Assembly (NCBI GenBank): GCA_028716085.1
Contig: JAQUQM010000007.1
Location: 1-38,367, forward strand
DNA: 38,367 nt
Direction of reading: 5' to 3'
From: Dehalococcoidia bacterium
GTDB lineage: Bacteria; Chloroflexota; Dehalococcoidia; GIF9; UBA5629
Shown here: positions 1 to 38,367 of the stretch, in pieces
How the letters are laid out: every line of letters starts with the position of its first letter
How positions within the stretch are numbered: position 1 is the stretch's first letter
The notes under the pieces: generated by a model
The model's database searches: none
The model's input: only the letters and a program-made list of their open reading frames with translations
What the model was told of the DNA's origin: nothing
Translations under genes and position numbers: made by a program

Positions 1-324
1 ACGACAGGCATCGATGCCGATGAATTATCACTATACGCTATCGATGCCGGCGCCACAGATGTTAAGGTGGAAAAGGGATTGCTTGAAATATACACCGATC
101 CACATGATTTTGAAATCGTGAAACAGGCCATTGAAAAACGCAAGAAGCCCATATCTGCAGAAGTCTCCATGATTCCTAATAATACCGTTACACTGGCTGA
201 GAAAGAGGCCTTATCCACGGTGAAGCTATTGGAAAAACTGGAAGAGCTTGATGACGTGCAGCGTGTATTTTCCAACTTGGATTATAGTGACGCCCTCATC
301 GAAAAGCTGAAAGCTGAGGCTTGA
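1..324 (+). CDS. yebC: YebC/TACO1 family protein, C-terminal part (gene cut by window start)
   Basis: The frame is open from base 1 to the TGA at 322-324, so this is the 3' end of a longer gene; the GTG at 67 is internal. The translation begins in the conserved YebC middle region (a run like AIDAGATDV) and continues through an SAEVSMIPNN-like stretch to the family's hallmark LDDVQRVFSNLD near the end. YebC/TACO1 proteins are cytoplasmic factors known as DNA-binding regulators and, in bacteria and mitochondria, as translation factors that help ribosomes through proline-rich stretches. The position just upstream of ruvC-ruvA is the classical yebC-ruv arrangement, here interrupted by a lipoprotein gene. 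Identification is firm; about the first 60 percent of the protein is missing. Confidence 0.95.
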   Translation, partial: TTGIDADELSLYAIDAGATDVKVEKGLLEIYTDPHDFEIVKQAIEKRKKPISAEVSMIPNNTVTLAEKEALSTVKLLEKLEELDDVQRVFSNLDYSDALIEKLKAEA

Positions 325-419
325 AGTTAAACCGGAATTCCAAATTTTCGTGCCTTAAGCATATTTAGAATTTGACGTAGTTACCTGTAAAACCTATTGA
401 TTTTGAGAAAAATAGTGAG

Positions 420-1208
420 ATGAAAAACATAAGTTCATTAATTACAATTATCTTTGTCTCGCTCGTATCGATCTTAATATCGTCATGTATGCAAACGGTT
501 GGTTCTACAGGCCTGCCTTCAATAACTTTATTCACGGCTGTTCCAGTATCTATCAGTGCAGGTGATCAGGTTGTCCTGAGCTGGAGTGTTTCAGGAGCGA
601 CAGCAGTCACTATAGACCAGGGGGTGGGGGCCGTTGCTACAACTGGTGATAGAACTGTGATGCCTGCAATGACTACGACATATACACTGACGGCAGTCAA
701 TGCAGCTGGGGCCAATTCCGCAAAAGTAACCGTGACGGTGGCGGGTACATCAGCCGCCGACATTATTCCGCCCCCGGGACCGCCATACATCCAGTATTTT
801 ACGGTTACGCCTGAAAGTATTGCACCAGGGGGAACTGCTGTTTTATCCTGGAGTGTTCTGGGTGCTTTGTCTGTTACGGTTGACAATGGTATCGGCAGTG
901 TTACTTCGGTGAATACCAGGTCTGTTTCGCCTGGCTCTACTACCACTTACACGCTGAGTGCCAACAATCCGGCTGGCACTTCTCTGGGTTATGCAGTATT
1001 GACGATTGCTTCTCCAGTATCGCCACCTGCTAACGGATCTTCCGTCGAAAAAAAATGGATAGGCAGCACATATACTCGTGAATATCATTATCTTGACTGT
1101 AGCATAGCCCGGAAGATCCCGTTCCCATCCAAAATATGGTTCGACACTGTTGCTCAGGCGCAAGCAGAAGGATACCACGCCTGTCCTGTCTGTAAACCGC
1201 CGCAGTAA
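420..1208 (+). CDS. Lipoprotein with two Ig-like repeats and an Ada-like zinc-binding C-terminus
   Basis: A 262-residue secreted protein of unknown function. Residues 1-22 form a hydrophobic signal peptide ending in LISSC, so Cys23 is the likely lipidated residue. Two homologous beta-sandwich repeats follow (about 33-108 and 122-197). Both have the pattern F-x-V-x-P-x-S-I then V-L-S-W-S-V, a T-V-D turn, and T-T-T-Y-T-L near the end, as in bacterial Ig-like surface domains. The C-terminus (about 212-262) resembles the zinc-binding module of Ada-type and nuclease-associated proteins: His223, Cys227, then a WFD motif and Cys255-x2-Cys258. It lies between yebC and ruvC in the same direction, with 14 bases to ruvC. 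The ribosome site is weak. Surface location is well supported; role unknown. Confidence 0.8.
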   Translation: MKNISSLITIIFVSLVSILISSCMQTVGSTGLPSITLFTAVPVSISAGDQVVLSWSVSGATAVTIDQGVGAVATTGDRTVMPAMTTTYTLTAVNAAGANSAKVTVTVAGTSAADIIPPPGPPYIQYFTVTPESIAPGGTAVLSWSVLGALSVTVDNGIGSVTSVNTRSVSPGSTTTYTLSANNPAGTSLGYAVLTIASPVSPPANGSSVEKKWIGSTYTREYHYLDCSIARKIPFPSKIWFDTVAQAQAEGYHACPVCKPPQ

Positions 1209-1222
1209 AGCAGGAATAAAGA

Positions 1223-1723
1223 GTGCGCATATTAGGCATTGATCCCGGTACTTTAAATATGGGATATGGGATTGTGGAAGAAGATGCAGGTAATTGTATT
1301 TCCATGGTCTGTTGTGGGGTGATTTCTGTCCCGCAGAAGACCCCCATCGAACAAAGGCTTTGTTTGCTGCACGAAAAACTCGCCGGCATAATTGCGGAGT
1401 TCAATCCCGAAGAAGCTGCCCTGGAAGAACCCTTTATTGCCGGTAATGCGCGGTCTGCATTGGCTATCGGACGGGCGCAGGCAGTAGCCATACTTGCAGC
1501 AACCCAGGCCAGGCTACCAGTGTATCGCTATATGCCGACACAAGTTAAGCAGATGGTGACGAATTACGGCAGGAGCAGCAAAGATCAGGTGCAGCAGGTA
1601 GTGAAACTTCAGCTTGGCATCTCCAGCCTGCCGGAGGCCAGCGATGCGGCTGATGCGCTGGCTGTTGCTATCTGTCACCTGAACCAGAGGCATCTCAACC
1701 AGATTTTATCCAGAGGATATTGA
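1223..1723 (+). CDS. ruvC: Crossover junction endodeoxyribonuclease RuvC
   Basis: Holliday-junction resolvase of 166 residues, the usual family length. It works as a dimer with RuvAB to cut four-way junctions during recombinational repair. The RNase H-like active site is intact: Asp7 in the opening RILGIDPGT strand, Glu68 in ALEEPF, and Asp141 and Asp144 in the SDAADALAVA helix. The start is a GTG at 1223; the conserved N-terminus begins immediately there, leaving no room for a longer protein. The stop is three bases before ruvA, so the two are co-translated. Identification is secure. Confidence 0.97.
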   Translation: MRILGIDPGTLNMGYGIVEEDAGNCISMVCCGVISVPQKTPIEQRLCLLHEKLAGIIAEFNPEEAALEEPFIAGNARSALAIGRAQAVAILAATQARLPVYRYMPTQVKQMVTNYGRSSKDQVQQVVKLQLGISSLPEASDAADALAVAICHLNQRHLNQILSRGY

Positions 1724-1726
1724 AAT

Positions 1727-2311
1727 ATGATAGCAGCAGTGGAAGGCAACCTTATCAGTAAAGGGATCAATTTTGTTATCGTAAAGGCAGGGCCGTTGAA
1801 TCTGATGGTCAATGTGCCGGGATCGACTATAAGCAAATTGGGACACACAGGAAGCGCTGTGATGTTGCATACGCATCTCTATGTCAGAGAAGACAATATT
1901 TCCCTCTATGGTTTTTCATCGCCACAGGAACTTGTGCTTTTTGAGCAACTTATCACGGTTTCAGGCATCGGCCCTAAAGTTGCACTATCCCTGCTGACGA
2001 CATTAAATGCCGAACAGATAACATCTGCCATTATGAGCGGCAACACGGAGTTGCTCAGCCAGGTACCGGGAATCGGCAAGAAGACGGCAGGGCGTATAAT
2101 ACTGGAGTTAAAAGGCAAGTTGGAAAAAGGTTGGGAAGGGGAGATTATTCCTGCCATAAGCCAGACGGACAGCGATGCCGTGACTGCATTAACTTCATTG
2201 GGCTATTCCGTCAGGGAAGCCACCCAGGCTCTCAGCAACATCCAACACACAGATGGTATGTTGCTTGAGGAGAGGGTCAGGATGGCACTACAGCAGTTGG
2301 CTAAGAGATAG
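1727..2311 (+). CDS. ruvA: Holliday junction branch migration protein RuvA
   Basis: A 194-residue RuvA, which tetramerises around Holliday junctions and loads the RuvB motor. The N-terminal OB domain (about 1-64) is followed by two helix-hairpin-helix motifs, seen as VSGIGPKVAL (about 78-87) and VPGIGKKTAGRI (about 113-124). A small C-terminal domain (about 147-194), which contacts RuvB, follows an acidic/flexible linker. It is four bases downstream of ruvC. The usual third partner, ruvB, is not next: uvrB follows after an AT-rich repeat, and no ruvB is seen in the window, so it must lie elsewhere in the genome. Confidence 0.97.
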   Translation: MIAAVEGNLISKGINFVIVKAGPLNLMVNVPGSTISKLGHTGSAVMLHTHLYVREDNISLYGFSSPQELVLFEQLITVSGIGPKVALSLLTTLNAEQITSAIMSGNTELLSQVPGIGKKTAGRIILELKGKLEKGWEGEIIPAISQTDSDAVTALTSLGYSVREATQALSNIQHTDGMLLEERVRMALQQLAKR

Positions 2312-2339
2312 AGCATAAAGCGCCATCCCGGGAATTAAT

Positions 2340-2583
2340 TAAAAAAGTTATAAACACTAGATTCCGAGTGCAAAATAAATTCCAATATTAAAGATCCAAG
2401 GTCCAAACAAATTCCTAAAATAAAATTCTAAACACTAAACTCTAAGTCCTAAACAATTTCAAAACCCAAATCTCAAAACCTTTTGAGCTTTGAAATTTGA
2501 GTTTGTTTAGCGTTTAGAATTTGGAGCTTAGAATTTAAATAATTGTTTAGAATTTGGTTCTTGGAGCTTGGAGTTTATAATAT
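2340..2583. repeat. AT-rich imperfect inverted repeat of degenerate short words
   Basis: The intergenic stretch between ruvA and uvrB is built from recurring words such as ATTCTAAAC, CCTAAAC and CCAAATC on the left and their complements (GTTTAGAATTTGG, GAGTTTG) on the right. The exact centre is CTCAAAA (2472-2478), CC, TTTTGAG (2481-2487), and the arms extend imperfectly for roughly 100 bases on each side. The composition is very unlike the flanking coding DNA. It could fold into a long cruciform or RNA hairpin. No transposase or target-site duplication was recognised. Confidence 0.75.
2553..2581 (+). promoter_or_regulatory. Candidate promoter for a leaderless uvrB transcript
   Basis: A perfect TATAAT lies at 2576-2581, only seven bases before the uvrB ATG at 2589. 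A weak -35-like TTTGGT is at 2553-2558 with 17-base spacing. No Shine-Dalgarno sequence is visible before the ATG. Together this suggests transcription starting at or next to the start codon. The promoter falls inside the right arm of the AT-rich repeat, where TATAAT-like words also arise by chance. Confidence 0.4.
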
Positions 2584-2588
2584 AAGCT

Positions 2589-4583
2589 ATGCCTGATTTT
2601 GAGATAGTCGCTGATTTTGCCATGACCGGTGACCAGCCGCAGGCCGTGGACCAGCTTGTGCGTGGAATTGAGGATGGATATAAAAAGCAGACGTTGCTGG
2701 GAGTGACTGGTAGCGGCAAGACTTTCACCATGGCCAATGTTATCCAGAGGTTACAGCGGCCTACCCTGGTTATGTGCCACAATAAGACGCTGGCAGCGCA
2801 ACTAGCGACCGAGTTCAAGGAATTCTTTCCGGGGAACTCCGTGGAGTTTTTTGTCAGCTATTATGATTATTACCAGCCCGAAGCTTATATTCCCAAAACC
2901 GATACTTATATCGAAAAAGACACGGATATTAATGAGGAAATCGATAAGTTAAGACATGCTGCTACCAGGGCGCTTTTTACCAGGCGTGATGTGCTGATAG
3001 TAGCTTCGGTTTCGTGCATTTATTCTTTGGGTGAACCTGAGGAGTATCTGAGCTTCGTCGTCACAGTTAAAAAAGGTGAGAAGGTAACGCGTGATAAAGT
3101 TGCCCGGCGCCTGGTGGATATGCAGTACGAAAGAAACGATTTCGATTTCCAGCGGGGGCGTTTTCGTATCAGGGGAGATACACTGGAGATCCTGCCTTCA
3201 TACGAGGAAATCGCGCTTCGCATCGAATTCTGGGGCGATGTAATAGAGAGAATTGTAGAAGTTGACAGCCTGACGGGTGAAATGCTGGCTGAGAAAGAGA
3301 GTGTCGATATCTACCCGGCCAAACACTTTGTGACATCGCAGGCCAAGCTGATGCTCGCTATAGAGGACATTAAAAAGGAGATGGCGCAGAGGGTCAGTGA
3401 GTTCAATAGCCAGGGGAAGCTGCTGGAGGCAGCCAGACTGGAAACGCGTACCAACTATGATATAGAAATGCTAACTGAAATGGGATACTGCAGCGGCGTG
3501 GAAAACTACTCGCGGCATCTGCAGCGCCGCGCGGCCGGCAGCCCTCCCTGGACTCTGATCAACTACTTCCCTGAAGATTTCCTGCTTTTTATCGATGAAT
3601 CACATATGACGCTTCCGCAGATACGGGGTATGCACGGCGGAGATATGAGTAGGAAAAAGACGTTGATAGACTATGGCTTCCGCCTGCCTTCTGCACTGGA
3701 CAACCGTCCACTGGAATTCAGTGAATTTGAGAAGCTGATCAACCAGGCCATCTTCGTATCTGCCACTCCAGGCCCCTATGAATATAAAAACAGCCAGCAG
3801 ATAGTAGAGCAACTGGTCAGGCCCACAGGATTGCTGGAGCCCACCATAGAAGTTAAGCAGACGAAGGGACAGATTGATGATCTGATCCATGAGATCAAGG
3901 TCAGGGTGGGAAAAGGAGAACGGTGTCTGGTGACCACTTTAACCAAGAAAATGGCGGAAGAGCTCGCAGATTACCTGCGTGAGATGAATATCAAGACACA
4001 CTATCTGCATTCGGAAGTCGATACGCTGGAGCGGGTTGAGATTTTGCGCGATTTAAGGCTCGGAGTTTACGATGTCGTAGTTGGAATCAACCTGCTGCGT
4101 GAGGGACTCGATCTGCCCGAGGTCAGCCTGGTGGCTATACTCGATGCCGATAAGGAAGGTTACTTGCGATCAAAAGATGCGTTGATTCAGACTATGGGAA
4201 GAGCAGCAAGGCACGTTGAAGGGCATGTGATCCTCTATGCCGACAAGATGACGGATTCCATGAAGAACGCCATTGATGAGACCTACCGCAGGCGTAAGAT
4301 TCAGGAGGCTTTTAACAGGGAGAAGGGGATAACACCGCAGGGTATTAAAAAGGCTGTCAAAGATATTACCGAGCGGGTTAAAGTAGTTGCTGAAGAAAGA
4401 GCCAAGTATGAGGCGGCACCTGTTCCGCCTGAGGAGATCGCCAGGCTCATCAAAGACCTGGAATCTCAGATGAAGAAGGCGGCCAAAAACCTGGAGTTCG
4501 AAAAAGCTGCTTTATTGCGTGACCGGATTGTTGAATTGAGAAAAGATGAAGAACTACTGTCGCCCTTCAGGAAGAGGAAGTAA
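2589..4583 (+). CDS. uvrB: UvrABC system protein B (excision nuclease helicase subunit)
   Basis: A full-length UvrB of 664 residues, the damage-verification subunit of nucleotide excision repair that receives lesions from UvrA and recruits UvrC. Visible landmarks are the Walker A GVTGSGKT at residues 38-45, the aromatic beta-hairpin region with [15 protein letters not shown] (about 92-106) that clamps DNA, the helicase motif II IDESH (about 336-340), the helicase motifs DLPEVSL and QTMGRAARH in the second RecA-like lobe, and a C-terminal UVR coiled-coil motif (about 620-655) for UvrC contact. The start has no Shine-Dalgarno sequence; the TATAAT seven bases upstream hints at a leaderless message. 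No uvrA or uvrC is nearby. Confidence 0.98.
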
Positions 4584-4615
4584 ATTTTAATGCTAATATT
4601 TCAGGAGGTAATGGA

Positions 4616-4945
4616 ATGGACAAGACATGGAAGCCAATGACTGCAGGTATTCTCGACATCATTGCCGGTGTGATGGGAATTATCGCATCCTTTATATTAA
4701 TACTTATCGGAAGCATATGTGGGATTATTCCTGATGTGCCGCAATGGATAATAGCTGTGCTTATCTGCATAGGCATCCCCATAGGCCTGGCCGGAATATT
4801 GGCTGTGGTCGGGGGCATTTATGCCCTCAAGCGAAAAAACTGGCCACTTGCTTTGACCGGAGCTATTGCAGCCCTTTTCTGTTCAAGGCTGCTTGGAGTA
4901 CTCTCGATCATCTTCACTGCTATGGGCAAGAATGAATTCAGCTAG
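4616..4945 (+). CDS. Small four-helix membrane protein (DUF4064-like)
   Basis: A 109-residue hydrophobic protein with about four membrane segments (roughly 8-35, 45-69, 76-92 and 93-105) and little else. The start is fixed by a strong AGGAGGT at 4603-4609 seven bases before the ATG. The N-terminus (KTWKPMTAGILDIIAGVMGI) and the GIYALKRKNWPLALTGAIAAL segment resemble the DUF4064-type small membrane proteins common in Chloroflexota; this is a resemblance by eye, not a search result. It follows uvrB by 32 bases, and its stop codon abuts the stop of the convergent M24-fold gene with no gap. Function unknown. Confidence 0.8.
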   Translation: MDKTWKPMTAGILDIIAGVMGIIASFILILIGSICGIIPDVPQWIIAVLICIGIPIGLAGILAVVGGIYALKRKNWPLALTGAIAALFCSRLLGVLSIIFTAMGKNEFS

Positions 4946-6172
4946 TCAAACCACATCTATGCTCAAGGGGAACTTGGACATAGCCTCGCAGCCGTTGGCT
5001 GTAATCAAGATCGGATTCTCATAGCGGAAGCCTATATTTTCCTCGGGGCAGGCATACTGGACGGCGCAGATGAGCATTTCGTTTTTTCTGTAAATATGGT
5101 CAGGATTGGTCCAGTATTGGAAAGGCCCATCGTTCAGGCCGATGCGCCACTCATCACCCATCAGGCCTATGCCGTGCTCAAAACCCGGAACCATATAGTC
5201 CTGAAAACCTCTTTCCTCCGTAAAAGCGAGCATTTGGTCGGCGAGCTTTGTCGGAGATATACCCGGTTTGTAAGTTTTGAGGCACAGCTTGATAAGGTCG
5301 ACAAAGTTTTTAGCGTGCCAGAGCTGCCGCCTGGTTGCTTTGCCCAAAAAGTAGTTGTGAGAGTGGTCACCCAGCCCCAGCCTGAACATAGCGTGCAGGT
5401 CTACCATCAAGGGCTCTCCTGTTTTCAATTTCCTTCTGCTCGCGGGAGTGCAGGCGCCTGCGGCCAGTCCTGTTCTGTATCCTGAAGCTATCTCATTGCC
5501 GCCTGTGAAAGACCATTCCCACTCGCTCCCGGCTTTTCTCATAGCATGGGCTGCCAGGCCTCCAATCTCGGTCTCGGTCATGCCCCGGTATCCGCCGTCC
5601 TTGATGGCGTCCAATACGGCCCGGTGCCCTATATCTACAATACGGGAGGCTTCTTTAAAGCGGTTGATTGTGCCCTGGTCCTTTATCATGGAAAGCTCAT
5701 CAATAATGTCATGGGCATTCTTGAAGCTGGCTTTGGGCATGGCCGCTTTAAGCATGACAAACTCAAAAAGCGTAAGATGCCCCTCAGGCAGATATGTCCC
5801 CATGCCGGTCTCCATGCCGATCACACCCTTGCCGGCTTTCAGATAAGGCTTGATCAGGCCGGCCAGGAGTGAAACCTGATCCTGGCCTCCCATCGGCCCG
5901 TAACCCAGGATGTGGTCCTGGTCCAGCCAGGAGTCATCGGCTACGCGGGCGGCGTCAATCACGAAAGTGATTGCCGTGGGCAATCCTTCGGGTGGTATTA
6001 CAATGTAAGACCGCCATGGGCAAAAGGCGTCAAGCGTCCAGGACATTGTTCGTAAACGGGAACCCAGGTATACGTCGATTCCATGTTGTGCCATTGCCTT
6101 CTGAATGGCTTTGATTCTTTTAGGAAAGTCTATGAAATAGGGATTGTCTTTGGTCAGCTTCTTTTCCGTCAT
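4946..6172 (-). CDS. M24 (creatinase/aminopeptidase P-fold) family protein
   Basis: A 408-residue 'pita-bread' fold protein with a creatinase-like N-terminal domain (about 1-150) and a C-terminal M24 catalytic-fold domain. The start is the ATG at 6172, preceded by GGAGAG with seven-base spacing. A longer frame reaching 6217 would overlap the upstream gene without a ribosome site. Of the five usual metal ligands, Asp in LMVDLHA, Asp in LGDHSH, His in FEHGIGL and the last Glu in GFRYENP are visible. The first Glu (normally in a xEPG motif) is replaced by V/Q in CAVQYACP. It may therefore be a non-peptidase member, as known for creatinase and DddP-type lyases. It is third in a minus-strand cluster with SCP2 and a crotonase-fold protein, suggesting lipid or acyl-CoA metabolism. 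Confidence 0.85.
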   Translation of the reverse strand: MTEKKLTKDNPYFIDFPKRIKAIQKAMAQHGIDVYLGSRLRTMSWTLDAFCPWRSYIVIPPEGLPTAITFVIDAARVADDSWLDQDHILGYGPMGGQDQVSLLAGLIKPYLKAGKGVIGMETGMGTYLPEGHLTLFEFVMLKAAMPKASFKNAHDIIDELSMIKDQGTINRFKEASRIVDIGHRAVLDAIKDGGYRGMTETEIGGLAAHAMRKAGSEWEWSFTGGNEIASGYRTGLAAGACTPASRRKLKTGEPLMVDLHAMFRLGLGDHSHNYFLGKATRRQLWHAKNFVDLIKLCLKTYKPGISPTKLADQMLAFTEERGFQDYMVPGFEHGIGLMGDEWRIGLNDGPFQYWTNPDHIYRKNEMLICAVQYACPEENIGFRYENPILITANGCEAMSKFPLSIDVV

Positions 6173-6191
6173 TTCAACACTCTCCGCTTGT

Positions 6192-6596
6192 CTAATATTC
6201 CGTTGGCACAGTAGCAATTATCTCGTTGAGCCGGTCAACGGTGGGTGATAGAGTCAGGGCCTTGACCAGGTTTCCTTTGAGGCTCATTTTACCTGACATT
6301 AAGGCAGACCGCGCCTTAAGCTCCGCACGTGAAATTTTAGCAAAGAGGTCGTAATCCGCGGTTATGGAAAATTCTGCTTTGGGCAAGGTGCCTTCCACTA
6401 TTGAAACGGTCTCAACCACACCATCGGAAAGCTTATAAAAAACAGCCCTCGTTTTACCATCGGGGCAATTGGTGTAGATGGTCGACATGGAAGAAGTGAT
6501 ATGCTTCATTTTTTCAGGGGTGAGTTTGGCTTTGCAGCGTTTTTCAACCTCGGCCGCCCATTCCTTGCTCAGGTACTTAAATTTCTTTGTGCTCAT
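6192..6596 (-). CDS. SCP2 sterol-binding domain protein
   Basis: A 134-residue cytoplasmic protein consisting of a single SCP2-type lipid-binding domain. The diagnostic C-terminal part reads FSITADYDLFAKISRAEL, then SALMSGKMSLKGNLVKALTL, matching the family pattern in which a D-x-D/D-Y strand is followed by a 'G-x-L-x-x-x-G-(D/N)-x-x-x-A' helix. SCP2 proteins bind long-chain fatty acyl-CoA or sterol-like lipids in a hydrophobic tunnel. The start at 6596 has GAGGAGG upstream. It lies between the crotonase-fold gene and the M24-fold gene, 19 bases before the latter, in a likely operon. The natural ligand cannot be told from sequence. Confidence 0.9.
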   Translation of the reverse strand: MSTKKFKYLSKEWAAEVEKRCKAKLTPEKMKHITSSMSTIYTNCPDGKTRAVFYKLSDGVVETVSIVEGTLPKAEFSITADYDLFAKISRAELKARSALMSGKMSLKGNLVKALTLSPTVDRLNEIIATVPTEY

Positions 6597-6650
6597 TGCA
6601 TCCTCCTCATCATTAGTTCTTGAGCAGTTCGATAACCTGGCTGTTAAAAC

Positions 6651-7403
6651 TTATTTTTTAAATCCGCCTAATCTTTCCTCAGTATCCGTAATATCGAATT
6701 CACTACCGAATTCCAGCTCAAGGCTCTTGTCCAGGGGCATGTTCTCGTTGTTGTTGTACAGCTGTTTATACGCCATGATAGATTGCGGGCTGTTGGCTGT
6801 GATTTTCTTCACCATTGTCTGCAGGGCTTCTTCAAGCTTCTCCAGCGGGATGGCCAGATTAACCAGGCCAATGCGCTCGGCTTCCCTGCCGGATATGGCG
6901 TCGGCAGTGAACGACATCTCCTTGGCTTTGAGGAAACCCACGCGGCGAGGCAACCTGGCGCTCATGCCCCAGGTTGGTCTCAGCCCCCATTTAGCGTGAG
7001 TGTCACCTATCTTGGCTTCTTCGGCGGCAATCACCAGGTCGCATGCCAGCATGATCTCCAGGGCGCCTGTAAAGCAAAAACCATTAACCAGGGCAATGAC
7101 GGGCTTGGGCACGGACCGTATGGTGTCAACAAGCGCCCGGGCAGGGATATCCAGGATATCGCCCACCTTGCCTCTCACCAGTTTAGCATCACCCAATGAC
7201 TTAAGGTCGACACCGGCGCAAAAAGCCTTACCAGAACCAGTCAACACAATTATTTTCACGTCTTTGTCCGCAGCGGCTTCCATGACAGCCTCCTTCAGCT
7301 CTTTGAGCATGGTGGGCGAGATCGCATTCATAGCCTGGGGCCTGTTGAAAATGATTCTGCCGATTTCCTGCTCTTTCTGGTAGATTACAGATTCATAAGC
7401 CAT
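6651..7403 (-). CDS. Enoyl-CoA hydratase/isomerase (crotonase) family protein
   Basis: A 250-residue crotonase-fold enzyme acting on acyl-CoA thioesters. The start is ATG 7403 with GAGGAG seven bases upstream; the longer frame to 7511 lacks a ribosome site and adds an unconserved tail. The two oxyanion-hole segments are visible: FCAGVDLKSL (61-70) and NGFCFTGALE (107-116). Glu116 matches the first catalytic glutamate of enoyl-CoA hydratase. The position of the second (Glu164 in rat crotonase) is occupied by His136 in GDTHAKWGLRP, so plain hydration is uncertain; isomerase, hydrolase or other crotonase activities are possible. It is first in a minus-strand operon with the SCP2 and M24-fold genes. 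Confidence 0.9.
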   Translation of the reverse strand: MAYESVIYQKEQEIGRIIFNRPQAMNAISPTMLKELKEAVMEAAADKDVKIIVLTGSGKAFCAGVDLKSLGDAKLVRGKVGDILDIPARALVDTIRSVPKPVIALVNGFCFTGALEIMLACDLVIAAEEAKIGDTHAKWGLRPTWGMSARLPRRVGFLKAKEMSFTADAISGREAERIGLVNLAIPLEKLEEALQTMVKKITANSPQSIMAYKQLYNNNENMPLDKSLELEFGSEFDITDTEERLGGFKK

Positions 7404-7504
7404 TTGTTCACTCCTCACAAAATAATTATTTGCACTGCCATGCCACAACCACAGGGATGGATTCTTACGGACGATGATTAGTAATATAACACATTCTGCG
7501 ACCT

Positions 7505-7534
7505 TTGACACAGGGGTAAAAGTTAATTAATAAT
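7505..7534 (+). promoter_or_regulatory. Sigma-70-type promoter of the acyl-CoA synthetase gene
   Basis: A perfect TTGACA at 7505-7510 and AATAAT at 7529-7534 (5 of 6 to consensus) are separated by 18 bases. This predicts a start near 7541 and a leader of about 75 bases before the ATG at 7617. It lies in the 213-base intergenic region shared with the divergent crotonase-fold operon. No comparably clear promoter was found for the minus strand. Confidence 0.6.
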
Positions 7535-7616
7535 TACCATCAGTATCCCTTGGCCGGCTCACCCGTATTCAGCTCAATATCGAACCGGCAACTTATATAC
7601 TTAGCGGAGGTATGAC

Positions 7617-9017
7617 ATGACCCGGCAGTCAACACTTGATTTGCATCGTATGTTTCAACCTCGTAGCGTGGCCATTATCGGCGCCTCCAGGGATGAGTGG
7701 AAATCGGGGGCTATGTTTATTAATAGCATGTTGAGAGATGGCTACGCGGGGGTTATTTATCCGATCAACCGCAAAGAGACTGAGATCATGGGGCTCAAAT
7801 GCTATCCCAGTGTAGTTGATATTCCTGACGAAGTTGACATGGCGGTCCTGGCTATACCGGCTCAGGCGATTGTATCGGCCATGGAAGACTGTGTGAAAAA
7901 AGGCGTGAAATTTGCCATTGTACATGCCGTGGGATTCAGCGAGCTCGGTGAGGAGGGCAAGGAGCTTGAAAAGGCGATGGTCAGCGTTGCCAGGCAGGGC
8001 AATATCAGGCTGATCGGACCCAACTGCATGGGGATCTTCACTTCCCGGGGACGAATTAATACCATCGTACCTTATGCAAAAGTGCCTATGGATCCGGGCG
8101 GTGTGGCTTTTGTCGGTCAGAGCGGCTGGGTGAGCGAGAGTATGGTCAGGTTGGGAAGCGGGCGGGGTCTGCGCTTTACCGGAGTGATCAGCATCGGTAA
8201 CCAGAGCGACCTGACAGCGGAAGATTTGTTTGAATACTGGGGTAATGATCCCGACACGAAAGTGATAGCTGCGTATATTGAGGGCTTGAAGAATCCTCAG
8301 CGGTTTATGGAAGTAGCTAGGAAGATAACCCCCCGCAAACCCATAATTGTGTGGAAGGGAGGCAGTTCCGAGATGGGTGCCCGGGCGGCCGCTTCGCATA
8401 CGGGATCACTGGCCGGCAGCTACCAGATTTTTCAGACCATGTGCCGGCAGACCGGCGTCATACCGGCTGCAGGAATGGAGGACGTCATTGACCTTGCGGT
8501 TGCTTTCAGCAGCCCCATACTGCCGCGTGGAAACGAGGTCGGCCTTTTGATCGAGGCCGGTGGTGGTGCGGTAGCTTCATCGGACGCCTGCGCCAGGGAA
8601 GGATTGAAAATATCCCCCCTGCCACCGGATATACAGCATAGTATAGTCGAGTATCTCAAGGGCAAGGTGCCGCCGTCGAACAACCGTAAGAATCCGGTGG
8701 ACCTTGTCTGGGCACCTGTCATAGGTGGCTCGCAATATTATGTGGATTGTCTGGAGATGATGCTGCCTGCTGTGGATATTTGCCTGGTTATTACATACGC
8801 TTTTCTACATGAGGACTGGTTCAGACAGAAGATGGCGGAGCTTCGTGACAGGCTTCAAAAACCGATCGTGCTGGTTGCTGCCAACCCGGATGACCAGGTG
8901 GAGGGAATGGCGCTGTCTACCAGGGACGGGCTGCCCTGTTACGCAATGCCGGACAATGCCGTGAGGTGCGTTTCAGCGATGGTGAAGAGGGCGAAGTATC
9001 TCAGGGAACTACCCTAA
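7617..9017 (+). CDS. Acyl-CoA synthetase (ADP-forming), CoA-binding alpha-type subunit
   Basis: A 466-residue protein of the ADP-forming acetyl/acyl-CoA synthetase alpha family, which makes ATP from acyl-CoA thioesters (or the reverse) together with an ATP-grasp beta subunit. The N-terminal CoA-binding Rossmann domain begins with SVAIIGASRDEWKSG. The two succinyl-CoA-ligase-like domains follow, with GPNCMGI and FVGQSGW motifs. His261 in AASHTGSLAG matches the histidine phosphorylated during catalysis in this family. The start is supported by GGAGG at 7606-7610. No beta (ATP-grasp) subunit is adjacent, so the partner is encoded elsewhere or this is a stand-alone regulatory paralog. The neighbouring crotonase/SCP2 cluster fits acyl-CoA metabolism. 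Confidence 0.9.
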   Translation: MTRQSTLDLHRMFQPRSVAIIGASRDEWKSGAMFINSMLRDGYAGVIYPINRKETEIMGLKCYPSVVDIPDEVDMAVLAIPAQAIVSAMEDCVKKGVKFAIVHAVGFSELGEEGKELEKAMVSVARQGNIRLIGPNCMGIFTSRGRINTIVPYAKVPMDPGGVAFVGQSGWVSESMVRLGSGRGLRFTGVISIGNQSDLTAEDLFEYWGNDPDTKVIAAYIEGLKNPQRFMEVARKITPRKPIIVWKGGSSEMGARAAASHTGSLAGSYQIFQTMCRQTGVIPAAGMEDVIDLAVAFSSPILPRGNEVGLLIEAGGGAVASSDACAREGLKISPLPPDIQHSIVEYLKGKVPPSNNRKNPVDLVWAPVIGGSQYYVDCLEMMLPAVDICLVITYAFLHEDWFRQKMAELRDRLQKPIVLVAANPDDQVEGMALSTRDGLPCYAMPDNAVRCVSAMVKRAKYLRELP

Positions 9018-9044
9018 ATTAACGTTGATACCTGCTACATCATT

Positions 9045-9134
9045 GCAGGCTTTAATTAGAGCCTGCCCCTCGCATATTGACTCTTCCTGCTAGGCTTTTG
9101 CAGGCTGACACATAATCTGACATAAAATAGCCTG
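9045..9134. repeat. Repeated GCAGGCT / AGCCTGC hairpin words
   Basis: GCAGGCT (9045-9051) and AGCCTGC (9060-9066) form a perfect 7-bp stem with an 8-base loop. A second GCAGGCT (9100-9106) faces AGCCTG (9129-9134). There is no T-run after either stem, so a simple intrinsic terminator is not supported. The stems lie between the stop of the acyl-CoA synthetase gene and the first Cys-rich mini-protein gene, and may act as a weak processing or attenuation structure. Confidence 0.5.
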
Positions 9135-9187
9135 AACCTAAAATATTCGTTATACTTAATTTGCATATCATTTGGAGGAGGTTAGCA

Positions 9188-9559
9188 ATGCATATAAACC
9201 GCTGGGTTATTTATGTTCTGCTCCCTGTAATGTTCCTGCTGCTTATCTCCGCTGTCTCCTACTCCTGCATGGGTGATCCCTGCGCTTCGAGGGCCGGACA
9301 GTCGTGCTACCAGAAGGGGCAGGACGCAGGTAAAGCGGCTGGATACCAGGAAGGATATGCCCAGGGTAAAAACGAAGGGTACCAGCAGGGCAAGGCGGAA
9401 GGGATTTCAGAAGGACTCCGCCAGTGTCCTGAATGCCCTAAAGTTGAGTGCCCGGCATGTCCGCAATGCCCGTCATGCCCCCAATATTATAATTACAGCC
9501 AGCCGTATTATTACTATCGTTATTGGCCATACGATAATTGGACGCACCCATGGCCATAG
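9188..9559 (+). CDS. Membrane-anchored Cys/Tyr-rich repeat mini-protein, copy 1
   Basis: A 123-residue protein I do not recognise as a named family. The ATG at 9188 is preceded by GGAGGAGG (9174-9181); an in-frame ATG at 9161 precedes the ribosome site and is rejected. Residues 5-26 form a hydrophobic signal or anchor; Cys27 follows in SYSCMG, a non-canonical lipobox. Next comes a repeat of GYxxGYxxGKxEGY type (about 48-78), likely a helical segment. A cysteine ladder follows, C80-x2-C83-x4-C88-x2-C91-x2-C94-x2-C97, mostly as CPxCP, which could bind zinc or another metal. The tail is Tyr-rich. Copy 2 lies 72 bases downstream. Both sit just upstream of the ubiquitin-like operon. Confidence 0.8.
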   Translation: MHINRWVIYVLLPVMFLLLISAVSYSCMGDPCASRAGQSCYQKGQDAGKAAGYQEGYAQGKNEGYQQGKAEGISEGLRQCPECPKVECPACPQCPSCPQYYNYSQPYYYYRYWPYDNWTHPWP

Positions 9560-9631
9560 CCCTGGTAATGCAGTGTAAATGATTGACATTCATAAAAACC
9601 TGGTGAGTACCGTATCTGGAGGAGGTTAGCA

Positions 9632-9994
9632 ATGTATATCAACCGCTGGATTTTTTTCACACTGTTGCCTGTGATGTTGCTCTTGCTTTTTTCAGCAGCG
9701 TTCTATTCATGCATGGGTGATCCCTGCGCTACAAAGGCGGGGCAATCATGCTATCAGAAGGGGTTCGATGCCGGCAAAGCATCAGGATACCAGGACGGAT
9801 ACTCTAAAGGTAAAAGTGAAGGGTATCAGCAGGGCAAGGCGGAAGGGATTTCAGAAGGACTCCGCCAGTGTCCTGAATGCCCTAAAGTCGAGTGCCCTGC
9901 ATGCCCACAGTGCCCGTCGTGCCCTCAATATTACAATTACAGTGAGCCATATTATTATTATTACTATAATTATCATCAATGGCCCTATTGGTGA
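9632..9994 (+). CDS. Membrane-anchored Cys/Tyr-rich repeat mini-protein, copy 2
   Basis: A 120-residue paralog of the preceding gene with the same plan: hydrophobic N-terminus (about 5-26), Cys27 in FYSCMG, GYxxGYxxGK repeats, the same six-cysteine CPxCP ladder and a Tyr-rich tail, here containing six consecutive tyrosines. The 17-base leader from GGAGGAGG through the ATG (9618-9634) is identical to copy 1, and bases 9837-9898 are identical to 9383-9444, so the duplication is recent or is being homogenised. The proteins differ mainly in the signal and the tail. Function unknown; an extracytoplasmic metal-binding or surface-scaffold role is a guess. Confidence 0.8.
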   Translation: MYINRWIFFTLLPVMLLLLFSAAFYSCMGDPCATKAGQSCYQKGFDAGKASGYQDGYSKGKSEGYQQGKAEGISEGLRQCPECPKVECPACPQCPSCPQYYNYSEPYYYYYYNYHQWPYW

Positions 9995-10203
9995 TTTTAT
10001 AAATAATTTAATGTTGCCAATTTCGTCTGCAACATTAATAGTGTGAAGAGTTTGTATTTTTTTAGCATTCTTCTGTTCTTATCAACTTGGGGGGAAACGG
10101 CACAGGATCCGGTGCAACCGTGCTACGAAAGTTATAAAAGGCAATATTTAAAAATGGGGTTCTTGTTCAATAGAGTTATGGCTATCACGAGGAGGAGACA
10201 ATA

Positions 10204-11739
10204 ATGCGAAGAGCATTGAGGTCTTTGCTTCTCATAGTACCTTTGCTCACCCTGGCCAGCCTGTTGTCTTTCTTGCCATGCACGGCTGCAGCACCGGTCG
10301 GCGTCCAACCTGCCGAATTTGATCAAACCGATCCTATTTTAAAAAGCGGAGTTTATCTGACGGATTTTGAGGTATTTCCACAACCTGAGTCGATCGGATT
10401 AACGCTGAACTTGCCCAGGAGATCATTTCTCACCGGAGAAAATATCCAGGTTGTCGTATCGACGAACACCTCGAGCACTGCCATGACCCTGTATTATGAG
10501 ATCAATGGTGAAAGAACAACACTGACCGGATCCACCATCAGCGGCAGTCAGTCATTTTCCATTAAGGCCCCCGCCGATCCCGGGCCGGTCAGACTGATCT
10601 GCGAGGGCAGTGCCATTGTTATCTACTGGGACACTTGCATAATTTATCAGATATGCGGTTACGATACCAACAATTTGCCCCGTTACTGTCCGTACACTTA
10701 TCAGTGCCAAAAAGAAACGATGGTTTACGGTACGGCCTCCACAGATTTCGTGGTTTACGGGAGGCACACATCCATCTCGGGTAACGTCTATGATTTGCGT
10801 AAAAATCCCGTAAATCAGGCCAGGGTGGAGCTGTCTAACGGCGAATCGAGAACAACATCATCAGATGGATTCTACGAGTTTGCCGATTTTACGCTGGGAG
10901 ATAATTACCGACTGGCGGGGGAGCGTCCTACCGTGGATATAACCATGAAAATCGATGCCGTTGCTTGCCGGCAACAGGTTAACAGCATATCCGTGTCTGC
11001 TGAGCAGCCCAGGACCGGCGTGAATATTAATCTCGATCGTGTTTTTTACCCTCCGGAAATAAATTTAGCTAATTTCACGTTCAGCGCTTTCAGCGGTTGG
11101 CCGGCGGCCAGCACAGTATCGACGTGGGAGGATATTATCGCAATTACATCTACTGGAACGGCAAGAATGTCCAACATTAATTACGGAGGCAGCGGACTGG
11201 CCACAACTCCGGTGGAATTCAAAGCATTTACGCTGGGAGATAAAAATCTATATTTAATACCTGATCCCAGGATGGGCAGGTATCGGCTGGATTTATTGAT
11301 TGAACCGCCCGGCGCTTTTAATCTCTATGCTGCAGCAAAAATCCCTGGGATCGGCCAGCTTCAAGAGGTGAACGTGACGGGAAAGGGCGATAAGCCAGGT
11401 GAAAAATTCTTTATGGACATCAATACGGGCGCGCAATCAGGGCCGGGATGCGCTCCTCCGCAAAAACTTGAATTGGAACCTATTGAGGTCATGGATACCA
11501 CGTCGGTGATCCTGATTGCCGTTGCCGGTGTTTTAGCAGGCCTTTTAGTCTCCTTCTTTTTCCTGAACAGAAAGTACGGCTGGACTGATCGCAATAAAAA
11601 AGCAGCCAAAGGGCTTAGTTTAAAGCAGACGGTCACCGCTGCCCATAAACCTCTTGCCGGCGAACAAGACGGCGTTGGAACAAAGCTTGATGAACCGGGA
11701 GCAGTAAAGCAAATCGGGGAAGGCAAACCTGAAGATTAA
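10204..11739 (+). CDS. Secreted single-pass membrane protein heading the ubiquitin-like operon
   Basis: A 511-residue type I membrane protein, not recognised as a named family. Residues 1-30 are a signal peptide ending near CTAAAP. A large beta-rich ectodomain follows, including a Cys-containing region (about 138-170) and a carboxypeptidase-regulatory-like (CarboxypepD_reg) domain at about 188-235, recognisable by ISGNVYD and SSDGFYEF. A membrane helix spans about 434-454 and a 57-residue Lys-rich cytoplasmic tail ends in GEGKPED. The start follows a GAGGAGGAG ribosome site. The gene is 15 bases upstream of the JAB gene and appears to be the first gene of the operon. The Lys-rich tail could be a conjugation target or docking site for the E1/E2/RING parts; that is inference only. 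Confidence 0.8.
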   Translation: MRRALRSLLLIVPLLTLASLLSFLPCTAAAPVGVQPAEFDQTDPILKSGVYLTDFEVFPQPESIGLTLNLPRRSFLTGENIQVVVSTNTSSTAMTLYYEINGERTTLTGSTISGSQSFSIKAPADPGPVRLICEGSAIVIYWDTCIIYQICGYDTNNLPRYCPYTYQCQKETMVYGTASTDFVVYGRHTSISGNVYDLRKNPVNQARVELSNGESRTTSSDGFYEFADFTLGDNYRLAGERPTVDITMKIDAVACRQQVNSISVSAEQPRTGVNINLDRVFYPPEINLANFTFSAFSGWPAASTVSTWEDIIAITSTGTARMSNINYGGSGLATTPVEFKAFTLGDKNLYLIPDPRMGRYRLDLLIEPPGAFNLYAAAKIPGIGQLQEVNVTGKGDKPGEKFFMDINTGAQSGPGCAPPQKLELEPIEVMDTTSVILIAVAGVLAGLLVSFFFLNRKYGWTDRNKKAAKGLSLKQTVTAAHKPLAGEQDGVGTKLDEPGAVKQIGEGKPED

Positions 11740-11754
11740 AGAAGTAAGAGACCA

Positions 11755-13449
11755 ATGAGTCACGCGAGTATAAGTAAAAATACCAGGATTTTTGGCCATC
11801 CTGAACAGGGCAATGTAGTGGTCACCATATCCAGGAAGGCGCACGATGCTGTTTACGTTCATGGCATTCTGAATCCGAAACAGGAAGTCGGGGGGATTTT
11901 TGTTGGTAACGTCACGCAGAATGAAAGCGGCAAATATAAAATTGATATTATTGCTGCAGTAGCAGCTGAATCTGCGCCGGGAAATAAAACGCAGATGCAG
12001 TTCACCGGTCCTGTATGGCTTGACATGCTGGATAAGGTGCAGACGGGCTACCCCGGTATGCGGATAGTCGGCTGGTATCACACGCATCCGAATATGGGGG
12101 TATTTCTCTCCGATGACGATGTTGCGTCGCATAAAGTAGCCTTCTCCAATCCCTGGCATATTGCGGCAGTCTGCGATCCGCTGAAAAGGCAGTTGGGCTT
12201 TTTCAGCTGGAGAGGTGAGGAACTGCGGTCGCTGGAAGGATTTTATGTAAGTAATTATGATAGCGACAGCCATGCCGATACTCAGCATGAGCTTCAAAAT
12301 CCATTGAAAACTGCGGGCTATGCATCCACAAACAGGACTGCGATTATGGTTATTCCCCTTCTATTTATCATATTCATACTGATTGGAATTACCGTATATT
12401 TATTACTCAGGCAACCTCCGGTTCTCGGTAAAACTGATCCGGCAATTGCCACGGCTTTTAACAGCGATGCTGAAATATGCAACTATCATTACTCCGACAG
12501 ATTGTACACTTATTTTGTGCATCAGAGCGGCGGTATCCAGTTGATGGTTGAGGATCTGAATACAGGCAAGCAAACTTTACAGCATACAGCATATTCCATA
12601 CCTGAACTCATCCGGATCGAGCGCGTCTCTGTACATGAAGCCGATATCGGGGGCCCCAAACAGGCTTACCTTATCATAGAGGCGGAGCAAGTGCAGAGTA
12701 ACCGGAGCGGTCCGGTGATAATCTCTGCCATGATAGAAAGCTCTACGGGGAAGCTTACAGCGCAAAACAGGTTTTCCGTTTCTCCTGACGAATTAAACTT
12801 TGCTGCTGATGATGTTGAAAAAAAACTACAGGTGTCAGCGAATGACGCTAACGGTGTGAATAATCCCCGCTGTGAAATTAATACCGATGAACGATGCAGA
12901 GATTGGATCAGCATTAACGGCCAGGCATCGGGTTATGAGAGCGGGGTGATTACGGTCGTTAAAAAAGGCGCTGGAATGCGCGAAGGAACAAACTCGGGTA
13001 ATTTGATCGTCAACTACGGCCCGCTGGATTGGAATATCAGGTTGCCGGTTCCGATGCAAGCCGAAAAGAAAACAGCCCCTGCAGTGATTCAATCTGGAGA
13101 CGGTATCCGTGTTACTGCCGTGGGCAATTTGCTCAGCCAACCTGCCGCCCCGGGCATTGAGACGGGCTATCAAATATCTGTCTGGGTAAAAAACTTCGAC
13201 GTGCAGGATTTCAATGGACAGCCGCCCGTGATTACCGTTATCACATCCTGCCTCAATACGGGATGCTGGACAATGTCGCCTGTCCCCATAAACATCGTGT
13301 TGCAGAAAGGCGAGGAAAGAGAGATTCCCTACCCTATAAGGCGGAACCCCGGTTCACAATGTACAGAACTGCCCAGGCTGAACACCAGATTGGTCTGGAA
13401 CCTGCATAATGAATATCAGAAGGATTGGGAGGCAAGCGGTGCCAGGTAG
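11755..13449 (+). CDS. Membrane-anchored JAB/JAMM (MPN) isopeptidase-like protein
   Basis: A 564-residue protein with an N-terminal JAB/MPN domain (about 20-165), one membrane helix (about 195-218) and a beta-rich C-terminal region (about 230-564). The zinc peptidase signature is complete: Glu44 in QEVGGIFVG, then His109-x-His111-P, Ser119 and Asp122 in WYHTHPNMGVFLSDDD. JAMM enzymes remove or process ubiquitin-like proteins, cleaving after the modifier's terminal glycine. If the JAB domain faces the cytosol, the C-terminal part is outside and could be a sensor or receptor domain. Its stop codon overlaps the E1 gene start, implying translational coupling. The JAB call is strong; the topology is predicted. 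Confidence 0.9.
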   Translation: MSHASISKNTRIFGHPEQGNVVVTISRKAHDAVYVHGILNPKQEVGGIFVGNVTQNESGKYKIDIIAAVAAESAPGNKTQMQFTGPVWLDMLDKVQTGYPGMRIVGWYHTHPNMGVFLSDDDVASHKVAFSNPWHIAAVCDPLKRQLGFFSWRGEELRSLEGFYVSNYDSDSHADTQHELQNPLKTAGYASTNRTAIMVIPLLFIIFILIGITVYLLLRQPPVLGKTDPAIATAFNSDAEICNYHYSDRLYTYFVHQSGGIQLMVEDLNTGKQTLQHTAYSIPELIRIERVSVHEADIGGPKQAYLIIEAEQVQSNRSGPVIISAMIESSTGKLTAQNRFSVSPDELNFAADDVEKKLQVSANDANGVNNPRCEINTDERCRDWISINGQASGYESGVITVVKKGAGMREGTNSGNLIVNYGPLDWNIRLPVPMQAEKKTAPAVIQSGDGIRVTAVGNLLSQPAAPGIETGYQISVWVKNFDVQDFNGQPPVITVITSCLNTGCWTMSPVPINIVLQKGEEREIPYPIRRNPGSQCTELPRLNTRLVWNLHNEYQKDWEASGAR

Positions 13450-14599
13450 CCGTGCTCGGACTCCCGGACGCTATGATTCGTTGCAGCTTATACCCTGGTG
13501 GCAACAAGCGGATGTGGCCAAGGCCCGTATTATGGTGGTAGGAGCCGGCGCACTGGGCAATGAGATACTGAAAAACCTGGCTTTGCTCGGCATCGGGCAC
13601 ATTTTCATCATAGATTTTGATGATATCGAAGCTTCCAACCTGACGCGGTCGGTTCTTTTCCGTGATGGTGATATAGGGCACCATAAAGCTGAGATTGCCG
13701 CCGGGCGTCTCAAAGACATCAATCCCGATATAAAAGTGGCATTCATGCATGGCAATACCTGTACCGATATCGGCCTGGGAATCGTCAAACATATGGACGT
13801 CGTGATAGCTGCCGTGGATAATTTCGCAGCCAGGATATTCATCAACAGGGCTTGCTTTAAAGTGGGAACACCGTGGATTAATGGTGGTATCATTGAATTG
13901 ATGGGTGAGGCGCACGTCTATATTCCGGGCAAAGGCGCCTGTTATGAATGTAACCTCCCGCCGGATGCTTACAGGGATATTACACGGCGCTTTTCCTGCC
14001 AGATGCCACAGGCGGAAAAGGAGGCCGGCCACGTACCGACGACGCCCACCATAGCATCTATAATCGGGGCTGTGCAGGTGCAGGAAGCGCTCAAAATTTT
14101 GCACCACAGGAAGGTAGAAGGAGGCAGCGGGCTGGTGTTCAACGGAATGAACAACCGGTTTATGGAAGTTCAATTCACCTTCAATCCGGCCTGTTATGTG
14201 CACGATCCCCTCAAAGCGGTCCGCAGGCTGGACAGGAGTGTAACGGATACCAGTTTCAGGGACCTGCTGGATATTGCGGGTAAAGAGCCGGGACCCGATA
14301 TTGCCGTAGAGCTGGATTTCAATATAGTCACGAACCTTTCCTGCTTGTGCGGCTACAGCGACGGCCACGTGAAGAGGTTCGACAGGCTGAACAATGCGGA
14401 CTTAACCTGCCCACGCTGCCAGAAGATGCTGCGGACGGATATCACCTCCATAGTGGATAGATCATCAGCATCGCTCCTCGATTGTACACTGGGGGAAGCA
14501 GGTGTGCCTCCATGGCACATAGTTACGGTCAAGCAGGGATCTGAAAAAACCAGTTATGAATTTTGCGCTGATAAGAAAAGAGTATTAAATTACATATAA
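13439..14599 (+). CDS. E1-like ubiquitin-activating enzyme (ThiF/MoeB fold)
   Basis: A 386-residue E1-like adenylating enzyme. The GTG at 13439 is chosen because GGGAGG (13427-13432) lies six bases before it; it overlaps the JAB stop by 11 bases. A longer frame from ATG 13409 has no ribosome site. Motifs: nucleotide loop GAGALG (35-40), acidic IIDFDD (57-62), N67-x2-R70 and Lys83 of the active site, AAVDN with Asp127, and PTTPTIASIIGAVQVQEALK-like helices (200-219). Cys168-x2-Cys171 precedes Cys187 (RFSCQ), which sits where the thioester cysteine of UBA3-type E1s lies. Cys302-x-Cys304 and Cys324-x2-Cys327 form a C-terminal zinc site. It should adenylate a modifier's C-terminus and pass it to the E2 encoded downstream. 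Confidence 0.92.
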   Translation: MPGSRARTPGRYDSLQLIPWWQQADVAKARIMVVGAGALGNEILKNLALLGIGHIFIIDFDDIEASNLTRSVLFRDGDIGHHKAEIAAGRLKDINPDIKVAFMHGNTCTDIGLGIVKHMDVVIAAVDNFAARIFINRACFKVGTPWINGGIIELMGEAHVYIPGKGACYECNLPPDAYRDITRRFSCQMPQAEKEAGHVPTTPTIASIIGAVQVQEALKILHHRKVEGGSGLVFNGMNNRFMEVQFTFNPACYVHDPLKAVRRLDRSVTDTSFRDLLDIAGKEPGPDIAVELDFNIVTNLSCLCGYSDGHVKRFDRLNNADLTCPRCQKMLRTDITSIVDRSSASLLDCTLGEAGVPPWHIVTVKQGSEKTSYEFCADKKRVLNYI

Positions 14600-14615
14600 G
14601 TAAAGGAGGTTTATT

Positions 14616-15197
14616 ATGGGTGAAATGGAAGTCAAGTTAGTGCGCCTGTGCCCCAATCACGGCCCCACGACTAACTACGATGCCAATTTCAACTGCCTGG
14701 AGTGTGGCGAGCATACCAAGGAAGAGGTGATCACCGGTGATATGGCAGTAAGCACCTATGCTGCGCCGGCAACAACCCTGGCGGAGGTTTCTGCTGCTCG
14801 GAAAAAACGGACCTGCCTGCAGTTCCAGCGAGAGATTGCCGACGACGCCAGGATCTGTCCATATTGCGGCATCAGCCTGGTGGACGGTCCAGTCTCGCCG
14901 GAAACCATTACAGCAGTCGCAGCGGCAGGTGGCGTCATCGGGATTCATGGTTTAGGCCATATGATGCTGGGGCAAATAGCCAAGGCATTTCTCTTACTTT
15001 TCGGCGGACTATTTTTAATCGCGGGAATCGTCGTTTCCATCATCATGGCCATAGATCTCTGGGAGGATATCTATGTTATCCTGGCAATCATACTGGGTGT
15101 CGTGTATATCGTCCTGTTCATATGGCAGGTAATGGATGCCAATGCCAGTGCACGCAGACGCAATCTGAACTTTGATAACCATGGATTGCGCGGCTGA
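14616..15197 (+). CDS. Zinc-ribbon protein with two membrane helices
   Basis: A 193-residue protein of unknown function. The start follows an excellent AAAGGAGGT (14602-14610). The N-terminus holds a Cys/His cluster (Cys12, His15, Cys27-x2-Cys30). A second zinc-ribbon-like segment (Cys67 ... Cys81-x2-Cys84, in ICPYCG) has lost one expected cysteine: Phe70 stands where the fourth ligand normally is. Residues about 117-142 and 146-167 are membrane helices, followed by a short basic stretch and the terminal residues NHGLRG. The LRG ending recalls ubiquitin tails, but no beta-grasp fold precedes it, so it is not called a modifier. It lies between E1 and the RING-like gene and may be a membrane adaptor. 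Confidence 0.8.
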   Translation: MGEMEVKLVRLCPNHGPTTNYDANFNCLECGEHTKEEVITGDMAVSTYAAPATTLAEVSAARKKRTCLQFQREIADDARICPYCGISLVDGPVSPETITAVAAAGGVIGIHGLGHMMLGQIAKAFLLLFGGLFLIAGIVVSIIMAIDLWEDIYVILAIILGVVYIVLFIWQVMDANASARRRNLNFDNHGLRG

Positions 15198-15218
15198 GCA
15201 CATTGATGAGTTGGACTT

Positions 15219-15551
15219 ATGGCTAATCTACTGCTTGGGATAGTCCTCTTTCTGGCATGCGGCGCTATGGTCTTTATCATAGTGTATTTTGCCACGCGCC
15301 AGTACTCGGTGCCGCGGTCGGCCTTTCGCACTGTAGTAACTGCTGATAAACAGCATGATTTGCTCCGGCAAGCGTGGCAGTGCCCCTGGTGCGGCAACGC
15401 GGACTATGACGGCTTAAACCCCCCTTACGTATGTCCTGCCTGTCGCACGGTGCATCACTGGATCTGCTGGGAAAAGTATGGGGGTTGCAGCATTTTCGAT
15501 TGCGAATACTCTCCTGTATCCGCGTCAGGCAAGCCCAGGCAGTTAAGCTGA
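15219..15551 (+). CDS. Membrane-anchored RING-like zinc finger protein (candidate E3)
   Basis: A 110-residue protein with an N-terminal membrane helix (about 3-25) and a RING-like binuclear zinc module. Ligand spacing is C55-x2-C58-x13-C72-x2-C75-x3-H79-H80-x2-C83-x6-C90-x4-C95, with the WxxxGGC signature seen in prokaryotic RING families found next to E2 genes. In eukaryotes such domains bind the E2 and speed transfer to substrate. Here the E2 gene follows 46 bases downstream, so an E3 role at the membrane is the natural reading. The ribosome site before ATG 15219 is weak. The zinc-ligand pattern is clear; ligase activity is inferred from context. Confidence 0.82.
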   Translation: MANLLLGIVLFLACGAMVFIIVYFATRQYSVPRSAFRTVVTADKQHDLLRQAWQCPWCGNADYDGLNPPYVCPACRTVHHWICWEKYGGCSIFDCEYSPVSASGKPRQLS

Positions 15552-15597
15552 CCGGTATTTATCGGGATTGAATTTAGGTATACGGAGGAGCTGGCAA

Positions 15598-16644
15598 ATG
15601 AGAATATTTATCTGGGATTTCACCCACGACAGATATTACCCCGTGCTTACATCTGAAAATACTACGGTTAAGAATTTATTGGCCCAGGCCGTGCCCCAGA
15701 TAGTCAAAGAACGCGGGCCGGGCAGGCAGTTCGTTGCCTACCTGCAGAAGACAGGGGAGCAGCTGTATGTCAAAGAGGATGGGCATTTCTTCAAGAGCGG
15801 TAAGGAAGGTAAGCCTGTGACGCTGCATCCCTGGCAGACCATGTCCGTCGCCGGGGTTGTGGAAAATGAGGTACTTGTACTCTGCTATTTCATTCAACCC
15901 GGGGTAGTGAGCGAGGCGGTGAATGTCGAACAGCGTTTCGCCGATGAATACGAGAAATTGAAGGAACTGGAGGCGAGCTCGGATATGATACGGGTGGAGG
16001 CGGTTGAAGGCAATCCGCCACGGAAATACCGTGTCACCATCAACTGCAAGGGCATGATGCGCAATCCGGTGGATAATAAATTGTATCTGACTGCCAACCA
16101 TGTTCTTGAGATAGATTTGCCGGTGGGCATTTCCGCCTACCCGTACGAGGCCCCTTATATCCGGTGCCTTACACCGCATTTTCACCCCAATATCAGCCCT
16201 GACAATAACCTTGTCTGCACAGGTGTGGAGAGGAAATGGGAGCCGTCGCTCGACCTGGCCTGGCTGGTCTGTCACCTGGCGGACATTATTACGTATCGTA
16301 TTTATGGCACTGATGACCCGTATAACAAAGAGGCGGTGCAGTGGGCGGAAGCGCACAAAGACAAGTTCCCGCTCGACGAGCGCTCATTGTTTAAAGAAGC
16401 TGTGGCGGTGCCGGTAAGCCAGGCTCAGGACACTGCGCTGGTAGCCATAACCGGGCAGTCAGTGATGATCAGCCAGGGTGAACCTGAGCTAACCACTTCG
16501 CCGAAGACCGAAATTGCAGGTACTGCGATCGATGAGCGTGTTTCGAGGCCTAAAGCTGCTTCCAGGTCAAAGTCTGTACGTAAATCAAAATCAACCGCAA
16601 AAAAGAGCCCGGCTGCCAGGACAAGAAAGAAGAAGTCAAGCTGA
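15598..16644 (+). CDS. E2-like ubiquitin-conjugating enzyme with N-terminal beta-grasp-like domain
   Basis: A 348-residue protein, far longer than a bare E2 of about 150. The ATG at 15598 is fixed by GGAGGAG (15584-15590); a TTG-started longer frame is rejected. Residues 1-100 look like a ubiquitin-fold domain: opening strand MRIFIWDF, a helix beginning TVKNLLAQAV, and a closing strand EVLVLCYF. Residues about 110-262 form the UBC domain: YP at 181-182, His196-Pro197-Asn198, active-site Cys207 in NLVCTG, Trp214, and DDPYNKEA (239-246), matching canonical E2 landmarks. The last 35 residues are Lys/Arg/Ser-rich and probably disordered, perhaps for nucleic-acid or membrane contact or as modification sites. 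It is last in the operon. The E2 call is strong; the N-terminal fold is by eye. Confidence 0.92.
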   Translation: MRIFIWDFTHDRYYPVLTSENTTVKNLLAQAVPQIVKERGPGRQFVAYLQKTGEQLYVKEDGHFFKSGKEGKPVTLHPWQTMSVAGVVENEVLVLCYFIQPGVVSEAVNVEQRFADEYEKLKELEASSDMIRVEAVEGNPPRKYRVTINCKGMMRNPVDNKLYLTANHVLEIDLPVGISAYPYEAPYIRCLTPHFHPNISPDNNLVCTGVERKWEPSLDLAWLVCHLADIITYRIYGTDDPYNKEAVQWAEAHKDKFPLDERSLFKEAVAVPVSQAQDTALVAITGQSVMISQGEPELTTSPKTEIAGTAIDERVSRPKAASRSKSVRKSKSTAKKSPAARTRKKKSS

Positions 16645-16673
16645 GTGCCTGAGATTGTCACGTCGTCGTAAAT

Positions 16674-16705
16674 AAAAAGGGCTACTCCTAAGAGCAGCCC
16701 TTTTT
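16674..16705. terminator. Bidirectional intrinsic terminator after the ubiquitin-like operon
   Basis: AAAAAGGGCT (16674-16683) and AGCCCTTTTT (16696-16705) form a perfect 10-bp stem, and inner CTC/GAG bases extend it past one mismatch around a CTAA loop. A-runs and T-runs flank the GC core on both sides, so it can stop the plus-strand operon and the convergent minus-strand surface-protein gene. It defines the 3' end of the conjugation operon. Confidence 0.92.
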
Positions 16706-16729
16706 GCTTTTAATCCTTAGTCTCCGGGA

Positions 16730-17680
16730 TCAGGTTATCCGCCTTGAGAGCAGGAAGAGCAAACCACCGATAACGATAACAAACAGGGCTATAATAGCGT
16801 AGATGAGCGCGTGGTTATTGGTGAAATAATCTACGGTAAAGCTGCCTGCAGGGAAGCCGTTGACAACAACCTGGTAGACACCAGGCTCATTGCGGAATAC
16901 ATTGAAGCTTAACTGCTTCACCTCACCAGCATTCAGCGTTATTCCCTGGTAGGTAACCTCCTGGCCATTCACATACAGGGTGATTTTAGAGCTGCCATTG
17001 GAGTTGCTGTTATTGGATACTGTTGTTCTGACCTCCACCTGCTCACCGACACCCACTTTAGAAGCAGACAGGGAGACGTTCTGTACACGGATATTGGCCA
17101 GCGGCACAGGAGTAGTAGTTGTAGTCGTACCCGCCATACCTCCTACATTACCTCCGCCCGATGACCCTCCTCCTGTATTAAACAAATTTTGGGTGCATCC
17201 TCCTGTACCGAATGACAACTCCTGGCCGTAAGTAATGCAAGCTACTTCAGTAGCAAGAATAATATCATGGAGTGCACCCCCTGCATTGACTCCGGCAAGG
17301 AACCATTTTGCTGGTGGGAACATTCTAGTGAGAACAGGCCCTCGGGCTACGGGTTGAAAATAATACATAGTGCATGGGTTTAGATTGGCTACAACTGCTG
17401 ATATTGTTCCTGTACTTGCATATCTAACCGTGCTTGTGACGTTAGTATATACTCCCCGAGATGTGCCGTACTGGAAAGATACATCAACCCAGGCGCAATC
17501 GCCCAAACTTGTAATGTTTGCCCTCAAAGTTGCCTGGCTGCTGTAGATATCTGTAGCCGGTAATGTTGATATGCTTGCACAAGCAGGGATAGGATCGTCT
17601 TTGGCCGAAGTCGGAGAAGGGAAGATACAAAGCTGGATCAGCAGAACCAGTATGGTGATTATGAACAATACCCTTTTCAC
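16730..17680 (-). CDS. Secreted FN3-like/CARDB surface protein with C-terminal anchor, copy A
   Basis: A type I surface protein of about 316 residues. GTG at 17680 is preferred as start because GGAGG lies five bases upstream; the in-frame ATG at 17692 overlaps that ribosome site. Order: signal peptide (to about residue 25), a fibronectin-like domain with the TLPATDIYSSQATL and YGTSRGVYT patterns, a Gly/Ser/Thr-rich linker (GGGSSGGG and a run of six threonines), a CARDB-like adhesion domain beginning NIRVQNVSLSASKVG, a membrane helix and a short basic tail. Its last half is identical in protein to copy B, while the N-terminal domain differs substantially. It has its own promoter (17734-17763). 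An adhesion or cell-envelope role is inferred from the domains. Confidence 0.85.
   Translation of the reverse strand: MKRVLFIITILVLLIQLCIFPSPTSAKDDPIPACASISTLPATDIYSSQATLRANITSLGDCAWVDVSFQYGTSRGVYTNVTSTVRYASTGTISAVVANLNPCTMYYFQPVARGPVLTRMFPPAKWFLAGVNAGGALHDIILATEVACITYGQELSFGTGGCTQNLFNTGGGSSGGGNVGGMAGTTTTTTPVPLANIRVQNVSLSASKVGVGEQVEVRTTVSNNSNSNGSSKITLYVNGQEVTYQGITLNAGEVKQLSFNVFRNEPGVYQVVVNGFPAGSFTVDYFTNNHALIYAIIALFVIVIGGLLFLLSRRIT
16746..17230. repeat. Near-identical 485-bp direct repeat, copy A
   Basis: This block matches 17944-18428 at a constant offset of 1198 bases with only about three substitutions found by eye, all silent. It covers the linker, CARDB domain and membrane anchor of the two paralogous surface proteins. 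Such identity next to diverged coding sequence points to recent duplication or gene conversion. Confidence 0.9.
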
Positions 17681-17690
17681 AATTTCCTCC

Positions 17691-17835
17691 ATGGGCTACT
17701 TAATCGATTGCAAACCTAATCCACCCGGTTTTGATTATACGCTGGTTGAAATTCACGCGTCAACAGGTCGCTGAGCTTGAAGGGATGTAGGGAAGGTATT
17801 AAAACAACCTCAGCAAAGTGTCCACGTCACCGCTG
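17691..17835. repeat. Promoter-leader direct repeat, copy A
   Basis: Bases 17691-17770 are identical to 18871-18950, covering the leader and promoter of both paralogs. The similarity continues with a few changes and a five-base length difference to 17835 (matching up to 19020), reaching into the last codons of the trypsin-thioredoxin gene in the second copy. Confidence 0.9.
17734..17763 (-). promoter_or_regulatory. Sigma-70 promoter of surface-protein copy A
   Basis: Read on the minus strand: TTGACG (17763-17758), an 18-base spacer, then a perfect TATAAT (17739-17734). It predicts a leader of about 50 bases to the GTG start at 17680. The identical promoter precedes copy B. Confidence 0.8.
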
Positions 17836-17927
17836 CTGCATTTAAAGTGACTATGGACAGGCTGTATGGCAACTGAAGGCAGCTCTTCGAAGAAGTCCCT
17901 TATACCGGCAATTTCCGGGCTCAGGAA
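17799..17927 (-). pseudogene. 3' remnant of a duplicated gene
   Basis: Directly after the TGA stop of surface-protein copy B, the same frame stays open for 42 codons to a TAA at 17799. The last codons (SSGDVD-LLRLF) match the C-terminus of the trypsin-thioredoxin lipoprotein gene except for one Val-to-Thr change. The preceding 30 residues (beginning FLSPEIAGIRDFF) do not match that gene. No start or ribosome site is visible. The simplest reading is the tail of a truncated paralog left when the surface-protein unit was duplicated. Confidence 0.6.
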
Positions 17928-18860
17928 TCAAATTCTTCGTTTCGAGAGCAGGAAGAGCAAACCACCGATAACGATAACAAACAGGGCTATGATAGCGTAG
18001 ATGAGCGCGTGGTTATTGGTGAAATAATCTACGGTAAAGCTGCCTGCAGGGAAGCCGTTGACAACAACCTGGTAGACACCAGGCTCGTTGCGGAATACAT
18101 TGAAGCTTAACTGCTTCACCTCACCAGCATTCAGCGTTATTCCCTGGTAGGTAACCTCCTGGCCATTCACATACAGGGTGATTTTAGAGCTGCCATTGGA
18201 GTTGCTGTTATTAGATACTGTTGTTCTGACCTCCACCTGCTCACCGACACCCACTTTAGAAGCAGACAGGGAGACGTTCTGTACACGGATATTGGCCAGC
18301 GGCACAGGAGTAGTAGTTGTAGTCGTACCCGCCATACCTCCTACATTACCTCCGCCCGATGACCCTCCTCCTGTATTAAACAAATTTTGGGTGCATCCTC
18401 CTGTACCGAATGACAACTCCTGGCCGTAAACAGGATCAATCGGGATGAAGTGGGAAGTAGCATCATTGAGCACTCCCCATGTATTAACTCCGGCAAGAAA
18501 CCATTTCCCTTGTGGGTGCATGTTAAGAACAAAACCTATGGCTGCAGGCCGAAAATAGTACATGGTGCATGGATTAAGGTTAGTTGCCAGTGAAGATATT
18601 ATTCCAGTGTTTGCACACACTACGGGATTTGTAAAGGATGTATATACTCCCGGAGATGTGCCGTATTCGAATCGCACGTTAGCCCCGGCGAAATCCCCCA
18701 GACTGGTAATATTTGCTTTTAAAGTTGCCTGATTACTATAAATATCCGTGGCGGGCAGCGTTGTTATATTTATAACAGCAAGATTGGCCGAGGCTGTTGC
18801 AGGAAGAAAAATAATTTGAATTGCTAGCATCACTGCTATTATGAACAATATCCTTTTCAC
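17928..18860 (-). CDS. Secreted FN3-like/CARDB surface protein with C-terminal anchor, copy B
   Basis: A paralog of copy A, about 310 residues from GTG 18860, which has GGAGG five bases upstream (the in-frame ATG at 18872 overlaps that site). The layout is the same: signal peptide, fibronectin-like domain with YGTSPGVYT, Gly/Thr-rich linker, CARDB-like domain, membrane helix and a basic LLSKRRI end. From the linker onward the protein is identical to copy A until the last few residues, whereas the N-terminal domain is only about half identical and has small insertions and deletions near the LNDATSHFIPIDPV segment. It has an identical promoter of its own. Exposed-domain variation on a constant anchor resembles surface diversification. 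Confidence 0.85.
   Translation of the reverse strand: MKRILFIIAVMLAIQIIFLPATASANLAVINITTLPATDIYSNQATLKANITSLGDFAGANVRFEYGTSPGVYTSFTNPVVCANTGIISSLATNLNPCTMYYFRPAAIGFVLNMHPQGKWFLAGVNTWGVLNDATSHFIPIDPVYGQELSFGTGGCTQNLFNTGGGSSGGGNVGGMAGTTTTTTPVPLANIRVQNVSLSASKVGVGEQVEVRTTVSNNSNSNGSSKITLYVNGQEVTYQGITLNAGEVKQLSFNVFRNEPGVYQVVVNGFPAGSFTVDYFTNNHALIYAIIALFVIVIGGLLFLLSKRRI
17944..18428. repeat. Near-identical 485-bp direct repeat, copy B
   Basis: Partner of 16746-17230, encoding the same linker, CARDB domain and anchor in the second surface protein. Confidence 0.9.
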
Positions 18861-18870
18861 AACTCCCTCC

Positions 18871-19020
18871 ATGGGCTACTTAATCGATTGCAAACCTAAT
18901 CCACCCGGTTTTGATTATACGCTGGTTGAAATTCACGCGTCAACAGGTCGTTGAACTGCGCTTGAAGGGATGCAGGGAAGGTATTAAAACAACCTCAACA
19001 AAACGTCCACGTCACCGCTG
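18871..19020. repeat. Promoter-leader direct repeat, copy B
   Basis: Partner of 17691-17835. Its right-hand end overlaps the last codons of the trypsin-thioredoxin gene (stop at 18984-18986), showing that the duplicated unit included the end of that gene. Confidence 0.9.
18914..18943 (-). promoter_or_regulatory. Sigma-70 promoter of surface-protein copy B
   Basis: On the minus strand: TTGACG (18943-18938), an 18-base spacer and TATAAT (18919-18914), identical to the promoter of copy A 1180 bases away. It lies between the protease stop and copy B, so copy B need not depend on read-through. Confidence 0.8.
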
Positions 19021-20114
19021 GACAGTGAATCATATCGCTTTACCTTGATGTTACCATCTTTATCCAGAAAATAGGCTGCGGGAATTTTATCCGGCTTGAA
19101 CAGGCCTGTGACATCACCCGTGCTGTCCGGCGCCACCGATAGTTTAACATCATTTTGCTTTATCCAGCTTTCCACATCCTGAATTTCTACCTGGCTGAGA
19201 ATGACAGCCACGGTAAGCTGCTTCTCCGGCCAGTAATCGTAAACTTTCTGAACGGAACGTATCATCTCTATGCATGCCGGGCATTCGGCGGATACAAATA
19301 AAAGGATCGCCCGCTTGCCTTTCAGCGAATTTAATGATACGGCTTGTCCACCTGTAGTGGTCAGATTGAAATCAGGTGCCCTGCATCCTGTATTCGGGCA
19401 TACCGGCCGGGCTGTTACTTCAGCGGGTGGTTTTTCGGGTAACTTGCCTCCGCCGAGCTCGGTCAGCATATCCCTTGCTTCGTTCGATGCTATAGCGAAG
19501 TTTATGCAGCCTTCCTCGATGTTTACATACTTGCTGCTGACTATACCTATAACATTGCCCTCGCTGTCTACCATCGGCCCGCCGCTGCTCCCCGGGTCGG
19601 TCCTGGCGCTGGTTTTTAAAATACTGGTACCCCGCATCCTGGAGAAAGAGCACAATATGCCTGTGGTCAGCCTGAGGTTATTTCCCGTGCTGCTTACACC
19701 GGGATAGCCCAGTATAACTATAGGACTGCCCGTTTGCAGGTCATCCGACTCGGAAGAATCGCCCAGTGCGGCGAAGGGGAATCCGCTGCTTTCCTGCGGC
19801 AGCTTGATGATGGCCAGGTCCCTCGTTTTGTCAATGGCGACAACGTTGCCCAGGTAGGCGGCGCCTTTGTTCATTATTACGGTGGCTACCGTGTCGTCGC
19901 CCGTCAGGTGCTGGCAGGTCAGCACGTAACCATCCGCGCTTACAATGACCCCCGAGCCGACCCTGTTCTCCACCATTATGCAAACAACGGCAGGGAAAAC
20001 CTTTTTAATATTGTCATAATTCGGTGGCATGGTGCAGGAAGACAGCACCATGGTAATTATGGCTGCCAGTGAGATAGAAAAGATGTAGATATTTTTTTTA
20101 GCCATTGCAGTCAT
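18984..20114 (-). CDS. Lipoprotein fusing a trypsin-like serine protease to a thioredoxin-fold domain
   Basis: A 376-residue secreted protein. The start is taken at ATG 20114 (ATG 20105 is equally possible); neither has a good ribosome site, and the longer frame to 20228 adds a tail before the signal peptide. Residues about 7-26 are a signal peptide ending VLSSC, with Cys27 the lipidation site. The protease domain (about 35-220) has a full triad: His69 in TCQHLTG, Asp99 in TRDLAII, Ser177 in DPGSSGGPM, as in DegP/HtrA-type enzymes, but no PDZ domain follows. Instead a peroxiredoxin/TlpA-like domain (about 244-376) begins RAPDFNLTT and carries C278-P-A-C281. It may cleave or repair misfolded or oxidised envelope proteins. 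Neighbours are the surface-protein pair. Confidence 0.88.
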   Translation of the reverse strand: MTAMAKKNIYIFSISLAAIITMVLSSCTMPPNYDNIKKVFPAVVCIMVENRVGSGVIVSADGYVLTCQHLTGDDTVATVIMNKGAAYLGNVVAIDKTRDLAIIKLPQESSGFPFAALGDSSESDDLQTGSPIVILGYPGVSSTGNNLRLTTGILCSFSRMRGTSILKTSARTDPGSSGGPMVDSEGNVIGIVSSKYVNIEEGCINFAIASNEARDMLTELGGGKLPEKPPAEVTARPVCPNTGCRAPDFNLTTTGGQAVSLNSLKGKRAILLFVSAECPACIEMIRSVQKVYDYWPEKQLTVAVILSQVEIQDVESWIKQNDVKLSVAPDSTGDVTGLFKPDKIPAAYFLDKDGNIKVKRYDSLSSGDVDVLLRLF

Positions 20115-20164
20115 ATTACCACAGTTGCGGCTTGTATATTTAGCTGATATTGAAAAAGTGTTTC

Positions 20165-20173
20165 TGATATAAT
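20165..20173 (+). promoter_or_regulatory. Extended -10 promoter of the DUF2804 gene
   Basis: TGATATAAT gives a perfect TATAAT (20168-20173) with the TGn extension. No good -35 element lies at normal spacing, as is common for extended -10 promoters. The transcript would start near 20180, about 40 bases before the ATG. Confidence 0.6.
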
Positions 20174-20219
20174 CGGGCGCGTACAGAAAGACAACGAGAC
20201 CAGGGCGCGGAGGTACGTA

Positions 20220-21254
20220 ATGGCTCAATATGAAATCGTGAATCAGGCTCCACTGCTTGATAAAGAGGGCAATCTCACGGCTATCGGCTGGGCGCGGCAG
20301 CCGCTGCTTGAACCCAACCTGGAGAATGTAAATATCTATGGCCTGAAGTTTTTACAGCCGCTGCGCATCAAGCGCTGGCAGTATTACGGCATCACCACGC
20401 CCACACATTTCTTCTCCTTTACCATCAGCCATGTGGGCTATATCGGGTCGATTTTCGCCTATATTTTGAACTTCGAAACCGGCGAATATCACGAAGAGAC
20501 GCTGACCGTGCCTTTTGGAGCCGGGGTAGTATTGCCCCGCGACAGCACGGAGGGCGACTGCGAGTATAAGAAAGGGGAGATCCACCTGCATTTCACCATC
20601 GAGAATGGCAGCCGGCGTGTACTGGCCGTCAACTGGCCTCGCTTCGGCGGGAAGGATTTGAAGGCGCTGGTGGATTTGGAACTTGTCGATGGACATGAAT
20701 CGGTGGTGAATGTTTTTCCTTTCGAAAATAAACGGTTTTTCTATACCCGCAAGGTAAACTGCATACCTGCCAGCGGCGTAGTGGAATACGGGCAGGTATA
20801 TCAGGTAACGCCCGATAGTTGCCTGGGCACGTTGGATTGGGGACTGGGAGTCTGGCCTTACCGCTCGTTCTGGATCTGGGGCAGCACCTCGCAGTTCCTG
20901 CCCGACGGCCGCACTATCGGTCTGAACCTGGGCGGCGGCATCGGCAACAACCCGGATGTGAACGATAATGCCGTGATACTTAACGGAAAAGTCCACAAGA
21001 TTGGTGTTGTGGATTTCAAATACGACACCTCGGACTTCAAAAAGCCCTGGACTATGGCTTCGCAGGATGGCCGACTTTCCCTGAAGTTCATGCCTTTCTT
21101 CGAACGTGTGGCGAAGACTGATTTAAAAGTGCTCTCCAGTGAAGTGCACCAGATGTTCGGGCGCTATAACGGTATAGTGACACTGGACAACGGCGAGAAA
21201 CTGGAGATCAAGGACCTGATTGGCTGGGCGGAAGAGCACCACGCGAAGTGGTGA
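20220..21254 (+). CDS. DUF2804 family protein
   Basis: A 344-residue cytoplasmic protein matching the DUF2804 family by its overall pattern: an N-terminal G-N-L-x-x-x-G-W-A-R-x-P motif, KRWQYYGI and THFFSFTISHVGY, then KALVDLEL, WGLGVWPYRSFW and a C-terminal MFGRYNG. The fold is thought to be a lipocalin/hydroxyneurosporene-hydratase-like beta barrel; no catalytic role is established, and I assign none. The ATG follows GGAGGT with six-base spacing. The gene stands alone, divergent from the trypsin-thioredoxin gene and convergent with the AT-rich nuclease gene. GC content is high here (42 of 60 bases in 20881-20940). Confidence 0.85.
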   Translation: MAQYEIVNQAPLLDKEGNLTAIGWARQPLLEPNLENVNIYGLKFLQPLRIKRWQYYGITTPTHFFSFTISHVGYIGSIFAYILNFETGEYHEETLTVPFGAGVVLPRDSTEGDCEYKKGEIHLHFTIENGSRRVLAVNWPRFGGKDLKALVDLELVDGHESVVNVFPFENKRFFYTRKVNCIPASGVVEYGQVYQVTPDSCLGTLDWGLGVWPYRSFWIWGSTSQFLPDGRTIGLNLGGGIGNNPDVNDNAVILNGKVHKIGVVDFKYDTSDFKKPWTMASQDGRLSLKFMPFFERVAKTDLKVLSSEVHQMFGRYNGIVTLDNGEKLEIKDLIGWAEEHHAKW

Positions 21255-21269
21255 ATCAGAATTTAGTCG

Positions 21270-21968
21270 CTATTCAATTTTATCTGATTTCTTTAAATTG
21301 CAACTTGCGCACAACAAACGGATATTATTTTCTGTTAAACTTGAACCACCTTTCGAATATGGCAAATCATGATCAAAATGCAAATTTAGAGCAGAACCAC
21401 AGATAACGCATTTTCCTTTATCTCTTTCCCAAACTCTTTTCTTGACATCTGATGGAATTAGCCTGGTTTGGTTTGAAGTTGCATAATTAGCTACATTGTT
21501 ATTTGTTTCCAATTGTCGCGAGGTTAATGAAAGGATAAATATATAGACATTTCTTTTACCATCGTTGGCTATTCTATAATCTATAAGATCAAAGAAACCT
21601 TTGAGTGACCAGACTCCCCGAATGATTTTTTCGTATACCTTTACTAGTCTAGGCTCACATTGGCCATTTCTATATTGAGCTACCGCCTTGATAAATTTGC
21701 CATTCTCTGTTAATCCGCCCTTATATGTATATTTCGGTTGATCCAACTCTTTCGGATTATTATTTTTCCCGTGTCTTGGTTCATCATGTCCTTCATATTC
21801 AATCGTCTTGCCGTCTTTCAATATCTTATCTCTATAAGGAGCATTGGAACGCTGAGACATTAAAATGACTGAATATTGTGGATTTATTGCATAGTTCATT
21901 CCTTTCTGGATTTGCTGTGATCCTTCTGCTTGACACATATCCAGATAAGACATTATCTGGTCAAACAT
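21270..21968 (-). CDS. SRA-like/HNH endonuclease, probable modified-DNA restriction enzyme
   Basis: A 232-residue two-domain nuclease. The N-terminal part (about 30-150) has an SRA/ScoMcrA-like pattern: SVILMS, a dG-x-x-I-x-YEGHD segment (57-62), LDQP, a GLTENGKF motif (85-92) and VYEK-x-x-x-GVWSLKGFF (111-126). Such PUA-like domains read modified cytosines. The C-terminal HNH domain (about 180-232) has C187-x2-C190, H197-x-D199-H200, an Asn (214/215) and C220-x2-C223, a zinc-stabilised beta-beta-alpha-metal site. Similar fusions act as methylation-dependent (type IV/McrA-like) restriction enzymes. The gene is strikingly AT-rich (19 GC of 60 in 21481-21540), lacks a ribosome site and sits alone, suggesting recent acquisition. 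No methylase is adjacent. Confidence 0.85.
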   Translation of the reverse strand: MFDQIMSYLDMCQAEGSQQIQKGMNYAINPQYSVILMSQRSNAPYRDKILKDGKTIEYEGHDEPRHGKNNNPKELDQPKYTYKGGLTENGKFIKAVAQYRNGQCEPRLVKVYEKIIRGVWSLKGFFDLIDYRIANDGKRNVYIFILSLTSRQLETNNNVANYATSNQTRLIPSDVKKRVWERDKGKCVICGSALNLHFDHDLPYSKGGSSLTENNIRLLCASCNLKKSDKIE

Positions 21969-22029
21969 ATTTAGAATACCTGATTTTCATGCTTGTTATC
22001 ATTTGTAGTTAAGGATCGGTGTTGTTGAA

Positions 22030-24213
22030 TTACCCTTCCCCCTTCTCCTTCCCGAACCCCTCCTCTCTCAATTTATCCATCAATCTTGCAGCGCGCGGGA
22101 ATCCGATCTGGAGCTTGCGCTGAAGGAATGAAGCGGAAATCTCTTTCGATTCGAGCGCAAGCTGGCGGGCGGTCTCCAGCAGCTCGTCTTCCGGCTGTTT
22201 CTTGCCTTCTGCCGTAGCCTGAGCCATATCCTCGAACCTGACTGACTGGGCCTCCTGGCGCTTCTGATTGCCCCAGAAATTGACCAGCCTCTCGATCTCG
22301 GCATCAGAGACCATGGTGCCCTGCAGGCGCTTGGGCTTGGAGACATCCTGCGGCATGTAAAGCATGTCGCCCCTGCCCAGCAGTTTCTCAGCGCCGGCGG
22401 AATCGATGATGGTTCGTGAGTCCACCTGCGAAGTTAGTGCGAAGGTGATGCGCGTGGGGAAGTTGGCCTTGATCAACCCTGTGACCACGTCCACCGACGG
22501 CCGCTGGGTGGCAACAATCAAGTGTATCCCGGTGGCGCGGGCTAGCTGGGCCAGGCGGCACAGCGTGCGCTCCACCTCGTCGAAGGCTGCCATCATGAGG
22601 TCGGCAAGCTCATCGATGACCACGATAATATAAGGCATGCAGTCGGCAGGCGCACGGTTCTTGTTATAGCCCTCGATATTGCGCTGCCCGGTGGCGGAGA
22701 ACCTCTTGTAGCGGATGTCCATCTCGGCATTAAGCCAGCGCAACGCCATGATGGCCTTGTCCGTATCCACCACCACGGGCGATATCAGGTGCGGTATAGA
22801 GTTGTAGTTCACCAGCTCCACGCGCTTGGGATCGATCATAATATACTTCACCGAATCAGGCGTGTTATTCATCATCAGGCAGCAGATGATGGAGTTGAGG
22901 CAGACACTTTTGCCGCTGCCGGTAGCCCCGGCTATGAGCAAATGCGGCGCCTTCGTCATATCGGCCACCACCGTCTCGCCTCCCGCGCCCTTGCCCAGCG
23001 CTATGGCCAGGCGCGATTTGGCCAGCATCTTCTGAAAGGCGGTGCTCTCCATCACTCCGCGCAGCCCCACGGAACCGAACGTAGTATTGGGCACCTCGAT
23101 GCCCACTACGGACTTACCGGGAACTGGCGCTTCAATACGTATGCTGGGCGCTGCCAGGGCCAGCGCCAGGTCATTGGCCAGCGAGCTGATGCGCTCCACC
23201 TTGACGCGCGTACGCTGCGCTTCCTCCTGGCGTACGCTCACGTTGCCGTCGCGGTCCTTTTCCCGCACCTCTTTATACTTGATGTCCCAGCCGGGCTCCA
23301 CACCGAACTGCGTCACCGTGGGGCCCCGGTTGACCTCTATCACCTTTGCCTGCACACCGTAGCTGGCCAGGGCTTCCTCGATGGTCTCACGGCGCTTGTC
23401 TATCTCCTCATCGCTGATGACCGCCTCCTGCACCTTATCCAGAATGTTTATATTGGGCAGCGACCAGCCGCCTACAACGATGGAGGAGCGCATGCGGTCC
23501 ATAACCGCCGTATCCACGGGAACAGGCAACTCCTCACGCTGTTCAACGGCTATGGGCGCTTCCTCTTCAATCTCCTCCGGCACTGTTTTGTTGTTCGATC
23601 GGCTTTCCTTCACTACATCCACTATCTCGCCTGCCAGGCCTGCAGTTCCTTTCGAGGTGCGTTTGACCACGCCCCATAACCACTCGGGTGCTACCAGGAA
23701 AATGCCGACCAGTATCAATCCGGTTAATATGAGCAGGCCGGCGACCGGCGAGTCCGTGACGATGGATTTCCCTATTGACCCACCCAGCGACGCCTGTGCG
23801 AACATACCCGAATCGGGTTTGATATAAGAGAACAGCCCCCAGGCAGCGACGGCAAAAGCAATGGCGCCCAGCCAGTAGTTCCAGTTCCTGCTGAAAATAC
23901 GCGGGTTGCTGAGGATCAGTATCAGCGAGATAACGGCGACGATAATAAAGATGATGCCCAGTCCCGTGGACTGCAGCAGCGAAAGCCAGGCGGCGTTGAT
24001 AGTTGCCATGGTGTCCTCGCTCAGGCGGTTAAGCCAGTCCGTGATGGCAGGCCAGAAAGCTATGGCAAGGCAGATGGCAAGGACGAAGAGGAAGGCAAGT
24101 ATTACCGGAGGTGAAAACAGAAATTTCAGGGAAGAACTGCCCAGCGAGCCTTTTTTGCTGTTCTTCTGCGATGAGCCCTGTTTGTTGTTTCCCCTGCTTT
24201 TCCTGGCGGGCAT
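22030..24213 (-). CDS. ftsK: DNA translocase FtsK/SpoIIIE
   Basis: A 727-residue chromosome-segregation motor. A basic N-terminus precedes about four membrane helices (roughly 30-52, 82-101, 112-130 and 152-177) that place it at the division septum. A charged linker leads to the alpha/beta motor with Walker A GATGSGKS (around residue 430), Walker B IIVVIDELADLM, and the conserved VDVVTGLIKANFP region. A C-terminal winged-helix gamma domain (about 665-722; SFLQRKLQIGFPRAARLMDKL) recognises polar DNA sequences. The motor pumps DNA through the closing septum and helps dimer resolution. It starts 12 bases after the RNase J stop, in a minus-strand run with RNase J and uracil-DNA glycosylase. Its own ribosome site is not evident, so coupling is likely. 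Confidence 0.96.
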   Translation of the reverse strand: MPARKSRGNNKQGSSQKNSKKGSLGSSSLKFLFSPPVILAFLFVLAICLAIAFWPAITDWLNRLSEDTMATINAAWLSLLQSTGLGIIFIIVAVISLILILSNPRIFSRNWNYWLGAIAFAVAAWGLFSYIKPDSGMFAQASLGGSIGKSIVTDSPVAGLLILTGLILVGIFLVAPEWLWGVVKRTSKGTAGLAGEIVDVVKESRSNNKTVPEEIEEEAPIAVEQREELPVPVDTAVMDRMRSSIVVGGWSLPNINILDKVQEAVISDEEIDKRRETIEEALASYGVQAKVIEVNRGPTVTQFGVEPGWDIKYKEVREKDRDGNVSVRQEEAQRTRVKVERISSLANDLALALAAPSIRIEAPVPGKSVVGIEVPNTTFGSVGLRGVMESTAFQKMLAKSRLAIALGKGAGGETVVADMTKAPHLLIAGATGSGKSVCLNSIICCLMMNNTPDSVKYIMIDPKRVELVNYNSIPHLISPVVVDTDKAIMALRWLNAEMDIRYKRFSATGQRNIEGYNKNRAPADCMPYIIVVIDELADLMMAAFDEVERTLCRLAQLARATGIHLIVATQRPSVDVVTGLIKANFPTRITFALTSQVDSRTIIDSAGAEKLLGRGDMLYMPQDVSKPKRLQGTMVSDAEIERLVNFWGNQKRQEAQSVRFEDMAQATAEGKKQPEDELLETARQLALESKEISASFLQRKLQIGFPRAARLMDKLREEGFGKEKGEG

Positions 24214-24225
24214 AGGTTTATTCTA

Positions 24226-25881
24226 CTATACCTCGATAGCAGTTGTAATTATCATGGGGCGGCGCTTGGTCTGCTCATAGAAGAATTTGCTCAGCGTTTC
24301 CTTGACCCGGCTTTGTATGGAAGTATAGTCCGTATGGTGCCCCCCACCCAGCGTGCTGGCAACAAGTTCGCGCCCCTGCTCAATAATGCTGCCGTCATGT
24401 TCAAAATCCACGAAACCGCGCGACACGATATCCGGCCTGCCCACCAGCTTGCCTTCCTTCTTATCTATGGCTACGATGACCACCACGATGCCGTCGCGGG
24501 AGAGCAGTTTGCGGTCGCGCAGAATCACATTGGCCATACTTCCCATAACCAGGCCATCCACATAGACGTTGCCGTAGGGCAGCCTGCCATTGATCTTGCC
24601 TTTTTCGGCATCGAGCTCCAGGATGTTGCCGTTCTCCAGTACGAAGACATGGTTTTCCGGCATGCCCAGCCCCCTGGCCAGGTTGGCGTGGATCACCAGG
24701 TGGCGGTACTCGCCGTGGATGGGGGCGAAGAATTTAGGCTTGACCAGGGTGATGAGCATCTTGAGCTCTTCCTGGCTGCCATGACCGTGCACGTGCACCT
24801 GGGAACGTTCGCCGTAGATAACATTCGCGCCCTGCCGGAAGAGGTTGTCTATGGTACGGTTGATCAGTGCTTCGTTGCCGGGAATAGGAGTAGCCGAGAT
24901 CACTACCGTATCTCCATGTAGAATACGTATCTCGCTGTGGTCGCGATTGGCTATCCTCACCAGCGCCGAGGTGGGCTCTCCCTGGCTGCCCGTGGTAACC
25001 AGTATCGTCTCCTTGTGGCTGTACTTTTTAAGATCTTCTACATTGCACAATACGTTGGGCGGAGCAGTAAGATAGCCCTGTTCCATAGCCATCTTGACGG
25101 TATCACGCATACTGCGGCCGACTATAAAGACGCGTCTCTTATGCCTGGCGGCCGAGTTGATGACCATCTGGATGCGCGATACCAGAGAGGAGAAGGTAGC
25201 GATAATGACGCGGCCGGGAGCGCTGCCGATGATATGGTCCAGCTTGTCCTCCACCACCTTTTCGGAAGGCGTGTAGCCCGGCAGTTCAGAATAAGTTGAA
25301 TCCGCCATCAAAAGCAGCACGCCCTCGTTGCCGAGCTGCGCCAGCTTGGAGAGGTCGGTGGGACGGCCGTCGACCGGCGTGTAATCTATCTTGAAATCAC
25401 CGCTGTTAACGATGATTCCGACGGGAGTGTAAATAATCAGTCCCACTGCATCTGGAATGCTGTGGCAGACGGGAAAAGCTTCCACCTTGAAATTGCCCAC
25501 CTGGAACCTGACACCCGGCTGTATCTGCTTGAGCTTGGCCTTGATCAGCGAGCGCTGCTCCTTGAGCTTCACCGAGATTAATCCCTGCGTGAGCTTGGTG
25601 GCATAAATGGGAACGTCGATCTGAGGAAGGATATAGGGTAATGCGCCGATATGGTCCTCATGGCCGTGGGTGATGACGATGCCGCGTACCTTATCCTTGT
25701 GTTCCAGCAGGTAGGTAAGATCGGGGATGAGCAGGTCCACGCCCAGCATGTCATCCTCGGGGAACATCATGCCGGCATCGATGACGATGATGTCATCGGC
25801 ATACTCGATGGCCATCATATTTTTGCCGATCTCGCCGAGGCCGCCGAGCGGGATTATTCTGAGTTTATGTCTGGTGGTCAT
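24226..25881 (-). CDS. rnj: Ribonuclease J
   Basis: A 551-residue metallo-beta-lactamase/beta-CASP ribonuclease that combines endonuclease and 5'-3' exonuclease action in mRNA decay and rRNA maturation. Diagnostic features: IPLGGLGEIGKN near the N-terminus, metal motif H72-x-H74-x-D76-H77 in THGHEDHIGA, a second His in AFPVCHSIPDA, NSGDFKID, TTGSQGEP (beta-CASP) and the HVHGHGSQEE and FAPIHGEYRHL motifs, then the small C-terminal domain. The length is typical. Only one RNase J is in the window. It sits between uracil-DNA glycosylase (5-base gap) and ftsK (12-base gap), implying one transcript. Confidence 0.97.
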   Translation of the reverse strand: MTTRHKLRIIPLGGLGEIGKNMMAIEYADDIIVIDAGMMFPEDDMLGVDLLIPDLTYLLEHKDKVRGIVITHGHEDHIGALPYILPQIDVPIYATKLTQGLISVKLKEQRSLIKAKLKQIQPGVRFQVGNFKVEAFPVCHSIPDAVGLIIYTPVGIIVNSGDFKIDYTPVDGRPTDLSKLAQLGNEGVLLLMADSTYSELPGYTPSEKVVEDKLDHIIGSAPGRVIIATFSSLVSRIQMVINSAARHKRRVFIVGRSMRDTVKMAMEQGYLTAPPNVLCNVEDLKKYSHKETILVTTGSQGEPTSALVRIANRDHSEIRILHGDTVVISATPIPGNEALINRTIDNLFRQGANVIYGERSQVHVHGHGSQEELKMLITLVKPKFFAPIHGEYRHLVIHANLARGLGMPENHVFVLENGNILELDAEKGKINGRLPYGNVYVDGLVMGSMANVILRDRKLLSRDGIVVVIVAIDKKEGKLVGRPDIVSRGFVDFEHDGSIIEQGRELVASTLGGGHHTDYTSIQSRVKETLSKFFYEQTKRRPMIITTAIEV

Positions 25882-25886
25882 TAAAT

Positions 25887-26483
25887 CTAAAACATGGTAA
25901 GCTGCGCGGGCTTGTCTTTCTCTTCGGTAGCCGCGTCAGCTTCAGCCAGCACTCCGGGCAGCTTGAGCATATCCGCCTCGATCACCTTGCGCAGGTTTCC
26001 CTGGTGGAGGGCTGCCGCCGGGTGGTACATGGCGAAATAAATTATATTGTTGACACGCCTGGCCCTGCCGTGGATTTTACTGATGCTCTCCCCGGGAAAA
26101 TATTTTGCCATGGAGTAGCGCCCCAGCGTGACCACTACCTTGGGCCGGATCAACTCAAGCTGGCTCTCCAGCCATTTGCCGCAGGACTGTATCTCTCCGG
26201 GCAGGGGATCGCGGTTATCGGGTGGACGGCACTTGATCACATTGGCAATGAAGACCTGGCTACGCTTGAGCCCGATCATGCCGATGAGCTGATCAAGGTA
26301 CTGTCCTGCAGGGCCGACGAAAGGACGTCCCGACTGGTCTTCATACCATCCGGGGGCTTCGCCTATGAATAAGAGCCTGGCATTTTCGGGCCCTTCGCCC
26401 GGCACAACTTTGGTGCGGTGCTTGGCTAATTCACAATTTCTGCAGCGTTCTATTTCCGCGTTGAGTTCGACAAGTGCTGACAT
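25887..26483 (-). CDS. Uracil-DNA glycosylase, family 4 (Fe-S type)
   Basis: A 198-residue family 4 uracil-DNA glycosylase, which removes uracil arising from cytosine deamination. The four iron-sulfur cysteines are in place: C14-x2-C17, C85 in IKCRPP and C101 in QSCGKW. Active-site motif A is GEAPG (41-45) and motif B is HPAA (154-157). The C-terminus ends QLTMF, reminiscent of sliding-clamp-binding peptides (Q-L-x-M-F), so it may be recruited to the beta clamp; that last point is inference. It is first in the run with RNase J and ftsK. Confidence 0.95.
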   Translation of the reverse strand: MSALVELNAEIERCRNCELAKHRTKVVPGEGPENARLLFIGEAPGWYEDQSGRPFVGPAGQYLDQLIGMIGLKRSQVFIANVIKCRPPDNRDPLPGEIQSCGKWLESQLELIRPKVVVTLGRYSMAKYFPGESISKIHGRARRVNNIIYFAMYHPAAALHQGNLRKVIEADMLKLPGVLAEADAATEEKDKPAQLTMF

Positions 26484-26522
26484 CTAAATTGAATCATAAC
26501 ACAGCTAAAATTAGCGGTCAAT

Positions 26523-26888
26523 TCATGTCCATATGAAAATAAAGCTGAGCGCCAGCATGATAATCAATATCAGGCAGACGATAATGGCCCTGCGCTCCTT
26601 CAGCGCGATGAAGTGCGCAAATGACATTAAAATAATGAGCACGGGCATGAGAAGGATTAAAAGCAGGCCGGCTGTGATGAAAGACGCCGGATTCAACTGC
26701 ATTAGCTCCTGAGGCAGGGATGATACGGGTGTCATTGCCGTCATGGCCTCGCCGCCATGAATGATGAACATGATGAGACCTGCTGTGATCAACAGGAGGC
26801 TCACGGCTATGCAAATACGCAGTGTTAGGCCGACCCGGTTGTTCAGCCGTTGCACCTCATAGTGAAATTTATCAATCTGTTCCGGCAT
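26523..26888 (-). CDS. DUF1634 family membrane protein, TauE partner
   Basis: A 121-residue protein with three membrane helices (about 20-45, 68-92 and 100-120) and an N-terminal N-x-R-V-G-L-x-L-R-x-x-I pattern typical of DUF1634. These proteins are repeatedly found next to or fused with TauE/SafE-type exporters. Here the gene begins three bases after the stop of the TauE gene on the same strand, which fits that pairing. Probably an accessory subunit of the exporter; its mechanism is unknown. Confidence 0.85.
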   Translation of the reverse strand: MPEQIDKFHYEVQRLNNRVGLTLRICIAVSLLLITAGLIMFIIHGGEAMTAMTPVSSLPQELMQLNPASFITAGLLLILLMPVLIILMSFAHFIALKERRAIIVCLILIIMLALSFIFIWT

Positions 26889-26891
26889 AAC

Positions 26892-27779
26892 CTATTTCCC
26901 CAGCATATTAAATGCCTTGAGTATCATCAGGACTGCAGTGATTGCCACAAATACGACGAATATCCGTATCAATACGGCGCTGCGAACGCGGTGGGCCAGT
27001 GAAGCACCCAGCCTGGCGCCCACGTAGATGCCCGGTATCAGCGGGGCAACAATAAAGGGATATATATAGCCGTTGTGGGCGAAGATGAGCGACCCCGTCA
27101 TGGTGGTAATGCACAGCAGCAGCGCGCTGGTGGCAATGGCGGCTTTGATAGGCACCTTCATCAACAGGTTCATCACCGGCACATTTATCGCCCCGCCGCC
27201 CACGCCGAGCAGGCTGGAGATAATGCCGCTGAAAAAGCCTATTAGCATACCAATGCCGGGATGATGTGCCTGATAGTTTATATCCTCATCGATGGCAGGA
27301 TCATGATAGCGCCCGTCCAGCCATGCATGGGAAGCATGTTCTTTCTCTCTTACCGGTTCGATATTTTCTGCAGGTCCCGGTTTTTTACGCGGCTTTTTGG
27401 GGATCAATGTATATGCAACATAAAGCAGGAGGATACCGAACAAGAAGCTGAGGACGGGAGAGGAGAACAGCGAAGCCAGCATGCCTCCGACAAATGCGCC
27501 CGGCACCAGGGTAGTTGCCAGGAGCAACGCCAGCTTGAGGTTGGTAACGTGGCTGCGGATATAAACACTGGTAGCCGTGCAGGCGTTGATAACGATTGAA
27601 ATAAGGCTACTGCCTATCGCCACCTGCATGGGAAAGCCCAATACCAGGGTCATCATAGGCACCATGAGGATGCCCCCGCCCACACCAATCATGGCGCCGA
27701 TCAGTCCGGCTACGAACCCTGTGCCCAGCAACGCCCATATATTGATATCCAGCATGTTTTTGAGTTCAAAGGATAACAT
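26892..27779 (-). CDS. TauE/SafE family sulfite/organosulfonate exporter-like permease
   Basis: A membrane permease with about eight helices in two homologous halves. Each half opens with the family signature: GLIGAMIGVGGGILMVPMM in the first and GIISSLLGVGGGAINVPVM in the second, separated by a charged cytoplasmic loop. TauE/SafE proteins export sulfite, sulfoacetate or related anions; the substrate cannot be read from sequence. The start is uncertain: ATG 27779 is used, ATG 27755 begins just before the first helix, and a TTG at 27812 is also in frame. None has a clear ribosome site. It is followed by its DUF1634 partner. Confidence 0.88.
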   Translation of the reverse strand: MLSFELKNMLDINIWALLGTGFVAGLIGAMIGVGGGILMVPMMTLVLGFPMQVAIGSSLISIVINACTATSVYIRSHVTNLKLALLLATTLVPGAFVGGMLASLFSSPVLSFLFGILLLYVAYTLIPKKPRKKPGPAENIEPVREKEHASHAWLDGRYHDPAIDEDINYQAHHPGIGMLIGFFSGIISSLLGVGGGAINVPVMNLLMKVPIKAAIATSALLLCITTMTGSLIFAHNGYIYPFIVAPLIPGIYVGARLGASLAHRVRSAVLIRIFVVFVAITAVLMILKAFNMLGK

Positions 27780-27901
27780 TTTTGCTGTGTCATTGCTAGG
27801 AGCAATAAACAAGCGGATATGATCTGGAACAGGTTCAGAAATGAATCTAATTAAACTGCCGGGACAAATTAGTGCACTATATTCAGTGAATTAGTAGAGT
27901 T

Positions 27902-28579
27902 TTATGACCCGTTTTTCTTTTTGGCGTTGGCGAGTAATTTAGCCAGCTTATCGTCGTTTCCTGCCAGGATCAGGGTATCGTCGTGGTGGATTATTTCCTT
28001 TTCCCCCGGATTTATAATGATCTCATTTTTACGCTGTAAAAGCAGCACGGCTATGCCATGCTCTCCTTTACGCCCGAATCTGACCTCAGAGAGCCTTTTC
28101 CCTACCAGATATGGCAGCGCCGGAAGCTTAGAAACCCCGTACCTTTGAGTCAACGGTATGTAGTCCTCAACATCGATCAGTGTTACCCCGTGCGCCACTT
28201 TCCTGCCCATGTCGCGCTGTGGAAATACGACCTGGTCGGCGCCGATCTTCTGGAGGATGTCGCCGTGCAAATCGTTGATCGCCCTGGCGATCACATGGCG
28301 CACTCCCAGCTTTTTTAGCAGCAGGGTTGATAGCACACTGTCTTCTATAGCCGACCCCGACGCTACGATGGCTATTTCGAAATCTTTAATGCCGACATCT
28401 CTCAAAACAGCTTCGTCGGTAGCGTCTCCTTCAACGGCGTGGGTGACATGTGGCGAGATGGCCTGTACCCTTTTTTCATTGATATCCATCGCCATCACAT
28501 CATGGCCCATTTCATATAGAGTACTGGCTAGGCTGTACCCGAAACGTCCCACTCCCAGAACTGCAATCTGTCCTTTCAT
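27902..28579 (-). CDS. KtrA/TrkA-type potassium uptake regulatory subunit
   Basis: A 225-residue cytoplasmic gating subunit with a single RCK module, as in KtrA. The N-terminal Rossmann domain has GVGRFG (9-14), an acidic end of beta-2 (MDINEKR) and the EGDATDEAVL motif; this domain binds ADP/ATP or NAD(H). The C-terminal RCK_C domain (about 140-220) ends with IHHDDTLILAGNDDKLAKL. An octameric ring would sit under the channel encoded directly upstream, which stops 10 bases before this gene's start. AAGGAGG precedes the ATG. The short single-module length favours KtrA over the double-module TrkA. Confidence 0.93.
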   Translation of the reverse strand: MKGQIAVLGVGRFGYSLASTLYEMGHDVMAMDINEKRVQAISPHVTHAVEGDATDEAVLRDVGIKDFEIAIVASGSAIEDSVLSTLLLKKLGVRHVIARAINDLHGDILQKIGADQVVFPQRDMGRKVAHGVTLIDVEDYIPLTQRYGVSKLPALPYLVGKRLSEVRFGRKGEHGIAVLLLQRKNEIIINPGEKEIIHHDDTLILAGNDDKLAKLLANAKKKNGS

Positions 28580-28589
28580 ATTAGCCTCC

Positions 28590-30002
28590 TTAGCCGATTC
28601 TTACATTCTCCTGCGGATAACGGTAGATGCTCGTCTGCTGTCGCTCGATCAATAATAAAGCCAGGGTGAGAGGCCCCAGGCGGCCAATGAACACGGTGGC
28701 CGAGATGATTAATCGGCCGGCCACTGAGAGGTCCGGCGTTATGCCGGATGATAATCCTACGTTGGCGAAAGCAGACACCGTTTCAAAAAAGATGTCGAGA
28801 AAATCGTATCTCTCGGTGATAGTCAGTAAAAAGACAACCGTAGTAATAATACCGAGAGAGAGAATTACCACGGCAAGCGCCCTGTATATCTGCTGTGGAA
28901 CAAACTCCTTATTAAAAGCGCCGGCATATTCCTTTCCCCGTAATGCGCTGACCAGAGTTGCAACGAGTATACCGAAAGTATTGACTTTTATACCGCCCGC
29001 AGTTGAACCCGATGCGCCTCCGATAAACATCAGGATAATAATGAAGAACAGGCAGTAGTGGGTTATCTCTCCCATATTAATGGCGGAAAACCCTGCAGTC
29101 CGGGCAGTCGTGGACTGGAAAAAGGCGATCAATAATTTCTGCGGAAGCGGCATAGTCCCCAGCGTATTTACGTTGGAAAACTCTGTGAATAAGATAATCA
29201 GTGTGCCGCCGAGAAGCAAACACGCGGTCGTGCTGAGCACGATTTTACTGTCAAGGGCGAGATTAATAAAACGCCGCCGGCCGAATATGTCCGCCACAAC
29301 CACAAAGCTGATACCCCCGATAATAATGAGGCCTGCTGTGGTAAGCAGAAAAGGCGCATTGTTTTGATAATGAATCAGGCTCTGATAGTCGCCAAAAATG
29401 TCAAATCCGGCATTATTAAAGGCCGAGACGGCATGGAATAAAGATTCCCAGAGCGGCATACCTGTGGGGCTGTTGGCCGAAAAATAAACATAAAAAATTG
29501 CCGTTCCCATACCTTCGACAATTAAAGCAAAGAGTGCCATTTTTCTGATCAGGCTGACCAGGCCTCCCAGCTTCATTATTCCCATGGTTTCCACTATGAG
29601 CAACTTTTCACGGAGCCCAATCCTGCGTCCCAGTGCTATGAGGAAAAGCGTGGCACTGGTCATAAACCCCAGCCCGCCTATCTGAATTAAAATTAATATT
29701 ACTGCCTGTCCGAATAACGACCAGTAAGTTCCGGTATCCTGCACTAGGAGCCCCGTTACACATACGGCTGACGTGGCTGTGAACAATGCATCGACCGGGG
29801 CGGTAAAATGTCCGGACCTGCTGGATATCGGCAGGATGAGAAGGACGGTGCCTACTATGATTAAGGCGGCAAAGCCAAAGACGAGCAACAGAGGAGAAAT
29901 TTCGCCGTTTTTTCTTTTCAGCGGCTCCGTTAAAGAAATACGCCAGGGTTTGACCAGCGAAGGTAAACTGAATTTCCTTTTGTCTTTACGTCGGTTAGAC
30001 AT
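28590..30002 (-). CDS. KtrB/TrkH-type potassium transporter
   Basis: A 470-residue potassium (often sodium-coupled) transporter of the Trk/Ktr superfamily. Four pore-loop repeats are visible, each with the selectivity-filter glycine: TSAVCVTGL, SAFNNAGF, STTARTAGF and SAFANVGLS. The third-repeat region also has the GGASGSTAGGIK gate segment. About ten membrane helices are predicted after a basic N-terminal extension of about 40 residues. Together with the following KtrA-like gene it makes a complete uptake system for osmotic and membrane-potential control; the MscS channel gene is immediately upstream. Confidence 0.95.
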   Translation of the reverse strand: MSNRRKDKRKFSLPSLVKPWRISLTEPLKRKNGEISPLLLVFGFAALIIVGTVLLILPISSRSGHFTAPVDALFTATSAVCVTGLLVQDTGTYWSLFGQAVILILIQIGGLGFMTSATLFLIALGRRIGLREKLLIVETMGIMKLGGLVSLIRKMALFALIVEGMGTAIFYVYFSANSPTGMPLWESLFHAVSAFNNAGFDIFGDYQSLIHYQNNAPFLLTTAGLIIIGGISFVVVADIFGRRRFINLALDSKIVLSTTACLLLGGTLIILFTEFSNVNTLGTMPLPQKLLIAFFQSTTARTAGFSAINMGEITHYCLFFIIILMFIGGASGSTAGGIKVNTFGILVATLVSALRGKEYAGAFNKEFVPQQIYRALAVVILSLGIITTVVFLLTITERYDFLDIFFETVSAFANVGLSSGITPDLSVAGRLIISATVFIGRLGPLTLALLLIERQQTSIYRYPQENVRIG

Positions 30003-30144
30003 CGGTCGAGGTTAAGCCTGTGAGAAATAATTTAGCATTAATATAATAACACGCATCGGTGGTTAAATGACGGCTTATTGACCGGGCGGAGAAACAGTTA
30101 CTATATATTACGGCATCCAGTGACGGGCACTTCTGTAATGGGAT

Positions 30145-31338
30145 TTACGTTTCTTCTGAGTCGGCTGGCGGCAGGGGCTGCTTTCTACGTTTCAGTTTTG
30201 CATGGCCTGCAGGATGGCTGTTTTGATCAGGCGGACCTTTTACTTCGCCAGGGCTGTTCCCGAAGTAGACCTTTGTGTGCGGCCAGGGTATTTCAATATG
30301 CTCTTCATCAAACACCTTTTTAACTCTTCTCCTCAACTCGCCCGTCACGTCCCACTGCTTCATAGGCTCGGTCTCACCCAGCATTTTGATCTCAATCGCG
30401 GAATCACCGAAATTGTCGACCCGTAGCACCTGAGGCGGTGTAATGATCATGCTGCGGAACTGCTTGTCCTTTGCCATCTCCATACCCACCCTGTTCAGCA
30501 CGGAAATAACTTTATCCAGGTCTTCATTATACGATACGGGTATATTCAGGTTGACCCTTGACCAGTTCCTGGTGAAATTGCTGGCGATTTTAATCTCGCC
30601 GTTGGGGATTATATGTACGATTCCATCGAGATTACGCAGTACGGTACGCCTTAAGTTAACTTCTTCAACGAGGCCGGCTATTCCCGCAATCTGGACTACG
30701 TCTCCGACACTGAAATAGTCTTCTATTATAATAATAGTGCCGTTGATGATGTCTCCAATAAATTTCTGGCTGGCCAGGCCTACGGCTATGCCAACAACGC
30801 CTGCACCTGCGAGTAGTGGGGCTATATTTATGCCCAGTTCCGATAAAATTATGAATATTGCCATCAGGTAGACTAGGGCCTCCAATATCCGAATAAGGAA
30901 ATTGCTGAGCATATCCGACCTTTTGGTCACTTCTTCCCTGGCATTGCGGCCTTTGTTGCGAACCTCGACATAATTCCGCATCGCATTGGGAAGGATATAG
31001 CTGATTACTTTACATGCAATGACAGCCGTCAGGGCTATGATCAGGATTAAAATGCCGTGCTGCATAACCCATGAACCGGCCCCCTGTAAAATGGGAGTGA
31101 AATCTTTGCCTAAGTATTGTGTTGCCAGTATAACCTGGATGAACAGGATTATAAAACCGACTATAATCGGAACAATCCATACGATAGGCTGATGTTTGAG
31201 CTGTATATACTGATCAGCGGACATCACGCGTTTGGCGAGCATTTTAAGCAGGAAAAAGGTGACAAGAAAAACAGCAAGTCCGGATATAGCGATAATACTT
31301 ATTTCCAGGATTTTATCTTCGAAGTTGAATGCTGACAT
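30145..31338 (-). CDS. MscS family mechanosensitive channel
   Basis: A 397-residue small-conductance mechanosensitive channel that opens under membrane tension. Helices at about 10-31, 52-72, 93-117 and 152-180 precede the pore helix with its Gly/Ala pattern AGAGVVGIAVGLASQKFIGD, followed by the beta domain (FSVGDVVQIAGIAGLVEEVNLRRTVLR is the family hallmark region) and a C-terminal mixed domain ending in a Pro/Lys-rich tail. It has two more N-terminal helices than E. coli MscS. A run of ten Gs lies two bases before its ATG where the ribosome site should be, and a 14-bp palindrome lies 25 bases upstream. Its osmotic role fits the potassium genes next to it. Confidence 0.94.
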   Translation of the reverse strand: MSAFNFEDKILEISIIAISGLAVFLVTFFLLKMLAKRVMSADQYIQLKHQPIVWIVPIIVGFIILFIQVILATQYLGKDFTPILQGAGSWVMQHGILILIIALTAVIACKVISYILPNAMRNYVEVRNKGRNAREEVTKRSDMLSNFLIRILEALVYLMAIFIILSELGINIAPLLAGAGVVGIAVGLASQKFIGDIINGTIIIIEDYFSVGDVVQIAGIAGLVEEVNLRRTVLRNLDGIVHIIPNGEIKIASNFTRNWSRVNLNIPVSYNEDLDKVISVLNRVGMEMAKDKQFRSMIITPPQVLRVDNFGDSAIEIKMLGETEPMKQWDVTGELRRRVKKVFDEEHIEIPWPHTKVYFGNSPGEVKGPPDQNSHPAGHAKLKRRKQPLPPADSEET

Positions 31339-31340
31339 TT

Positions 31341-31350
31341 CCCCCCCCCC
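31341..31350. repeat. Homopolymer of ten C (G on the mscS strand) in the mscS ribosome-binding region
   Basis: On the minus strand the sequence before the mscS start is ten Gs, AA, ATG. The G run replaces a normal Shine-Dalgarno sequence and could pair partly with the 16S rRNA tail. Runs of this length slip during replication, so spacing and translation could vary between cells. A sequencing or assembly length error is also possible. Confidence 0.9.
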
Positions 31351-31362
31351 TGATAATGAACG

Positions 31363-31376
31363 TTTCAGCGCTGAAA
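31363..31376. promoter_or_regulatory. Perfect 14-bp palindrome upstream of mscS
   Basis: TTTCAGCGCTGAAA is a perfect dyad 25 bases upstream of the mscS start codon. The size and symmetry suit a dimeric repressor operator. There is no T-run for a terminator and no adjacent regulator gene, so the binding protein is unknown. Confidence 0.45.
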
Positions 31377-31574
31377 TATATTTGATTTTAGGTTGAAATT
31401 ATTTGAGGGCACCTGGCAGATCAGGCAGCAAGGTCAAGCCATCCCTGCTACCCGATCCACTATGCGGATTACCCGTTTTGATCCAGCCACCTGTGAAATG
31501 GAGGATTATATTGTTGTGACCGGTTGAGTCGTTATTATTTTACTTAATCGATAAGGATGACACAACATTACGAA

Positions 31575-31606
31575 AAATAAAAACGGGGCGCTGACAACAC
31601 CCCGTT
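31575..31606 (-). terminator. Intrinsic terminator of the HyuAB/saccharopine-dehydrogenase-like operon
   Basis: AACGGGG (31582-31588) pairs with CCCCGTT (31600-31606) around an 11-base loop. Read on the minus strand the stem is followed by a T-rich TTTTATTTTT tract. It lies 30 bases beyond the stop of the minus-strand gene at 31636 and ends that transcript. Confidence 0.85.
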
Positions 31607-31635
31607 CTTATTTCTAGTTGGGATAAGACAGCTTC

Positions 31636-32799
31636 TCAGACCGGTACTATGTCGACAATAAACTCATTCTTGGCCTTGCCCGGCATTGCTTTGATAGTGG
31701 CAAAGCCCTCCGTGAAAGCCTTGATGAAATCCAGCGGCGAAATGCATCCCTCGGCCGCGTAAGCGCCCTTGGTTTTTACTTCACCGTTAGCCACCATCTT
31801 GGCCACGGAGGCCAGTGTCCTCGGAGTGGTAGTCATGCTCCTGCCCACGCCGGAGAATGTATATGTAGCCTTTACACCGTTTTTCAGGCCGAAGACCTTA
31901 ATAATGGTGCCGCCGAAGTTGTAAGGCGTACCATCCTCCTTCCATTTTATCATCTGTTCCTGCACCATGCGGTAGGCCATGTGTGAGAATACTTCAATGG
32001 GTGATACCTCCACTCCCTGCAGCTTGATGGGCTCCATAAGCATGTCTTTAAAGCCTGCAATAGCTTCCATAGACATACCCGGGACTTCCGGCCAGGCGGC
32101 TCCGGCGCACAGAATGTTCTTTACCCCTTTGACATACAGGGGCAGTGTATAGGGCTCCGGGTGATCGCAGTACAGCAGGTCTACCTTGCCCAACGGCTCG
32201 CCGAACTCAACCGTCATCTTGCCCGCAAGGTCGACCAGCTTTCCATTGACATACTGATGAGGAAAAGCGAAACAATGTATGCCGTGGAAAAATTGCGCCA
32301 GGCCGACTTCGCTGAGAGGCGCTGCCCACAGCACATGTATATCGTCAACTGTATCCAGCTGATCGCAGCAAAACTTGGCAATGATGTTGGTCAGGCCGGG
32401 ACTGTCACCCAGCCCGCTGATAATGGTGATACCGGCTTTTTTAGCTTCCTCATGCGAGCTGATTGCTTGCTTGACTCCGTCGATATCGTCGCAAACATCA
32501 CAGCAGGATTTGCCGGCCTCGATACAGGCGCGGTAAACCTTGCCTGCATTCCTGTAGAAGGGCCCGATAGTGCTGGCGACGACATCCGGATTTACCTCTT
32601 TGATAAACTTCACGAACGCAGCATGATCGTCTATATCCAGCCGGTGGGTGTTCACCCGGTCAGCCCCGTATTTCTGTGTGACCTCCCTTAACTTGGCCTC
32701 GTTGATGTCTGCATTGACCACCTGCGCATCACTGTATTTAACAAGCTGCCTGACGACACCGGCGCCGATGATACCGCTCCCAAGAACGAGTATTTTCAT
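31636..32799 (-). CDS. Saccharopine dehydrogenase-like NAD(P)-binding protein
   Basis: A 387-residue oxidoreductase-like protein of the saccharopine dehydrogenase/homospermidine synthase superfamily. The N-terminal Rossmann fold has the G7-S-G-x-x-G12 loop after a short strand and an acidic residue in VNADINEAKL at the end of beta-2. STIGPFY and the CDVCDD segment (about 77-105) follow, then GLGDSPGLTNIIAKF, typical of the family. The C-terminal catalytic domain contains CDHPEPYTLPLYVKGVK, a block also present in the partial paralog at 37686. The start has AGAGGAGG upstream. It is last in the operon with hyuA. The substrate is unknown; an amino-acid-derived imine or Schiff base would fit the family. 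Confidence 0.88.
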   Translation of the reverse strand: MKILVLGSGIIGAGVVRQLVKYSDAQVVNADINEAKLREVTQKYGADRVNTHRLDIDDHAAFVKFIKEVNPDVVASTIGPFYRNAGKVYRACIEAGKSCCDVCDDIDGVKQAISSHEEAKKAGITIISGLGDSPGLTNIIAKFCCDQLDTVDDIHVLWAAPLSEVGLAQFFHGIHCFAFPHQYVNGKLVDLAGKMTVEFGEPLGKVDLLYCDHPEPYTLPLYVKGVKNILCAGAAWPEVPGMSMEAIAGFKDMLMEPIKLQGVEVSPIEVFSHMAYRMVQEQMIKWKEDGTPYNFGGTIIKVFGLKNGVKATYTFSGVGRSMTTTPRTLASVAKMVANGEVKTKGAYAAEGCISPLDFIKAFTEGFATIKAMPGKAKNEFIVDIVPV

Positions 32800-32817
32800 A
32801 TTGCCTCCTCTAACAGG

Positions 32818-34929
32818 TTATTTTTTAACTACGCGTGATTTTCCGGCCGTTTTACCGATCTCGATCAGGTAGTTTCCATACCTGGTGATCGATGCTTTCG
32901 AATCCGGCATGACTAATATGGTAGTGGTCGGCTCTTCGATAATGGCCGGCGCCGTTATGACGTTACCTGGCTTAAGGTCTACTCCCTTGTAGATGGGCGT
33001 ATCGACCATGCCGCCAAGATCCTTGAAGTAGGCTTTCCTGGTAGCTTTGCTGGCTGCTTTGCTGGGGACAGCTTTGGCCGCCGGAAAATCGGGCTTGGGC
33101 AGCTTGCCGATGGCCTTTACCCGCCAGTAGACGAACTCCACAGGCTGGTCAGGGGCGCTGACTGTGAATACCTTGTGGTGCAGCTTGTGAAAGTCTGCTA
33201 CCAGCCTATCGAGCTGCTTCTGGTTGGCGATCCCGGTCCCTTGCAGCAGGACGGGCAGCTCCCAGACCTGGAACGGGTACCTTGCCTCGGCGTATACCTG
33301 CAACTTCTGCTGCTTTTTCGGCACACGCATATGCTCGAAGAACTCCTCGGCCTGTCTTTCCAGGCTTGTCAGAGCTGCTTTGATGCCTTCATAATCAAAG
33401 CTGCCGCTCTCGGTAAACTTGCTGAGGCTGAAATCGGAAGTAACATCGGCGAAGGCACCACCGAAGGCGCTGAGCGCACCGGCTACGCTGGGTATCAACA
33501 CCTGCCTGCCTCCCAACTCCTCAGCTATAGCCACCATATGCAGACCGCCTGCCCCTCCTCCCGATACAACCAGGTACTCGCGGGGGTCGATGCCCCTCCA
33601 GACGGTGATGTCCTGTATAACATTGGACATACTGGCATTGACGGCACCCCATATAGCATAGGCTGCTTCCTCGACGCTAATATTGAGAGGCGCAGCGACC
33701 TTATCCTGGATGGCCTTGACAGCCAGCTTTTTATCCAGCTTCATCTCGCCGCCCAGGAAGTAGGTGGGGTCAAGGTAGCCGAGCACAATGTTGGCGTCTG
33801 TCACGGTGGGCTCGGTGCCGCCCTTGTTGTAGCAGGCCGGGCCAGGCACTGCCCCGGCGCTCTGGGGGCCGATGTGCAGCAGGCCTCCACTGTCTACCCA
33901 GGCGATGCTGCCGCCGCCGGCGCCGATCGACTTACTGTCGACCTTGTTGATGCCCAGCATAAAGCCGCCTACTTCGGTATCGCGGGATACTGCGATTTCA
34001 CCGCCTGTGATACAGGCGACATCGAAGCTGGTGCCGCCCATATCCGTCGTGATGATATTGTTCAGTGAGAGGTCGGTTTCAGCGATCAGCCTGCCGGCGC
34101 TGGGCGCCAGGGCTGGACCGCAATCCACGCTGAAAATCGGCTTCTTCACCAGCTCTTCGGCTGAAACAACGCCGCCGCTGGAAGTAAGCAGTGAAAGTTG
34201 TCCCTTGTAACCGATCTCAGTCAGCCTCTTTTCCAGCTGGGCAACATAGTTGCTGACCAGCGGTTTCAACGAGGCATCGATAGCCGTTGATGAGAACCGG
34301 CGGTATTCCCTGATGCAGGGATTTACAAGGTGGCTGAGGCTATAGGGTATGCCCGGCCACTCCTTATCTATAATTTCAGCAATTTTCAGCTCATGTACGG
34401 GATTAGCGATGGACCAGAGCAGTGCGACCGCTATGGCGCGGACTTTATATTCCTTGAGCTGTCGGATGGCCTGGCGTACATCCTCCTCGTTCAGCGCTAT
34501 CTCGATGCCGCCCTCGGCATTGATCCTTTCGCTTATGCCGAAGGTCAGGTACCTCGGTATATAAGGTTCCGGATATTCCATTTGGAAGTCGTACGGGTTT
34601 TCCTTGCCTGCCTCGCGTGCGACCAATATATCCCTGAACCCTTTTGTACAGAGCAGTGCGGTCTTGGCCACCTTGCCCTCGATGATGGCGTTGGTGCTGA
34701 CGGTCGAGCCATGGCCGAAATAACCGCCCTCGATCGTACTGCATTGTCCCATGAACTCCTTGAGCGGCAGGCTGTAGTGACCGGCCGCCATCTTGACTGT
34801 CTCGATGAAGGCATCGGTATAGTTACCCGGCGTAGTGGGCGATTTGAAGATGTTAACATTGCCTTGGGCATCAGCCACGACCAGGTCGGTAAACGTCCCT
34901 CCGATATCTATACATAATCTGTAACTCAT
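32818..34929 (-). CDS. hyuA: Hydantoinase/oxoprolinase family protein, subunit A (HyuA-like)
   Basis: A 703-residue ATPase-type subunit of the hydantoinase/5-oxoprolinase/acetone carboxylase superfamily. It begins with the actin-like phosphate-binding motif YRLCIDIGGTFTDLVV, then GHGSTVSTNAIIEGK, TTDMGGTSFDVA and GAGGGSIAWVD, all hallmarks of HyuA, and ends with the beta-rich C-terminal domain. With HyuB it hydrolyses cyclic amides or carboxylates ketones at ATP cost. Its ATG overlaps the hyuB stop by four bases (ATGA), with GGAGG upstream, so subunits should be made in equal amounts. The exact substrate (N-methylhydantoin, oxoproline, acetone or other) is not decided by sequence alone. Confidence 0.93.
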   Translation of the reverse strand: MSYRLCIDIGGTFTDLVVADAQGNVNIFKSPTTPGNYTDAFIETVKMAAGHYSLPLKEFMGQCSTIEGGYFGHGSTVSTNAIIEGKVAKTALLCTKGFRDILVAREAGKENPYDFQMEYPEPYIPRYLTFGISERINAEGGIEIALNEEDVRQAIRQLKEYKVRAIAVALLWSIANPVHELKIAEIIDKEWPGIPYSLSHLVNPCIREYRRFSSTAIDASLKPLVSNYVAQLEKRLTEIGYKGQLSLLTSSGGVVSAEELVKKPIFSVDCGPALAPSAGRLIAETDLSLNNIITTDMGGTSFDVACITGGEIAVSRDTEVGGFMLGINKVDSKSIGAGGGSIAWVDSGGLLHIGPQSAGAVPGPACYNKGGTEPTVTDANIVLGYLDPTYFLGGEMKLDKKLAVKAIQDKVAAPLNISVEEAAYAIWGAVNASMSNVIQDITVWRGIDPREYLVVSGGGAGGLHMVAIAEELGGRQVLIPSVAGALSAFGGAFADVTSDFSLSKFTESGSFDYEGIKAALTSLERQAEEFFEHMRVPKKQQKLQVYAEARYPFQVWELPVLLQGTGIANQKQLDRLVADFHKLHHKVFTVSAPDQPVEFVYWRVKAIGKLPKPDFPAAKAVPSKAASKATRKAYFKDLGGMVDTPIYKGVDLKPGNVITAPAIIEEPTTTILVMPDSKASITRYGNYLIEIGKTAGKSRVVKK

Positions 34930-36737
34930 TTCGTTGCCTCCGCGTTCTTTTTCATCCCTGCCCGCAGGGCTTTAGTGGCCTCGTTATTCACCGAGTAAAG
35001 CTCGGTATCTGTATTGATGACAACCCCATATATATCGCGGGCTTTTTCCAGGGTTACATAGCCCTCCCGCACGTCATGCCTTACTTTTTCAGGGTCGCGG
35101 TCCAGCGGATTGCCGAAACCTCCCCCGCCCGATGACATTGATATCATTGCTTCGCCCGGTTGCAGCGTCTCCAACGAAACTGTGGGCAGCTCTGTTTTGG
35201 TCTCTTCGCCCTTGTCTAGTGTGTATTTATACAGCTGCAGAGCGCTGCCGGGCAGGCCGCCGTTGATACCCTGCGGTGGATTAAAATGACCGTCAGCTAT
35301 AAAGCCCCAGGAGCCTGCATCGTGCCTTGGCCTCTGGTGGCACTCCATGCCGATGGCGCCACGCCATTGACCTGCCCCGCCGGAATCGGGAATGACTTCG
35401 TGCTTGTCCACCAACAGGGGCATGGCCTGTTCGTCAATCTCGATACTGTCCATGTGTACTACACCGGCTGTAACCGGTATGCCATAACCCAGCCAGCCGT
35501 CGTATCCATGATGGCCCGGTCCGCCTGCGCCGCCCATCATGAGCTGCCTTACATAAAGGGCATTGTTTTTCCGCCAGTCGATGCCGAAAACGCTCCCTGC
35601 AGCAGCCGGCATGTAGGCGCCTTCAGCCAGGCCTAGTTCCTTACTGACCTTGCCGAAGCAGGCCTGCACTACGTTGATCACCCTGTCTGCCAGGTTGGTG
35701 GTGGCCATGGAGGCGCTCAGCGGGTGCCTGGCCTGGCCGACCACGCTTCCTTCACGGACTTTTATGATTATCCGGCTGAATGCACCCCAGTTATGCGGCA
35801 ACGTGGGATCAAGGTTATTCAATACGCCTGATACGGCACTGGCCATGACAGTGGCCTCGCTCATGTTCAAACCGAAGGGTATGCAGTCGATATTGTCTGT
35901 GAAATCGAGCGTGATGTAGCCTTCCATGGGGTTGATCGTAAGCTTCACCCTGATCGGCACACCGTCCGGCGCCACGAAGGGCAGCGGATCATGTCGCGTT
36001 TCGTTTTCCCAGGTGCCGGCGGGGAGTAGCCTGATAGCCTCGATCATCCTGGTACGTCCATACTCCTGCCAGCGCTCGGTGAAGGCCATTACGGTATCCA
36101 GGCCGTATTTATCGCACATCTCCACTATCCTTTTTTCACCTGTACGCACCGACCCGATCGCGGCCAGATAATCGCCGTACCATTGTTCGGGAGCGCGGAT
36201 CCTGACTTTAGCCATTCTTACGATATCGGCCAGGTCCTTGTAATCACGCTGAATACGCACACAGGGGAAGTCCAGCCCGCCCTCTGTGTACACATCAGAG
36301 GCAAAGGGCATATAGGTCGTGGGATCATGGTTGCCGATATCTCCCTGGTGCGCCCTGGTAATTGTTGTGAATACGTGTTTGCCCTTGTAGAAGACAGGCA
36401 CCATGAACGTAAAGTCGGCGTGGTGGCTGTTGCCGTAATACGGTGAATTATTGAGGAAACAATCACCGGGCTGGATGTCATCGAAGAGATCGGTGACTGA
36501 TTTGGCGGCCAGCCCGGCGCCAACGATGTGGATGGGCAGCCCCTCATCGACGCAGACCATACGCGCCTGCGCATCGGTGATGCCGCAGGAAAAATCCTTG
36601 GCCGTGTTGATATTGCCGGAACGTCCGGTACGCGTCAGCGTGTTGGCCATCTCCCGGCTGATGGCGTCCAGCCTTTTGGATAGCACTACCATCAGCAGCG
36701 GGTCTATCCTGATATCCTTTTTCTTTTTCTCAGCCAT
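34926..36737 (-). CDS. hyuB: Hydantoinase/oxoprolinase family protein, subunit B (HyuB-like)
   Basis: A 603-residue partner of the HyuA-like protein. Family landmarks: DPLLMVVLSKRLDAISREM at the N-terminus, the GDCFLNNSPYYGNSHHADFTFMVPVF stretch that carries metal-binding histidines, LDFTDNID, LNEAT-type NMSEATVMASA and the SSGGGGFGNPLDRDP near the C-terminus. The length is typical of HyuB. AGGAGGT lies four bases before the ATG. Upstream 18 bases away is the SDR gene; downstream it overlaps hyuA by four bases. Acetone carboxylase would need a third small gamma subunit, which is absent here, favouring a hydantoinase/oxoprolinase-type reaction. Confidence 0.93.
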   Translation of the reverse strand: MAEKKKKDIRIDPLLMVVLSKRLDAISREMANTLTRTGRSGNINTAKDFSCGITDAQARMVCVDEGLPIHIVGAGLAAKSVTDLFDDIQPGDCFLNNSPYYGNSHHADFTFMVPVFYKGKHVFTTITRAHQGDIGNHDPTTYMPFASDVYTEGGLDFPCVRIQRDYKDLADIVRMAKVRIRAPEQWYGDYLAAIGSVRTGEKRIVEMCDKYGLDTVMAFTERWQEYGRTRMIEAIRLLPAGTWENETRHDPLPFVAPDGVPIRVKLTINPMEGYITLDFTDNIDCIPFGLNMSEATVMASAVSGVLNNLDPTLPHNWGAFSRIIIKVREGSVVGQARHPLSASMATTNLADRVINVVQACFGKVSKELGLAEGAYMPAAAGSVFGIDWRKNNALYVRQLMMGGAGGPGHHGYDGWLGYGIPVTAGVVHMDSIEIDEQAMPLLVDKHEVIPDSGGAGQWRGAIGMECHQRPRHDAGSWGFIADGHFNPPQGINGGLPGSALQLYKYTLDKGEETKTELPTVSLETLQPGEAMISMSSGGGGFGNPLDRDPEKVRHDVREGYVTLEKARDIYGVVINTDTELYSVNNEATKALRAGMKKNAEATK

Positions 36738-36755
36738 ACTACCTCCTGATATTTT

Positions 36756-37601
36756 TTAAATTTTTTTATTTGCTGTTTTTAGATTCTTTTGTACGCTCTT
36801 AATTTTGCTGTCGATTATCCGCTCAGTTAAGCCCGGCAATAATCGCTTTAGCAGGTGTGTAAATTTCCCTGACACATTGGGTATGAGGAGGAAATCCTCC
36901 CGCGACATCGCCTTGACCAGAAAGCTTGCGACAGCTTCCGGTGTCATGATGTCGGCTGTAGAAGAAAGCGCCTTGGCTTCTGCCGGCTTTATCATGTTTG
37001 ACTTTTCCAGCATAGGTGTGTCCACATCGGGCGGGCAGAGAACGGAAACTGTAACACCATATGACTTCAGTTCACTTCTGAGCGCCTCGGAAAAACCGAT
37101 GATGGCAAATTTGGAGGCGCTGTATGAGGTCATGCCGAAAACACCGATGAATCCGGCAATGGAAGATGTGTTTACAATGTAACCCTTTTTCTGCTTCAGG
37201 TATGGCAGCAGGCAATGAATGGTGTTCCAGGTGCCATACAGGTTTACTTTGAGGATATCGTCGAATTTCTCATACGGCGTATCTTCGAACTTCTGTGGAT
37301 AGGCGATACCGGCGCTGTTAATCAGTATATCGGGAGACCCGAATTCGCTTACCGCATTGCTGAGAACTTTTTCTGTCATTTCGTATTGTGAAACGTCCAC
37401 CTGCATGTAAGAGAACCTCTGGCCTTCTGATACACGGCAATTTTCAATTTCGCGAATAGCGCTCTTCAATAAATCGGCTTGCCGGGAAAAAATGATTACA
37501 CCGGCGCCTCTGGAAGCCAGTTGCTTCGCAATTGCCAGGCCTATGCCGCTTGAACCTCCGGTGATATATGCTGTCCGCCCCTCAAAGTTAGTTATTTTCA
37601 T
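36756..37601 (-). CDS. Short-chain dehydrogenase, 3-ketodihydrosphingosine reductase-like
   Basis: A 281-residue classical SDR. The cofactor motif TGGSSGIG is at 14-21, NSAG at 95-98, and the active site has Ser147 region, Tyr160 and Lys164 in YSASK. The segment after it (GFSEALRSELKSYGVTVSVLCPPDVDTPML) and the long C-terminal extension ending in a basic helix resemble 3-ketodihydrosphingosine reductase-type SDRs, but many bacterial SDRs share this pattern, so the substrate is open. SFSRQ after beta-2 suggests NADP(H). The ribosome site is weak (AGGA). It lies 18 bases upstream of hyuB and probably belongs to the same transcript. Confidence 0.88.
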   Translation of the reverse strand: MKITNFEGRTAYITGGSSGIGLAIAKQLASRGAGVIIFSRQADLLKSAIREIENCRVSEGQRFSYMQVDVSQYEMTEKVLSNAVSEFGSPDILINSAGIAYPQKFEDTPYEKFDDILKVNLYGTWNTIHCLLPYLKQKKGYIVNTSSIAGFIGVFGMTSYSASKFAIIGFSEALRSELKSYGVTVSVLCPPDVDTPMLEKSNMIKPAEAKALSSTADIMTPEAVASFLVKAMSREDFLLIPNVSGKFTHLLKRLLPGLTERIIDSKIKSVQKNLKTANKKI

Positions 37602-37685
37602 TTATCCTAATACCCTTTAAAGCAGATTCCCGGTCAGATATGATTTGCTGCCGACTGCCATATCATTTACTTGATTGTTAATCTC

Positions 37686-38367
37686 CTAATCAAAGGTGAT
37701 GCTGTCCTTAGCCACGATTACGGTTTCCCAAATCGTGGCATCTTTTGCCATAGCTTCTAAAAACATCTTTGCATCCAGCGCTCCTTCAGGTGCCATGACA
37801 CCGGTCTGCTTCACCTTGCCATCAAGTAAAGCTTGAACTGCTATGACCGCAGGTAAAGCAGTACTGTAGGCGACATTGCTGGCCATGAGATCATAAGTGA
37901 TGGTCTGATCCCGCCCCGCTTTCTTGCCGCTTACCACTATCTTGAAAGCGCCTGCGCAGTCATGGTATTTTTCCAATGCTTCATGCAGTATATCGGTGAA
38001 ATAGGCGGGCGCCAGGCGCGGCATATTACGTATGATTTTTACAGCCAGCTCGCGGAAGGGCATCCTGGTGTTTTCATTGATGATGAACTCGTCACGGCTG
38101 CCGAAGCCCGTCTCGATTAACTGGCCGTAAAGCTCCATCATCTTGGCCGGGTACAGCGCACCCTTTATCGTGCAGTACTTCAGGCCCTTTATGTAGCGGG
38201 GCAACGAGACCGGCTCGGGGTGGCCAGTGTAGATAACCGTCTGCTTTCCCAGCGGCGGCATGAACTCAACTTCTTCAGGTTCGCTGAAGCCGCGTACATC
38301 GACCCATTTGCCGTCAAGGAAGGCAGGAACTTTCTCTGAGGTGATATGGAACCAGTGAATCATGGCT
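37686..38367 (-). CDS. Saccharopine dehydrogenase-like protein, C-terminal part (cut by window end)
   Basis: The minus-strand frame is open through the right edge of the window; the ATG at 38363 is internal, since the frame continues before it and no ribosome site is visible. About 227 residues remain, lacking the NAD(P)-binding half. GHPEPVSLPRYIKGLK matches the DHPEPYTLPLYVKGVK block of the complete paralog at 31636-32799, and both end with an EG-(A/C)-x-x-x-x-x-F-(L/I)-(E/K)-A pattern. The two paralogs thus bracket the SDR-hyuB-hyuA genes. The protein also has the GRDQTITYDLMA strand typical of saccharopine reductase C-terminal domains. Confidence 0.85.
   Translation of the reverse strand, partial: AMIHWFHITSEKVPAFLDGKWVDVRGFSEPEEVEFMPPLGKQTVIYTGHPEPVSLPRYIKGLKYCTIKGALYPAKMMELYGQLIETGFGSRDEFIINENTRMPFRELAVKIIRNMPRLAPAYFTDILHEALEKYHDCAGAFKIVVSGKKAGRDQTITYDLMASNVAYSTALPAVIAVQALLDGKVKQTGVMAPEGALDAKMFLEAMAKDATIWETVIVAKDSITFD

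What the first reader, a model, noticed from the sequence alone, without database searches (positions are those of the whole stretch)
10204..16644. A complete, largely membrane-tethered ubiquitin-like conjugation operon in a bacterium
Seen in sequence: six co-directional genes end at a strong terminator and encode JAMM/JAB, E1-like, RING-like and E2-like proteins with intact motifs, plus two membrane proteins. Established: E1-E2-JAB and RING-bearing loci are known in scattered bacteria and in Caldiarchaeum, and Bil-type loci act in phage defence. What looks unusual is that the JAB, the RING and the zinc-ribbon protein all carry membrane helices and the operon opens with a secreted single-pass protein, implying modification at the cell membrane. 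The E2 active-site region (HPN, Cys207, Trp214, DDPYN) is closer to eukaryotic E2s than most bacterial versions. Inference: an envelope-linked ubiquitin-like pathway, possibly signalling or surface quality control rather than defence.
Basis: partly seen in the sequence, partly recalled or inferred. Interest (0 to 1): 0.95.

Follow-up and report, generated by a model that had tools for sequence, protein, structure and literature searches.

The report
Membrane-anchored bacterial ubiquitin-like tagging operon
A few uncultured Chloroflexota bacteria carry a conserved operon for an entire ubiquitin-like protein-tagging machine anchored in the cell membrane, and the tag itself seems to be made as the front end of the E2 enzyme instead of as a separate protein.

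Summary
Genes at 10204-16644 encode a JAMM peptidase, an E1, a RING and an E2 with intact motifs, plus a secreted protein and a zinc-ribbon membrane protein, ending at a terminator. The same six-gene order occurs in four other genomes of the family with different flanking genes; pieces occur in two more. The operon belongs to a large, already predicted kind: YukD-type Ubl + E1 + E2 + RING + JAB loci, found here in Chloroflexota, Planctomycetota, Armatimonadota, Bacillota and others. Of 72 E2-bearing relatives, 70 encode a YukD-type Ubl; the two exceptions belong to the window's clade. In this clade the first 102 residues of the E2 are a diverged Ubl (profile E = 4.7e-7, far above 200 shuffles; model pLDDT 86, ubiquitin fold). 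It is the most constrained part of the operon (dN 0.03-0.07) and ends in an invariant Pro-Gly followed by a variable linker. No other Ubl of this kind was found in these genomes. Most likely: an inner-membrane Ubl cascade whose modifier is made as an E2 fusion, probably freed by the membrane JAB (inferred). An envelope role is plausible; defence is unsupported. New variant of a known kind.

The parts
9161..9559 (+). Small membrane-anchored or lipoprotein-like protein with GY-x-(E/K)G repeats, Cys-Pro motifs and a Tyr-rich end, copy 1 (ATG likely at 9188). A seventh gene linked to the operon.
   Evidence: Orthologues directly follow the E2 gene in L019, L020 and L022, E 1e-21 to 1e-24
9632..9994 (+). 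Second copy of the same small protein
   Evidence: sequence
10204..11739 (+). Secreted single-pass protein: signal peptide, beta-rich ectodomain with CarboxypepD_reg, C-terminal helix, Lys-rich cytosolic tail
   Evidence: Pfam 1.1e-4, below cut-off in the window, above it in orthologue L022; topology; alignment
11755..13449 (+). JAMM/JAB peptidase (residues about 20-165), one membrane helix (about 196-214), extracytoplasmic C-terminal half (BACON-like in orthologues)
13409..14599 (+). E1: ThiF-type adenylation domain, candidate catalytic C197, C-terminal extension of about 110 residues with CxC...CPxC zinc motif
14616..15197 (+). Zinc-ribbon protein with 2-3 membrane helices
15219..15551 (+). 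Membrane-anchored RING protein: N-terminal helix, cytosolic C4HC3-like RING of the Prok-RING_1 type
15598..15903 (+). Ubl domain, residues 1-102 of the E2 protein, ending ...CYFIQPG; the only recognisable modifier
15598..16644 (+). Ubl-E2 fusion: Ubl, variable linker, UBC domain (about residues 116-268; HPN 196-198, C207, W214), Lys-rich tail
16673..16706 (+). Intrinsic terminator (hairpin with T run)

Best explanation
The operon encodes a self-contained ubiquitin-like conjugation cascade working at the cytosolic face of the cell membrane. The modifier is the N-terminal Ubl domain of the E2 protein, made as a Ubl-E2 fusion. The membrane-anchored JAMM peptidase cuts after ...QPG, giving a Ubl with a C-terminal glycine and a free E2; the E1 adenylates that glycine (possible thioester on C197) and passes it to E2 C207; the membrane-tethered RING brings the charged E2 to membrane protein substrates, and the same JAMM enzyme removes the tag. 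The secreted protein with its Lys-rich cytosolic tail, the zinc-ribbon membrane protein and the small membrane-anchored protein are substrates, adaptors or sensors. Shown: domain identities, motifs, gene order, predicted topology, Ubl homology and its constraint. Inferred: cleavage, conjugation, substrates and envelope function.
For: Enzyme domains and catalytic residues intact in 5 genomes; fixed six-gene order with different flanks. 70 of 72 E2-bearing relatives have a YukD-type Ubl, the exceptions being this clade. The E2 N-terminal domain is homologous to those Ubls: hhalign E 4.7e-7, score 40 against a maximum of 19 in 200 shuffles, ubiquitin fold. It is the slowest-evolving part (dN 0.03-0.07); PG is invariant and the linker after it is variable, at the position where sister Ubls end in AG. 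No other Ubl of this kind in clade genomes. Nearest solved JAMM is Rpn11; a Caldiarchaeum Rpn11-type JAMM processes pro-ubiquitin (PMC5654768). Purifying selection on all genes.
Against: No direct evidence of cleavage. Sister loci carry a Ubl-E2 fusion beside a free Ubl, so the fused copy may be regulatory. Ubls with Pro before the last Gly are unusual. The genomes are drafts (91-96% complete for the better ones), so a very diverged separate modifier cannot be excluded; ThiS-family proteins exist in three relatives. The structure model used sister sequences in its alignment.
Confidence: 0.5

Rival explanations
1. The Ubl domain stays attached to the E2 as a regulatory part (for example binding the E1, the RING or the E2 back side), and the real modifier is another, unrecognised small protein. 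The cascade is otherwise as above.
For: In sister loci the E2 carries a fused Ubl in addition to a free Ubl (28 of 80 loci), so a permanent fused copy is the ancestral-looking state there; free Ubls are more conserved than fused ones (422 of 494 pairs).
Against: No free Ubl of this kind found by three searches and no ThiS match in the window genome; in this clade the fused Ubl is the most constrained part of the operon and keeps a terminal Gly.
Confidence: 0.27
2. An anti-phage defence system that tags phage proteins, in the manner of Bil or CBASS Cap2/Cap3.
For: Other bacterial E1-E2-JAB systems act in defence (PMC10097602; Bil reviewed in PMC11354881); patchy distribution (5 of 30 family genomes).
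Against: PADLOC gives only generic E1 and JAB matches, none to the RING or E2 above noise; neighbours are housekeeping genes (UvrB, RuvA, RuvC, FtsK, RNase J); secreted and membrane partners are strictly kept.
Confidence: 0.1
3. A sulfur-carrier or biosynthetic pathway using an E1-like enzyme, not protein tagging.
For: E1 domains of the ThiF family are shared with sulfur-carrier systems.
Against: E2 catalytic Cys, HPN and Trp are invariant; by profile score the E1 is nearer to UBA7/UBA1/SAE2 (8.5e-42 for the best) than to ThiF or MoeB (3e-30, 5e-28); no biosynthetic genes in the operon; RING and JAB are membrane-bound.
Confidence: 0.05
4. A decaying remnant of a sister-type system that has lost its free Ubl and no longer works.
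For: The free Ubl seen in sister loci is missing; the clade sits on a long branch in the E1 tree.
Against: All catalytic residues intact in 5 genomes and dN much lower than dS for every gene.
Confidence: 0.03

Closest known systems
Bacterial YukD-type Ubl / E1 / E2 / RING / JAB operons (predicted by Burroughs, Iyer and Aravind 2011, Mol Biosyst 7:2261, own knowledge, reference confirmed; Pfam Prok-RING_1)
   Same: Same E1, E2, RING and JAB families; relatives fetched here have the same components in one operon
   Different: No separate Ubl; the only recognisable Ubl is fused to the E2. Extra secreted, zinc-ribbon/TM and small anchored proteins; JAB has a membrane helix and an extracytoplasmic half
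Chloroflexota type-A loci (E1 - RING/TM - Ubl-E2 - free Ubl - JAB; for example L025, L030, L054)
   Same: Ubl fused in front of the E2 at the same place; RING membrane-anchored; E1 41-43% identical
   Different: They also have a free Ubl ending in TAG; their JAB has no membrane helix (0 of 33); different gene order; no secreted protein or zinc-ribbon/TM gene
Caldiarchaeum subterraneum ubiquitin operon (PMC5654768)
   Same: E1, E2, small RING and an Rpn11-type JAMM that processes a pro-modifier
   Different: There ubiquitin is separate and ends in GG after processing; no membrane anchors are described in the passages read
BilABCD and CBASS Cap2/Cap3
   Same: E1, E2-type and JAB parts
   Different: No RING; E1-E2 profiles match only the generic E1 part here
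PolyUbl operons of Iyer et al. 2006 (PMC1779556, row 6e)
   Same: Some encode a Ubl fused to an E2-like domain
   Different: Those E2 domains are described as inactive; here the E2 catalytic residues are intact and a RING is present

Membership tests
YukD-Ubl / E1 / E2 / RING / JAB operons | E1 of the family | tested here: met
   ThiF 5.4e-57; 38-43% identity to E1s of sister operons
YukD-Ubl / E1 / E2 / RING / JAB operons | Active-type E2 (HPN, Cys, Trp) | tested here: met
   UQ_con 1.8e-10; profile match to sister E2s E 4e-26
YukD-Ubl / E1 / E2 / RING / JAB operons | RING of the Prok-RING_1 type | tested here: met
   5 of 5 orthologues match, best 3.6e-10; the window copy is below the curated cut-off
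YukD-Ubl / E1 / E2 / RING / JAB operons | JAB peptidase with intact JAMM motif | tested here: met
YukD-Ubl / E1 / E2 / RING / JAB operons | Separate YukD-type Ubl gene | tested here: not met
   None in the operon or genome; a homologous Ubl is fused to the E2
YukD-Ubl / E1 / E2 / RING / JAB operons | E1 charging, E2 thioester and covalent conjugates | not testable with these tools
   Needs biochemistry
YukD-Ubl / E1 / E2 / RING / JAB operons | C-terminal UFD-like domain in the E1 | tested here: inconclusive
   A conserved C-terminal extension with zinc motif is present; no PDB sequence match shows a UFD fold
BilABCD / CBASS Cap2-Cap3 defence systems | Specific Bil or Cap2/Cap3 proteins | tested here: not met
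   Only partial matches over the generic E1 domain: BilD 2.9e-9, E1-E2 models 1e-17
BilABCD / CBASS Cap2-Cap3 defence systems | Protection against phage | not testable with these tools
   Needs experiment

The most novel reading that the evidence does not exclude
A bacterial conjugation pathway at the membrane in which the modifier exists only as the N-terminal domain of its own E2 and is released by a transmembrane JAMM peptidase carrying an extracytoplasmic sensor region, so that an outside signal would control release of the tag and hence tagging inside.
Probability: 0.35. Interest if true: 0.82.

Novelty: new variant of a known kind. Interest (0 to 1): 0.62.

Why it matters
RING-bearing Ubl systems in bacteria have been predicted since 2011; I know of no functional study of one, and none turned up in the library searched. 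This clade offers a compact version with one modifier, one E1, one E2, one RING and one JAMM at a membrane, in which the modifier is traceable although it looked absent. If the E2-fused Ubl is the modifier, it is a new way of supplying one, and the membrane JAMM with an outside domain suggests how tagging could be coupled to the cell surface. It also shows that the 'missing' modifier in such loci may be hidden inside the E2.

Tried and rejected
Free Ubl elsewhere in the genome: searched with the clade Ubl, the sister Ubl, YukD and ThiS; none in the window genome. A +1 frameshift giving a free Ubl: in the window CAA CCC GGG GTA read in the +1 frame gives Pro-Gly-stop, but orthologues use CCG and do not give this; coincidence. 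The first structure job (full E2, five sequences) had mean pLDDT 46 and was not used, apart from the order of secondary-structure elements. A weak first profile match of the clade Ubl to 11 free Ubls (probability 9%) was superseded by the 110-sequence profile with shuffled controls. L073 seemed to lack a free Ubl; it is partly masked by N and present. Genus-mate G001 seemed to lack the operon; it is split over contig ends. Proteasome link: no proteasome-family match in G000, G003 or G023, one weak in G013. UFD fold of the E1 C-terminus: only weak zinc-finger matches in the PDB, so not claimed. Downstream CARDB genes: not conserved with the operon. A PDB search with the RING gave only weak, implausible matches, so the RING rests on Pfam and motif. 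The 2011 paper itself is not held; it is cited from own knowledge and from a reference list. One count printed (73 fused) came from a script error and was recomputed as 28.

Full report
OBSERVATION. The window is one whole contig of a 2.46 Mb draft genome, 96% complete. Six co-directional genes at 10204-16644 are packed with gaps of 15, -41, 16, 21 and about 46 bp and end at a hairpin terminator, about 16673-16706, -17.6 kcal/mol, z -3.7. Pfam gives JAB, ThiF and UQ_con above the curated cut-offs, and Prok-RING_1, CarboxypepD_reg and double zinc ribbon below them for the window proteins. Prok-RING_1 is matched by all five orthologues, best 3.6e-10.

CONSERVATION AS A UNIT. The E2 was sought in 100 relatives and found in four other genomes of the same family. 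All four carry secreted protein - JAB - E1 - ZnR/TM - RING - E2 in that order, at 30-35% identity to the window (JAB, RING, secreted protein), 46-49% (ZnR/TM) and 54-58% (E1, E2), while flanking genes differ. The zinc-ribbon and secreted proteins occur in these same genomes, with one further genome each. Those two further genomes hold pieces of the operon: genus-mate G001 has the small gene, the secreted protein, JAB and the start of the E1 on broken contigs, and G007 has a diverged JAB - E1 - ZnR/TM followed by a membrane-helix start at a contig end. A seventh gene, a small membrane-anchored repeat protein, follows the E2 in three relatives and is present twice upstream of the operon in the window. 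A class-wide sample of 393 genomes gave no case outside the family. Two of the relatives appear in the named collection as a Dehalococcoidia MAG (BS750m-G42) and a Chloroflexi MAG (M_DeepCast_200m_mx_194).

THE WIDER FAMILY. An E1-profile scan of GTDB contigs gave 368 relatives, of which 80 were kept. They lie in Chloroflexota, Planctomycetota, Armatimonadota, Bacillota and single genomes of other phyla. Of these 80, 72 have an E2 in reach and 70 of the 72 have a YukD-type Ubl; 69 of the 80 have a free Ubl and 28 a Ubl fused to the E2. The two E2 loci without one are the window clade's own members. Free Ubls in Chloroflexota match Pfam YukD at about 1e-10 to 1e-12. They end in (T/V)AG, either at the stop (59 of 81) or, in most of the others, followed by a few residues; all 36 Ubl-E2 fusions keep TAG followed by a variable linker. 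In the E1 tree the window clade is one group (100/100) on a long branch; its exact position is unsure because the root is arbitrary.

WHERE IS THE MODIFIER? No free Ubl was found in clade genomes by the clade Ubl, the sister Ubl or Pfam YukD, and no ThiS-family match in the window genome. The first 102 residues of the E2 protein, however, align with the YukD-type Ubls: hhalign against 110 of them gives probability 92.5%, E = 4.7e-7 and score 40 over residues 1-95, against a maximum of 19 in 200 column shuffles and 9.5 for the reversed profile. Aligned through the E2, the invariant PG of the clade falls where sister Ubls end in AG. A model of the domain has pLDDT 86 and pTM 0.78, and its best structural matches are ubiquitin (TM up to 0.83 by target length). 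That model used sister sequences in its alignment, so the statistic is the independent evidence. The domain has dN 0.03-0.07 between relatives, the lowest of the operon, and is on the whole slightly more conserved than the catalytic domain; right after PG, identity to the window copy falls to 15-36%. In sister systems the free Ubl likewise exceeds the E2 in conservation (446 of 494 pairs). This fits a modifier and its processing point, but conservation alone does not show cleavage.

TOPOLOGY AND MECHANISM. Hydropathy and flanking charges put the JAB catalytic half, RING and zinc ribbon in the cytosol, with the JAB C-terminal half (BACON-like in 4 of 5 orthologues) and the body of the secreted protein outside. 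The secreted protein ends in a Lys-rich cytosolic tail, as does the E2. E1 and JAMM are nearest, among solved structures, to eukaryotic UBA7/UBA1/SAE2 and Rpn11. I therefore favour a cascade at the inner membrane face: JAMM releases the Ubl from the E2 fusion, E1 activates it, E2 C207 carries it, RING directs it to membrane protein substrates, JAMM reverses. Precedent for JAMM processing of a pro-modifier exists in Caldiarchaeum, where the E2 also modifies its own C-terminal lysine (PMC5654768). The main rival is that the fused Ubl is a permanent regulatory domain, as it may be in sister loci that also have a free Ubl. A Pro before the last Gly is unusual for a modifier, though known Ubls vary at that place (UFM1 ends in VG, ATG8 in FG; own knowledge).

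DEFENCE? PADLOC matches are generic and neighbours are housekeeping genes. Defence is possible but unsupported.

COMPARISON AND NOVELTY. By E1, E2, RING and JAB this belongs with the YukD/E1/E2/RING/JAB operons predicted in 2011 (own knowledge; reference confirmed). It fails one defining feature, the separate Ubl, so I file it as a variant that works like them and not as a plain member. Membrane RINGs are general in Chloroflexota type-A loci (36 of 36) and membrane JABs common in other phyla (30 of 36), so tethering as such is not new. New here are the E2-fused Ubl as the only recognisable modifier, the clade-specific membrane and secreted partners, and a JAB with an extracytoplasmic region linked to them.

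Noticed in passing
window 16730-17692 and 17928-18872 (-): Tandem paralogous CARDB proteins with signal peptide and C-terminal helix, sharing a near-identical C-terminal half; not conserved next to the operon in relatives.
   Followed up: partly
window 18984-20228 (-): HtrA-like trypsin domain fused to an AhpC/TlpA-type thioredoxin domain in one protein.
   Followed up: no
window 15895-15910: Reading CAA CCC GGG GTA in the +1 frame gives Pro-Gly followed by two stops, just where a free Ubl would end; not conserved in relatives, so probably coincidence.
   Followed up: yes
L060, L074: E1 of this family next to a short RING protein (about 70 aa) with no E2 recognised nearby, including a Nitrospira MAG.
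   Followed up: no
L085 7409-8917, 11022-12926; L114: Ruminococcaceae loci where Ubl-type and E2-type domains are parts of long proteins (407-502 aa and 634-643 aa).
   Followed up: no
L068, L128, L089: Planctomycetota loci with one Ubl, one E1, two E2-like, two JAB and two or three RING genes in a row.
   Followed up: no
L086, L082, L069, L116, L075 and others: Free Ubls with 2-11 residues after the conserved AG, which would need trimming before activation, presumably by the neighbouring JAB.
   Followed up: partly
L133, L134 (G001 C186 and C106): The genus-mate seems to have two secreted-protein genes of the operon type at different contig ends, possibly a duplication.
   Followed up: partly
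G013:C49:9081-9485: Weak proteasome-family match (3.1e-6) in one clade genome.
   Followed up: no
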